The notes beneath the pieces were generated by a model, which ran no database searches, was not told the origin of the DNA, and was given only the letters and a program-made list of their open reading frames with translations. The translations under genes and the position numbers were made by a program. Source: a virus. Taken from it: 41,088 nucleotides of DNA. Positions 1 through 41,088 of the stretch are shown in pieces; within the stretch, counting starts at the first letter, position 1; every line of letters begins with the position of its first letter. The DNA lies in the IMG/VR virus record IMGVR_UViG_3300042923_001761, positions 1 to 41,088 of that record. One strand, 5' to 3'.

Positions 1-306
1 TCACCACGGCGGGACGCGGCCGCGGCGCACGTCGTCCGCCGCGAGCCATGCCACGAGGATCCGTCGACGCCGCTCGTGCGGCGCGAGCTCGACGCGCGCG
101 AGCCGCGAGGTCCAGCCCACGCACACCGTCTCGAGGTACTCCACGCCGTCGCGCTCCCAGACGATGCGGGCCGTGACGCGGACCCACCCGTCACGCTGGA
201 CGCGACGCGGCGGGACGTCGTGCTCGTTGAGGATCCGCTGCCAGTCGCTCACGTCGTAGGACGCGCGCTGGTACCGCCACGGGTCCGGGCCGTCGTGCGT
301 CGCCAT
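1..306 (-). CDS. Hypothetical protein (101 aa) under a LexA box; candidate SOS-induced phage gene
   Basis: I do not recognise the family. The protein is 101 aa, soluble and basic at the C-terminus (cluster HERRRR near residue 80), with several Trp residues and no membrane segment. I chose the ATG at 306 because the longer reading frame upstream would run through the LexA box and the promoter region. A perfect LexA box (328-343) lies 21 bp upstream of the start, so host LexA probably represses it and DNA damage should induce it. It is the only gene in the window with such a site. In temperate phages whose repressor lacks a self-cleavage domain, a LexA-controlled gene often encodes an antirepressor (the coliphage 186 Tum principle). 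That role here is inference from position and regulation only. Confidence 0.72.
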   Translation of the reverse strand: MATHDGPDPWRYQRASYDVSDWQRILNEHDVPPRRVQRDGWVRVTARIVWERDGVEYLETVCVGWTSRLARVELAPHERRRRILVAWLAADDVRRGRVPPW

Positions 307-327
307 GCCGTCCAGTCTCGCACTCGT

Positions 328-343
328 TCGAACGGGTGTTCGA
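328..343. promoter_or_regulatory. LexA (SOS) box, perfect match to the mycobacterial consensus
   Basis: The sequence is TCGAACGGGTGTTCGA, a perfect dyad TCGAAC-N4-GTTCGA, which is the known mycobacterial/actinobacterial LexA operator. On the minus strand a GATTAT-like -10 element sits directly beside it, upstream of the gene starting at 306, so bound LexA would block that promoter. I noticed no second copy in the window. It lies 16 bp from the phage operator at 360-379, so host and phage repressors could both act on this short divergent region. Confidence 0.85.
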
Positions 344-359
344 TAATCCCCCCCTTCTC

Positions 360-402
360 GCCTTGTCAATTGACAAGGCAAGCGGTAGACTCGTCTTGTC
401 AA
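360..402 (+). promoter_or_regulatory. Left early promoter with 20-bp palindromic operator and extra half-site
   Basis: A 20-bp perfect palindrome, GCCTTGTCAATTGACAAGGC, spans 360-379, and a further CTTGTCAA half-site lies at 395-402. A plausible promoter has TTGTCA at 364-369, a 16-bp spacer and TAGACT at 386-391, so the palindrome covers the -35 box and the second half-site covers the start of transcription. The same CTTGTCA element recurs three times in the repressor intergenic region near 37325-37425. This fits a phage-repressor operator that silences the 420-1213 operon in the lysogen. The motif repetition is seen directly; the bound protein is inferred. Confidence 0.68.
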
Positions 403-419
403 CGAGAGAGGAGGTGGAG

Positions 420-629
420 ATGATGGATAAGGACCTCAAGAAGATCCTCGCGGCGATCACGGAGGCCGGTTACACGGTCGTGATCAACAAGAAGGGTCAC
501 GCCGAGGTCTACACCCGCGACGGCGAGAAGGTCACGACCTTCTCGGGCACTCCGAGCGACAAGCGCAGCGTGCTCAACGCGCTCGCCCCGCTCAAGCGCC
601 GCGGGTTCCGCTGGCCGCCCAGGCGGTAG
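420..629 (+). CDS. HicA-like small protein (mRNA-interferase fold, no antitoxin seen)
   Basis: This 69-aa basic protein resembles the HicA family (double-stranded RNA-binding-like fold of mRNA interferases): a helix (DLKKILAAITEAGYT), then strands around INKKGHAEVY, a conserved-type His in KKGHAEVYT, and a C-terminal helix ending LKRRGFRWPP. HicA proteins usually read KGSH at the catalytic site; here it is KKGH. Two ATGs stand side by side: the one at 420 is 5 nt and the one at 423 is 8 nt from a strong AGGAGG (409-414), so 423 may be the real start. No HicB-like gene is adjacent; the next gene encodes an HTH protein that could play a regulatory role. Expression should be controlled by the palindromic operator just upstream. 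Family assignment is moderate; toxin activity is not established. Confidence 0.7.
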   Translation: MMDKDLKKILAAITEAGYTVVINKKGHAEVYTRDGEKVTTFSGTPSDKRSVLNALAPLKRRGFRWPPRR

Positions 630-633
630 CGGA

Positions 634-672
634 CCGGGGCCGGGAGGTGAGACAAGCACCTCCCGGCCCCGG
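634..672. terminator. Very strong intercistronic hairpin (16-bp perfect stem)
   Basis: Perfect inverted repeat with arms at 634-649 and 657-672 (CCGGGGCCGGGAGGTG and its complement) and a 7-nt loop AGACAAG. It begins 4 bp after the stop codon of the HicA-like gene and ends 38 bp before the HTH gene start. There is no T-tract, as is common for GC-rich actinobacterial terminators. It may partly terminate or attenuate transcription, or protect the upstream mRNA end. Confidence 0.7.
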
Positions 673-709
673 GACTCCCATCATCCCCCAGGACACGAGG
701 AGAGAGACG

Positions 710-1213
710 ATGACCGAGTACAACGCCCGCATCGAGTGGGCCACCCGCACCGGCGACGACGACCTGGTCGACGCGCTCGTCGACTACCACCCCGCCGTCT
801 CGCGCAGCGAGCGCGGCTGGGTCGAGGCCACGGTCACCCTGCCCGCCGAGACCCTGCGCCAGGCCGCGACGACCGCGCTCGCGATCGCCGAGGCCGCGAG
901 CGCCGCGGTGCTCGACGGCGCCGCGGTGCTCGTGCTCGAGGTGCTGCCGACCCCCGAGTTCGACGAGCGCAACGGGCTCGTCCCGATGCCCGAGCTCGTG
1001 TCGACGACCGAGGCCGCCGAGAAGCTCGGCGTGAGCCGCCAGGCCGTGCTTCAGCGCCTCGAGTCCGGGTCGCTGCCCGGCACGAAGGTCGGCAAGACCT
1101 GGGTCGTGCAGGCGCGCGCGCTGACCCGTCACAACCTCACCGCCGACGACGCGGCACGCATCGTCGCGGCGAAGGCGGCCGCGCGCAAGGACGTGCCGCC
1201 GCGCAGCGCCTGA
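710..1213 (+). CDS. Helix-turn-helix (HTH_17/excisionase-like) DNA-binding protein
   Basis: A 167-aa protein with two parts. Residues 1-92 hold a predicted alpha/beta segment with an Ala-rich helix (residues 45-70). Residues 95-140 form a MerR/excisionase-type helix-turn-helix: STTEAAEKLGVSRQAVLQRL followed by the wing LPGTKVGKTWVVQARAL, typical of HTH_17. I chose the ATG at 710 because AGGAGAGAG precedes it at good distance. It is the second gene of the short plus-strand left operon, separated from the HicA-like gene by a large hairpin. Excisionase-type HTH proteins act as recombination directionality factors or as small regulators; repression in the lysogen by the upstream operator would fit either role. 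Not proven. Confidence 0.82.
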   Translation: MTEYNARIEWATRTGDDDLVDALVDYHPAVSRSERGWVEATVTLPAETLRQAATTALAIAEAASAAVLDGAAVLVLEVLPTPEFDERNGLVPMPELVSTTEAAEKLGVSRQAVLQRLESGSLPGTKVGKTWVVQARALTRHNLTADDAARIVAAKAAARKDVPPRSA

Positions 1214-1229
1214 CCCAGGGCACGACGAA

Positions 1230-1261
1230 GCGCCCCGCCCTCCCGGAGGAGGACGGGGCGC
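1230..1261. terminator. Bidirectional terminator between convergent operons
   Basis: Inverted repeat GCGCCCCG (1230-1237) / CGGGGCGC (1254-1261) with an inner CTCC/GGAG pairing. It lies between the end of the plus-strand left operon (1213) and the end of the minus-strand late operon (1322), the right place for a shared terminator. The T-tract is weak (GTTGT on the plus side). Confidence 0.7.
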
Positions 1262-1321
1262 GTTGTCGTGGGGCGGGCCGTCGGTGCAGGGGGGTGACCA
1301 ACGGCCCGCCGGTCATGGACC

Positions 1322-3748
1322 CTACACGAGCGGGACCCAGCCGTCGGCGGTCCCGACGTGCGGGAGGAGCGGGATCCAGTCGGTGCCGTCCCAGGTGATC
1401 GGGATGGCGTGCGCGGGCCCGTCGTCGGTCCAGACCGGGAGGAGGACGTCGCTCGAGGCGGCGCCGAACGACCCGGTCCAGTGGTGGGTGCCGGAGAACG
1501 AGCCGCGACGCGGCGCCGTTCCCGCGAACGATCCGGCCCACCGGTGGGTGCCGGCGAACGACCCACCGTCGCCGGGCACGTGCGGGGTCACGCCGGCGAA
1601 GGCGCCCGCCCACTCGTGCGTCCCGGCGAATGCCCCGACGGCGGGCGGGACCTCCGGGGCGGTCCCGGTGAAGGCACCGTCCCAGGCGTGGGTCCCTGCG
1701 AACGCCCCGGCCTTGGTCGGCAGGACGATCGTGTCGCGCCAGAACGTGTGCACCGCGCCCGTGTCGCGCTTGTGCGCGAGCACGGGCCACTTCGACCCGG
1801 CCCCGGTGATGTGGTCCGCGGCCGGGAGCACCGCAGAGTCCGACCACTGCGGGCCCGCAGCGAGCGTCTGCCGGGATCCCCACGTGTTCGGGTCGCCCAG
1901 GTCCGCCGTCCGGTACGACAGGTCGTTCGGAGTCTCGATCGACCCGTACATCGCGACGACCTGGTCACCGTTCACCGTCACGACGGGGCGCGTGTACCGC
2001 ACCCCGGTGTCCGGCCCGACCTCGAGCACGCCCATCGCCCACACGCCGTCGCGCGAGCGCACGAGGGAGTAGATCACGGGCTGCCCGGCCGCGAGCGCGT
2101 CCTGCGTCTTGGCGACGGCGATCACGCGCCCGTCCGGGGACACCGTGACGGACAGGTGATCGTCCGACCCGACGCCCGAGGGGAGACCGGGCAGCGACTC
2201 CGAGAGCCACGACCCGGCCGCGTAGGACGGTGCGTCCTGATCGAGCGTGCGCACGTGCCGCCCGCCGGCCTCGTTCTCGGACGCGATGAGCACGAGCGTC
2301 TTGCCCGCCGCGACGAGCTGCACGACGCCCGTCGTCTGCGTGAGCGAGACGACGGACTGCGCGGCCTGCCACGACGCCCCGTTGTTCGTGGACCGCGAGA
2401 CCCGCACGGCCTCGCCGTCCGCGACCGCGGCCCACAGGTGCCCGTTCGGGGTCCTCGAGAGAACCATCGGCGCCGCGTCGCAGTCCGACGAGGTCAGTGG
2501 GACCGACACGTCGGTGACGAGAGCGGCGTAGGTGCCCTCGTAGGACGTGAACCGAGAGGCCGTCGCGTGCCCGCGCAGGACCCCGGTCCAGCCGTCGTGG
2601 TGCACGACGGACGGGCGCACCGCCTGCCGGGAGTCCACGACCGGCCCCCACGTCCCGGTGGACAGGTTCAGGATCCGGTGTCCGGCCGCCGTCGGGACGA
2701 CGGCGTGCCACCACGTGGAGTGCCGCCAGGACGCGCGCAGGCCCTTGAGCCACCGCGTGGTGGGCGTCGTCAGGGACGACGTCGACGCGCCGGACAGAGG
2801 CCCGTCCCCGGGCACGTAGGGCATCGACCCGGCGAACGCCCCGGTCCAGCCGTGCGTGCCGGCGAAGACGCCGGTGCGGTTCGGGACCGAGCCACCGAAC
2901 GCGCCCGTCCAGGCGTGCGTGCCGGCGAACGAGCCCTCCGACGGTTCGATCACGGGCTCGGTGTAGACCACGACGACCAGGCCGGAACCGCCGGCCCCGC
3001 CGATGCGGTTCGGCGCGACGGCGGACGACGAGCCGCCGCCCCCGGAGCCGGTGTTCGCGGTCCCGTCCTCGGGCCAGGTGTCCGAGTCCGATCCGTCTCC
3101 GCCGCCCCCGGTCCCGCCCGAGCCGGGGCCGCCGGTCGAGGGCCACTGCCCGCCGCCTCCGCCGCCGGCGACGTACCCGCCCACGCCGAGCCCGGTGAGC
3201 TCGGCGTGGAACGTGGTCAGCAGGACGCCGGGGCCGCCGTCGCCAGCGTTGTTCGCCGCGGCGTTGACGCCGGGGCCACCCATCCCTCCGCCGCCGCCAC
3301 CACCGAGGTTCCCGGACGATCCGGTCGAGTCCCCGGTGCCGCCGTTCCCGCCGACCGAGCCCGTGCCGCCGAGGTGCGCGTTGCCGCCGTTGTGCCCGGC
3401 ACCGCCACCACCGCACGCCCCGTTCCCGCCCGGGTAGCCAGACCCGGCACCGCCGCCGCCACCACCGGGCGCGGTCACGAGCGCACCGAACGCCGACGAC
3501 GCGCCGGACGCGCCCGTGCCCGGGCCAGTGACCGACCGGGCGCCGCCCGCCCCGACGGTGACGGTGACCGCGACGCCCGGCGTGACTGTGACGGCCGGGT
3601 TCCACACGACCGCACCGGCACCACCGCCACCACCACGCGACCCTGCCGCGCCACCGGCACCGCCGCCGCCGACGACGAGCACGCCGACTGACGTCACGCC
3701 CGCGGGCGGGGTGAACGTGCCCGAGCTCGTGAAGACCTGACGCGTCAC
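1322..3748 (-). CDS. Tail fibre/receptor-binding protein: Gly-rich domain, BNR-like domain, FAGTHxW repeats
   Basis: An 808-aa modular protein, last gene of the late operon. Residues 1-262 are a glycine-rich phage tail domain starting with TFTPPAGVTSVGVLVVGGGG. Residues about 325-675 look like a BNR/sialidase-type beta-propeller, with an Asp-box-like SRSTNNGASW (451-460) and related strands (VSPDGRVIAVAK). Six copies of a 15-residue motif GxFxGTHxWxGxFxG flank the propeller: two at 272-307 and four at 681-762. The C-terminus (763-808) is a short Trp-rich cap (WDGTDWIPLLP). The start is a GTG at 3748 preceded by AGGAGGG. Receptor or glycan binding at the tail tip is inferred from architecture; no catalytic sialidase residues were identified. 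Confidence 0.85.
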   Translation of the reverse strand: MTRQVFTSSGTFTPPAGVTSVGVLVVGGGGAGGAAGSRGGGGGAGAVVWNPAVTVTPGVAVTVTVGAGGARSVTGPGTGASGASSAFGALVTAPGGGGGGAGSGYPGGNGACGGGGAGHNGGNAHLGGTGSVGGNGGTGDSTGSSGNLGGGGGGGMGGPGVNAAANNAGDGGPGVLLTTFHAELTGLGVGGYVAGGGGGGQWPSTGGPGSGGTGGGGDGSDSDTWPEDGTANTGSGGGGSSSAVAPNRIGGAGGSGLVVVVYTEPVIEPSEGSFAGTHAWTGAFGGSVPNRTGVFAGTHGWTGAFAGSMPYVPGDGPLSGASTSSLTTPTTRWLKGLRASWRHSTWWHAVVPTAAGHRILNLSTGTWGPVVDSRQAVRPSVVHHDGWTGVLRGHATASRFTSYEGTYAALVTDVSVPLTSSDCDAAPMVLSRTPNGHLWAAVADGEAVRVSRSTNNGASWQAAQSVVSLTQTTGVVQLVAAGKTLVLIASENEAGGRHVRTLDQDAPSYAAGSWLSESLPGLPSGVGSDDHLSVTVSPDGRVIAVAKTQDALAAGQPVIYSLVRSRDGVWAMGVLEVGPDTGVRYTRPVVTVNGDQVVAMYGSIETPNDLSYRTADLGDPNTWGSRQTLAAGPQWSDSAVLPAADHITGAGSKWPVLAHKRDTGAVHTFWRDTIVLPTKAGAFAGTHAWDGAFTGTAPEVPPAVGAFAGTHEWAGAFAGVTPHVPGDGGSFAGTHRWAGSFAGTAPRRGSFSGTHHWTGSFGAASSDVLLPVWTDDGPAHAIPITWDGTDWIPLLPHVGTADGWVPLV
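1463..1708 (-). repeat. Four coding repeats of the FAGTHxW motif (C-terminal cluster)
   Basis: Codes for residues 681-762 of the tail protein. The four copies read GAFAGTHAWDGAFTG, GAFAGTHEWAGAFAG, GSFAGTHRWAGSFAG and GSFSGTHHWTGSFGA, separated by 5-9-residue linkers including a VPGDG turn. The DNA is repeated too, but with synonymous differences. Confidence 0.9.
2828..2935 (-). repeat. Two coding repeats of the FAGTHxW motif (N-terminal cluster)
   Basis: Codes for residues 272-307 of the tail protein: GSFAGTHAWTGAFGG and GVFAGTHGWTGAFAG, followed by the same VPGDG linker seen in the C-terminal cluster. This places matching repeat blocks on both sides of the propeller-like domain. Confidence 0.9.
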
Positions 3749-3779
3749 GACGCCCTCCTCTCAGCGGGTCGAGACCGGG

Positions 3780-4145
3780 TCAGGCGTTCGCGTCGGTCGA
3801 GGCACCCGTGATGTCGCCGGGGTTGACCGTGTACTCGCCCGCAGCGTTGAACGTCGCGTCCCCGGCGAGCTTGTACGAGCCCTGGAACGTGCCCCCGGAC
3901 GCGCCGTTCCAGAACGAGATCTCGGCGACCGGTCCGTTCGGGGTGCCGCCCGTGAACAGCAGCGGCGCGGCCAGGCCGTAGCTCCCGGGCCCGGTCGGGG
4001 CCGTCCACGTCGCCGCGACGCGGGGCGCCGCGGACACGTTCGACGTGCCCGACGCGCCCGCCGCACCGGTGTGCAGCTGGGCGTGGGTCTCGAGCGCGCG
4101 CATCGCGTTCGCGGCCGCGACGAGGTTCGCATTCGACTTCGGCAT
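3780..4145 (-). CDS. Putative minor tail protein (121 aa)
   Basis: Unknown family. A 121-aa protein with an N-terminal helix (SNANLVAAANAMRALETHAQ) and a beta-rich C-terminal half with Gly/Asn turns (ATFNAAGEYTVNPGD) as in phage tail-tip or fibre proteins. It starts at ATG 4145 behind AAGGAGCACCACC. It sits between two fibre-type genes in the late operon, 31 bp upstream of the large tail fibre gene, so it is probably a tail-tip or fibre accessory component. No catalytic motif, signal peptide or membrane segment is seen. Confidence 0.7.
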   Translation of the reverse strand: MPKSNANLVAAANAMRALETHAQLHTGAAGASGTSNVSAAPRVAATWTAPTGPGSYGLAAPLLFTGGTPNGPVAEISFWNGASGGTFQGSYKLAGDATFNAAGEYTVNPGDITGASTDANA

Positions 4146-4162
4146 GGTGGTGCTCCTTCGGG

Positions 4163-4615
4163 TCAGGACGGGATGAGGAAGGCGATGTCCCCGACCTGCG
4201 GGGCGTCGGGCAGGGTCGTTGACGGCGGATGGATGCGCACGGGGCCGTCCCCGGCGCGCTGGACCGCGCCCGCTGCGGCCGTCGCCGCCGTCTGCGCAGC
4301 CGAGGCAGACGCACGGGCGGCATCGCGCAGCACGACGTCGAAGTTCACCGGCCCGCGAGCGCCGGAGGGGACGTGGAGCCAGTCGAGGTACAGGTCCGAT
4401 GCGTCGTCGACGTCGATCCAGACGCGCGGGACCTCGCTCGTGGGCATGACCGCCACCACGGACCCCGCGATCGGGTCACCGACCTCGGTCTGCAACGGGA
4501 ACGGCGAGGTCGTGTCACGCGCCACGATCGTGATCGGCTGTCCCGCGAGATCGCGGCGAAACTCACCCGTCACCGCGTCGCGGACCTGCGCGCCGTCGAT
4601 CCGGAAGCGGGCCAT
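4163..4615 (-). CDS. Putative tail fibre-associated protein (150 aa)
   Basis: The 150-aa protein has a beta-rich N-terminal part (residues 1-95, strands around ITIVARDT and RVWIDVDDASDLYLDW). An Ala/Ser/Thr-rich helix follows at about 96-115 (ARASASAAQTAATAAAGAV), typical of trimeric phage fibre stalks. The C-terminal tail ends in PQVGDIAFLIPS. No enzymatic motif is seen. It is transcribed after the lysis cassette and directly before two further tail genes, so a fibre or baseplate-proximal adaptor role is the best inference. It could equally be a chaperone for the fibre encoded by the last gene. Confidence 0.68.
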   Translation of the reverse strand: MARFRIDGAQVRDAVTGEFRRDLAGQPITIVARDTTSPFPLQTEVGDPIAGSVVAVMPTSEVPRVWIDVDDASDLYLDWLHVPSGARGPVNFDVVLRDAARASASAAQTAATAAAGAVQRAGDGPVRIHPPSTTLPDAPQVGDIAFLIPS

Positions 4616-4618
4616 CGG

Positions 4619-5161
4619 TCAGGCGCCCGCGTTCGGCGTCGTCGGGCGCCAGCCGAGCTCGAGGAGCTTCCCCACGATCACGTCGGCCTCGTGGATCGGG
4701 TCCCGGGGCGTCGAGTAGGCGGTCTCGATGTCGACGTCGTGGTACTCGAGCAGGTCGCGGATTCGGTCTTGGACCTCGTCCTTGGCGGCGCTCACCTCGG
4801 GGACCTCGTAGCCGGCGGGCGCGGACGTGTCGATGATCGACGTGATGTCGTGCACGCCGCCGTCGTCGGGCTCGACGACGGTCGGGGTTGAGGAGAGGCC
4901 GAGGTGGCGCAGCCAGGCGTCGACGGCGGGGATCGCCATGATCCGGGCGAGCGCCGCGGCGACGGCGGCGAGGACGGCGGCCGCGGCAGCGACCCACGCG
5001 AGCCACCGGTCGGGCAGGTGCTCGCCGAGCTCCTCGTTCAGGATCGCCGCGACGATCGGGGCGACGACCCCGAGCACGAGGATCACGGACAAGGCGTTCT
5101 GCACCGCGGTGCGCCAGGACGCGCGACGGGGGTAGGCCTGCTGGGTGGACGTGGTGGTCAC
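4619..5161 (-). CDS. Candidate holin: two-TM membrane protein (180 aa)
   Basis: A 180-aa protein with two hydrophobic helices: residues about 18-40 (ALSVILVLGVVAPIVAAIL) and about 53-77 (WLAWVAAAAAVLAAVAAALA), joined by a short acidic loop. A long soluble C-terminal domain follows (residues 90-180), acidic and partly helical, with EVQDRIRDLLEYHDVDIET. The GTG start at 5161 overlaps the stop of the upstream 57-aa membrane gene by GTGA. Two TM segments beside an endolysin gene is classic holin context, but the long C-terminal domain is larger than in most holins, so it may also regulate timing. Alternative: the 57-aa protein is the holin and this is an anti-holin or unrelated. Confidence 0.7.
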   Translation of the reverse strand: MTTTSTQQAYPRRASWRTAVQNALSVILVLGVVAPIVAAILNEELGEHLPDRWLAWVAAAAAVLAAVAAALARIMAIPAVDAWLRHLGLSSTPTVVEPDDGGVHDITSIIDTSAPAGYEVPEVSAAKDEVQDRIRDLLEYHDVDIETAYSTPRDPIHEADVIVGKLLELGWRPTTPNAGA

Positions 5162-5331
5162 GGGGTGGCTCCGATCAGGTGAGCGAGCACCCGAAGGAGC
5201 TCGAGGACGAACACGTGGACGACGGCGACCGCGAGCGCGACGCCGAGGGTGAGGGCCGCGGCGCCGACTGCGGCGGCTGCGGCGACGCGCCGCACGAGGC
5301 GTGCGGCGCGTCGGCGGGTGCGCGAGCTCAC
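5158..5331 (-). CDS. Small single-TM membrane protein, second holin/antiholin candidate (57 aa)
   Basis: The gene is 57 codons long and sits between endolysin and holin candidate. Its GTG start (5331) overlaps the endolysin stop by GTGA, and its stop overlaps the next GTG by the same pattern, which supports a real translationally coupled gene. The protein starts with a strongly basic stretch (VSSRTRRRAARLVRRV) followed by one long hydrophobic helix (residues 17-47) and ends HLIGATP. The basic N-terminus predicts N-in topology. Many actinophages carry two small membrane proteins after the endolysin, one holin and one antiholin-like; which is which cannot be told here. Confidence 0.7.
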   Translation of the reverse strand: MSSRTRRRAARLVRRVAAAAAVGAAALTLGVALAVAVVHVFVLELLRVLAHLIGATP

Positions 5332-6248
5332 GCGCGGTAGTGGCGGCGCAGGGCTGCGTTCGTGGCGCCGCCGGCGGCGCCGTCGTCGCGGATGCCGAGG
5401 TAGCGCTGGAGCTGGGCGACGGCGTCGCGGGTCGCGGGTCCGAAGTTGCGGTCGAGCTTGATCCCGAGGATGTTCTGGAGGAGCTCGACCTGGGGGCCGT
5501 TGTCGCCGTAGGCGAGGGAGCCGGACCGGTCGGAGATGAGCGCGCGCAGCCACGTCTTGGGCCCGACGACGCCGTCGGGCACCAGACCCCACCGCTTCTG
5601 GATGCGCTTGGTCGCGGCGGTCGTGCCGTCGCCGAAGTCCTCGTCGACGCGGATCGTCTCGCCCTGCGTGCGCGCGATCGACTGCCACAGCCCGACCCAC
5701 CCGCCCCGGGAGCCCTTCTTGAGCACGGGCGGCAGGGCCTTCGGCTTGCGCTTCGTGACCGCCGGCGGGGGCGTCGGCCCGGGCCGCGGGTTGTCGACGA
5801 GCTGCACGTCGAGCGCCGCGGCGAACGCGGCGACGGCCGCGGGCGAGGCGTTGATCTCGAAGTGCATCTCGTCCTTGCGGCCCGGGTAGTCCCCGCCCCA
5901 GCGGATGACCGGGAAGTCCTCGAGCAGCTTGCGCAGTGCGGTCCGCTGCGCCGGGGTGAAGGTGTTCGCCCTACCGAGGGGGTGGCGGGTCGCGTTGAGG
6001 TCCTCTGCGGTGCCGGACGCGTGGTTCGACGTCGAGGTGCCGCCGACGACGGACCGGTTCGCGTAGCCCCAGTCGTCGCGGCCGACGTCGATGTCCTCGA
6101 CCTCGCGGTCGAAGCGCTCGTTGAACGCGGTGAACGCCTTCGCGACGTCACCGGCGCGCACGCGGCCGATGACCCTGGGGATCGCGACGAGCCGGTCGTC
6201 GGTGCCCTTCGGGATGACGGGCCAGCCGTTCTGAGAGGTCTTGCTCAC
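5328..6248 (-). CDS. Endolysin: M15 (VanY-type) peptidase with two peptidoglycan-binding repeats
   Basis: A 306-aa protein that should cleave the peptide part of host peptidoglycan. Residues about 15-135 form an M15-family D-Ala-D-Ala carboxypeptidase/L-Ala-D-Glu peptidase domain; the zinc ligands match H76 and D83 (SNHASGTAEDLN) and H129 (DEMHFEI). A Pro/Lys-rich linker follows (153-172). Two PG_binding_1 repeats then occur at about 175-240 (RIQKRWGLVPDGVVGPKTW) and 245-305 (GDNGPQVELLQNILGIKL). There is no signal peptide, so export needs a holin. The start is GTG 6248 with GAGGAGG upstream. It is followed by two small membrane protein genes with 4-bp overlaps, forming a lysis cassette. Confidence 0.92.
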   Translation of the reverse strand: MSKTSQNGWPVIPKGTDDRLVAIPRVIGRVRAGDVAKAFTAFNERFDREVEDIDVGRDDWGYANRSVVGGTSTSNHASGTAEDLNATRHPLGRANTFTPAQRTALRKLLEDFPVIRWGGDYPGRKDEMHFEINASPAAVAAFAAALDVQLVDNPRPGPTPPPAVTKRKPKALPPVLKKGSRGGWVGLWQSIARTQGETIRVDEDFGDGTTAATKRIQKRWGLVPDGVVGPKTWLRALISDRSGSLAYGDNGPQVELLQNILGIKLDRNFGPATRDAVAQLQRYLGIRDDGAAGGATNAALRRHYRA

Positions 6249-6317
6249 GGGTGCCTCCTCGGGGCATGACGAAGCCCCGGGCGCCGTGCGGCGGCCGGGG
6301 CCGAGGGTCGGGGTGGA

Positions 6318-6761
6318 TCAGGTGTCGGGGTTGAGGTGCGCGTCGAGCCGGCGCGCGAGCGCCGTGTGCTGTAGGCGCGCCTCGGACGCGTTGCCGTCGA
6401 CGACCTCGCGCAGGTGCCCGAGGTCGTCGCGGGTCTGTCGGTGGTCTGCGCGCAGACCACCGATGTCGCGGCGCTGCTCGCGCTGCTCGGTCTTGACCTC
6501 GGAGACGGCGGTGAGGACCTCGGCGAACTTCTCGTCGAGGTCCTCACGCAGGTTGGTGTCGTGCGTGTTCGCGGTCTGGTCGCGGGCCTCGCGCGCGTCG
6601 GCCGCGACGGCACCGAGCTTCTTCTCCGCGGCGTCGAGCTTCCTGCGCACGGGGCGGTTGATGAGCGCCACGACGACGCCCGCGAGCGCCGCCGTCAGGG
6701 GCGGGATGACGATCGCGAGGAGCCAGACGTAGGCGGGCGTGCCGGCGGGTGGTGGTGTCAT
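6318..6761 (-). CDS. Membrane-anchored coiled-coil protein (147 aa), DUF2746-like
   Basis: An N-terminal membrane segment (residues about 10-31, AYVWLLAIVIPPLTAALAGV) is followed by a basic stop-transfer patch (RPVRRK). A long charged helix then runs from 35 to 140, heptad-like and rich in Arg, Asp and Glu. Similar one-TM plus coiled-coil proteins (DUF2746-type) sit next to lysis genes in many actinophages, but their function is unknown to me. I chose the ATG at 6761 since earlier codons belong to the upstream gene's shadow. Candidates are a spanin-like or holin-associated role, or a tail-associated membrane contact. Confidence 0.75.
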   Translation of the reverse strand: MTPPPAGTPAYVWLLAIVIPPLTAALAGVVVALINRPVRRKLDAAEKKLGAVAADAREARDQTANTHDTNLREDLDEKFAEVLTAVSEVKTEQREQRRDIGGLRADHRQTRDDLGHLREVVDGNASEARLQHTALARRLDAHLNPDT

Positions 6762-6774
6762 CGGCGCGGCCCGC

Positions 6775-7770
6775 TCAGTCGATCGCCCAACGGGCGCCGT
6801 CGATCCCGAGCCAGCCGGTGGTGATCGAGGGGAACGCGCGCAGGATCGAGAAGTCCGGGTCGTTCGGGTACACGGGGTCGTTGCGGTAGATCGACCAGAA
6901 CCCGGCGTCCGCCGTGTTCTGCCCCTGTAGCGTCCCGCGGCACTCCTGGGCAGGGCGGTGCTTGTCCGGGATGCGCAGCAGGAAGTAGCCCGTGCTCGAC
7001 GCCGTGAACGATGCCCCGTTCTTCCGCCTCGCTCGCCCCCGCCCATCGACGTCGTTGAGCGTGCGACGTGTGGCGGGCCGATGCCCGTGTCCCGCGTACT
7101 CGTAGTCGTTGTTCGTCGTGTCGTACACCACCCAGGGCGCGGTGGCCTCGGTCTCGTTGAACCACTCCGGCTGGGGCGTCGTCGCACTGTTGAGCTGGCG
7201 GCGGTACACGATGCCGCCACGCACCGCGCGCGTGCCGAGCGGAACGTTCGTCGGCAGCGCCTCACCTGCCGGGACGTCGAGGTTCGGGCCCGAGCGGCGC
7301 CCGAGCCAGCGGCGCGCGGCCTGGTTCAGGCCCTGCCCGGACCGGCGCGTGACCGCCCACAGCGGGAAGTCCTCGACCCCGGGCGGGCCCTCGTCCAGGG
7401 TCGGCAGCGCGGCCGATCCCTCGACGCCGGCGACGCGGGCCAGGCGCACCGGCCCGGGCGGGGACGTGAACCCGCCCAGGTCCAGGCGCGCGACGATGAT
7501 GTCCGTGCGCCCCACCGTGGGGTCCGACGACGGAGGGAGCGTGACCGCCTGCGTCTGCCCCGCCGGGATGCGGTGCATGAACCCGCCCACGACCGCGACC
7601 GAGTCCTGCGTCGCCGACCCGAGCAGCGCGTTGTCCGACCCCGCGGGGAGGGTCAGGGCGTAGGCCGAGCCGTTGACGTCGCCCACGATCGAGGGCTCGG
7701 GGCCATTGATCGCGCGCCACACGGCGTCGGTGAAGTTGTACCCGGCGAGCGGGCCGGACTCCTCGGGCAT
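6775..7770 (-). CDS. Minor tail protein (331 aa)
   Basis: A 331-aa soluble protein. The N-terminal half resembles actinophage minor tail proteins found just downstream of Gp37-like baseplate genes (YNFTDAVWRAINGPEPSIVG, then GFMHRIPAGQTQAVTLPPS and RTDIIVARLDL). The C-terminal half (200-331) is beta-rich and ends in GWLGIDGARWAID, suggesting a separate distal domain. The ATG at 7770 overlaps the upstream stop by ATGA and has AGAGGAG upstream. It is likely part of the baseplate or tail-tip ring. No enzymatic residues were recognised. Confidence 0.78.
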   Translation of the reverse strand: MPEESGPLAGYNFTDAVWRAINGPEPSIVGDVNGSAYALTLPAGSDNALLGSATQDSVAVVGGFMHRIPAGQTQAVTLPPSSDPTVGRTDIIVARLDLGGFTSPPGPVRLARVAGVEGSAALPTLDEGPPGVEDFPLWAVTRRSGQGLNQAARRWLGRRSGPNLDVPAGEALPTNVPLGTRAVRGGIVYRRQLNSATTPQPEWFNETEATAPWVVYDTTNNDYEYAGHGHRPATRRTLNDVDGRGRARRKNGASFTASSTGYFLLRIPDKHRPAQECRGTLQGQNTADAGFWSIYRNDPVYPNDPDFSILRAFPSITTGWLGIDGARWAID

Positions 7771-8963
7771 CACGCGCTCCTCTTCAGTAGTGCGATCTCG
7801 CGCAGCGCCCGGTTCAGGCGCGCGGCTTGCTTCGTGGACTGCGACGTCGCGCCCGGCGTGCCGACGACGACCGAGACCTTCTCCGCGGCGTTCGGTCGCA
7901 CCGACGTGGCGATCTCGCGCACCGTGTTGTCCGACACCGCCTCGGGCAGGCCGGGCAGCTCGACCCCGACCCGGTACCCGACGTCGTAGTCGCGGCGCAC
8001 CTCGACGTCCGGGCCGTCCGCGACCGTGAACTCGACCGTCACCGGGGTCGCGCCCGCGGCGAGGGCCTCGGTACCGGCGCGGATGATCTCGTTCGGGTCG
8101 TCGGTCTGACGCTGGTCGACCAGGCGCTCCCGCGCCCGACCCCACAGCACCTCGGCGTCCGCGTCGACGAACTGCGACGCGTCGCGGGCCAGGAGCTCGC
8201 CGGCGGAGAACACGACCGCGCGCGTGAGCTCGGGCGCCTCGAGCTTGAACGACCAGGACGTGACCGTGCCGGTCGCGGTCGACTCCGCCGGCCCGAACCG
8301 CACGTTCTCTGAGACGTCCGGCACGGCATCGACGGTCAGGAGCAGGCGCGGGGTGCCGGTGGACTCGTCGTGCTGCACATCCACGCGCAGCCGCCCCGCC
8401 TCGGCGAGGTCGTGCACCAGACGCCCGAGGTCGTCCATGCGCGCCGAGACCGTCGTCGTCCCGCCCCGCCCGAGCGATGCCGGGAGCACGAGCCTGGACT
8501 GCCGCCGGTTCGTGACCGGCGCCGTCGGGCCGAGGTTCGCCGCGATGTACGCCAGGAGCACCGTCTCGACCGGGCCCGTGCGCTTGTCGTGTGTCGCAGA
8601 GAACTTCCCCGGTGCGCCCGTCAAGACCTTCGACGGGTCCGGGAACGCGAGCCGTGATGCGACCTCGTCCAGGTCCGAGATGAACCCGAGCGTCGTCACG
8701 TCCGACACGTTGCCGTCGTCGTCAGACTCCATCCGCCGCCAGATCGAGTGGACCTGTCCCGACGTGACCTGGTCGCCGTCGCGGTCCAGGATGCAGCCCA
8801 TGCCCGGCGTGAACACCCGCAGCGCGGACGACGGGCCCGTGAGAACCCAGGTGTTCGCGATGTTGTACCGCTCGACGACGTCGAGCTCGGACCACCGGGT
8901 GACCGGATCCAGCGTCCGACCGAGGTCAGCGTCGCGCGGCGAGATCTCCCACGCGCCGCTCAC
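7770..8963 (-). CDS. Siphovirus Gp37-like baseplate/tail-associated protein
   Basis: About 397 aa, matching by eye the siphovirus ReqiPepy6 Gp37-like family: an N-terminal strand region with WSELDVVERYNIANTWVLTG, middle VETVLLAYIAANLGP and RMDDLGRLVHDLAEAGRLRV, and a late VEVRRDYDVGYRVGVELP. The family occurs just after the Dit protein in actinophages and is thought to build the baseplate hub. The reading frame is open up to 8990, but I prefer the GTG at 8963: it overlaps the upstream stop by GTGA and has GGAG 6 nt before it. A GTG at 8966 is the alternative. Confidence 0.85.
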   Translation of the reverse strand: MSGAWEISPRDADLGRTLDPVTRWSELDVVERYNIANTWVLTGPSSALRVFTPGMGCILDRDGDQVTSGQVHSIWRRMESDDDGNVSDVTTLGFISDLDEVASRLAFPDPSKVLTGAPGKFSATHDKRTGPVETVLLAYIAANLGPTAPVTNRRQSRLVLPASLGRGGTTTVSARMDDLGRLVHDLAEAGRLRVDVQHDESTGTPRLLLTVDAVPDVSENVRFGPAESTATGTVTSWSFKLEAPELTRAVVFSAGELLARDASQFVDADAEVLWGRARERLVDQRQTDDPNEIIRAGTEALAAGATPVTVEFTVADGPDVEVRRDYDVGYRVGVELPGLPEAVSDNTVREIATSVRPNAAEKVSVVVGTPGATSQSTKQAARLNRALREIALLKRSA

Positions 8964-9928
8964 CACAGACTCCGATGCCGGCCACGCCACTCGAGCGCGA
9001 GCATCGTCTCGCTCGTCGCATCCGGCACGACGACGTCGAGCACGTTCTCACCCGGCAGGAACGGCGCGAACCTCGACCCGCGCGCCACCCGCCCCGCGGC
9101 GAGCGCCCCGTCGAGCCGGATGGACTTCGCCCGCGGGTCCGTCACGATCCGCAGCGTCTTCCCGGCACCGATCGGAGCCGGCACGTGGATGCTCAGGCCC
9201 GTGCTCGACGTGATCGTCGCCGACGACGCCGGACCACGGAGCTCGATCGTCGGGAAGAACGGGCGCCCCGACACCATCTGCACGACCATGCCCTCCCCGA
9301 TCACGGTCGACGGCGCGAGCTGCCGCGTGCCCCACGGCCGATCCGTGCCCGACGTCGACGAGAGGAACGGCTCCGCCGTCCCGAGCGGGAACTCGCGCCG
9401 CACCGACTCGCGGTCCAGGGCGAACGGCTGCACGGCGAGCGCCTGGAGTACGAGCCGGTCGTAGTGCGGTAGGTCCATCGAGTCGCCCTCGAGACCGGAG
9501 ACGTAGGCGAGGGTCAGCTCGCGCCGCCCGGACGCGGTGTCCGCGACGAGCTTGAACGAGCCGTCCCTGGTCATGTCGTCGGTCGTGGGGTCGGTGATGT
9601 CGCGCAGCGTCTGAACGATCGCCCACTGCTCGGCTTGGGTCTTGGTGAGGACCGACATCGGGATGATGACGGGCCGCTCGGTAGAGATGACGTCCTCGAT
9701 GAACCCGCCCTCGACGCCCGGCGTGCCGGCGACGGCGAGTTCTGTCGGGGCGACGCCGAGGCCCTGCGAGCCCTTGAGCATCCGCAGGGCCCCGGCGTGA
9801 TCCGGTGCCGCGATCGACAGCACCTTCGACCCGTCCATGGACTCGAACCACAGGCGCCGGATGTCAGCCGCCGGCCGCACGACCGGCGGCGGGACGGTCT
9901 GGACCGACGCGAGGATGAAGAACGACAC
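8960..9928 (-). CDS. Distal tail (Dit-like) protein
   Basis: A 322-aa protein located directly after the tape measure gene, the standard Dit position. It resembles the phage tail family by overall layout: an N-terminal beta domain (LWFESMDGSKVLSIAAPDHA), an RPVIIPMSVLTKTQAEQW segment, then a galectin-like beta-rich C-terminal half (IELRGPASSATITSSTGLSI). Dit forms the hexameric hub joining tail tube and baseplate. The start is GTG 9928 with GTAGGAGGACC upstream. The gene ends 4 bp into the next one. Confidence 0.8.
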   Translation of the reverse strand: MSFFILASVQTVPPPVVRPAADIRRLWFESMDGSKVLSIAAPDHAGALRMLKGSQGLGVAPTELAVAGTPGVEGGFIEDVISTERPVIIPMSVLTKTQAEQWAIVQTLRDITDPTTDDMTRDGSFKLVADTASGRRELTLAYVSGLEGDSMDLPHYDRLVLQALAVQPFALDRESVRREFPLGTAEPFLSSTSGTDRPWGTRQLAPSTVIGEGMVVQMVSGRPFFPTIELRGPASSATITSSTGLSIHVPAPIGAGKTLRIVTDPRAKSIRLDGALAAGRVARGSRFAPFLPGENVLDVVVPDATSETMLALEWRGRHRSLW

Positions 9929-9939
9929 GCCAGGTCCTC

Positions 9940-12771
9940 CTACGACTCGGGGTCGAGCATGTCCGTGATCCGCAGCGCGTCGACGACGTCACGCGCCCGC
10001 ACCCGCTCCCGGCTCACGACCGTCGTCGGGTAGTTCTTGGTCACCCGGACGCCTTGCGGTGCGGCCCCGGCCGGGTTGGCAACCGCGACTGCGGCACGGA
10101 GCTGGTCCGTGCGAGCCGCGGCGACGTCGTCCATGAACCGCGCCCGGGGCGGCCCTCCGGCAGCTAGCCCGACCAGGTCGCCGCGGAGCACCGCCGACCG
10201 CAGCCGGTACATCGCCTCGTGCCCGCCGGCGGCTCGAACTTCCGCCGTCGTCCAGACGTGCTCGTCGGGCATGAGCAGCGCCGGAACGGAGTCCCGCCCC
10301 GGAGTGCCGAGGTTGCTCGGCACCTCGCCACCACCCGCACGGCGAATGCTGTACGGCGAGCTCGCCGGGTTGTACGACGGGTCCGCGTCGACGCGAGCCT
10401 GAATCGTGATCGTCTTCTGGCTCGCGATCCGCACGAAGGTCTCGATCGCCGCGAGCGCAGGGTCGGTGTCCGCGAAGACCTGGGCCGTGTAGTTCCCCGG
10501 GATCAGGTCCAGCTTGTCCGCGAGCGCCTGGGCGTCGCCCGCGCTGATGCCGAGGGACTCGGCCATGCGCAGGAAGTCGTCGCGCGAGCGCTGCACCTGC
10601 GCCTGGATCTGCTCCTGGGTGGCGCCGTTCTCGTACATCGCCTTCACGACGCGGCCGTTGGCGTTCACGATCTCGTCGAGCGCGGCCTGGTTGGCTCGGC
10701 CCTTCTCGGTCGTGATGTCCAGCGCCTGGCCCGAGGCGACGTACTGCTCGACGAGCGCCTGGCCCGCCGCGGTGAGGTTGCCTTGCGCGTCACGCATCTC
10801 GTCCGTGACGCCGGCGGACCGCTCGAGCGCCTCGGTGACACCGTCGAGCGCCGCCTCGTACTCGCGCTGCGCCTCACGCTCGGTGAGCACGACGCCGGCG
10901 AGCTCGTTGCGCGCGTCGATCAGGTCGCCGATCTTGTCGACCTGTTCGGTGTATGCCTCGGTCGTCGCGCCGACAGCGTCCGTGAGGGCGTCCTCGGAGA
11001 CGCCCGCGGCCTCGTTCGCGAGGGTCTTCTGCGCGGCCTTCTTCTCGGCCTCGGTGAGCGCGTCCGACTCGGTGTCGAGCGCGTCCGTGAGGAATCGGGC
11101 TGCCGCCGCGTTGATGTCACTCTGGGTCGCGTACTCCATGCCCGAGGCGACGTACTCGCGGGACGCCGCGGTGACCCGCTTGATCGCATCCTCGTTGCCG
11201 AGGATGTAGCCCTGCAGGTCCTCGATCGCGATCCCGGCCTTGTCGGCCCGGTCGATGAGCGACTCCGCGTCCTGGAACATGTCCCGGAACCACGAGTTCT
11301 GGTTCTCGGACAGGGCGTCGTTGATCCGCTTCACCGTGGTGTCGGTGCGGTTGCCGAGCTCGTCGAGGGTGCCGAGGTACTCCTCGGTGCGCGCCTTCGC
11401 CGCTGCGGCGTTCTCCGCCCAGACGGTGAGCCCGACGGCGGCCGCACCGAGGGCGAGCCCGAGCGCGCCTGCGGCGAGGCCAGCGCCCTTCGCGGTGATG
11501 CCGAGCGCTGCCATCGCGGTCTTCGTCTCGTTGACGGCGATCGCGAGCTTGCCCATCCCGGCGACGCCGAGCGCGACCAGGCCGGCGCCGCCGACGACGA
11601 GGAGAGTCGCCTGCTGCACCGGACCGGGCAGCTCGTTGAACGCGTCGACGAGGTTCGTCCCCGCCTGGACGAGCTCGCGCAGCGGCCCGTTCGCGCCCTC
11701 GCCCATCGAGATGAACGCGGTGTCGAGCGCGCCGGTGAAGCCCTCCCAATCACCGATCAGGTTGTCGAGCTTCGTCGCGGCGACCTCGGCTGCGTACCCC
11801 TGGTCGTCGACCTCTGAGGTCCACTTCCGGATCGCGTCGGCGCCCTGGTCGTAGAGGATGCGCGCGGTCGTGATCTGCTCGTTCCCGAACATCCGGCCGA
11901 GCGCAGCCGAGCGCTCCGCCTCGGTGAGCCCGCCGAGCTGCGTCTTGAGCTGGCCCGCGAGCGAGGCGAGTCCGACGAAGTTCCCCTGGGCGTCGAAGGC
12001 CGAGATGTTGTATTCGTCCATCGTCTGCTGGGCGGCCTTCGTCGGCGCCGTGAGCGACATCATGACGCCGCGCAGTCCCGTGCCCGCGGAGTCCGCGAGG
12101 AGGCCGTTCTCGGCCAGGAGAGCGAGCGTGCCCGATGTCTCCTCGAGCGAAACGCCGAGCTGGGACGCGACCGGGCCCACGTACTTCATGGCCAGGCCGA
12201 AGTCGGCGACCTCGCCGTTCGCCTTGCCGGCAGACGCGGCGAGGACGTCCGCGATGTGCGACACGTCCTTGCCCGTGAGGCCGAACTGGTTCATCGTCGT
12301 CGACGCGATCGCCGCGGCATCCGCGACCTCGAGTTCACCGGCCGCGGCGAGGTCGAGGGCGCCCGTCAGACCGCCGCCGAGGATGTCCTTCGCCGAGACG
12401 CCGGCCTTGGCCATCTCCTCGATGGCGTTTGCCGCCTCCGTTGCGGAGTAGACCGTCGACGCACCGGCGTCGATCGCGGCCTGGCGCAGCGCGACGAGGT
12501 TCTCGCGAGCGTCGTCACCGGTGGCCTCGACACCGGACATCGCCTGGTCGAAGTCCGCGAACTTCGCGACCGCGAGCGCCGCGAACCCGGTCAGGCCGGC
12601 ACCGACGAGGCCGATCTGGTTCGACAGAGTGTTGATCGACTGCTCGTTCTTCGTGACGAACTCGGAGGCTCCGGCGGCGGCCTTCTTCGTCGACGCCGCG
12701 GCGTCGTCCATCTTGGACTTGAAGTCGGCGATCTCCGCACGGAGCCGGACGACGATCGAGCGGTCGGCCAC
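9940..12771 (-). CDS. Tape measure protein (TP901 family)
   Basis: A 943-aa protein that sets tail length. By the usual ~1.5 angstrom per residue rule this gives a tail near 140 nm, an estimate. A TP901-type core spans about residues 70-330 (GASTVYSATEAANAIEEMAK, LAAAGELEVADAA, MNQFGLTG). Two hydrophobic segments follow at about 388-412 and 424-452, expected for insertion into the host membrane during DNA entry. The rest is long Ala/Glu-rich helix, then a Gly/Pro-rich tail (GGEVPSNLGTPGRDSVPALL) with a compact DEHVWTTAEVRAAGGHEAM motif often seen at tape measure ends. The start is GTG 12771 behind GAGGAGGGGGTG. A plus-strand membrane-protein gene lies just upstream. Confidence 0.95.
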   Translation of the reverse strand: MADRSIVVRLRAEIADFKSKMDDAAASTKKAAAGASEFVTKNEQSINTLSNQIGLVGAGLTGFAALAVAKFADFDQAMSGVEATGDDARENLVALRQAAIDAGASTVYSATEAANAIEEMAKAGVSAKDILGGGLTGALDLAAAGELEVADAAAIASTTMNQFGLTGKDVSHIADVLAASAGKANGEVADFGLAMKYVGPVASQLGVSLEETSGTLALLAENGLLADSAGTGLRGVMMSLTAPTKAAQQTMDEYNISAFDAQGNFVGLASLAGQLKTQLGGLTEAERSAALGRMFGNEQITTARILYDQGADAIRKWTSEVDDQGYAAEVAATKLDNLIGDWEGFTGALDTAFISMGEGANGPLRELVQAGTNLVDAFNELPGPVQQATLLVVGGAGLVALGVAGMGKLAIAVNETKTAMAALGITAKGAGLAAGALGLALGAAAVGLTVWAENAAAAKARTEEYLGTLDELGNRTDTTVKRINDALSENQNSWFRDMFQDAESLIDRADKAGIAIEDLQGYILGNEDAIKRVTAASREYVASGMEYATQSDINAAAARFLTDALDTESDALTEAEKKAAQKTLANEAAGVSEDALTDAVGATTEAYTEQVDKIGDLIDARNELAGVVLTEREAQREYEAALDGVTEALERSAGVTDEMRDAQGNLTAAGQALVEQYVASGQALDITTEKGRANQAALDEIVNANGRVVKAMYENGATQEQIQAQVQRSRDDFLRMAESLGISAGDAQALADKLDLIPGNYTAQVFADTDPALAAIETFVRIASQKTITIQARVDADPSYNPASSPYSIRRAGGGEVPSNLGTPGRDSVPALLMPDEHVWTTAEVRAAGGHEAMYRLRSAVLRGDLVGLAAGGPPRARFMDDVAAARTDQLRAAVAVANPAGAAPQGVRVTKNYPTTVVSRERVRARDVVDALRITDMLDPES

Positions 12772-12814
12772 AGTTCACCCCCTCCTCGTGGTCGGGATCC
12801 GCGACACTTGGCGG

Positions 12815-13099
12815 ATGAGCAACGGGAACGAGGAGGAGCCCGTCGTGGCGGGCGTCGCGGCGGAGCAGGCAGCGACGGACGACCCCAACCGGTGGCGGTC
12901 GACGAACCGTGCGCTGCTGATCTCGGCAGCGGTGCTGCTCGTCGTGATCGTGGCGGTCGTCGTGATCGTCCAGGTGCGAGCGCAGCAGGCCCGCGAGGTC
13001 CGCACGGACGTCTACTACTGCGTGCAGGACGGGATCGGTGCGTTCGACCGCGGCCCCGAGACCGGGCGGCTGTGCGCCGACCTGCTCGCGAACGAGTGA
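12815..13099 (+). CDS. Antisense single-TM protein, candidate moron (94 aa)
   Basis: A 94-aa protein on the strand opposite to the whole late operon, in the gap between the tail assembly chaperone genes and the tape measure. Residues 1-32 are acidic and hydrophilic. Residues 33-55 form one strong TM helix (ALLISAAVLLVVIVAVVVIV). Residues 56-94 are soluble, with two Cys (YYCVQDG and GRLCADLL) that could pair outside the cell. It ends one base before the frameshifted chaperone's stop on the other strand, so the two genes are convergent. The Shine-Dalgarno is weak (TTGGCGG), and no clear promoter was found; one would have to lie in the tape measure 5' end. Expression from the prophage as a lysogenic-conversion or exclusion protein is inferred. 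Confidence 0.72.
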   Translation: MSNGNEEEPVVAGVAAEQAATDDPNRWRSTNRALLISAAVLLVVIVAVVVIVQVRAQQAREVRTDVYYCVQDGIGAFDRGPETGRLCADLLANE

Positions 13100-13100
13100 G

Positions 13101-14176
13101 CTACTCGATCGGGTGCGGCTTGTAGAGCACGCGCGGGACGACGCCCGGCTCGGGCTTCGGGTTGTCCCGCTTCCACTGCTCGTAGGCGACGACGGCGAAG
13201 TTCACGAGCTCGTCGTCGACCTCGTACTCGTCCTCGGTCTTCGGGTCGAGCGCGAGACGTAGCGGCACGCCGTGCGGCCCGAGGCCGTCCTCATACAGGT
13301 CCAGGCCTTCCGACAGCGCGCGATCGCGCGTGCTCCACGGCTCACCCGGCATGGACTCTCCGAGGTACTCGGTGGGCCGCACGCCGCGCCGTGTGGCGGC
13401 GCGCAGCGCGCGGACTACCCCTGGTCGTCCTTCGAGGGCCGCAGCGATTTTGGGGCCGCGACCGCCACCTCCTGAAGGCTGATCGCTTCGAGCGCCTCCT
13501 TGAGCTGCTCGAGGTGTCGCCCGTAGCGACGCGCGGGGTCGGTCGCGATCTTGCGCATGCCGTCGAGCGACGGCTTGGGGTGCTCGACGCCGGCGACGAC
13601 GACGCTCACGACGGCGGCCTGCACGCAGCGGACGTTCACCTCGGTCGCGAAGACCTTGAGGGCCTCGATGTGCTCGGCGACGCGCTTCGCGTACCGCTCG
13701 CGCGTGGCCTTCGGCGCCTTCGGCGCGACGGGCTTCGGCGCCTCGGGCTGCTCGACGTCGGCGGTGAGCGCCTGGATCTCCTCGCGCAGCAGCGCACGGA
13801 GGGTCCAGACCTCCTTGTCCGCGTCGTAGCGCGCGTAGAGCTCCTCGGCGGCTGCGTACAGGCTCTCGAGGTGCTCCTCGGCCGCGGCCCGCGTCGGCGA
13901 CGGGGCGCTCTCGGCGGAGAGCAGCTCGTCCGTCACCGGCGCCGGCGGGGCCTCCTCGCCGAGCAGAGTGTCCGCGGCCTGCTCGGCGGGTCGCTCCTCG
14001 CGCGCGACGAGCTCGGCGAGGTCGGCCTCCGCCGCCTCGATCCGGTCGTACATGGGCTTGAGCTCGGCGTACAGCGCGGGGTTGCGGTGCAGCTCGACCT
14101 TCACCTGAGTGAAGGTCACGCCGTCGATCCAGTCCTCGACGCTGATGTCCACCTGCTCGATGCTGACGTTGCTCAC
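13101..14176 (-). CDS. Tail assembly chaperone, frameshift product (gpG-T type)
   Basis: Made by -1 ribosomal frameshifting from the 253-aa chaperone gene at C CCA AAA (13454-13448). The fusion keeps the first 243 residues and continues IAAALEGRPGVVRA in the -1 frame to the stop at 13101, about 358 aa. The extension includes EYLGESMPGEPWSTRDRAL and an acidic patch (KTEDEYEVDDELVNFAVV), matching the T-domain pattern of lambda-like gpG-T proteins that recruit tail tube subunits to the tape measure. The -1 frame has no good start of its own near the overlap, and it sits exactly between tail tube and tape measure genes. It ends tail-to-tail with the plus-strand moron. Confidence 0.88.
13415..14176 (-). 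CDS. Tail assembly chaperone, unshifted product (gpG type)
   Basis: A 253-aa protein starting at GTG 14176 (GGAGAG upstream). The N-terminal part holds EQVDISVEDWIDGVTF and KVELHRNPALYAELKPMYDR; a long Ala/Glu-rich helix follows. A second domain (about 165-240) contains TRERYAKRVAEHIEALKVFA and a VNVRCVQAAVVSVVVAG segment. It ends KSLRPSKDDQG, 12 codons after the slip site begins. It helps assemble the tail tube around the tape measure and is not expected in the virion. It is larger than lambda gpG (140 aa), because of the Glu/Ala-rich insertion and the extra domain. Confidence 0.86.
   Translation of the reverse strand: MSNVSIEQVDISVEDWIDGVTFTQVKVELHRNPALYAELKPMYDRIEAAEADLAELVAREERPAEQAADTLLGEEAPPAPVTDELLSAESAPSPTRAAAEEHLESLYAAAEELYARYDADKEVWTLRALLREEIQALTADVEQPEAPKPVAPKAPKATRERYAKRVAEHIEALKVFATEVNVRCVQAAVVSVVVAGVEHPKPSLDGMRKIATDPARRYGRHLEQLKEALEAISLQEVAVAAPKSLRPSKDDQG
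13448..13454 (-). other. Programmed -1 frameshift slippery heptamer C CCA AAA
   Basis: On the minus strand the zero-frame codons read GCC CCA AAA TCG. The heptamer C CCA AAA obeys the X XXY YYZ rule, and slipping back by one continues ATC GCT GCG GCC, exactly the start of the long open -1 frame. It lies 12 codons before the zero-frame stop. A GC-rich stretch downstream could form a stimulating structure, but I did not fold it. Confidence 0.88.
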
Positions 14177-14277
14177 GGGTCTCTCCACGGGTCTGCACAG
14201 GTCACGGGTCGGAGAGTGCCTGCCGGGCCCGGACCCGTGATGAACGGGCCCGGCAGGTGGTGCGGGGGAGGCGCCGG

Positions 14278-14784
14278 TCAGGGGCCCGCGACGACGCCGT
14301 CGAGGACGGCGGTCTGGACGCCGAGCGGCACCGTGCGCTTGACGTATCCGGTGCGCTCGGTCGGCTTCTGCGGGTTGTCCGTGATGACGTGGTAGCACTC
14401 GTAGTCCTGCGCCGCGGCCCAGTCCTCGGACTCGTGGGGGCCCTCGCGCTCCACGAGCCACAGGTGCGCGCCCTTGGCGCGGAAGGTGTCCCACGCGATG
14501 TCGTTCGCGGGGTCGGCGAGACCGGCCGTCGTGAGGAAGCGGGCGACGACGATTGCCCCCTCGTAGTTCGAGGCGCCGTAGACGACGGAGTTGCCTTCGG
14601 CGTTGAGCAGCGGCTCGTTGAGCGTGTCCGAGCCGGTCGGCGAGAGCCGGGTGCCGTTCTTGAACACGCGTCCTGCGAGCTCCACGCCCGCGGCGAGCTC
14701 CGCGAGGGTGATCGCGGCGAGATTGGCCGGCTTCTCGGTCAGGGCCGTGAGCCGCGTCCTGGCGTCAGCGAGCAGCAGTGGCAT
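14278..14784 (-). CDS. Major tail (tube) protein
   Basis: A 168-aa protein in the conserved slot just before the tail assembly chaperones. It has a helical N-terminus (MPLLLADARTRLTALTEKPA) and a beta-rich core with SVVYGASNYEGAIVVARFL, HLWLVEREGPHESEDW and GYVKRTVPLGVQTAV, in keeping with siphovirus tail tube proteins that polymerise as hexameric rings around the tape measure. A 101-bp spacer to the chaperone start holds a GC-rich stretch and the chaperone ribosome site. The assignment rests mainly on position, size and fold pattern. Confidence 0.82.
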   Translation of the reverse strand: MPLLLADARTRLTALTEKPANLAAITLAELAAGVELAGRVFKNGTRLSPTGSDTLNEPLLNAEGNSVVYGASNYEGAIVVARFLTTAGLADPANDIAWDTFRAKGAHLWLVEREGPHESEDWAAAQDYECYHVITDNPQKPTERTGYVKRTVPLGVQTAVLDGVVAGP

Positions 14785-14790
14785 CGGGGA

Positions 14791-15033
14791 TCAGTCCTCC
14801 TTCTGGTCCCCGGCGCGCGGGGCCTTCGACTTCTCCCGCCCGGGACCGGGCGGGACGTGGTCGGCGGCGGGCTCGCCGTCGGCCGGCTCCTCGGGCGCGT
14901 CGCCCGCGGTCGGCGCGGGCACCTCGTGGTGCCCGCGGATCAGGTGCGGCCCGAGCTTCGGGTGCCCGATCCAGTGCTCCGGCACGTGACGCTTCGCGCC
15001 CGTCCGGGTGTCGGTGGCCTCGACGGTCGCCAT
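14791..15033 (-). CDS. Small hypothetical protein with acidic Pro-rich tail (80 aa)
   Basis: An 80-aa protein with a short structured N-terminal half (MATVEATDTRTGAKRHVPEH, then HPKLGPHLIRGHHEVP) and a Pro/Ala/Glu/Asp-rich disordered C-terminal half. It starts at ATG 15033 with AGGAGAGACC upstream. It lies between tail terminator and tail tube genes; such small accessory proteins are common there but their job is unknown. A second protein of similar make-up (disordered, ending in a short ordered peptide) lies next to the major capsid gene. Confidence 0.75.
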   Translation of the reverse strand: MATVEATDTRTGAKRHVPEHWIGHPKLGPHLIRGHHEVPAPTAGDAPEEPADGEPAADHVPPGPGREKSKAPRAGDQKED

Positions 15034-15064
15034 GACGGTCTCTCCTTCGTGGGTGGTGGATGCC

Positions 15065-15484
15065 TCACGCCGGGGACGACGCGAGCCGGTACAGGTCGAC
15101 GGCGAAGCACGGGTGCGTCCCGGTCGCCTCGAGCGTCACGTCGCGGTCGGGCGCGACGGGTCGGGAGTCATGCAGGGCGAGCCGCTCGACGTGCCGGCCA
15201 GCGACGACCGGGGCCTGGTCGAGCAGCGCGTCACGCACGACCTTCGCCGCGGCGAACGCGCCCTCCGCGGTGTCCGCGACCGTCGTCACGCCGAGGAGCT
15301 CGTCGAGGAGCGTCTGCCGGTCGTCCAGCAACTCGGCGACGAGCAGCCCCGGCGAGCACCACAACAGGACGTAGGGGTACGTCGGCGTCGGCACGACGTC
15401 GACCAGGTGCACGTCCATGCCGACGTCGGCAAGCAGCGCGCGCACGCCGTCGAGATGGGCCAGCATGTCGACCGCCGCCGTCAC
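15065..15484 (-). CDS. Tail terminator/completion protein
   Basis: A 139-aa protein with the layout of tail terminators (gpU-like/DUF3168-type): an N-terminal helix (VDMLAHLDGVRALLADVGMD), strand VVPTPTYPYVLLWCSP, a central EGAFAAAKVVRDALLDQAP and a final strand THPCFAVDLYRLAS. It would cap the tail tube and bind the head connector. The GTG start at 15484 overlaps the upstream stop by GTGA. Position after the HK97 gp10-like gene and before the tail tube supports this. The exact family is by pattern only. Confidence 0.75.
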   Translation of the reverse strand: MTAAVDMLAHLDGVRALLADVGMDVHLVDVVPTPTYPYVLLWCSPGLLVAELLDDRQTLLDELLGVTTVADTAEGAFAAAKVVRDALLDQAPVVAGRHVERLALHDSRPVAPDRDVTLEATGTHPCFAVDLYRLASSPA

Positions 15485-15876
15485 AGGAGGTCCCCGATCG
15501 CGTCGAGCAGCGCCTTCTCGAAGTTCGGGATCTCCGCCTCGAGCGCGAGCTGCGGGTCGGGCACCCTTCCGCCGCCGCGGCTCGTGCCGAAGATCGCGAC
15601 GTTCGCGAGCGATCCCGGCGAGCCCTTGCGCGGCCCGATCTCCGCCTCGATGACCCCGGCGCCGAACACCATGCCGCCGTGCATCGAGTAGTCGATCGCG
15701 CGCGCGACCGGCCGGAAGTGCCGCGAGGCGCGCATCTCCGTGCGGAGCTGGTTCTTGATGTTGTTCGCGCCCTTGTGCACGATCGGCCGCACGGTCTTCG
15801 CGATGCCCGATCCAGCGGCAGTCAGGTCGGCCGCGAGCGCCCCGAGCTCGGACGTGTCCATGCTGATCGAGGCCAC
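15481..15876 (-). CDS. HK97 gp10-like head-tail joining protein
   Basis: A 131-aa protein matching the HK97 gp10-like/minor capsid-tail joining pattern: an N-terminal helix ELGALAADLTAAGSGIAKTV, then VHKGANNIKNQLRTEMRAS, an IDYSMHGGMVFGAGVIEAEIG strand pair with Gly turns, and a C-terminal helix IPNFEKALLDAIGDLL. These proteins link the connector to the tail terminator. The order adaptor, stopper, gp10-like, terminator, tail tube is the usual one for this phage type. Confidence 0.82.
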   Translation of the reverse strand: MASISMDTSELGALAADLTAAGSGIAKTVRPIVHKGANNIKNQLRTEMRASRHFRPVARAIDYSMHGGMVFGAGVIEAEIGPRKGSPGSLANVAIFGTSRGGGRVPDPQLALEAEIPNFEKALLDAIGDLL

Positions 15877-15877
15877 G

Positions 15878-16309
15878 TCACACCTCCTCCACCGCGAAGC
15901 AGCGCTGCGCCGTCGCGAGCGTCTTGCCGAACGGCGCGACGAGCTTGTACGTCGTGCCCTCCTGCAGCGGATCGGCGGGGGCCGTGAGGATCGTGACGAC
16001 CATGCCCGGCTTCGCCTTGAACGAGCCGACGGGGAAGTCGACGCGGTAGCGCTGCTCGGTGCTGGAGTGCCCGCCCGCCTCGGGGTTGGACTCCTGCGAC
16101 TGCGCGGCCTGGACCTTGCACGGGCCGCGCGCCCACCGGTGCGTCTCGGGCCACGCGGGGTCGGGGTAGACGACCGTGCGCGGCACCGTCGACTTGCCGG
16201 TCGCCCGGTCGACGGCGGGGTCCCCGAGGACCTCGACCGTGCAGGTGTCGATCATGAGCGCCTCGGCGTCCGAGCGGGCCTCAGCGATGTCGTCGAGGAT
16301 CTCGCTCAT
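15878..16309 (-). CDS. Head-tail stopper-type connector (DUF6093-like)
   Basis: A 143-aa protein starting at ATG 16309, overlapping the upstream stop by ATGA. It has a helical N-terminus (MSEILDDIAEARSDAEALMI), then CTVEVLGDP, YPDPAWPETHRWARGPCKVQ and a beta-barrel-like rest (RVDFPVGSFKAKPGMVVTIL, TTYKLVAPFGKT). The pattern resembles actinophage DUF6093 proteins, found between the Gp19-type adaptor and gp10-like genes, where the stopper belongs. A role in closing the filled head is inferred from position and fold. Confidence 0.75.
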   Translation of the reverse strand: MSEILDDIAEARSDAEALMIDTCTVEVLGDPAVDRATGKSTVPRTVVYPDPAWPETHRWARGPCKVQAAQSQESNPEAGGHSSTEQRYRVDFPVGSFKAKPGMVVTILTAPADPLQEGTTYKLVAPFGKTLATAQRCFAVEEV

Positions 16310-16710
16310 GAGGTCGGCCCGAGGTCGACGAAGAACATGCCCGGGACCGGCGCGGTGCTCATCTCGGCGAAGAGCTCGTCCCACTCCTCGTCGGTGAGGG
16401 CGAGGCGCCCGTCAGACCCGCGGTCGCGAGTGCGGGTACGAGACCAGTCGTCGACCTGCCGCGTCTCCGACCGCCAGCCCTCGGGATTCTGGAGCTTGCG
16501 GACGACGACGTCGGACTCGATGCGCACGACCGTGTCGAGCTGGATCGTGCCGGCCGTGACGAGCGCGTTCAGGTCCTTGATCCGCCCACGGATCTTGCTC
16601 TCGACGTCGACGAGGTGGACGGTAGCCGTCTCCTCCTCGTCGACCGGCGTGGTCTTGAAGGGGCGGCCGAGCCGCTTGCGGACGTCCTCGGTGTTCGCGT
16701 AGGTGGCCAC
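16306..16710 (-). CDS. Head-tail adaptor, Gp19/Gp15/Gp42-like
   Basis: A 134-aa mostly helical protein beginning MATYANTEDVRKRLGRPF, the characteristic opening of phage Gp19/Gp15/Gp42-like head-tail adaptors. It continues with VHLVDVESKIRGRIKDLNAL and VVRIESDVVVRKLQNPEGWR. The adaptor ring binds under the portal and receives the stopper. It sits at the start of the connector block directly after the capsid genes, as expected. Confidence 0.85.
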   Translation of the reverse strand: MATYANTEDVRKRLGRPFKTTPVDEEETATVHLVDVESKIRGRIKDLNALVTAGTIQLDTVVRIESDVVVRKLQNPEGWRSETRQVDDWSRTRTRDRGSDGRLALTDEEWDELFAEMSTAPVPGMFFVDLGPTS

Positions 16711-16724
16711 GGCCGCCCCCTCTC

Positions 16725-17147
16725 TCAGTCGCCGTCGATGACCTTGGTCTCGCCGGTGTCGATGTTGTGCTCGATGGTCACCTGCGTGCCGTCGGGCTTG
16801 GTCTGGGGGTACCGCTCGACGCGGTGCTTGGGCCCCTTGCTGCGCCCGGAGGGCTTGGGCGCCGCCGGCACGGGCGTGACCGCGTTCACGGTCCCGGCCC
16901 TCTTCGCCTCCTCACCGGGGTTCGGCGGGGTCGACGTCGCGCGCTCGTGCGGGTCGGTCGTGTCGGCCGCCCCGTCGCCGGGCGCGGTCGTCGACGGCTT
17001 CGTCGTGTCGTCGTCGAGGGTCGTGCTCTCGGGCGTCGACGTCGTCGACGTGCCCGCGTCCGCCGGCTTCTGCTCGGCGGCCTCGGCCTCGGCCTTGGCC
17101 TCCGCCTTCGCCTCGGCGTTCCTGCTCCTGCTGCGCTGCGTGGTCAT
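16725..17147 (-). CDS. Low-complexity acidic protein beside the capsid gene (140 aa)
   Basis: A 140-aa protein, start ATG 17147. Residues 1-85 are disordered: a Lys/Ala/Glu repeat (EAKAEAKAEAEAAE) then Thr/Ser/Asp/Pro-rich sequence. A basic linker (SGRSKGPKHRVERYP) leads to a short ordered C-terminal peptide with TQVTIEHNIDTGETKVIDGD. It lies right after the major capsid gene. A capsid decoration or accessory role is possible, since the folded C-terminal end could bind capsid while the rest stays flexible, but this is inference. Confidence 0.72.
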   Translation of the reverse strand: MTTQRSRSRNAEAKAEAKAEAEAAEQKPADAGTSTTSTPESTTLDDDTTKPSTTAPGDGAADTTDPHERATSTPPNPGEEAKRAGTVNAVTPVPAAPKPSGRSKGPKHRVERYPQTKPDGTQVTIEHNIDTGETKVIDGD

Positions 17148-17232
17148 GACGCAGTCCGTCCTTCCGTGCTGTGAGGATGTGCGGTCGGTCGGTGCGCGCC
17201 CGCCGTCGGGCGGGCGCGCACCGGGGGAGGCG

Positions 17233-18189
17233 TCAGGAGTTGAGGACGCCGCGCAGGCGGGCCGCGGCCTTGCCGCCGAAGAGCGCGAGACCGGTGTAGA
17301 ACTCGATCCGCGTCCGGTAGGCGGGCTTCTCCTGGAGCTGGCCGAGGTCCTCGACCTCGACCCCGCCGTTGGTGAGGCCCGTGACGGCCTGGTCCTCTTC
17401 GCCCTCGCCGAAGCGCACGGCGTAGATCGAGGACGCGGCCGTCGCGGTGCCCTGCGTCTCGTTCTGCCCGATGATCGGGGCACCGGCAGCCGTCGCCCCG
17501 ATGTCGAGGAGCGGGATGCCGTTGTACTGCACGACGCGCTTGCCCGTGAGGTCCTCGCGCACGATCTCCGTGCCGCCGATGCGGCGGCCAGCGGACTTCA
17601 CCTTCGCGATGACGAACGAGTTCGCGTAGAGCGCGCCGTTGGTCCCGTTGATGCCGGGCACGCGCCCGATCAGCTCGTCGAGCAGGTCGAAGAAGTCGTG
17701 CGCGTCCGAGGCGCCGTTGCCGACGACCGGGTGGCCGTTGGTGCCCGCGTCGAGGACCTGCGCGCCGACGAGGCGCTTGCGGAGCCCGTCGAACCCCTTC
17801 GGCTCGACGGCGATGTCGCCGTTGATGAAGGTGTCCTGGAACTTGTAGCTCGCGGCCTTGACCTTCATGCGCGTCTGCACGGCGCGCTGGTCGTTGAGGT
17901 TCCCGCGGGTCTTGACGATGAACCGGTCGACGTCCGCGTCGCCACCGAGGATGACGAGCGACTCGCTCTTCTGGTTCACCGTGCCGGTGGACTCGGTGTA
18001 CGCCTCGTTCACCGCGCGGAACGCGACGCCGGGGAGGGTCGCCTCCTCGTTGTACGCGTAGGCGTTGCCCTCGATCTCCATCAGGGGAATTCGGTCGAGG
18101 ACGGACGACTCCTGCACGAACGTCTCGATGACGCCGCGCTTGAGGGTCGTGGTCGACAGCTTCGCTGCCTCCGGGAGCGTGATGGCCAT
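17233..18189 (-). CDS. Major capsid protein (HK97 fold)
   Basis: A 318-aa protein that forms the icosahedral head. The N-terminal arm MAITLPEAAKLSTTTLKRGV and IETFVQESSVLDRIPLMEIE lead into E-loop-like strands (LPGVAFRAVNEAYTESTGTV). A spine helix (QTRMKVKAASYKFQDTFING) and a P-domain with SDAHDFFDLLDELIGRVPGI and ALYANSFVIAKVKSA follow. The sequence ends in AYRTRIEFYTGLALFGGKAA. The layout is typical of actinophage HK97-type capsid proteins. The N-terminus lacks a long delta domain, in keeping with a separate scaffold gene just upstream. ATG 18189, with good AGGAAGG upstream. Confidence 0.92.
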   Translation of the reverse strand: MAITLPEAAKLSTTTLKRGVIETFVQESSVLDRIPLMEIEGNAYAYNEEATLPGVAFRAVNEAYTESTGTVNQKSESLVILGGDADVDRFIVKTRGNLNDQRAVQTRMKVKAASYKFQDTFINGDIAVEPKGFDGLRKRLVGAQVLDAGTNGHPVVGNGASDAHDFFDLLDELIGRVPGINGTNGALYANSFVIAKVKSAGRRIGGTEIVREDLTGKRVVQYNGIPLLDIGATAAGAPIIGQNETQGTATAASSIYAVRFGEGEEDQAVTGLTNGGVEVEDLGQLQEKPAYRTRIEFYTGLALFGGKAAARLRGVLNS

Positions 18190-18249
18190 TGCCGGCCTTC
18201 CTCTCTCTTCTCAGGGTTGTCCGGCAGGACCTGGCCGGCCGCCGGGGCT

Positions 18250-18948
18250 CTACTTGCTGGTCTCGGCGTAGGCCGCGCGCAGCGTGCCGATGCCGGGGGA
18301 CGTGACGACCTGGTCGCCGCCGCGAGCGCCCGCGCCGGGCACCTGGTGCTTGCCGTCGTCGCCGGTGTCGACGAGGTACGGCTTGTCCTTCGCGAGCGCC
18401 TCGACGAGCTCCTTGACGGCCGCTCCGTCGACGAGACCGTCGTCGTCGACCGCGACGTCGCCGAGCTTCGCGCCGAGCTGGGCGATGACGTCGCCCGGGT
18501 CGCGGAACTTCGCCGCGGCCGCGAGCGCGCGCGCCTCGGCGTTGACGAGCTGCGCGCGCGTCTTGCCCGTGACCTCGTCACGGACCTCCTTGCGCGCCGC
18601 CGCGAGCGCCTTCTCGTGGTCGCTGGCGTTCTGGGCCTGCAGCTCGTCGAACTGCGAGGCCTTCTCCTTCAGCTCGGCGTAGTCCGAGTACTCCGCGGTC
18701 GCGCGCTGCAGACGCTGCGCGATGATGCGGTCGACGTCGGCCTGCGTGAAGGTCTTGCCGGCGTCGCCGCCGTCGCCGCCCTGCCCGCCGTCGCCGGCAC
18801 CGCCTGTGCCGCCGGTGCCGCCCGCGCCGCCGTCGCCGCCCTCGCCGGCGGTCATGAACCGCAGACCGCGGAGGTTGAGGACGCGCGGGACGCCGATGTT
18901 CGGCGCCTGGTAGCGGGGTGCGGGGAGGGTCGTGGTCGTGTTCGTCAT
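18250..18948 (-). CDS. Capsid scaffolding protein with glycine-rich linker
   Basis: A 232-aa protein located between the MuF-like gene and the major capsid. The N-terminal 33 residues end NLRGLRFMTAGEGG; a Gly/Asp-rich linker follows (about 35-64). The typical scaffold core comes next: FTQADVDRIIAQRLQRATAE, YAELKEKASQFDELQAQNA, KALAAARKEVRDEVTG, then a helical C-terminal region that would bind coat protein. The linker is encoded by a run of CCGCCG/TCGCCG-type triplets. No protease gene is seen in the head block, so how scaffold is removed is not visible. Confidence 0.85.
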   Translation of the reverse strand: MTNTTTTLPAPRYQAPNIGVPRVLNLRGLRFMTAGEGGDGGAGGTGGTGGAGDGGQGGDGGDAGKTFTQADVDRIIAQRLQRATAEYSDYAELKEKASQFDELQAQNASDHEKALAAARKEVRDEVTGKTRAQLVNAEARALAAAAKFRDPGDVIAQLGAKLGDVAVDDDGLVDGAAVKELVEALAKDKPYLVDTGDDGKHQVPGAGARGGDQVVTSPGIGTLRAAYAETSK

Positions 18949-19030
18949 GTGGTTCTCCGTGAGCCCGTCGGCATGCCGTCCGTTGAGCGCCGGACGTGGG
19001 CGCCACCCCGCGAGGAGCGGGGGAGTCTGT

Positions 19031-20332
19031 TCAGTCGACGAAGATCTCGCCGCGGGTGTAGAGCCAGCGGCGGTAGTCGTTCTCGACCTGGGCCGCGATC
19101 TGCGGCGTGAGCGGTGCGCGCGTGCCCGCGGCCGCGCCGCGGCGTGCGCCGGCCGGGTCGGGCGTGTTCCCGAACGCGGGGGAGGCGTAGGGATTCTTCC
19201 CCTCGAGCACCAGGCGGTAGCGCTGCTCGGCGTCGTGCAGGCGCCGTTCAGCGGCCGTCATGGTGTACCGGACCGAGGGGTCGCGAACGCCCGTCTCGCG
19301 AGCGCGCAGGACCGCGTCCGAGGCCGCGCGGCGGGTGCCGCCGCGGCCCATCTGCCCGTACCCCTCCACGCGGCCGCGCAGCGACCCGCCGGGCGTCTGG
19401 CCGCCCGGGAGGATGTACCCCTGGTCGCGCAGCGCCTGCAGCGCCTCCTCGCGCGTCCGTGACGTTCGGTAGATGCCGTCGGGCGTCATGCGCCGTTGCC
19501 CGGGCCGCAGCAGGCCGCCGGCGTGCCCGACGCGCGTCGTGCCCTCCGTCGTGAACAGGCCCGTGACGCCGCGGCGAGAGTTCACCACCTGGTAGATGTC
19601 GGCGCCGTCGCGGATCGCCTGCGCGCTGGCCGGACCGAACACGGAGTCCTGGGCCGCCTCGTCGAGCGAGCGGAAGTACTCGTAGGGGTCGTCGACCAGG
19701 CCCTCGCGCCTCGCCGCGTCGAGCGAGCGACCCATCGTCGCGACGTGCACGCAGTCGCAGCGCGGGTGCCGCCGGAACCCGTCGTTCCAGCGGTAGACGC
19801 GCCCTGCGAGGACGATGCACCGGTCGCACGACGGCGGGTTCAGCATGCGCGTGTACGAGCAGCTCGGCCGCGCTGCGACGTCGACGCTCGCCGCACCGCG
19901 GCCCGCGTCGGACACCTGCGTCTTGACGATCTGCTCGAGGTAAGCCCGGCCCGTCGCCAGGGCCTTCACGAGCGGGACCCCGCCCGCGAGAAGGTCCTTC
20001 ACCGCTGGGATCGGCGAGTACAGGGCCGCCTCGAGCGATGCGCCCGAGGAGGAGTAGCCGACGAACGCGCGCGGGTCGACGAAGCCTCGCGGGGCCTCCC
20101 ACGAGCCTTGCGCAGCGAGCGTCGACGCAGCGTAGCTCGCGCCCGAGACCGCGGCGTCGTACTGCGCGCCGCCGACCTCGAGCACGAGCGCCGGCAGGAC
20201 GTCGCGCCACGACGCCGTGAGCGAGCCCGTGCGCAACTCGCCCCACGCCCGCGTGGCCGCGCGCAGCGCGCGGTTGCGGGTGCGCCGCACGAGCGCGTAG
20301 TGCTCGACCGCGGCGGCGGGGATCTGGGCCAC
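19031..20332 (-). CDS. MuF-like minor capsid protein
   Basis: A 433-aa protein with the phage Mu F-like head morphogenesis pattern: a helical N-terminal half (ALVRRTRNRALRAATRAWGE), then the conserved SCDRCIVLAGRVYRWNDGF and HPRCDCVHV Cys/His motif (about residues 180-210). A C-terminal part of about 170 residues is less conserved, with ALQALRDQGYILPGGQTPGG. MuF proteins sit inside the head near the portal and may be ejected; some actinophage versions are annotated as maturation proteases, but I see no catalytic triad. GTG 20332 follows GGAGG by 6 nt. The ORF is open further upstream, but that overlaps the portal gene. Confidence 0.85.
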   Translation of the reverse strand: MAQIPAAAVEHYALVRRTRNRALRAATRAWGELRTGSLTASWRDVLPALVLEVGGAQYDAAVSGASYAASTLAAQGSWEAPRGFVDPRAFVGYSSSGASLEAALYSPIPAVKDLLAGGVPLVKALATGRAYLEQIVKTQVSDAGRGAASVDVAARPSCSYTRMLNPPSCDRCIVLAGRVYRWNDGFRRHPRCDCVHVATMGRSLDAARREGLVDDPYEYFRSLDEAAQDSVFGPASAQAIRDGADIYQVVNSRRGVTGLFTTEGTTRVGHAGGLLRPGQRRMTPDGIYRTSRTREEALQALRDQGYILPGGQTPGGSLRGRVEGYGQMGRGGTRRAASDAVLRARETGVRDPSVRYTMTAAERRLHDAEQRYRLVLEGKNPYASPAFGNTPDPAGARRGAAAGTRAPLTPQIAAQVENDYRRWLYTRGEIFVD

Positions 20333-20333
20333 G

Positions 20334-21824
20334 TCACACCTCCGCGAGCGCCGGCTTCTCGTCGACGGGGCCGTTCGGCGGCTCGACCTCCGGGACCTCG
20401 TCGAGCACGGCGTTCGCGCGTGCGGCGCGCTCCTGGGCGGACTGGTTCGTCCACTCGCGGACCTTCTGCGTCGTCGCGCCGGGCAGCATCTGCCACGCGG
20501 CCCGCTCGGGGAAGCCCGCACCGATGAGCTTCACGATCGCGTCCACGGTCTGCGCGAAGCTGCGCGCCTCCGCGTCGGCCCAGATCGTCTCGGTCGCGTA
20601 GGTGCCGAGCTCCCAGCCGGCCGCGAGCCCACCGAGCCGCATCAACTTCTCGATCGACTCGCCCCAGCCGCGCTTGAGGTCGGACACGAGGGCCTGCAGC
20701 GTCGACTCGGCGCCGGCCAGCGCGTCGCCAGACAGGTTCGACATCCGGGTGAGCAGGTACTGCGGCGGCACCTGGCCGATCGCGAAGAACTGCGACAGGA
20801 ACTCGCCGAGGACCTCGGTGTAGTTCTTGAGGTTGGACTCGGCCATGTCCCAGACCTTGGTGTCCTTGCCCGGGAACACGAGCAGGCGGTCGACGGCGGC
20901 CCGGCCGGGCGCGTTCAGGAGCGGCTTCGGCTGGTTGTTCTCGTCCAGGACGAAGTTGCCGTCCTTGTCCTTCTGGTAGATCGGCTGCCCGCTGGAGTCG
21001 CGGAGCACCGGGTCGTACCCCGAGACTCCGCGCTGCCGGTACGCCGAGTACTGCATCGCGAGCAGGGTGTTGAAGCGGATCGTGTTGATCGCGTCCTGCT
21101 GCGGCATGAGCTTCTCCATCGCGGAGTGCGGCACACCGTCGCCGTCGAGACCGACGTCGAACGACACGAACGGCACCTCGCCGAAGCCGTGAGTCCCCTC
21201 CGCCTTGTGCGTCCACTCGCCGAGGACGCCGGCCCGCTCGAACATGGCCCACGACGTGGCGTCGTAGACGTAGGCGCGCTCGGTCGGGGCGCCGAGCGTG
21301 ACGCCGGCGGGGAGCAGGATGCCGGACTGCATGACGGGCGGGTTGAGCGCGATGACCTTGACCGCGTACTCGGTCTCGAACGGGTCCTCTGGGTCCGGCT
21401 CGAGCCAGACCCGGCGCGAGGACTCGACCGAGATCTTCGCCTTGCGGCGCGAGCTCGTCCCCTTCGTCACCGACGCGACGCCGCGCCCGTGCACCATCGA
21501 CTGCGTGAAGACGATCGGGATCCGCTCGTCGAGCTGGTTCGGCTGCCACAGCTCGTTCCAGACCGTCTCGTCCGCGTCCGCGTCCTTGCCCGTGCGGAAC
21601 CCGTCCGGGCGGCAGCGCTGCACGGGCGCGAGCATCGGGATGGGGAGCCAGTTCGCGACCGACTGCTCGCGCAGGTCGAGGTACTCGGCCGAGACGCCGG
21701 GCGGCGCGTAGGGCAGGTCCTGATCGCCTTGCAGGTATGCCTCGCGGCGCTCCCACTGCGACTTCTGCTTCGCCAGTCGGGCGACGCCCACCTCAAGGCG
21801 TTCACGGGCGGTGCGAGCGTTCAC
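20334..21824 (-). CDS. Portal protein (SPP1 Gp6-like)
   Basis: A 496-aa protein that forms the dodecameric DNA entry/exit ring. Features: AYLQGDQDLPYAPPGVSAEY, NWLPIPMLAPVQRCRPDGFR, AMEKLMPQQDAINTIRFNTL, the loop and stem region with FPGKDTKVWDMAESNLKNYT, and EFLSQFFAIGQVPPQYLLT followed by NLSGDALAGAESTLQALVSD, all typical of SPP1 Gp6-type portals. I chose GTG 21824, with GGGAGG 6 nt before it, 14 bp after the large terminase stop. The reading frame further upstream overlaps the terminase and is a shadow. Confidence 0.93.
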   Translation of the reverse strand: MNARTARERLEVGVARLAKQKSQWERREAYLQGDQDLPYAPPGVSAEYLDLREQSVANWLPIPMLAPVQRCRPDGFRTGKDADADETVWNELWQPNQLDERIPIVFTQSMVHGRGVASVTKGTSSRRKAKISVESSRRVWLEPDPEDPFETEYAVKVIALNPPVMQSGILLPAGVTLGAPTERAYVYDATSWAMFERAGVLGEWTHKAEGTHGFGEVPFVSFDVGLDGDGVPHSAMEKLMPQQDAINTIRFNTLLAMQYSAYRQRGVSGYDPVLRDSSGQPIYQKDKDGNFVLDENNQPKPLLNAPGRAAVDRLLVFPGKDTKVWDMAESNLKNYTEVLGEFLSQFFAIGQVPPQYLLTRMSNLSGDALAGAESTLQALVSDLKRGWGESIEKLMRLGGLAAGWELGTYATETIWADAEARSFAQTVDAIVKLIGAGFPERAAWQMLPGATTQKVREWTNQSAQERAARANAVLDEVPEVEPPNGPVDEKPALAEV

Positions 21825-21838
21825 GCCATGCCTCCCGT

Positions 21839-23590
21839 CTACGAGAACCCGTACATCACGTTCGACACCCCGGGTGCCTCGTTCTTCGCCGCGCGCAGGC
21901 GGCCGTCCATCGCCGTCACCGCGGCCGATATCCCGTCGATCCGGGCCATGGACGTCTTGCGGTTCGGCTTCACCGGGCGGATGTTGTCGGCGTCGTCGCG
22001 CTTCACGTCGACGACCGACGCCATCCACCGCAGCACCGGGTTCCTGCCGTCGCCGTGGCCCATCGTCTTGCCGCCGAGCAGCCTCTCGACCTCCTTGCAG
22101 GAGGGTGAGAGGCCGAGGAACGTCTGCGGCACCGGCGAGAGCTCGACGGCGCCGAGCTCCTGGTCGAGCTCCTGCACGAGCTGGCCCGCGAACATCCGGT
22201 CGTAGGAGACCCGCTGCATCGCGAAGTGCCGCATGTCGCCGAGCACCGCGGCCTTCACCGCGGAGTAGTCGATGACGTCACCCTCGGTCGCCTCGACGTG
22301 GCCCGCCGAGATCCACTGCGAGAGCGGGACGTGGAGCTGCTGCTCGAGGTACTCCACCCGCTCGGCCGGGACCCAGAACCGCGTGAAGAGGTCGAGCTCG
22401 CGGCCGGGCCCGTTGGCCTCCACCCACACCGCCCACGCGGTGAAGTCGGAGACCGCTGACAGGTCGAGGCCGCCCCACGCGCGACGGCCGCGGAGGTCCG
22501 CACGCTCGGCGCCATCGGGGCACGCGTCCCACTGGTCCAGGTCGATCCACCGCGCGCCCTCACGGCGACGCAGGTTCAGCGACAGGCGCTCGAACCCCGG
22601 CCGCGCCGACGGCGTGCTCTGCGCCTTCTGCGCCTCGCGACGCATGTACGCGAGCGTGGGCGACTTCCCGAGACCGGGGTTGGCCTTGCGCCACGTCGAC
22701 TCGAGGAACGGGTCGTCCTTCTCGCCGGCGGCCCAGATCACGCCGTAGTGCCCGGTGTCGTGGATGACGCCGTTCGCGACGTTGCGCGTGTACAGGTGCT
22801 TCTCGTCGTAGATCGTGCCCTCTTCCGCCTCGTCGGCGGTCGTGATGAACACGATCAGCGGCTGGTCGCGCGCACCGGTCCCGGTCTCGATCGCCTCGAC
22901 GAGCGCGCGGCGTAGACGCAGCGTGTGCACCTCGTCGACGACGGCGCCCGAGACGTTCAGGCCGTGCGCGGTCTCCGCGACGCGCGAGAGGACGCGCAGG
23001 ATCGAGCCCGTCTTGGGGACGCGCACGACGTTCTTGAGGGGCTCGATCCGCCGGCGAGCCGCGCGCGACGTCGTCAGCATCCGCTTCGCGTCCTCGAACA
23101 CGCGCTCGGCCTGCTGCGTCGAACCGGCGGCGTTGTACACCTCGGCGCCCGGCTCGCGGTCGGCGAGGAGCAGCACGTTCGAGATCCCCGACGAGATCGT
23201 CGACTTCCCGTTCTTGCGCGGGATCTCGATCCACGCCGTGCGGATGACGCGCACGACGGCGTCGATCTCCGCGTCGTGGTAGACCCACCCGAAGATCGGC
23301 GCGACGATCCAGACGACCTGCCAGGGGTCGAGCCCTTCGCCGAGCTGCAGCCGGACGCCGGCCCATCGGCCCTTGGTGTGCTTGAACATCCCGAGCGCGC
23401 GCAGTGCGCGCCGGGCCCGTTCGACGTCGTACCAGGCGCCGGGGTGCTTGTCGGCCTGGAACGCGAGGACGAGCGGTGCGCGCTCGCGCGCGTCGGCGAT
23501 GTCCTCGTCCGTGAGCCCGAGCTCGAGCAGCGCGTCGTAGGGCACCGGGAGCGGGACCTCAGTCGAAGACCCCGTCTTCGTCGTCGTCAT
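21839..23590 (-). CDS. Large terminase subunit (Terminase_1 type)
   Basis: A 583-aa DNA packaging motor and nuclease. ATPase: a Walker A-like IPRKNGKST at residues about 123-131, Walker B GAVVDEVH with D219-E220, and the coupling-type motif FITTADEA (248-255). Nuclease: acidic residues at GGLDLS (D376), YDRMFAG (D465) and ARIDGIS (D553), the usual RNase H-like triad. I chose ATG 23590 because AGGAGG precedes it by 5 nt; an 18-nt longer GTG start exists. It overlaps the small terminase gene by 32 bp. The sequence resembles the HK97-type cos-packaging terminases, fitting the HNH gene nearby. Confidence 0.95.
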   Translation of the reverse strand: MTTTKTGSSTEVPLPVPYDALLELGLTDEDIADARERAPLVLAFQADKHPGAWYDVERARRALRALGMFKHTKGRWAGVRLQLGEGLDPWQVVWIVAPIFGWVYHDAEIDAVVRVIRTAWIEIPRKNGKSTISSGISNVLLLADREPGAEVYNAAGSTQQAERVFEDAKRMLTTSRAARRRIEPLKNVVRVPKTGSILRVLSRVAETAHGLNVSGAVVDEVHTLRLRRALVEAIETGTGARDQPLIVFITTADEAEEGTIYDEKHLYTRNVANGVIHDTGHYGVIWAAGEKDDPFLESTWRKANPGLGKSPTLAYMRREAQKAQSTPSARPGFERLSLNLRRREGARWIDLDQWDACPDGAERADLRGRRAWGGLDLSAVSDFTAWAVWVEANGPGRELDLFTRFWVPAERVEYLEQQLHVPLSQWISAGHVEATEGDVIDYSAVKAAVLGDMRHFAMQRVSYDRMFAGQLVQELDQELGAVELSPVPQTFLGLSPSCKEVERLLGGKTMGHGDGRNPVLRWMASVVDVKRDDADNIRPVKPNRKTSMARIDGISAAVTAMDGRLRAAKNEAPGVSNVMYGFS

Positions 23591-24053
23591 CGCCGCCTCC
23601 TCGCCCACCGAGACGGGTCGCCGACGACGGCGTGAGCCCCAGCTCGGCGACGAGAGAGCGGAAGTTCGACCGGTACTGGTTCAGCACCGTCACCCACGGG
23701 TTCTTGACCAGACCACCGCGAGCGCCAGCGACGACGATGCCCTCCATCGAGATTGCGCGCTCGCCCTGCTCGATCCGGGCCCACGTCACGCAGAGGTCGA
23801 CGAGCGTCTCCTGCTGCTCGCCCACGAGCCCGACCGAGCGCGAGAGCGTCGGGGCGACCTTGCGCCAGAGGGCCGCGGCCGTCTTGCGGGCGCGCAGCTC
23901 GGGGCGGGTCGGGCCGGGGAAGTACTGCGACCACGCCGGCTCGATGAGCGCGGACGGCGGGAGCTGGACCGCGTCGACCACCGGACGGTGCCCGGGGTTG
24001 CCCTCACGGACCACCGCGAGCGCCGGCTTCGGCTTGCGACCACGCACCGCCAC
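23559..24053 (-). CDS. Small terminase subunit (P27 family)
   Basis: A 164-aa protein of the P27-type small terminase family: a basic N-terminus (VAVRGRKPKPALAVVREGNP), PAWSQYFPGPTRPELRARKT, a central helical core (LWRKVAPTLSRSVGLVGEQQ, LVDLCVTWARIEQGERA) and the conserved LVKNPWVTVLNQYRSNFRSL near the end. A poly-Asp stretch (DDDDED) closes the protein. GTG 24053 has GGAGG 9 nt upstream; a GTG two codons further in is possible. It recognises phage DNA and controls the large subunit. The hairpin-rich region just upstream (24129-24212) is a candidate recognition site. Confidence 0.88.
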   Translation of the reverse strand: MAVRGRKPKPALAVVREGNPGHRPVVDAVQLPPSALIEPAWSQYFPGPTRPELRARKTAAALWRKVAPTLSRSVGLVGEQQETLVDLCVTWARIEQGERAISMEGIVVAGARGGLVKNPWVTVLNQYRSNFRSLVAELGLTPSSATRLGGRGGGDDDDEDGVFD

Positions 24054-24128
24054 GAGCCACCACCTCCGACGTCCTCGCAGGTCAGGTGACAGAAACCGAG
24101 AATTTCGCGGGTGTGAGAATCCACCTCC

Positions 24129-24212
24129 CCGGCGGTCCGCCGGCCGACGGCCGGAGGGGGTGCCCCCCACCCCCTCCGACGACCGTCGACGTCGAGGTCA
24201 TCGACCTCGACG
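24129..24212. other. Three stacked inverted repeats between HNH and small terminase genes
   Basis: Three near-adjacent perfect hairpins: CCGGCGG/CCGCCGG (24129-24135, 24137-24143; one-base centre), CGGAGGGGGTG/CACCCCCTCCG (24152-24162, 24168-24178; 5-nt loop) and CGTCGAGGTC/GACCTCGACG (24190-24199, 24203-24212; 3-nt loop). The last covers the HNH stop codon. In cos-type phages with an HNH gene beside the terminase, the packaging site usually lies here, so cos or terminase-binding function is plausible. A transcription terminator after HNH is the alternative, although there is no T-tract. Confidence 0.6.
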
Positions 24213-24545
24213 AGCACCTCGTCGACCACCCGCGGACCGGTTGCAGCGCTCGCACTCGGGACCTGTGTACTTGCGCCGGTCGTCGGTGTGCCCGAGGTCC
24301 CATGCGTCGCCTGGTCGGATGCGGCGGCGGTGGCAGCGAGCGCACCACACGGTCTCGCTCGCGTCGATCCGTCGCTGCCAGTCGCGGCGCAGCGCGTCGT
24401 GCGCTGCGTCGTAGCCGCGAGCCTGCCGGGTACCGCGACGGTCCTCGTACTGCTGGGCGTGAGCCGGGCAGTACCGGACGCCAGGGGGTAGCAGCGCCGA
24501 GCACGAGGGCGAGCCGGTGCAGCGCTTGCGCGGTGCGCTCGGCAT
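24198..24545 (-). CDS. HNH endonuclease, terminase-associated
   Basis: A 115-aa HNH nuclease. Zinc ligands: CARCHRRRI and CERCNRSAGG; the catalytic centre lies around DAWDLGHTDDR, with His at the H position and Asn in CNRSAG. The N-terminus has a further Cys pattern (CTGSPSCSALLPPGVRYCPA). HNH proteins beside cos-phage terminases are required for cos cleavage in HK97-like phages (established for related systems). ATG 24545 overlaps the upstream candidate gene by ATGA. It is the first certain gene of the late operon. Confidence 0.88.
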   Translation of the reverse strand: MPSAPRKRCTGSPSCSALLPPGVRYCPAHAQQYEDRRGTRQARGYDAAHDALRRDWQRRIDASETVWCARCHRRRIRPGDAWDLGHTDDRRKYTGPECERCNRSAGGRRGARRGR

Positions 24546-24877
24546 CAGCCGTGCCCGTCGTCGTCCGGACGGCGGAAGCCGATCGGCCGCTCCGGCGCGG
24601 GGTGGGGGTCTGCTCGCTCGACGAGCGCGTCTAGCTGGGAGTCCCGCTCGCCGGCCTGCTCGCTCGTGCCGTGCCCGTGCGTGACGTCCAGCGTCAGGCT
24701 CAACCTGATCCGCAACGTGTGCCTCCCGCCGTCGCCGGTGACCCGTGCCGAGATCCCGTGGTCTGTGTGTCGCACGGTCCGGGCGACGGCGGGGGGAGAG
24801 GAAGGGGGCCGGCGACGTCGGACCGCACGACGTACCACGCGCCGCCCCAACGGCGCGCCAGCCCCGCACCCGACCAA
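24545..24877 (-). CDS. Hypothetical protein upstream of HNH (start uncertain)
   Basis: The frame is open for 110 codons from a TTG at 24877, but the first 34 residues are Arg/Pro-rich as expected of a shadow. The convincing part starts near a GTG at about 24775 (76 aa): GISARVTGDGGRHTLRIRLS, then DSQLDALVERADPHPAPERP. Its stop overlaps the HNH ATG by ATGA, which supports translation. Neither start has a clear ribosome site. Function unknown; the beta-strand part (HTLRIRLSLTLDV) is the only structural hint. Confidence 0.5.
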   Translation of the reverse strand: MVGCGAGAPLGRRVVRRAVRRRRPPSSPPAVARTVRHTDHGISARVTGDGGRHTLRIRLSLTLDVTHGHGTSEQAGERDSQLDALVERADPHPAPERPIGFRRPDDDGHG

Positions 24878-24894
24878 GGCCGGGACGGTCTGCT

Positions 24895-24958
24895 CTGCCC
24901 GGGACGTGCCCCGGGCAGCACGAAGGCCCCGTCTCCACCAGGAGCAACGGGGCCTTCG
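24895..24958. terminator. Tandem hairpins between early and late operons
   Basis: Two adjacent perfect inverted repeats: CTGCCCGGG/CCCGGGCAG (24895-24903, 24910-24918; loop ACGTGC) and CGAAGGCCCCGT/ACGGGGCCTTCG (24921-24932, 24947-24958; 14-nt loop). They lie downstream of the early genes on the minus strand and just upstream of the late operon, so they probably end early transcription or form an antitermination-sensitive stop. T-tracts are absent on both strands. Confidence 0.72.
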
Positions 24959-25060
24959 GAGCCACTTCTAACGACTGAACCACAGGTTAGCGCACAGACC
25001 CCCGATCGGACTACACGAGTGTGATTCGGCGGGTCGCTTCGGCGCGACCATGCGCCTCGG
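24959..25060 (-). promoter_or_regulatory. Non-coding gap, possible late promoter
   Basis: This 102-bp stretch has no gene. On the minus strand TAACCT (24989-24984) resembles an actinobacterial -10 box upstream of the late genes, but no good -35 partner is visible. A short inverted repeat GGTCGC/GCGACC (25032-25037, 25044-25049) follows the stop codon of the preceding early gene. The promoter call is weak. Confidence 0.3.
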
Positions 25061-25303
25061 TCATGCCTGGGTAGACAGCCAGAACGCGACGACGATGACA
25101 CCCACGATCACGACCCAGGTGCTCGGCCGCCACCAGAACGGGCCGCGACGAGCAGCTCGCTCGGCCTTCTGTGCTCGAAGCTCAGCGTCTTGCCGCGCCA
25201 GGCTGGCCCTGTAGAGCTGGCGCGCCCGCGCATCCCGCGCAGCACGTGCGTCGAGGATCTCGCTGACCTCGTCATCGCTGTAGGGGCTCTCGTCGTCGGT
25301 CAT
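25061..25303 (-). CDS. Tail-anchored coiled-coil membrane protein (80 aa)
   Basis: An 80-aa protein with an acidic N-terminus (MTDDESPYSDDEVSEILDAR), a basic/Ala-rich helix (RQLYRASLARQDAELRAQKA) and one C-terminal TM helix (TWVVIVGVIVVAFWLSTQA). This topology (cytoplasmic helix, C-tail anchor) suits a membrane-bound regulator or exclusion protein, but no family was recognised. It is the last gene of the early operon, 5 bp after the zinc/HTH gene; a weak hairpin follows its stop. Confidence 0.78.
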   Translation of the reverse strand: MTDDESPYSDDEVSEILDARAARDARARQLYRASLARQDAELRAQKAERAARRGPFWWRPSTWVVIVGVIVVAFWLSTQA

Positions 25304-25308
25304 GGCGA

Positions 25309-26199
25309 TCAGTCTCTCGCGATCGCGAGAACATGGGCGCGCGCTGCCTCCCGCTCGGCGCGGCGGCGGCGCATCTCCTCGAGCGCGGAGAGCGCGTCGG
25401 CGACGACGTAGAGCGGCCGGCCGCGCGCGTCGCGAGCGACGACAGGCGCCCACGGCACGGCGATGTCGAGGGCCGGTGCAAGCAGCCCGCGCGACGCCCA
25501 CGTCCGGATCAGGTTCGGGGTGACGTCGAACCCGAAGCCGGACAGGGCGAGCGCCATGTGCGTGGCGTTGAGCCGCTTCCCGTGCGCGAGTCCGAGCAAC
25601 TCGGCCTGCCGATCGTCGACGTCGACGATCGCACCGCAGATCCGGCACTCGACGAGGTCCCGGTTCGGCAGGGCGTAGAGCTGGTTCGTGCAGCGGGGCT
25701 GCTCGCGGGCGTCGACGGCGGGGAGGAAGCCACCGCACGGCCCGAGGTACACGCGGTCCGCGGGCCGGTCGACGGCGGCGTCCGCAGCGCTGATCCACGA
25801 GGTGAGCCACCGGACCCACTCGCCGCCGTTGTGCTGGGCGCGGATCCACGGGACCTGCGCCGCGAGCCAGCGGCCGAGGGCCGTGAACGTGTTCGGGGGT
25901 CGGAAGTACTCGCGGTCGGCGGCGATCGTGTCGGCCGCGTGCGTGAGCTCGACGAGGAGGCCGCGCTCGACGTCGGCGGCGCGCTCGTTGAACGGGACCG
26001 GGGACTCGTCGGGACGGGCAGCGGCGAGGCCCGACGTCGAGAACCGCATCCCCTTCACCCGGGCGTCCTCGAGCGCGAGGCCGAGCAGCGGGACGTGGAG
26101 GAGCGAGATCGCGAGGTCGTTCGCGCAGTCACCGCACACGGTCATCCCCGGTGGGACGAGGCTCGTGCAGCCCTGGACCTGGCAGCGGTTGAGGTTCAT
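25309..26199 (-). CDS. Zinc-ribbon/MerR-like HTH protein (296 aa)
   Basis: A 296-aa protein with three parts. An N-terminal zinc knuckle (residues 6-25: CQVQGCTSLVPPGMTVCGDC). A helical middle with RWLAAQVPWIRAQHNGGEWV and a second Cys set (LGPCGGFLP, RCTNQLY, VECRICGAIVDV). A C-terminal helix-turn-helix with wing (VTPNLIRTWASRGLLAPALD, then ARGRPLYVVADALSALEEMR), close to MerR/excisionase wings. Proteins of this make-up recur in actinophages, usually near the early/late border, and may regulate transcription. Its ATG overlaps the HNH gene stop by ATGA. Confidence 0.8.
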   Translation of the reverse strand: MNLNRCQVQGCTSLVPPGMTVCGDCANDLAISLLHVPLLGLALEDARVKGMRFSTSGLAAARPDESPVPFNERAADVERGLLVELTHAADTIAADREYFRPPNTFTALGRWLAAQVPWIRAQHNGGEWVRWLTSWISAADAAVDRPADRVYLGPCGGFLPAVDAREQPRCTNQLYALPNRDLVECRICGAIVDVDDRQAELLGLAHGKRLNATHMALALSGFGFDVTPNLIRTWASRGLLAPALDIAVPWAPVVARDARGRPLYVVADALSALEEMRRRRAEREAARAHVLAIARD

Positions 26200-27257
26200 C
26201 GGTCATCTCCTGGTGAGGTGCGACGCCCACCACGGCGACCACGACGACGGCGCGCGGGCTGGGGTGGTGGTGGGGCGGCTGGGTCTGGTGGTGGTGGAGT
26301 CGTGCTGCCGGCTTCCGCGGGTAGGTGGGTAGAAGAGGTACCCGACCCGTCCCGACCCGACCCGGCAGAACCCGTTTCGTCAGACTGCGGAATAGGGGTT
26401 CGGTAGGCGTTTCGCGGGGTGTTTCTCGGGCCGTTCCCGGGCCCTGTGGGCGCTGCTGGTCGCACACGCTGGGGTGCGGTGCCGGCGGCCGCCGCGAGCG
26501 CCTGAGGGTCGCGTGGTGGCGCTGCGGGTCGCACTCCGGGGGTGGGTGCGGTGTCCGCTGCTGCCTGGTGGTGCGCGGGGGCCTCGTCGCTTCGGTAGGT
26601 GGGCTCGGTGGGGTAGCCGTTCTTCGTGAGGAAGCGCGCGGAGTGCGCGCCGTAGTGCGGGTACTCGGGTTCGTCGCGGAGCTTGTGCTCGGCGTCCCAG
26701 AGGTCGGTGTCCGCGCCGCGGGCACGGTTGCAGCGGCGGCAGGCGATGACCATGTTGTCGACGGTTCCGGGGACGTCGAGGCCCTCGAGGTGGTCGGGCT
26801 CGGCGTGCTGCTGGCCCTTGCGGCCGGTCCAGAGGACGACGATGCCGCACCAGCGGCAGTTGTCGCCGTCGCGGAGGAGGAGAGCGACGCGCAGGGCGTC
26901 GTCGCGCAGCTCGTTGCGGTAGCGGGCTTCGCGCTCGAGTTCGGCCTTGGTGCGGATGTGGATGAACTCGGGGTCGGCGCGGATCGTCCAGTACTGCAGG
27001 CCGCCGCGGCGGCCGACGGTCAGGACGCCGGCCTTCACGAGCAGGCGCAGGAGCTCGTCGGTGCGGGCACCGCCGATCATGTAGGCGGTGCCCGCGTCGA
27101 TCTCGTAGTCGGTCTTGTGCGCGCCGGAGAGGGTCGCGATCCTCGCGAGGAAGCCGAAGGCCTCGTTGACGGTGCGCTCGTCGGCGCCCTTCATCCCGTG
27201 CAGCTTCATCAGCGCCGGGTAGGTCGCAGAGTCGTCACCGAAGCGGACCCATGGCAT
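26196..27257 (-). CDS. Winged-helix/HNH endonuclease protein
   Basis: A 353-aa protein. Residues 1-95 look like a phage replication-type winged helix (MPWVRFGDDSATYPALMKLH, GGARTDELLRLLVKAGVLTV, GLQYWTIRADPEFIHIRTK). Residues 125-180 are an HNH domain: CRWCG, HAEPDHLEGLDVPGTVDNM and CRRCNRARG, with H151, D155-H156 and N168. Residues 215-353 are a long Pro/Ala/Arg-rich disordered tail. The pairing of a winged helix with HNH is common in actinophage early regions; it may serve replication initiation or nicking. This is distinct from the terminase-linked HNH gene. It starts at ATG 27257. Confidence 0.85.
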   Translation of the reverse strand: MPWVRFGDDSATYPALMKLHGMKGADERTVNEAFGFLARIATLSGAHKTDYEIDAGTAYMIGGARTDELLRLLVKAGVLTVGRRGGLQYWTIRADPEFIHIRTKAELEREARYRNELRDDALRVALLLRDGDNCRWCGIVVLWTGRKGQQHAEPDHLEGLDVPGTVDNMVIACRRCNRARGADTDLWDAEHKLRDEPEYPHYGAHSARFLTKNGYPTEPTYRSDEAPAHHQAAADTAPTPGVRPAAPPRDPQALAAAAGTAPQRVRPAAPTGPGNGPRNTPRNAYRTPIPQSDETGSAGSGRDGSGTSSTHLPAEAGSTTPPPPDPAAPPPPQPARRRRGRRGGRRTSPGDDR

Positions 27258-27299
27258 GGGTGCGTTGTCCTCTCGTCGCAGCGTGGGGGTCGGGGGCGG

Positions 27300-27404
27300 T
27301 CAGTCGCTGCACCGGCACTCGCCGGTTTGCGGGTTGATCTGGCCGCCGCAGGAGTCACAGCGCATGACCAGGGAGCGGAGCGCTCGGGTCAGGGGCTTGA
27401 ACAT
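27300..27404 (-). CDS. 34-aa zinc-ribbon microprotein
   Basis: A very short gene with strong support: GGAGGTGA lies 6 nt before ATG 27404. The 34-aa product starts MFKPLTRALRSLVMR and ends in a CDSCGGQINPQTGECRCSD zinc-binding motif (CxxC then CxC). It overlaps the tail of the preceding gene by 50 bp in another frame. Single-ribbon peptides like this are frequent in actinophage early operons; function unknown. Confidence 0.6.
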   Translation of the reverse strand: MFKPLTRALRSLVMRCDSCGGQINPQTGECRCSD

Positions 27405-27582
27405 CGGGGGTCACCTCCTCTCGTGGTCGTAGGGGACGGGCTCGCAGCGGGACGGGGTCACCGGGCTCGACCGCGCGCGGCCAGTGACCGGTCGCCTTCG
27501 CGTGGCCGGTCTTCGACCCGGGCCGGGTCGTGAACCAGCCACCGCAGACCGCGCAGTCGATGACCTCGTAGTCACCCAGCAC
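27355..27582 (-). CDS. Small C2H2-type zinc finger protein (about 75 aa)
   Basis: From GTG 27582 the product is 75 aa and begins VLGDYEVIDCAVCGGWFTTR. It carries a classic CxxC...HxxxxxH finger: CAVCGGWFTTRPGSKTGHAK then ATGHWPRAV. The C-terminal part is Pro/Arg-rich and overlaps the 34-aa zinc-ribbon gene. A longer GTG at 27609 exists. Its start overlaps the end of the previous gene by 11 bp, and that gene's last 20 residues look like frame noise. So the two may be one protein split by a frameshift, real or from sequencing. Confidence 0.55.
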   Translation of the reverse strand: MLGDYEVIDCAVCGGWFTTRPGSKTGHAKATGHWPRAVEPGDPVPLRARPLRPREEVTPDVQAPDPSAPLPGHAL

Positions 27583-27805
27583 CGCGACCCCGCCCGCCGC
27601 GACGGCCACGTCGACGACGCGGCCGCGCCGCGGCCGCGAGCGCCGCGAGGTGGGTGTCCTCGGCGCGGTGCAGCTCCATGTGGCGCGGGGTGACGTGCAC
27701 GGCGTTCTGGCCGTCCACGGAGCCCTGCACGAGGACGAACGCCTTGCACGGGGCGCACCAGACACGGACGAGGCCGTCGTGCTTCTTCGCCTTCGTCTCA
27801 GCCAC
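27572..27805 (-). CDS. Small Cys/His protein (77 aa), possibly frameshifted into the next gene
   Basis: The product begins MAETKAKKHDGLVRVWCAPC and has CAPC, then a HVTPRHMELHRAEDTH segment rich in His, so a zinc site is likely. The last about 20 residues are almost only Arg, Gly and Ala (ARPRRRRGRRGGRGRGAG), unlike real coding sequence and typical of a shifted frame in GC-rich DNA. Start is GTG 27805, overlapping the MazG-like gene stop by 8 bp. See the neighbouring zinc finger gene for the frameshift possibility. Confidence 0.68.
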   Translation of the reverse strand: MAETKAKKHDGLVRVWCAPCKAFVLVQGSVDGQNAVHVTPRHMELHRAEDTHLAALAAAARPRRRRGRRGGRGRGAG

Positions 27806-28247
27806 GGTGCGCGCGCCGGCGGTCGATCGCCTCGGCCCACTGCTGGGCGACGGCCGCGACCTGCACGAGCTCGGTCCGCAGGCGGGCGGGGTCGTCCTCC
27901 GCGAGCGCCTCGAACACCTCCTCGAGCAGGATGTGCCGCCAGGTGACCGTGCCGGCGTTCGCCGCGGTGTCGGTCGACGACGTCGCGCGGCGCGCGAGCC
28001 ACTCGGCGGGCGCCGAGTCGTACAGCGTTCGCAGCGGGTACGTGCCCGGGCCCGTGCCGTCCGGGTGGTTCTGCACGCCCCACTTCACGTCCTGGCGCGC
28101 GCGTTCGGCCGCGACGTCGTCGGCGACCGAGGAGCGCACGGCGAGCGGGCACGTGGCGTCGGGGGCCTTGTTCCACGCGAGCGCCTCGTCGACCGGCGCG
28201 GTCGTCGACGCGCCGCAGTCGCACGTGATCGTCACGGACGCGCTCAT
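27798..28247 (-). CDS. MazG-like nucleotide pyrophosphohydrolase with N-terminal zinc knuckle
   Basis: The N-terminal 35 residues hold a Cys cluster (CDCGASTTAPVDEAL...CP). The remaining part matches the MazG-like superfamily: AERARQDVKWGVQNHPDGTG, then the metal-binding helix HILLEEVFEALAEDDP (EExxE, E109-E110-E113) and ELVQVAAVAQQWAEAID, where ExxQ replaces the usual ExxD. MazG-like enzymes hydrolyse NTPs, and phage versions have been linked to alarmone or nucleotide-pool control. The substrate here is unknown. It is 149 aa from ATG 28247, overlapping the previous gene by ATGA. Confidence 0.78.
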   Translation of the reverse strand: MSASVTITCDCGASTTAPVDEALAWNKAPDATCPLAVRSSVADDVAAERARQDVKWGVQNHPDGTGPGTYPLRTLYDSAPAEWLARRATSSTDTAANAGTVTWRHILLEEVFEALAEDDPARLRTELVQVAAVAQQWAEAIDRRRAHRG

Positions 28248-28732
28248 CGGGCGGCCTCCGCCGGCTCGTAGGACGCTGCGAAGACGTCGGGCTTGCAGGA
28301 GTAGTACTCGCCCTTCACGCCGCGGATGATCCAGTCGCCCATCGAGGCCTGCATGACGCCCTCGAGCGTGGGGATGTCGATCCAGTACCGGACGTCGGTG
28401 CGGTCGCTGGGCTTCGCCTCGCTGCGGACGCGTCCACCGCACCAGCGCGCGATGTCCTCCATGTCCTGCCACGAGTCGAACTCCACGGCCTCGATCTCGA
28501 CGGGCTTCTTGCGGTACCTCGCCGGGCGTGCCCCGGCCGCGACAGGGGCCACAGAGAGCGGGGAGACCCCGACCTTGGCGGCCGCCGCCATCACGTCGCC
28601 GTCGTCGGGCTCCATCCCGCTGCCCCACGGAGGGCTCACCAGGACGCCGAGGTGCTTTGCGATCGCGGCGACGTTCTTCTCGACCGCGATCAGGCGGTCG
28701 CTCTCAACGAATGGGTCGGGGTGGTGGACCAT
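28244..28732 (-). CDS. Conserved phage protein with KKPVEIEAVEF domain (162 aa)
   Basis: The C-terminal half (residues about 75-162) matches a small domain very common in phages and prophages: RYRKKPVEIEAVEFDSWQDM, then ARWCGGRVR, a middle strand VRYWIDIPTLEGVMQASMGD and the end WIIRGVKGEYYSCKPDVFAA. Its function is not known to me. The N-terminal 70 residues contain an amphipathic helix (DRLIAVEKNVAAIAKHLGVL) and a linker. ATG 28732 overlaps the clamp-like gene's stop by ATGA. Regulatory or nucleotide-related roles are possible but unsupported. Confidence 0.82.
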   Translation of the reverse strand: MVHHPDPFVESDRLIAVEKNVAAIAKHLGVLVSPPWGSGMEPDDGDVMAAAAKVGVSPLSVAPVAAGARPARYRKKPVEIEAVEFDSWQDMEDIARWCGGRVRSEAKPSDRTDVRYWIDIPTLEGVMQASMGDWIIRGVKGEYYSCKPDVFAASYEPAEAAR

Positions 28733-29508
28733 CAGGACTCCTTGGGGTTCGGGAGGCCCGCGCGGACGAGCGCGGGTCGAGGCTCGGGGCGGGCGAGCGG
28801 CCGCAGCCGGTCGGCCCAGCGCTGGCGGGTGTCGGCGAGCTCGGGCTGCTCGGTGTCGCGACGGTGGATCGGCAGGAGGATCCCGACGAAGTCGCGGTCG
28901 ACCTGGACCGTCCACCCGTAGGCGCCGATCCCCTTGCGCAGTGCCATCTCGAGGCGCAGACCGTCATCGCCGTATGCCTTCGCCGACGTGACGAAGCGGG
29001 CGAGGAGCTGCGGGTTCACGGACGCGTCCGCGGACTCGTCGGGCGGCGTGTCGAGGAACCGCGCGGTCACGCCCGGGATGTCGGGATACGACGACTCCGA
29101 CTCGCCGAGCGCGGGCAGCCGCGGCACCGACAGCGAGCGCCCCTCCATCACCGGGGAGTCCTCGAGCCACGAGACCTCGTCGTGGGTGATCCGGAGCGTG
29201 AACGCCTCCTCGTTCCACATCGCGCGCTCGTCCTTGTTCGACGGCGGCGTGAAGACAGCGAGGACCTCGCGCACCGACCGAGGCTCGAGGTCGACGACCG
29301 CGAGCTCGGGCAGCGCGACGACGTCGTGCACGTGGATGCGCGCAACCGCGGCCGTCGATCCGGCCGTCGCCGAGACGAGCAGACGTCGAGCGGACTCGAA
29401 CGTGAACCGGACCCGCGAGAGCATCTCCGTCGAGCCCACGTGCGGCATCACCGCGGCGAGCGCGCACCGCGTCGACGCGCGGCCGATCTGCACCTCGAGC
29501 GCGCTCAC
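28732..29508 (-). CDS. Sliding-clamp-like (DNA polymerase III beta-type) protein
   Basis: A 258-aa protein whose strand and helix order resembles a phage beta clamp: RVRFTFESARRLLVSATAGS then AVARIHVHDV as an opening lobe, a loop SWLEDSPVMEGRSLSVPRL, PDIPGVTARFLDTPPDESAD, then NPQLLARFVTSAKAYGDDGL and VQVDRDFVGILLPIHR as the closing strand typical of clamp ends (VIL-P-I). It is shorter than bacterial beta (about 370 aa), as in other actinophage clamp-like proteins. No polymerase gene accompanies it, so it may recruit or block host polymerase. GTG 29508 overlaps the upstream stop by GTGA. Assignment by pattern only. Confidence 0.62.
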   Translation of the reverse strand: MSALEVQIGRASTRCALAAVMPHVGSTEMLSRVRFTFESARRLLVSATAGSTAAVARIHVHDVVALPELAVVDLEPRSVREVLAVFTPPSNKDERAMWNEEAFTLRITHDEVSWLEDSPVMEGRSLSVPRLPALGESESSYPDIPGVTARFLDTPPDESADASVNPQLLARFVTSAKAYGDDGLRLEMALRKGIGAYGWTVQVDRDFVGILLPIHRRDTEQPELADTRQRWADRLRPLARPEPRPALVRAGLPNPKES

Positions 29509-29984
29509 GGGCGACGCTCCCGCCCGAGCGCGCGCGTCGCCTCGTCGTCGGGCACGCAACGGCCCTCGTGGCTCACGTCGAGGCCGCAGTTACCGCCCCA
29601 CGTCCGCTTCCCGCACCAGCGCGACGTCGCCGCGCAGTCCGGGCAGAGCCAGCAGCCCTCGCGGTCGAGGACGAACGGGCCGGTCGTCGAGCCGCACTCG
29701 CACCGGGTCGGCTCGTCGACGCCGGCGATCGCCGTCACGACGCCGAGAGCCGGAGCCGAGTACTCGACGCGCGCGAGCGCCACGTTCACCGCGCTCTGCA
29801 TCGCGCGCAGCGAGCGGACGTTCGACTGCTCCGCCGCCACCGCGTCGAGCAGGTGCGGCAGCGCGTCGAGCGCCTGCTCGTGCTCGTGCTCGTTCACTCG
29901 CTCGCCCGCCGCGATGACCGTCGCCGCACGCTGGACCGCGAGCAGCGCCGAGTACTCCTCGGTCGTGATCGTCGTCGTCGTCAT
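29505..29984 (-). CDS. Cys-rich zinc-binding protein (159 aa)
   Basis: The N-terminal 85 residues are helical (MTTTTITTEEYSALLAVQRA, ERVNEHEHEQALDALPHLLD). The C-terminal part is a treble zinc-ribbon: TRCECGSTTGPF, CWLCPDC, RWCGKRTWGGNCGLDVSHEG and RC. About ten Cys and His residues could bind two zinc ions. The last segment (GGNCGLDVSHEGRCVPDD) resembles a metal-binding knuckle. Function unknown; a nucleic-acid or protein adaptor role is likely for such ribbons. It lies between the clamp-like gene and a helical unknown, with 4-bp overlaps on both sides. Confidence 0.75.
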   Translation of the reverse strand: MTTTTITTEEYSALLAVQRAATVIAAGERVNEHEHEQALDALPHLLDAVAAEQSNVRSLRAMQSAVNVALARVEYSAPALGVVTAIAGVDEPTRCECGSTTGPFVLDREGCWLCPDCAATSRWCGKRTWGGNCGLDVSHEGRCVPDDEATRALGRERRP

Positions 29985-30478
29985 CGCGCGCACCCAGCCG
30001 CGAGCGCCGAGCGGTGGGCCCAGCCGCGGACGGCCGCGGCGGCGAGCGCGGCGCCGTGGACCGTCCCGGCGAGGGTGTTGCGGACGTACCGCGTGAAGTC
30101 GTCGTAGGACTTGGTGGGGTCGAGGGCGTGCTCGAGGTAGACACGGGTCTCGGCGGCGACGTCGTGCGCGATGAGCGCCGCGGCGAGGGAGTCGGCCGCG
30201 AGCGCGACGCGCAGGGCGTGGAGCTCGTCGTCGACGATGTCGGCGACGGTGCTGTGCGCGAGCGCGCGGCCGAGGCCGGCGGTCTTGGGCTCGGCGACCC
30301 AGGTCGACGCGAGGCCGAGGAGGACGCGCTCGACCTCGGGGTCGATCGGCGTGACGTGCGTCGCGCTCGGGCGGGGCATGGTCGCGACGGTGTGCTCGAT
30401 GGCTGGCTGCTCGGCACCGAGCTCGGCGGCGAGCCGGCCGTCGAGGAAGAGCGAGTCGGCGATGCGGGTCCAGGTCAT
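29981..30478 (-). CDS. Hypothetical helical protein (165 aa)
   Basis: A 165-aa protein, mostly helical and Ala-rich. It begins MTWTRIADSLFLDGRLAAEL and contains VERVLLGLASTWVAEPKTAG, then STVADIVDDELHALRVALAA and the end AALAAAAVRGWAHRSALAAG. The opening (W-T-R-I-A-D) resembles small phage helix-bundle proteins, but I assign no family. It starts at ATG 30478 and overlaps the next gene by ATGA. No membrane segment, as the Ala-rich parts carry charged residues. Confidence 0.72.
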   Translation of the reverse strand: MTWTRIADSLFLDGRLAAELGAEQPAIEHTVATMPRPSATHVTPIDPEVERVLLGLASTWVAEPKTAGLGRALAHSTVADIVDDELHALRVALAADSLAAALIAHDVAAETRVYLEHALDPTKSYDDFTRYVRNTLAGTVHGAALAAAAVRGWAHRSALAAGCAR

Positions 30479-30846
30479 GAGGTCTCTCCCGGGGTGATCG
30501 TGGTGGGCTGCGGGGCGCGGAGCTCAGCGAGCACCCGCCCCTCGAGGAGGTCGAGCGGGCGCCAGACACCGACGTCCGCAGCGCCGCCGAGCTCGGCGAG
30601 CACGCGGCGCTGCGCGTCGGACAGGCGGCCGGTCTGGGTCTTGAGCTCGCGGAACAGCAGGCGGCCGCGAGCGCCGTGCGCGAGGACGAGGTCGGGGAAG
30701 CCGGGCTCCGACCGGCGCGAGTCGTGCGTGTGGTAGACGAAGAACCCGAGCTCGCGCGCCATCGCGATGACCTGCGCCTGCAACGCGGCTTCCTTCATGC
30801 CGCGCGCGATGTCGGCGCGGTACTCGTCGCGGGTCATGACCTTCAC
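30475..30846 (-). CDS. VRR-NUC domain nuclease
   Basis: A 123-aa stand-alone VRR-NUC protein of the PD-(D/E)XK superfamily. The N-terminal helix KEAALQAQVIAMARELGFFV supplies the conserved Glu. YHTHDSRRSEPGFPDLVLA supplies Asp52, and RGRLLFRELKTQTGRLSDAQ gives E67-x-K69 and the Gln of the family; VGVWRPLD ends the fold. Such small phage nucleases cut branched or flapped DNA in vitro in related cases; the substrate here is not known. I used GTG 30846, which overlaps the previous stop by GTGA; an ATG lies three codons later. Confidence 0.9.
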   Translation of the reverse strand: MKVMTRDEYRADIARGMKEAALQAQVIAMARELGFFVYHTHDSRRSEPGFPDLVLAHGARGRLLFRELKTQTGRLSDAQRRVLAELGGAADVGVWRPLDLLEGRVLAELRAPQPTTITPGETS

Positions 30847-32231
30847 GCCGGCCCCCGCTCGCCCTCGAGCACGCCTGCGGCCGCGGTGAGCAGCGCCGCG
30901 GCCGCGCGCAGCAGCTCACCCACGGGGGACACGGCGGGCGGGTTCGCGACCGGACGAACCTCGTGCACGAAGGGCGGGACCTCGACCAGGCCCGCGAACG
31001 CTGCCGCCGTGTCGCGCAGGGTGCCTTCGTAGTGCGCGAGGTCTGCGGTCAGCATCGCGCCGGGCACGGGCACGGGCACGGGCACGGGCTCGGGCACGGG
31101 CTCGGGCTCGTCGGCCACGGGCGGCGCGGCCGACTCGACGACGGGCTCGTGGAGCGCGAGGTCGGTCGCGTCGGGCTCGGCCGGGATGCCGCCGTCCGCG
31201 CGCAGGTACGCGGCGAGGAGGCGCTGGGGGACGGTGCCGGTCGCCGGGCACGCGAGGTCGTGCTCCTGCGCCCACGCGCGCACGTCCTTCGACGTCACGC
31301 CCGCCGCCTCGAGCCGCTGCCGCATCAGCTCGGACGGCGTCGCGCGCTTCCGGTTCAGGTCCGCGGCGCGCTCGTGCGCGGCGGGGCGCGCCGGGATCTC
31401 GTGGTCGCGCATGATGCGCTGCACGACCTTCGGCGTGAGGTCGAGGCGCTCCGCGACCTGCTCCTGCGTGAGCTGCTCCTCCCCGCCGTACAGGCGGCGC
31501 ACCGCCTCGACGACCTCGGGGGAGTCCGCGGCCTTGTTCCGGCCTCCGGAGTGCGTCGTGCGGTCGTCACGGAGCACGAGCCCCGGCGTCTCGACCAGCA
31601 CGCGACGCACGGTCGACGTCGAGTGCCCGCGGCGCTTCGCGATCTCCGGGATCGAGCGGTTGTCCTCGAGGTACTCGCGCACGATCCCGGCCTTGTCGAG
31701 CGGCGGATGCGCGCGCGCCGTGCGCTCGACAGGCTTCGCGGCCGGGCGCGGCTTCGGGGCCGGCTTCGGCGCCTCCACGTCGAGCACCTGGCGCCCGTCG
31801 TCGCGGTGGTCCTGCAGCGTGTTCTCGATCGCGACCCGCTGCCCGAGCGACGTCGGCGCCATCTTCTCGACGGCCTCGCGGATGTCCTCGTCGATCCGGC
31901 CGTGGGACGGGTCCGGGGTGGGCTCCTCGACCGGCTCGGCGACGACCTGCTCGGGCTCCGGCTCGACGACGTCGTCGACGAGGTCCGGCGTCGTGAACTT
32001 GGCCTCCGCGAGCGCCTCGTTCGCCGGGGCCGCCGCCTTCGCCTGCGACTCCGACGCCGCGCCCCGCTCCACCAGACCCGCGAACGGGGACGACGAGCGG
32101 CGGCGCTCGGCCTTCGCCTCCATGCGTGCGCGGACCGCGTCACGGTCCTCGCGCTCCTCCCTCGGCAGACCCGCCGCGGCGTCACCGTTCACGACGCCGC
32201 CAGCGACCACCGTGCCCGCGCTGCGCATCAC
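30843..32231 (-). CDS. Multi-HTH DNA-binding protein with Lsr2-like segment
   Basis: A 462-aa regulator. Residues 1-170 are disordered with acidic and Pro/Lys parts. Residues 178-212 form a helix-turn-helix (IVREYLEDNRSIPEIAKRRG then HSTSTVRRVLVETPG). Residues 238-275 form a second (SPEVVEAVRRLYGGEEQLTQ then EQVAERLDLTPKVVQRIM). Residues 311-345 (GVTSKDVRAWAQEHDLACPA then TGTVPQRLLAAYLRA) follow the Lsr2 C-terminal DNA-binding pattern, though the RGR minor-groove motif is replaced by ATGT. A Pro-Val repeat links to a helical end. The start is GTG 32231 (GTGA overlap with the ParB-like gene) or the next ATG. Probably a phage nucleoid-binding or transcription factor. Confidence 0.8.
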   Translation of the reverse strand: MMRSAGTVVAGGVVNGDAAAGLPREEREDRDAVRARMEAKAERRRSSSPFAGLVERGAASESQAKAAAPANEALAEAKFTTPDLVDDVVEPEPEQVVAEPVEEPTPDPSHGRIDEDIREAVEKMAPTSLGQRVAIENTLQDHRDDGRQVLDVEAPKPAPKPRPAAKPVERTARAHPPLDKAGIVREYLEDNRSIPEIAKRRGHSTSTVRRVLVETPGLVLRDDRTTHSGGRNKAADSPEVVEAVRRLYGGEEQLTQEQVAERLDLTPKVVQRIMRDHEIPARPAAHERAADLNRKRATPSELMRQRLEAAGVTSKDVRAWAQEHDLACPATGTVPQRLLAAYLRADGGIPAEPDATDLALHEPVVESAAPPVADEPEPVPEPVPVPVPVPGAMLTADLAHYEGTLRDTAAAFAGLVEVPPFVHEVRPVANPPAVSPVGELLRAAAALLTAAAGVLEGERGPA

Positions 32232-33664
32232 TCCTCACCACCTGGCAGACGGCCCGCGAGCGCCTCGGTCTCGACCGTGGACGGCTCGTAGCCGAGCGCG
32301 ACGAGGACGTCGTACCAGGCGGTGCAGATGGTGGGGTGCGCCTCGTTCGTGGCGGCCCAGGTCTCGGCGTCCAGCGGCTCGACCGCGGTCGCGAGCAGCG
32401 CGATCAGGCGCGCCGGGGCGGATGCCTTGAGCCAGGCGTCGACGAACGCCCGGGCGGGGGCCGCCTGGTCGCCCTCGGCGGCGAGCGCCTCGACGTCGAG
32501 CCCGAACCACTGGCCGGCCGTGTGGGCGTAGACCTCTGGGCGCAGCGGGACCGCGTTCAGGTCGCCCGGCGGGATGTATCCCCAGGCGCTGGTCGGACGC
32601 GCGACCAGGACTCGGCTGAGGAACTCGACGAGCGCCGCGGGCGCCTTCGGGTTCTTGCGCGCCACCGCGTCGACGATGAACTCGCGCCGCGTCACGGTGG
32701 AGATCTCGGCGACCTCCGTCGCGCGCGCGGTGCGCTCGGCCTCCGCGACCTGGGCCTCTTCCCGACGGCGCTGCTGGTCGGCTGCCTCCTTGTCGGCGGC
32801 CTTCTCGCCCTTCGTTGGGGGACGCCAGTACTCCCCGGACGGCCGCTGCGAGGGCTTGAACACCCAGGTGCTCTTCGCGTCGTCGGGGACGCTGCTGCCC
32901 CACGCGTGCCGTGCGTACTTGTAGCCGTCGGGGACCTGCTTGACGACCTCGATCCCGGCCGCAGCGAGCGCCGCCTCGAGCTTCGCCCAATCGGTCTTGT
33001 TCCGCTGCGCCCGCTCGATTTCCTGCAACTGCCAGCCGTAGTTCGACGACCCGAGCGCGGCGACGAGCTTGTCGTACTGCTTCTTCGTGAGCGTCGACGG
33101 GTCGGGCAGTCGGGCGGCCTGCTCGAGCGTGGCCTCGCCGGCGTGCACCTTCGCGCGCACCTCGTCGGGCAGGGCGACGAGCTTGAGACGCGCGCGAACC
33201 GTCGACTCCGAGCGACCGGTGCGCTTCGCCGCCTGCTCGACGCTCACGCCAAGATCGAGCAGACCCTGGTAACCGTCGGCCTCCTCGATCGCGGTCAGGT
33301 CCGAGCGCTGCACGTTCTCGACGAGCATGAGCTCGAGCTGGTCCGCCTCGGACAGCGTCGGGTCGACCAGGACGGGCACGCTCGCGAGCCCCGCGACCTC
33401 GGCGGCCGCGCGGCGGCGGTGACCGATCACGAGGCGGTAGCGGTCCGGGTCGCCCGGGTCCGGCACGGCGAGCAGCGCCTGACGGATCCCGTGCTCACGA
33501 ACCGAGTCCGCGAGCTCGGTGACGTCGCCGACGTCGCGGCGCGGGTTCTGCGGGTGCGGGTGCAGGTTCTCGAGCGGGACCTCGCGGTACCCGGCGGGCA
33601 GGTCGCCCACGAGCGACGCCGCGGCGGGCGTCTCGGCTGGGGCCGCGCTGATGACGGGGCTCAC
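32228..33664 (-). CDS. ParB/Spo0J-type DNA-binding protein
   Basis: A 478-aa protein. ParB N-terminal domain: PLENLHPHPQNPRRDVGDVT, then SVREHGIRQALLAV and the nucleotide-binding box RLVIGHRRRAAAEVAGLASV (GHRRR at 81-85). The ENVQRSDLTAIEEADGYQ segment (116-133) and a helix-turn-helix SVEQAAKRTGRSESTVRARL follow. The C-terminal 270 residues are unlike partition ParB: a charged helix (EAADQQRRREEAQVAEAERT) and a Trp-rich C-terminal domain. There is no ParA gene and I saw no parS-like palindrome. In actinophages such proteins may serve as regulators rather than partition proteins. GTG 33664 overlaps the upstream stop by GTGA. Confidence 0.9.
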   Translation of the reverse strand: MSPVISAAPAETPAAASLVGDLPAGYREVPLENLHPHPQNPRRDVGDVTELADSVREHGIRQALLAVPDPGDPDRYRLVIGHRRRAAAEVAGLASVPVLVDPTLSEADQLELMLVENVQRSDLTAIEEADGYQGLLDLGVSVEQAAKRTGRSESTVRARLKLVALPDEVRAKVHAGEATLEQAARLPDPSTLTKKQYDKLVAALGSSNYGWQLQEIERAQRNKTDWAKLEAALAAAGIEVVKQVPDGYKYARHAWGSSVPDDAKSTWVFKPSQRPSGEYWRPPTKGEKAADKEAADQQRRREEAQVAEAERTARATEVAEISTVTRREFIVDAVARKNPKAPAALVEFLSRVLVARPTSAWGYIPPGDLNAVPLRPEVYAHTAGQWFGLDVEALAAEGDQAAPARAFVDAWLKASAPARLIALLATAVEPLDAETWAATNEAHPTICTAWYDVLVALGYEPSTVETEALAGRLPGGEE

Positions 33665-33942
33665 GACTGCACCGCCTCGTCGTCAGCGGGGAGCAGCGCG
33701 AGGGTTGCCCGCAGGCTCGCGACCCACGCCTCGTCGTCGTGGAGCATGTGCGCGATCTCGTCGACCGTCGTCTGGGCGCCGGCGAGGTCCGAGCGCAGAC
33801 GGGTGACGTTCTGCTCGCCGCGCTTGATCTGCTCGGCGAGGAACACCCGGGCGCGGGTGTAGTCGGTCGGGGGCGTCGCGACGCCCATCGTGGGCTCGGG
33901 GGCGCCGGGCGCGCCGTCGTGGGGGGTGTTCGTGGTGGTCAC
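33661..33942 (-). CDS. Small coiled-coil protein (93 aa)
   Basis: A 93-aa protein: a disordered Pro/Thr-rich N-terminus (TTTNTPHDGAPGAPEPTMG) followed by a long helix (RVFLAEQIKRGEQNVTRLRS, LAGAQTTVDEIAHMLHDDEA) that should form a coiled coil, and a short acidic end. GTG 33942 has GGAAGGA upstream and overlaps the previous stop by GTGA. It lies just before the ParB-like gene and might be its partner, but that is only neighbourhood evidence. Confidence 0.75.
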   Translation of the reverse strand: MTTTNTPHDGAPGAPEPTMGVATPPTDYTRARVFLAEQIKRGEQNVTRLRSDLAGAQTTVDEIAHMLHDDEAWVASLRATLALLPADDEAVQS

Positions 33943-34250
33943 GGGTTGGTCCTTCCGGTGGTCGTACCCCGCAGGTGGTCGGAGCACTCGGGGTGCGTGG
34001 CGTGGTGGATCGTGTGGCGGGTCTCGAACCCGCCGATGAGCGGCTCGTCCGGCGTGATGCGACGGCACGTCGTCATGCCCGGGGAGGCCGCGTGCTGCGC
34101 GTACTCGTCGTCGTCCGCGACGGGCGCGGCGTCGAGCGGGACGCGCTTGCGCTTCTGGCCGGCACGCAGGTTCTCCGGAGCCGGGACGTACAGCACCCAG
34201 ACGATCGGAGAGCCGCAGCCGCCCGGGCAGTCCGTCGAGCGGCGGCTCAC
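33939..34250 (-). CDS. Small Cys/His protein (103 aa)
   Basis: A 103-aa protein starting VSRRSTDCPGGCGSPIVWVL at GTG 34250. The N-terminal CPGGC pair and the C-terminal TTCRRITP with ETRHTIHHATHPECSDHL (several His and Cys) could bind zinc. The middle QKRKRVPLDAAPVADDDEYA resembles small phage proteins of the type C-P-x-C...PLDAxPV found in many actinophage early operons. Function unknown. Overlaps both neighbours by GTGA. Confidence 0.75.
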   Translation of the reverse strand: MSRRSTDCPGGCGSPIVWVLYVPAPENLRAGQKRKRVPLDAAPVADDDEYAQHAASPGMTTCRRITPDEPLIGGFETRHTIHHATHPECSDHLRGTTTGRTNP

Positions 34251-34615
34251 GGCGACTCGGCTGGCTCGGGCGCGAGACGGGCGTAGACGTTCACCCACGC
34301 GCCGTGCGCCGAGCGACCCGTCGAGCGCACCCGGTACGGCGCCTTGTACGGCCCGACCTCGAGCCACGCGAGCTCGATCAGGCCCTCGCACGTCGCGGCG
34401 TGGAAGAGGTTCGCGCGAGCCGACGCGGGCACGCCGGCGTCGTCGAGCTGAGCGCGCACGTCGTTGATCGAGAACATCGCGCCCGGCTCGAACGCGAGCA
34501 CGACATCGCGGAACGCCGCACGGTGCTCCTCGGTCAGGCGCTCGCCCGACCGCTCCCGGCCCTCGTCCGCGAGCGCCCGCGCTTCGGCGGGCGAGACCTC
34601 GGTCGTCGCGGTCAC
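34247..34615 (-). CDS. Winged-helix-like protein (122 aa)
   Basis: A 122-aa protein from GTG 34615. Residues 1-50 are acidic and helical (SPAEARALADEGRERSGERL). Residues 55-122 look like a winged helix: MFSINDVRAQLDDAGVPASA, RANLFHAATCEGLIELAWLE, then wing strands YKAPYRVRSTGRSAHGAWVN. Similar short phage proteins with this order exist and are taken to be DNA-binding. No specific family name is certain. GTGA overlaps on both sides. Confidence 0.75.
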   Translation of the reverse strand: MTATTEVSPAEARALADEGRERSGERLTEEHRAAFRDVVLAFEPGAMFSINDVRAQLDDAGVPASARANLFHAATCEGLIELAWLEVGPYKAPYRVRSTGRSAHGAWVNVYARLAPEPAESP

Positions 34616-35163
34616 AGGGCACCTCCCGCGGCGCGGGCCGGGGCGCCGGCGTGGGCGCCGAGGATCGCTGCCCACGTCGTCGCGCACGCGAGCTGCTGCA
34701 CCGAGCCGTCACCGTGGCGCAGGGTCACGGTCGCGATGCGGTCGACGGCGGACTCGACGAGCTCGGCGAGCGGCGTCGTCCACGGCGAGCGCACGACCGA
34801 CGGCCGAGCGGGCTCGGCCGGCGGGGCGACGACCGCGAGCGCCTGCGCGATCGAGACCGACGGGTCGATCAGGTCACGGGCTACCTTGCGGGCCCACGCG
34901 GTCCGGGCGGCCGCGGTGCGTGGAGCGTCGCCGTCCGGGACGGGCGGGTGCTGCACCGTCCGCGGGCGACGGGGCGTGTAGCGCGGCGGCGCGGCGAGCG
35001 CGTACTCGACGCCGGCGGGCACCGAGGGCGCCGTCGCGACGAGCGTCGTCGTGCCGTCACCGACGACGACGCGCACCAGGTGCGCGGCCGCGGGCCGGAA
35101 CCGGCGCGGGGTCAGGAACGTGCGGAGGATGCTCGGCGAGCGCCGAGCGGGCGTGCGGGGCAT
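34612..35163 (-). CDS. Hypothetical protein (183 aa)
   Basis: A 183-aa protein with a basic N-terminus (MPRTPARRSPSILRTFLTPR) and a beta-rich middle (HLVRVVVGDGTTTLVATAPS). A Pro/Arg linker follows, then a helical part (AWARKVARDLIDPSVSIAQA) and a final RIATVTLRHGDGSVQQLACA strand pair. No family recognised. ATG 35163 has AGGAAGGACC upstream. A 37-bp gap to the previous gene holds only its ribosome site. Confidence 0.7.
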   Translation of the reverse strand: MPRTPARRSPSILRTFLTPRRFRPAAAHLVRVVVGDGTTTLVATAPSVPAGVEYALAAPPRYTPRRPRTVQHPPVPDGDAPRTAAARTAWARKVARDLIDPSVSIAQALAVVAPPAEPARPSVVRSPWTTPLAELVESAVDRIATVTLRHGDGSVQQLACATTWAAILGAHAGAPARAAGGAL

Positions 35164-35200
35164 GGCGTGGTCCTTCCTGGTCGTGGTGGAACAGGTCAGG

Positions 35201-35542
35201 TCAGGGGGTGGGATGTCCGTGGCGCGTGCGGACCGTCGTCGGAGTCGCCTGCACGTGCATGGGCTGGGTCGGCGCGACGAACACGACGTCGCCGCCGACG
35301 AAGAGCTGGACGACGGGGGAGCGGACCGTCAGCACGGCCGTCGAGCCATCCGGAGCGGGCAGCGGGTCCGGGTAGCTGCCCGGCATGAGCACGACGACGT
35401 CGGACAGAACGCCCTCGAACGACTCCGCCGGGCGACGGCCCGCCGCGGGGCGAGCGACGCGCACGCGCTCACCGATGAAGTCCGGCGCGCACGACGCGAC
35501 GTAGGCGGCAGGCAGGGTCTCCCACCCCGACGCGGCGCTCAC
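35201..35542 (-). CDS. Hypothetical beta-rich protein (113 aa)
   Basis: A 113-aa protein that looks like a small beta-barrel: FIGERVRVARPAAGRRPAES, FEGVLSDVVVLMPGSYPDPL, STAVLTVRSPVVQLFVGGDV and VFVAPTQPMHVQ strands. SH3- or OB-like folds fit this pattern, but no family name is certain. GTG 35542 overlaps the upstream membrane-protein gene stop by GTGA. Early operon; function unknown. Confidence 0.72.
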   Translation of the reverse strand: MSAASGWETLPAAYVASCAPDFIGERVRVARPAAGRRPAESFEGVLSDVVVLMPGSYPDPLPAPDGSTAVLTVRSPVVQLFVGGDVVFVAPTQPMHVQATPTTVRTRHGHPTP

Positions 35543-35880
35543 CGGTCGTCACCCGTCTCGCGGGTCCGGCGATCGACGTCACGCATCGCGCGCTCGAAGC
35601 GGCTGAGGTCGGGGACGACGGTGATGGTCACCTCGCCGCGGCGGCGGCCGTAGCGGCGAGCGAGCAGGCGACGCGCTCGACGCCGAGCACGACGCTTCGC
35701 GCGAGCCGGCGCCGTCATGAACGCGACGAGCAGGAACAGCGACACCGGCACCAGCACCGCGCCAACCGCCCGCGCCGTCTGCCACGGGAGCACGAGGAGG
35801 ACGCCAGCGCCGATCGCGAGACCGATCGTCACCGCGAGCGTGATGCCGGCGCCGGGACCCGACGGGCGGGCCGTCTCCAT
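35539..35880 (-). CDS. Two-TM membrane protein with basic C-terminal tail (113 aa)
   Basis: A 113-aa protein with two adjacent TM helices: residues about 12-32 (ITLAVTIGLAIGAGVLLVLP) and 38-59 (AVGAVLVPVSLFLLVAFMTA). The remaining 50 residues are strongly basic (RAKRRARRRARRLLARRYGR) followed by TITVVPDLSRFERAMRDVDR. The basic patch should lie in the cytoplasm and could touch DNA or lipid head groups. A membrane protein inside an early operon is a candidate for host takeover or superinfection exclusion; not shown. ATG 35880, ATGA overlap. Confidence 0.72.
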   Translation of the reverse strand: METARPSGPGAGITLAVTIGLAIGAGVLLVLPWQTARAVGAVLVPVSLFLLVAFMTAPARAKRRARRRARRLLARRYGRRRGEVTITVVPDLSRFERAMRDVDRRTRETGDDR

Positions 35881-36371
35881 CACGCCACCGCCGATCGCGA
35901 CGACGCCGCGCGGTGCGCGTTGTGGCCGGCGGCGCGCTGGCCGACCGTCAGGTTCACCAGGCGCTGCCGCTCGAGCTCGAGGTTGTGCGCGCTGCGCACG
36001 AACACGCGATCGTCGTAGTCGGGCTCGCCGTGCTCGTCGTGCCGCACGCACGGGACGAAGCCGTCCCCGATCCGTGCCGACGTGTCCTGGTACAGCGTCT
36101 GCGGCTCGTCGTCCGACCAGACGCCGTACACCCGCGCCACCTCGACCGCGTGCCGCAGGTCCGCCGCGAGCGCCGCGAGGCGCGCGACCGTGTCTGGCTC
36201 GCTCTCGATCGCTCGGCACGACCGGCACGTCACGTGCCCAGACCGGGCCGTCGTCCGGCGGAGGATCGCCCGCGCGCCCAGCGCGCGGCACACGACGACC
36301 GACGCAAGGACCCCGTCACCGATCGCGGCCACCGGCAGCGGGCGCACCAGGTGCACCGCCCGGCGGCTCAC
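35880..36371 (-). CDS. Hypothetical protein with CxxC motif (163 aa)
   Basis: A 163-aa protein. The first 45 residues include a hydrophobic stretch (VAAIGDGVLASVVVCRALGA) that is too short and Arg-flanked for a clear TM. A HVTCRSCRAIESEPD motif follows, then a helical part (RLAALAADLRHAVEVARVYG) and a FVPCVRHDEHGEPDYDD segment. A zinc site from C-R-S-C and C/H residues is possible. Function unknown. GTG 36371 overlaps the upstream stop by GTGA. Confidence 0.7.
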   Translation of the reverse strand: MSRRAVHLVRPLPVAAIGDGVLASVVVCRALGARAILRRTTARSGHVTCRSCRAIESEPDTVARLAALAADLRHAVEVARVYGVWSDDEPQTLYQDTSARIGDGFVPCVRHDEHGEPDYDDRVFVRSAHNLELERQRLVNLTVGQRAAGHNAHRAASSRSAVA

Positions 36372-36643
36372 CGAGCCACCTTCCCGGCGATGTAGCGGGC
36401 CTCGGCGCTGTAGTAGCGATCGAGGAGGTGGCGGTACGCCTCCGCGGCGTCGACGGCGTACATCGTCGGCCCGGCGAGCAGGGCGCGCGCCGCGTCCTCC
36501 GCCGCCCAGTCCTTCGCGCGGCCGAGCGTCACGAACGCCGACTCGCGGTAATCCGCCGCCGCGCGCTCTCGGGACCGCGCGAGGTACCGCGCCGCGCGGT
36601 CACGCGACTCCTGCTCGCGCGCGTCGCGCTGCGGGCGGGCCAT
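36368..36643 (-). CDS. Small helical protein (91 aa)
   Basis: A 91-aa, highly charged, probably all-helical protein (RDAREQESRDRAARYLARSR, then WAAEDAARALLAGPTMYAVD and AYRHLLDRYYSAEARYIAGK). No family recognised. ATG 36643 shares one base with the upstream stop (TAATG), which supports translational coupling. Early operon, second position after the Xre regulator's downstream neighbour. Confidence 0.72.
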   Translation of the reverse strand: MARPQRDAREQESRDRAARYLARSRERAAADYRESAFVTLGRAKDWAAEDAARALLAGPTMYAVDAAEAYRHLLDRYYSAEARYIAGKVAR

Positions 36644-36867
36644 TAGGCCGCCGCCGCAACGACGGTCAGGCCGCGGCGCGCCGCGATCCTGCGCTCGAGC
36701 TCGGCGAGCGACGGACCCGTCGGGGTGTACGCGCGCCGCGCGGCCTCAGCGACGGGGAGCTCGTCGAGCTGCTGGTACGCGACGGCCAGGGTCTGGCCGG
36801 CCGCGGCGATGCACTGCTCGCGCGTCGGCCGCTGGCCGACCGACGCGCGGATCTGGGACGATGCCAC
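36643..36867 (-). CDS. Small helical protein (74 aa)
   Basis: A 74-aa helical protein: MASSQIRASVGQRPTREQCI, AAAGQTLAVAYQQLDELPVA, then a short linker and SLAELERRIAARRGLTVVAA. No family recognised. GTG 36867 stands behind AGGAAGGAGC. The 90-bp gap between it and the Xre gene stop shows nothing beyond this ribosome site. It begins the long coupled chain of early genes. Confidence 0.72.
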   Translation of the reverse strand: MASSQIRASVGQRPTREQCIAAAGQTLAVAYQQLDELPVAEAARRAYTPTGPSLAELERRIAARRGLTVVAAAA

Positions 36868-36957
36868 GGTGGTGCTCCTTCCTCGGAGTACTGCGGGCGA
36901 CGGCCCTCGCGCGGCTACTTGGCGGTTGAAGCGCGGGGGTCGTCGTGTTGTCTGGGG

Positions 36958-37305
36958 TCACGCGGTGGCCGCGAGCGTCGCGGCGTGGCGGCGCGTGGCG
37001 GAATGCGTTCCGCTTTCCATGGCGGGCATGGGTGTCGACTCGCGGAGCTCGAAGAGGTCCTCCCAGTTCTCGACGCCGAGACGGGCCGCGAGCGCCAGGG
37101 CGAGGTCCTCGGAGATGTCGGCGAGGGTTCCGTTCTCGATGGCCCAAATGGTCGTCTGGGTGCGCCGGACGAGGAAGGCCAGCTCGCGCTGCGTGTAGTG
37201 CTTCATCTTCCTCTTGCGCCTGAACTCGGCCGGGTCCTTGACGTGCATCCAGACCTCCTTCCGGAGACGGGGCGGGCGGCGGCGGGCGCCGGTTCGTGCA
37301 GCCAT
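36958..37305 (-). CDS. Xre-family regulator, Cro-like position
   Basis: A helix-turn-helix protein (HTH_3/Xre) at the head of the early operon and divergent from the candidate repressor, the position of Cro in lambdoid phages. The HTH reads FRRKRKMKHYTQRELAFLVR then RTQTTIWAIENGTLADISED, followed by LALALAARLGVENWEDLFEL. Two starts each have a good ribosome site: ATG 37305 (GGAGG, 6 nt) gives 115 aa with a basic extension, and ATG 37248 (AAGGAGG, 5 nt) gives 96 aa. Its promoter (TTGACA at 37366-37361, TAGCGT at 37344-37339) overlaps two operator elements, so the repressor should shut it off in the lysogen. Confidence 0.87.
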   Translation of the reverse strand: MAARTGARRRPPRLRKEVWMHVKDPAEFRRKRKMKHYTQRELAFLVRRTQTTIWAIENGTLADISEDLALALAARLGVENWEDLFELRESTPMPAMESGTHSATRRHAATLAATA

Positions 37306-37324
37306 CTTGCACCTCCAGTTGTAT

Positions 37325-37425
37325 CGCTGACAAGTGGAACGCTATCCGGTACGCACTAGTTGTCAAGCCGACAACGGGGTTTTTCACCCTCTGAGGTGGC
37401 ACGATGTGCTAGCCACTTGTCAGCG
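37325..37425. promoter_or_regulatory. Repressor intergenic region: three operator elements and divergent promoters
   Basis: Contains a 13-bp perfect inverted repeat CGCTGACAAGTGG (37325-37337) / CCACTTGTCAGCG (37413-37425), 75 bp apart. Midway lies a third dyad, GTTGTC-N5-GACAAC (37359-37375). All share the TTGTC half-site, and the outer pair the CTTGTCA element of the left-end palindrome at 360-379. The minus-strand promoter TTGACA-N16-TAGCGT for the Xre gene lies between the outer elements; a plus-strand promoter may use TTGTCA at 37417-37422. The arrangement suits cooperative binding or looping by the phage repressor. Confidence 0.75.
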
Positions 37426-37479
37426 CTGCTGGTGCACTCGACTACAACAACTTGATCCTTCGAGGGGAGCATCTGTCCT

Positions 37480-38067
37480 GTGAACGCACCTACGGGTCTC
37501 CGCGAGCTGCTTGACCAGGCACTGGTCCAGCGCGACGTCCGCTCTGGGCGACGCCTCGCGGAGATCGCTCACGACGCCGGCTACCCGGTCTCGCACGCGA
37601 CGATCAACCAGATCCGCAGCGGGTCCTACGCCTCGCGACCCTCGGACGACACCGTCCGGGCGATCGCGTGGCTCGCCGGCGTCGCCGAGGAGGTCGCGTT
37701 CACGGCGGCGGAGCTCCCGGTACCCGGGCCCCCGTTCGCGGACGAGCTGCCTCCTGGCGTCGACACGCTGTCGCCGCGGAAGCGGAAGGCCGTCCTGGAC
37801 CTGCTGCGGGTGCTGATCGAGGACGAGGAGCGTGATGGCGATGACCGAGACGCCGCCCCCATCAAGCGGGCCGCGGGGAGCGCGGCCGTCAGCGAGCAAG
37901 ACACCCCGGAGGCCGAGGCATCGGACGACGAGTCGTCCGATGGTCCTCGCAAGCACTGGACCCCCGTGACCGAAGCGGACATCCGAGCAGGCGCCGCGCT
38001 TCCCCGGGCAGAGGGGCACGGACGTAAGAAACGGACAACCGGCAGAACGAAGCCACGGCACACGTGA
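37480..38067 (+). CDS. Candidate immunity repressor (195 aa, no S24 peptidase domain)
   Basis: A 195-aa DNA-binding protein. Residues 6-75 contain a Cro/cI-like helical domain: GLRELLDQALVQRDVRSGRR, LAEIAHDAGYPVSHATINQI then RSGSYASRPSDDTVRAIAWL. The rest is a short helix (SPRKRKAVLDLLRVLIEDEE) and a disordered acidic then basic tail (HGRKKRTTGRTKPRHT). There is no S24/LexA-like cleavage domain, so RecA-driven self-cleavage is unlikely. It diverges from the early operon over a cluster of operators and precedes the integrase region, which supports the immunity-repressor call. GTG 37480 follows GAGGGGAG by about 10 nt. Confidence 0.78.
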   Translation: MNAPTGLRELLDQALVQRDVRSGRRLAEIAHDAGYPVSHATINQIRSGSYASRPSDDTVRAIAWLAGVAEEVAFTAAELPVPGPPFADELPPGVDTLSPRKRKAVLDLLRVLIEDEERDGDDRDAAPIKRAAGSAAVSEQDTPEAEASDDESSDGPRKHWTPVTEADIRAGAALPRAEGHGRKKRTTGRTKPRHT

Positions 38068-38156
38068 GTGGGCAAGAGCGGACGGCAGCGCTGCCGTTGA
38101 TCCCCTGGTTCATGGCCGCGAGTGTGAGCGCCCACACCGACACGAACTGGCGCTGA
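38064..38156 (+). CDS. Possible 30-aa ORF coupled to the repressor
   Basis: A GTG at 38064 overlaps the repressor stop (GTGA) and opens a 30-codon frame, starting VSGQERTAALPLIPWFMAAS. The overlap type matches the coupled genes of this phage, but there is no other support; the frame includes a 16-bp palindrome (ACGGCAGCGCTGCCGT, 38082-38097) that may be the terminator of the repressor gene instead. The rest of the 174-bp gap up to the next gene shows no clear feature beyond its ribosome site. Confidence 0.25.
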   Translation: MSGQERTAALPLIPWFMAASVSAHTDTNWR

Positions 38157-38241
38157 TGTGCTGTTTCCGGCACGATCCGACCACCCCGCGACCTTGCCAA
38201 GCGGGTGAAGTTTCAACGACAAGGAGAGGGGCAGGGGGCCA

Positions 38242-39117
38242 GTGACCAGCAGGAACGCACTGCCCGCAGGAGTGCCGGATCTCGGCGTGGACGACAAGCC
38301 GGGCTGGGAGACGGTGACCGCGCTGATCACGGTCAAGGCGTACCCCGTGATCGGGCGCAAGACGGGCGAGTCGGTGTGCGTCGCCGGCGTGAGGCTCGAC
38401 CGTCCTGAGCGCGAGTTCGTGCGTCTGTTCCCGGTCCCGTTCCGCGAGCTCGCCACCGAGAACCAGTTCAAGAAGTACGCGTTCGTCCAGGTGCGTGCCC
38501 AGAAGGGGATGACGTCTGATCGGCGCCCCGAGAGCCTGCGCCCCGACCTGTCGTCGCTCCGCGTAGGGGAAGTCGTCTCCACAGCGCGCAGATGGCATGA
38601 CCGGTGGGATCTGCTCGACCCCCTCGCTGGAGCGACGACGGCCTGCAGGCTCGCCGCCGCAGCCAAGGTGTCCGGGCAGGATGCGCCCTCCCTGGGGCTC
38701 GTCAAGCCCCGCGAGATCCTCGACGTCACGGTTGCGGACAACCCCGACTACAAGAAGTCGACGGGTCTCGGCGACATGCCGGAGGCCGACCTCTTCGGGA
38801 ACGTCCTGACGCCGCTCGAGGCCACGCCGTTCATCGCGAAGTACCGGTACTACTGCGAGGACTGCACCGGCAACCCCCATCACCAGTCGATCATCGACTG
38901 GGAGGCCGGTCAGCTCGGCCGGCGCCTCCTGCGCGAACACCGCACCGCCGAGCAGGCGCGCGCAGCGATCCGCACACGGTTCCTCGACGAGATGGCGTCT
39001 CCGACCAAGGACACGCACTTCTACCTCGGGAACCAGCACCAGTACCCCGGGAGCTTCATGGTCCTCGGCGTGTTCTGGCCCCCAGCAGGCAGCCGACCGC
39101 TGCCCGGCCTGTTCTAG
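38242..39117 (+). CDS. Unknown Cys/His protein of a DUF488-linked accessory module (291 aa)
   Basis: I assign no family. A 291-aa soluble protein. The N-terminal half has strands VTALITVKAYPVIGRKTGES, VCVAGVRLDRPEREFVRLFP and VPFRELATENQFKKYAFVQV. The C-terminal half has RYYCEDCTGNPHHQSIIDWE (C205, C208, H213, H214, D219, E221) and FYLGNQHQYPGSFMVLGVFW near the end. The Cys/His/Asp/Glu cluster could be a metal site. GTG 38242 has a GGAG-rich leader. Its stop codon TAG overlaps the DUF488 gene's stop in the palindrome CTAG, so the two genes are tightly convergent. The location between repressor and integrase is where prophages carry defence or conversion genes. Confidence 0.82.
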   Translation: MTSRNALPAGVPDLGVDDKPGWETVTALITVKAYPVIGRKTGESVCVAGVRLDRPEREFVRLFPVPFRELATENQFKKYAFVQVRAQKGMTSDRRPESLRPDLSSLRVGEVVSTARRWHDRWDLLDPLAGATTACRLAAAAKVSGQDAPSLGLVKPREILDVTVADNPDYKKSTGLGDMPEADLFGNVLTPLEATPFIAKYRYYCEDCTGNPHHQSIIDWEAGQLGRRLLREHRTAEQARAAIRTRFLDEMASPTKDTHFYLGNQHQYPGSFMVLGVFWPPAGSRPLPGLF

Positions 39118-39578
39118 GCGGGCACGAGCTCCCGCTCGTCGCGCGGCGCCCTTGCGCGCAGCGCGTCCAGGATGAGCGAGCGGTGGCAGCACCGCTCCGC
39201 CGCCTCGAAGCACAGAAGGAGAACCGTGCCCCGAGCCTGTAGCGCCTCGATCACATCGAGCGCCTCCCGCGCCTCCGGAGTCGAGAGCACCTCGTCCGCG
39301 AACCGCTCGCGAGCCTCCCGGCCCTCGGTCGTCGACGTCTCTGCGAAGCCGGCGCGGTTGTCCTTCGGGTTTCCCAGCGCGCGCAGGTGCACGTACTCGA
39401 CCCCCGCGGCCGCGAGCGCCGAGGAGAGTGCTGTCTTCGAGAGACCGCGCTTGCGCGAGATGGGGTTCAGCCGGACGTCGACGACGGCGACGACGCCCCA
39501 GCGGCGAGCGTCGGTGATGAGGTCGTCCACAGATCGACCCTCGTAGCCCCAGCCCATCACACCGTGTCGTACCGTCAT
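39114..39578 (-). CDS. DUF488 family protein
   Basis: A 154-aa DUF488 protein. Diagnostic motifs: VVDVRLNPISRKRGLSK (about 32-48), EYVHLRALGNPKDNR (61-75) and LLLCFEAAERCCHRSLILDA (120-139) with the family's C...CHR. DUF488 members are small soluble proteins of unsettled function; the conserved Arg, Cys and His residues suggest binding of a nucleotide or nucleic acid, which is inference. It faces the 291-aa gene (convergent, stops overlapping) and diverges from the integrase over a 58-bp gap. The start ATG 39578 lacks a strong ribosome site, so it may be leaderless or poorly translated. Confidence 0.88.
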   Translation of the reverse strand: MTVRHGVMGWGYEGRSVDDLITDARRWGVVAVVDVRLNPISRKRGLSKTALSSALAAAGVEYVHLRALGNPKDNRAGFAETSTTEGREARERFADEVLSTPEAREALDVIEALQARGTVLLLCFEAAERCCHRSLILDALRARAPRDERELVPA

Positions 39579-39636
39579 TCGCTGATCGTGTCACGACTCG
39601 GCTCGACCCACCGAACCCACGCCGGAGCCCGTCCCG

Positions 39637-41088
39637 ATGAACAGCAGACAGCCCCACGGCAACGCGTTGCGTGCGCCCCGCGCCGTGCTGTACCTGCGGC
39701 AGTCGACCTACCGCGAGGAGTCGATCAGCCTCGAACTGCAGGAGACCGCCGGCCGCGACTACTGCGAGCGCCAGGGGTACGACGTCGTCGCCGTCGAGCA
39801 GGATCCGGGGATCTCCGGACGCACCTGGAACCGGCCCGCCGTGCAGCGCGTGCTCCACATGGTCGAGGCCGGGAACGCCGACGTGATCGTGCTGTGGAAG
39901 TGGTCGCGCCTCTCGCGCTCGCGCCGGGACTGGGCGATCGCCGCGGACAAGGTCGACGTCGCCGGCGGACGGATCGAGTCGGCCACCGAACCCATCGACG
40001 TCGCGACGAGCGCGGGCCGGTTCGCGCGGGGCGTCATGACCGAGCTCGCCGCGTTCGAGTCCGAGCGCATCGGCGACGGCTGGCGCGAGGCCCATGCCCG
40101 CCGCGTCGCCGCCGGCCTCCCCGCGACCGGCAAGCCCCGCTGGGGGTACGCCTACGACCGCGAGGCGAAGATCCACCGCCCCGACCCCACGACCGGGCCC
40201 GTGCTCGCCGACCTGTACCGCCGGTACCTCGCCGGCGAGTCCGTCTACGCGCTCGTGCGATGGCTCAACACCGAGGGCTACCGCACCTCGGCCGGGTACG
40301 GCCCGAACGGCGGGGGAGGGCTCTGGACCGACCGCTCGCTCCGCCGCGTCATGGACTCCGGGTTCGCGGCTGGACTCATCATCGTCGACGGCGAGCAGCG
40401 CCCCGGCGCGCACGAACCCCTCATCACCGCGGACACCTGGGACGCCTACCGCCTCGCGCGCGGCAACCGACGCGTCCAGCGCGGGAGCGAACGCTCGCAG
40501 TACCTCCTCTCCGGCCTCATCCGCTGCACGTGCGGCAGCCCGATGAACGCCGGCCAGTTCGGGCGCGGCCGCGAGCCCAAGTACCGGTGCCGCGACGCCC
40601 ACAACAAGGGCACCCACGACGGCGGCTACATCACCGCCCGGTACACCGAGGACGAGGTCCTCGCCTGGGTGCGCGACCTCGCCGCCGGCGTCGACCAGGC
40701 CGCGAGCGCCGGGCTCGACGAGCTCGCCGCTCGGCGTGCGCGGCGCGACCCGCTCGGCGACATCGTCCGGCAGCGCCAGGCCCTCGAGGCACGGCTCGTG
40801 CGGCTCACCCGCCAGCACCTCGAGGACGTCATCCCCGAGGGCCCGTACATCGAGCTCCGCGACGAGCTCACCGAGCAGATCGACGCGCTCGCCGCGCGCG
40901 AGCTCGAGGCCAGCGTCGCCGCGACGCGCGCGCCCGCGCCCGAGATCGCGCGGCAGCTCGTCGCGGACTGGGACGTGCTCGGCGTCGAGCACCGACGAGC
41001 GATGCTGCGGCAGATGATCGCGTGCGTCGTCGTCACGCCGGGTCGGCCGCGGGGGAGCGTGCATGTCGTACCTCTGTGGGAGGGGTGA
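39637..41088 (+). CDS. int: Large serine integrase
   Basis: A complete 483-aa large serine recombinase. Resolvase domain: RAVLYLRQSTYREESISLEL with catalytic Ser23, QDPGISGRTWNRPAVQRVL, VIVLWKWSRLSRSRRDW and GVMTELAAFESERIGD. Recombinase domain: GKPRWGYAYDREAKI and YLAGESVYALVRWLNTEGY. Zinc-ribbon domain: LIRCTCGSPMNAG and KYRCRDAHNKG. A coiled-coil C-terminal part (RQRQALEARLVRLTRQHLED) follows. It inserts phage DNA between attP and attB without host factors; excision needs a directionality factor not identified for certain here. ATG 39637 has GGAG 9 nt upstream. attP should flank this gene, probably just beyond the window. Confidence 0.95.
   Translation: MNSRQPHGNALRAPRAVLYLRQSTYREESISLELQETAGRDYCERQGYDVVAVEQDPGISGRTWNRPAVQRVLHMVEAGNADVIVLWKWSRLSRSRRDWAIAADKVDVAGGRIESATEPIDVATSAGRFARGVMTELAAFESERIGDGWREAHARRVAAGLPATGKPRWGYAYDREAKIHRPDPTTGPVLADLYRRYLAGESVYALVRWLNTEGYRTSAGYGPNGGGGLWTDRSLRRVMDSGFAAGLIIVDGEQRPGAHEPLITADTWDAYRLARGNRRVQRGSERSQYLLSGLIRCTCGSPMNAGQFGRGREPKYRCRDAHNKGTHDGGYITARYTEDEVLAWVRDLAAGVDQAASAGLDELAARRARRDPLGDIVRQRQALEARLVRLTRQHLEDVIPEGPYIELRDELTEQIDALAARELEASVAATRAPAPEIARQLVADWDVLGVEHRRAMLRQMIACVVVTPGRPRGSVHVVPLWEG

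What the first reader, a model, noticed from the sequence alone, without database searches (positions are those of the whole stretch)
1..343. LexA-controlled left-end gene as a possible antirepressor switch
A perfect LexA box (TCGAAC-N4-GTTCGA) lies 21 bp before the start of a 101-aa unknown gene. The candidate repressor at 37480 shows no S24 peptidase domain, so RecA-driven self-cleavage is not expected. A host-LexA-controlled antirepressor would solve the induction problem, as known for Tum in coliphage 186. The LexA box and missing domain are seen; the antirepressor role is inferred.
Basis: partly seen in the sequence, partly recalled or inferred. Interest (0 to 1): 0.7.

Follow-up and report, generated by a model that had tools for sequence, protein, structure and literature searches.

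The report
LexA-controlled small gene at prophage end
A prophage carries, under the host's DNA-damage switch, a copy of an undescribed small-protein family that actinobacteria keep among their own damage-response genes, so it is more likely damage-response cargo than the phage's own induction trigger.

Summary
In detail: a perfect LexA box (328-343) lies 21 bp before a 101-aa minus-strand gene (1-306), the only such box in the record, and the repressor at 37480 has no S24 domain. The antirepressor reading is not supported, though not excluded. The 101-aa protein belongs to a family absent from Pfam, NCBIfam and PHROGs. I counted 40 members: 8 in virus records, 32 in actinobacterial genomes. 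In the order holding Phytoactinopolyspora, 25 of 28 carry a LexA-like box just upstream, mostly as lone chromosomal genes; four sit head to head with a DnaE2-like polymerase gene across the box. AlphaFold gives a Tudor/SH3-like barrel. Two sister phages share the repressor (81% and 71%) but lack the gene. Relatives instead place an ImmA-type protease near this repressor, behind a LexA box (3 of 19) or a PafBC-type damage promoter (9 of 19); the window has no such protease. The divergent HicA-like/Xis operon probably answers to the phage repressor: CTTGTCA occurs five times in 41 kb, all at that operon's promoter or in the immunity region. Best reading: SOS-induced damage-response cargo beside the excision operon. 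Against it: only 2 of 12 members outside that order keep the box.

The parts
328..343 (.). perfect LexA box TCGAACGGGTGTTCGA
1..306 (-). 101-aa gene (P0001); N-terminal flexible part, then predicted Tudor/SH3-like barrel (residues ~38-100)
361..378 (.). palindrome CCTTGTCAATTGACAAGG, probable phage-repressor operator between the two divergent genes
   Evidence: inference from half-sites shared with the immunity region
395..401 (+). third CTTGTCA half-site near the expected start of the rightward transcript
363..391 (+). sigma-70-type promoter TTGTCA-17-TAGACT of the rightward operon
420..629 (+). 69-aa HicA-like protein (phrog_2089; PADLOC HicA-like)
710..1213 (+). 167-aa protein with HTH_17 / excisionase-like C-terminal domain
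36958..37305 (-). HTH_3 protein, Cro-like by position
   Evidence: Cro is annotated in the same place in BritBrat and Xavia
37328..37334 (-). CTTGTCA half-site in the immunity region
37360..37374 (.). TTGTCAAGCCGACAA operator-like palindrome
37416..37422 (+). CTTGTCA half-site in the immunity region
37480..38067 (+). repressor (phrog_12831), no S24; 51% identical over 113 aa to the BritBrat immunity repressor
38242..39117 (+). 291-aa gene, PADLOC PDC-M19B candidate defence protein
39114..39578 (-). DUF488 gene, PADLOC PDC-M19A candidate defence protein
39637..41088 (+). large serine integrase

Best explanation
The 101-aa gene is damage-response cargo: a phage-carried copy of an undescribed actinobacterial family of small Tudor/SH3-like proteins whose chromosomal members stand behind LexA boxes. 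Host LexA sits on 328-343 and blocks leftward transcription; RecA-driven LexA cleavage opens it, and the protein acts as a small adaptor in the DNA-damage response (binding nucleic acid or a replication/repair protein), not on the phage repressor. Next to it, the rightward HicA-like/Xis operon is held by the phage repressor and opens at induction. Shown: box, gene, family, boxes across the family in one order, model fold. Inferred: LexA binding here, the protein's activity, repressor binding at 361-401.
For: Box perfect and unique. 27 of 40 family members have a LexA-like box (at most 2 mismatches, at most 1 of them in the core) in the 120 bp of start positions scanned, against 246 of 8000 random windows in the same loci; 25 of 28 in one order. 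In most members with a box it ends 10-11 bp before the chosen start. lexA promoters of 8 of 8 tested genomes with family members carry such boxes. Neighbours look chromosomal, read by eye. Head to head with a PHP/DNA_pol3_alpha gene in four loci of three genomes (L063 by Pfam; L062, L065, L079 by eye); another member lies near a DinB-type polymerase gene (L059). 18 of 22 genomes of that order have the family. Fold. Sister phages share the repressor but not the gene. CTTGTCA occurs five times, all in the two control regions.
Against: Outside that order only 2 of 12 members (window, L045) keep a box, so LexA control is not a general trait of phage-borne copies. In the window the box-to-start distance is 21 bp, not 10-11. 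No member has a tested function. Fold matches are middling (best Z 6.8, no PDB match at E<=0.001) and a fold shows no function. The four DnaE2-like neighbours come from three related genomes, one holding two copies.
Confidence: 0.55

Rival explanations
1. Antirepressor (Tum/Gifsy-like): LexA cleavage releases the 101-aa protein, which binds and disables the repressor at 37480, so the phage is induced without repressor cleavage.
For: No S24 and no M78/ImmA in the record; the LexA box is unique; the repressor family often has a damage-wired protease near it, missing here; Gifsy antirepressor genes lie outside the immunity region under LexA (PMC3121763, passages). Sister G005 also lacks ImmA and has a perfect LexA box before a different 99-aa gene at the same end.
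Against: Family mostly chromosomal without a repressor partner; sisters G005 and G006 keep the repressor but lack the gene and G006 has no box within 1 mismatch; G007 has both a family member and an ImmA gene. If the phage repressor binds 361-378 it may also cover the leftward -35 (TTGACA at 369-364, read by eye; one search lists no minus-strand promoter), so the gene could not act first.
Confidence: 0.17
2. SOS-induced growth or division inhibitor that slows the host while damage lasts.
For: Small lone LexA-controlled genes of this role are known (recalled, no call).
Against: Predicted compact barrel with no clear membrane segment by eye, unlike known small membrane inhibitors (recalled).
Confidence: 0.12
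3. The box mainly tunes the divergent HicA-like/Xis operon, tying excision to SOS.
For: Same intergenic region, 307-419; in L003 a one-mismatch box also sits beside the 69-aa/Xis cassette before an unrelated gene.
Against: The box lies upstream of the rightward -35 (363-391), a poor place for repression; no box lies near the cassettes of L004 and L005.
Confidence: 0.08

Closest known systems
Gifsy prophage antirepressors GfoA/GftA and Tum of phage 186 (PMC3121763, passages)
   Same: small LexA-controlled phage gene outside the immunity region; repressor without the autocleavage domain
   Different: this family is mostly chromosomal and not kept by sister phages with the same repressor; repressor binding untested
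ImmR/ImmA-type repressor-protease induction modules; here the immunity repressor + metallo-protease pairs of BritBrat, Xavia, Dori, Tortellini, Mask
   Same: same repressor family (51% over 113 aa to BritBrat)
   Different: the window has no M78 protease; PDC-M19A/B genes occupy the place
Streptomyces venezuelae LexA regulon, which includes prophage-cluster and hypothetical genes (PMC9380542, passages)
   Same: the box fits its consensus tCGAAC-N4-GNNCGa
   Different: no experiment here; this family is not named in the passages seen

Membership tests
LexA-controlled antirepressor (Gifsy/Tum type) | LexA box at its promoter | tested here: met
LexA-controlled antirepressor (Gifsy/Tum type) | cognate repressor without S24 | tested here: met
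LexA-controlled antirepressor (Gifsy/Tum type) | gene kept together with its repressor in close relatives (expected, not strictly defining) | tested here: not met
   records may be trimmed
LexA-controlled antirepressor (Gifsy/Tum type) | protein binds and inactivates the repressor | not testable with these tools
   no co-folding or binding assay
LexA-controlled antirepressor (Gifsy/Tum type) | sequence relation to GfoA, GftA or Tum | not tested
   no direct comparison made; only no Pfam/PHROG match
ImmR/ImmA induction module | M78 (HExxH) protease in the phage | tested here: not met
   no match in the window
ImmR/ImmA induction module | repressor of the kind paired with the protease in relatives | tested here: met
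actinobacterial LexA-boxed small-protein family described here | matches the family profile | tested here: met
actinobacterial LexA-boxed small-protein family described here | LexA-like box just upstream | tested here: met
   distance 21 bp instead of the usual 10-11
actinobacterial LexA-boxed small-protein family described here | Tudor/SH3-like barrel | tested here: inconclusive
   model pLDDT 80.5, pTM 0.67; best Z 6.8; only the window protein was modelled

The most novel reading that the evidence does not exclude
In this repressor family the host damage signal normally enters through an ImmA protease driven by LexA or PafBC. This phage lost the protease and rerouted the signal through a LexA-controlled Tudor-like protein, recruited from a host damage-response family, that disables the repressor: a new class of antirepressor.
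Probability: 0.13. Interest if true: 0.75.

Novelty: new member of a known kind. Interest (0 to 1): 0.5.

Why it matters
It names an undescribed damage-regulon family in actinobacteria, some copies head to head with a translesion-type polymerase gene, and shows that phages carry it. It also suggests that actinobacterial temperate phages wire the repressor-cleaving protease to whichever damage regulator is at hand, LexA or PafBC, which would explain how these S24-less repressors are lifted and can be tested in laboratory phages of Mycobacterium smegmatis.

Tried and rejected
Host gene caught at the record edge: homologs lie near ends of other virus records, several beside lysis genes, in Brevibacterium phage AGM1 and in a Phytoactinopolyspora prophage-like region, so it can be a phage gene; but the true attL is not seen, so a host flank is not fully excluded.

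The divergent gene of L003 as a distant family member: hhalign probability 0.1 on its percent scale. The G005 99-aa gene as a second LexA-boxed family: 2 of 393 genomes with marginal, frame-broken matches; dropped. Perfect boxes over relatives are not enriched as such: CGAACN4GTTCG in 3 of 21 records against 2 of 21 for the reversed control. Phage-collection and IMG/VR hits of the window protein alone: none. Solved structures by sequence: best E 0.25. A PafBC-type motif in the window: none.

Rows dropped before the family count: L050 (same locus as L002), L080 (same as L073), L067 and L068 (chance hits in a large enzyme), the second row of L083; L066 gave no row. The loci L096-L125 were not added to the count, being mostly the same places. 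LexA secondary hits L094 and L095 had no box.

Full report
What is there. The window is an IMG/VR virus record of 41,088 bases. It runs from the stop of a minus-strand gene to the stop of a large serine integrase gene. Lytic genes run leftward on the minus strand. A Cro-like HTH gene (36958-37305) and the repressor (37480-38067) face away from each other. At the left end, a 101-aa gene (1-306, minus) faces away from a HicA-like gene (420-629) and an excisionase-like HTH_17 gene (710-1213). The perfect LexA box 328-343 lies 21 bp before the 101-aa start; none arose in 400 Markov copies.

The family. The window protein has no match in Pfam, PHROGs, NCBIfam or the phage collection. One genome hit, in Phytoactinopolyspora alkaliphila, 42% identical over residues 23-95, already had a two-mismatch box before its start. 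Profiles then found six IMG/VR members, one in G007 and matches in 23 of 393 actinobacterial genomes. Scanning the members of the 36-row alignment gave no NCBIfam match and only weak, scattered Pfam and PHROG matches. After dropping duplicates and chance hits, 40 members remain; 27 have a LexA-like box upstream against 246 of 8000 random windows of the same loci. By source: 2 of 8 virus records, 25 of 28 in the order that holds Phytoactinopolyspora (NCBI order Jiangellales), 0 of 4 other genomes. In that order 18 of 22 genomes have the family, up to four copies each. The lexA genes of 8 of 8 tested genomes have boxes of the same kind upstream. Most members stand alone between ordinary chromosomal genes, as read by eye; a few, such as L075, lie beside phage lysis-like genes. 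In four loci of three genomes (L062, L063, L065, L079) the member and a DnaE-like polymerase gene point away from each other across the box; L063's neighbour has PHP and DNA_pol3_alpha domains, the other three were read by eye. One member in G199 (L122) has a PafBC-type motif abutting its LexA box.

Fold. AlphaFold on an eight-row alignment gave pLDDT 80.5, pTM 0.67, with five strands in residues 38-95. Second-look alignment ranks Tudor and retroviral-integrase SH3-like barrels first, best Z 6.8 over 60 residues at 2.3 A; Foldseek alone had no PDB match at E<=0.001 and a best viral match to an Arthrobacter phage protein at E=0.002. Such barrels bind nucleic acids or peptides (established knowledge), but Z at this level may mean only a common arrangement.

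Why not simply an antirepressor. The two nearest phages, G005 and G006, share the integrase (97%, 90%) and the repressor (81%, 71%), yet lack the family, S24 and M78. G005 has a perfect LexA box before an unrelated 99-aa gene at the same end; G006 has none within one mismatch. So the left end looks like a slot whose LexA-controlled content changes while the repressor stays. The records may be trimmed, so absence is not proof.

The divergent operon. CTTGTCA occurs five times in 41 kb, three at 362-401 and two in the immunity region, where TTGTCAAGCCGACAA also lies. Shuffles gave five or more in 3 of 100; that all five fall in two control regions is the stronger point. The rightward promoter TTGTCA-17-TAGACT overlaps the palindrome. 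I infer that the phage repressor holds the Xis operon. The HicA-like/Xis pair recurs in L003-L006, and palindromes with other cores sit in the same place in L003 and L005, read by eye.

How the repressor is probably lifted in relatives. The window repressor is 51% identical over 113 residues to the annotated immunity repressor of Gordonia phage BritBrat. In BritBrat, Xavia, Dori, Tortellini and Mask a gene annotated metallo-protease, peptidase or IrrE-like follows it, directly or after one or two genes; in Sahara the corresponding gene is annotated HTH but holds HExxH. Of 19 such protease loci, 9 have the published PafBC motif form TGTC[G/A]G-N10-TA-N3-T (from passages of PMC8151990) upstream, 3 a LexA-like box, 11 at least one; random windows gave 64 and 93 of 5700. 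In G016 both abut. Several of these phages are related, so the 19 are not independent. In the window, PADLOC's PDC-M19B and PDC-M19A candidates occupy the place. Searches of the held papers for PafBC with prophage or phage protease and for LexA with ImmA or metallo-protease listed no paper whose title or abstract start describes this wiring; I read listings only there. That the protease cleaves this repressor is inferred from the known ImmA/ImmR pairs (established knowledge), not shown.

Judgement. The most probable role is damage-response cargo next to the excision operon. The antirepressor remains possible because no other damage input was found in the record.

Noticed in passing
L011, L016, L019, L029, L130-L134 upstream of the HExxH protease genes: PafBC-type damage promoters (9 of 19) and LexA boxes (3 of 19) before ImmA-type protease genes near this repressor or integrase family; both abut in L029 (5297-5333).
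   Followed up: partly
window 38242-39578: Two overlapping genes match the PADLOC candidate defence pair PDC-M19B/PDC-M19A, between repressor and integrase where relatives have the protease.
   Followed up: no
L049 5868-5883: A LexA box identical to the window's, spacer included, lies 14 bp before a 50-aa ORF that runs into the 3' end of an HTH repressor-like gene on the other strand.
   Followed up: no
L039 2225-2559 (G005): Sister prophage carries a perfect LexA box before a cysteine-rich 99-aa gene at the same prophage end.
   Followed up: partly
L060: A chromosomal family member lies near a 69-aa HicA-like / Xis-like cassette, as in the window.
   Followed up: no
L048 3793-3814, L045 about 150 bp before the domain: PafBC-type motifs upstream of two phage-borne family members.
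   Followed up: no

Follow-up and report, generated by a model that had tools for sequence, protein, structure and literature searches.

Two convergent genes between the repressor and the integrase of a 41,088-nt virus record (IMGVR_UViG_3300042923_001761, the whole of which was analyzed and is called the window below) are best read, from their profile matches, as a new phage-borne example of a candidate defense type already on record, the two-gene PADLOC candidate PDC-M19. The pair had been proposed in an earlier note to be an undescribed system, which is not the case, as both proteins match components of this candidate (PDC-M19A and PDC-M19B). Nucleic-acid processing or defense is our best guess for the role of the pair. 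The finding provides DUF488, a very common family, with an obligatory partner of recognizable fold and reveals a partner exchange with DUF4326. In addition, the module occurs in laboratory-tractable Gordonia phages that have a natural empty-slot relative (Kita), making the predicted defense and chemistry testable with existing isolates.

Genomic context and conservation of the gene pair

The window represents a temperate phage of an actinobacterium, and its integrase shares 72% DNA identity with the integrase of Arthrobacter phage Maja. The positions and strands of both ORFs, their convergence, the CTAG common to both stop codons, and the location between repressor and integrase all agree with the earlier description (Table 1). 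A promoter scan found no promoter-like site. A ParB-type protein (ParB_N + HTH_ParB) is encoded in the phage early region (window positions 32228–33664).

Table 1. Features of the repressor–integrase interval, in window coordinates
Feature	Position	Strand	Basis
Phage repressor, directly 5' of the cassette	37480..38067	+	phrog_12831 transcriptional repressor (E = 2e-20); DNA similarity to Gordonia phage immunity repressors
Purine-rich AAGGAGAGGGG, which may be where ribosomes bind for the 291-aa gene	38221..38231	+	Inference from reading the sequence
291-aa protein with predicted dual OB fold (PDC-M19B family, phrog_25907), GTG start	38242..39117	+	Profile matches, AlphaFold, OB-fold matches
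CTAG shared by the two convergent stop codons	39114..39117		Sequence
154-aa DUF488 protein (PDC-M19A match), rhodanese/cysteine-phosphatase fold	39114..39578	-	Profiles, structure comparison
Serine integrase, divergent from the DUF488 gene	39637..41088	+	PF00239, PF07508, PF13408; phrog_95

The proposal that the two genes are kept as a unit was borne out by their relatives, as DUF488 adjoins the 291-aa family in 79 of 80 loci from genomes and in all nine loci from viral contigs. Since the retrieval patterns were built on DUF488-containing loci, the retrieval was repeated with the PADLOC profile alone. In the genome samples, this yielded DUF488 in eight of nine loci (two of the nine being in genomes already seen), and the ninth (L117) encodes a protein of the sister family DUF4326 (E = 6e-20) at the same convergent position. 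None of 20 control loci contained DUF488. The family is present in 36 of 41 Streptomyces genomes at a density of approximately one per 6.6 Mb (53 copies in the 41 genomes), and the expected frequency of chance adjacency is therefore ~0.1% or less. Thus, the recurrent neighborhood that the earlier note had suggested looking for was found. In the single genome locus with neither DUF488 nor DUF4326 beside the 291-aa family (L033, positions 7989–8789), an adjoining 996-aa protein resembles the R subunit of type I restriction systems.

Two arrangements are found among the relatives, with DUF488 lying either downstream in convergent orientation or upstream on the same strand. As many relatives have co-directional genes, the unit does not depend on convergence. 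The overlap is exactly CTAG in 18 and TTAG in three of the 45 convergent loci. Furthermore, the pairwise divergences of the two proteins are correlated (r = 0.75 vs. 0.00 ± 0.08 in shuffles), to which shared ancestry contributes.

The same pair is present in a sibling prophage (L100), which differs from the window by 10 synonymous and two non-synonymous substitutions in the 291-aa gene and by eight and six, respectively, in the DUF488 gene, corresponding to dN/dS values of 0.065 and 0.28 that are based on few substitutions. This purifying selection indicates that both ORFs are real genes. The low dS raised the idea that the pair had moved on its own between the window and L100, which was rejected because the block of high identity (~91–100% at the DNA level) extends from the C-terminal half of the repressor across the pair and through the integrase. 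In this comparison, which covers window positions 36633–41088, the N-terminal half of the repressor and the divergently oriented HTH gene reach no more than ~55–87%, and the two phages thus look heteroimmune.

Folds and conserved residues

No match to the 291-aa protein was obtained from Pfam or NCBIfam, and a search for homology to a housekeeping enzyme, which would have spoken against the earlier proposal, found none. The protein matches phrog_25907 (E = 2.4e-56) and, over its full length, PDC-M19B (E = 4.5e-47, profile positions 6–262 of 269). Its AlphaFold model (pLDDT 92, pTM 0.90, from 48 aligned sequences) has tandem-OB proteins as its best solved Foldseek matches, namely RPA, HIN-200 domains, CST, and LEF-3, and residues 19–111 fit PriB/SSB (Z 9.0, rmsd 2.8, 86 residues). 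Whole-length TM-scores are low, so that the two OB folds have an arrangement of their own. We therefore confidently predict a double OB fold of the RPA/SSB/HIN-like kind for this protein, which had previously been considered unassigned, and its most likely ligand is nucleic acid in single-stranded form or the ends of nucleic acids. Similarity to an OB or phosphatase fold does not in itself prove function. PDB sequence searches returned only noise for both window proteins and for the family profile A1.

The Cys/His/Asp/Glu cluster that had drawn attention to this protein (YCEDC, NPHHQSIIDWE) is indeed present but is not conserved as a whole. Only Y201, D219, and W220 are invariant across phyla, with E221 nearly so, and relatives from cyanobacteria and Pseudomonas have lost the Cys and His residues, for which reason a catalytic reading of the cluster was rejected. 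In actinobacteria, it may form a zinc knuckle.

The minus-strand protein was correctly recognized as DUF488 (PF04343, E = 5.4e-28; 98.5 bits vs. a cut-off of 22.2) and also exceeds the cut-off of PF22751, the "active DUF488-N3" family (N3a; 36.1 vs. 27 bits). The match to PDC-M19A (E = 1.6e-25) covers the DUF488 part only (profile positions 151–283 of 294). A cysteine-phosphatase-like fold is predicted for it (pLDDT 93), and the overall rhodanese/tyrosine-phosphatase fold is recognizable via the similarity of the model to SsoPTP and laforin (Z 8.9, 119–123 residues, rmsd 3.3–3.5). The model resembles archaeal and dual-specificity phosphatases as well as a capping enzyme and the RNA 5'-phosphatase of a baculovirus (Z 8.2–8.9 across matches), with a best Foldseek E-value of only 4e-3.

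All family-invariant residues, including D34, R36, S41, K48, H64, R75, C123, E125, C131, H132, and R133, are retained in the window protein. The two Pfam families, the fold, and the invariant C..E..CHR place it in the DUF488/DUF4326 branch of the rhodanese-phosphatase superfamily. In contrast to tyrosine phosphatases, the family does not conserve the canonical C-x5-R loop; R129 varies, and the invariant C123 and R133 have the spacing C-x9-R. Most likely, the DUF488 protein uses a cysteine to transfer phosphate or to process ends, although we know of no catalytic activity for this DUF488 clade. Burroughs and Aravind (2023) reportedly predicted DUF488/DUF4326 systems to process DNA ends in conflict systems.

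Related systems and distribution on mobile elements

As in PDC-M19, the matches to both component families are encoded by adjoining genes, with an ORF overlap of 4 bp. The window DUF488 protein differs in having no counterpart to the N-terminal portion of PDC-M19A, and the pair is carried by a prophage in convergent orientation, which is found in many relatives but not in all. The literature that we searched contained no mention and no anti-phage test of PDC-M19. The PDC set consists of guilt-by-embedding candidates, most of which are unvalidated (PMC12988326).

The 291-aa protein is also related to the Pfam family DuOB (PF22557), with which it shares two predicted OB folds and homology at the profile level. 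PF22557 has no match in the window and matches four of 16 relatives below the cut-off (best E = 6e-4), while hhalign aligns the 291-aa family with DuOB (probability 91%, E = 1e-6) over residues 37–164, i.e. the first OB fold and linker only. DuOB systems have the C-x-A-G, R-x-P-V, and S-L-x-x-[IV]-[KR]-P motifs in common with the window system, and their enzymes belong to the same clade. The second half of the window protein, however, is longer and different, and it is accompanied by one enzyme instead of two. Among independently fetched DuOB loci, DuOB occurs with two DUF488 genes (L143, L145, Agrobacterium, and Allochromatium) or with DUF488 and DUF4326 (Citrobacter and Acinetobacter). Together with the DuOB profile match, these neighbors point to a common plan of one dual-OB protein and one or two DUF488/DUF4326 enzymes. 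On the Allochromatium plasmid pAt1 (L148), the operon of DuOB and two DUF488 genes lies between the CRISPR-associated genes csx16 and csm6.

Variants are also found in the Sulfolobales, where plasmid pBEU9E1 encodes a DUF488 domain fused to a ParB-type partition protein beside the OB protein. A ParB-HTH-DUF488 fusion is located upstream of the family member in L016. On two Sulfolobales plasmids, the next gene (L008, 4840–5343; L016, 4852–5340) encodes an E-x-D / E-x-K pattern that to the eye is reminiscent of PD-(D/E)xK nucleases; Pfam gave no match for this gene.

In line with the earlier note, the slot itself proved to be a variable cargo site of prophages, and the pair recurs across bacteria on phages, plasmids, and tRNA-Pro islands. 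Its distribution is patchy, with the module present in 13 of 150 Streptomyces species and in five of 296 genomes across the phylum, center genome included. In 17 Streptomyces loci, the pair is located just 3' of a tRNA-Pro(CGG) gene, the left side being conserved and the right side variable for the most part. Four of these loci have a repeat of the tRNA end (22–54 bp) beyond the pair, which fits an integrated island, and an integrase adjoins the pair in several. Among Nymphadoravirus phages of Gordonia, the repressor–integrase slot contains the pair in Eviarto and Nymphadora, is empty in Kita, and is filled by another convergent two-gene cassette in WelcomeAyanna and Bosnia and by VapBC in the related phage Howe. 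The pair is absent from Arthrobacter phage Maja. The genes of the alternative Gordonia cassette (L141, 2462–4329; L142, 1696–3548) also have overlapping stops, and the partner gene lies beside a gene annotated as a methyltransferase in WelcomeAyanna; no PDB relatives of the cassette were found, and it was not confirmed as a restriction-modification pair.

The genes surrounding the pair are suggestive of defense. The 145 genes near it match 77 PADLOC families at E ≤ 1e-15, many of these families matching the same gene, and the matches include type I and IV restriction enzymes, Shedu (SduA), and Wadjet (JetB). For comparison, 140 genes at 20 arbitrary actinobacterial positions gave 19 matches, mostly to one DISARM locus and UvrD helicases. 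Several loci of the pair have ordinary neighbors. Prophage genes beside the repressor of a Gordonia phage, CarolAnn, are known to confer defense (PMC6426606). CarolAnn gp43/gp44 resemble the window pair in being a two-gene cargo that a temperate phage of actinobacteria carries beside its immunity repressor and integrase. They are, however, Rex-like genes of other families that share a transcript with the repressor (PMC6426606). They are apparently not relatives, as neither window protein matched CarolAnn in the phage collection.

Proposed function and alternatives

We consider the chances slightly better than even that the pair is mobile prophage cargo of the PDC-M19 type that serves in phage defense. 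The pair would probably be expressed in the lysogen, where the OB protein would bind single strands or nucleic-acid ends and present the ends to the DUF488 protein, possibly in a complex of the two. The DUF488 protein would then modify the held ends by cysteine-dependent phosphate chemistry, so that the nucleic acid of an infecting phage is damaged or blocked. We favor such an end-processing mechanism because the pairing is obligatory, because of the predicted folds with their conserved residues in place, and because DUF4326 can replace DUF488, which suggests that an enzyme of the DUF488 class is what the OB partner needs.

The same chemistry might instead serve the mobile element itself, by repairing, protecting, or processing its own phage or plasmid DNA ends or by countering host restriction. 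The occurrence of the pair on phages, plasmids, and tRNA-borne islands, the OB folds of replication and repair type, and the pBEU9E1 fusion to a partition protein beside a family member are consistent with this explanation. However, Kita, Howe, and Maja replicate without the pair, and its position next to the repressor, on the lysogeny side and away from any replication cluster, makes self-service unlikely, if still a serious alternative. Alternatively, the DUF488 protein could remove or transfer phosphate on nucleotide or ADP-ribose derivatives, with the OB protein acting as the regulator of a signaling or alarm circuit. An archaeal ParB-DUF488-HTH fusion binds CTP (PMC12704722), and an ADP-ribose phosphate substrate was proposed for DUF4326 (PMC9503650), which keeps a small-molecule substrate in consideration. 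Yet the obligatory partner has a predicted double OB fold of the ssDNA-binding type, and no NAD-processing genes were seen beside the pair, so that we regard this explanation as rather improbable.

Two small genes on mobile elements could also constitute a toxin-antitoxin or addiction module that stabilizes the prophage, particularly as Howe has VapBC in the same slot and Streptomyces DUF488 partners carry Xre-type HTH domains. This is hardly likely, however, given that the genes are convergent, unlike the usual co-transcribed toxin-antitoxin genes, that neither protein matches a known toxin or antitoxin family (Pfam, NCBIfam, and PADLOC), and that dual-OB proteins also occur with two enzymes in three-gene operons. 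Finally, the opposite strands, and hence the lack of an operon, could mean that unrelated genes became neighbors in this prophage by chance. This explanation has virtually no probability left, as it is refuted by the adjacency in 79/80 and 9/9 loci in two gene orders, the correlated divergence, and the recurrent CTAG overlap.

Beyond the preferred reading of the pair as phage defense, PDC-M19 and DuOB might together represent one broad immune class, in which a dual-OB sensor of nucleic acid is combined with end-modifying enzymes that depend on a cysteine and can be exchanged for one another (DUF488, DUF4326, and, in Sulfolobus, possibly a nuclease). Carried by temperate phages, such systems would exclude other phages by new DNA- or RNA-end chemistry. 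This generalization is tentative, and we would sooner expect it to fail than to hold.

Two minor observations concern individual genomes. Gordonia phage Nymphadora gp42 (NC_031061.1) is a DUF488 homolog whose RefSeq label "HipA toxin" appears to be wrong, and in Mycobacterium interjectum a single contig carries the pair twice, at a distance of ~55 kb (L020 and L022).
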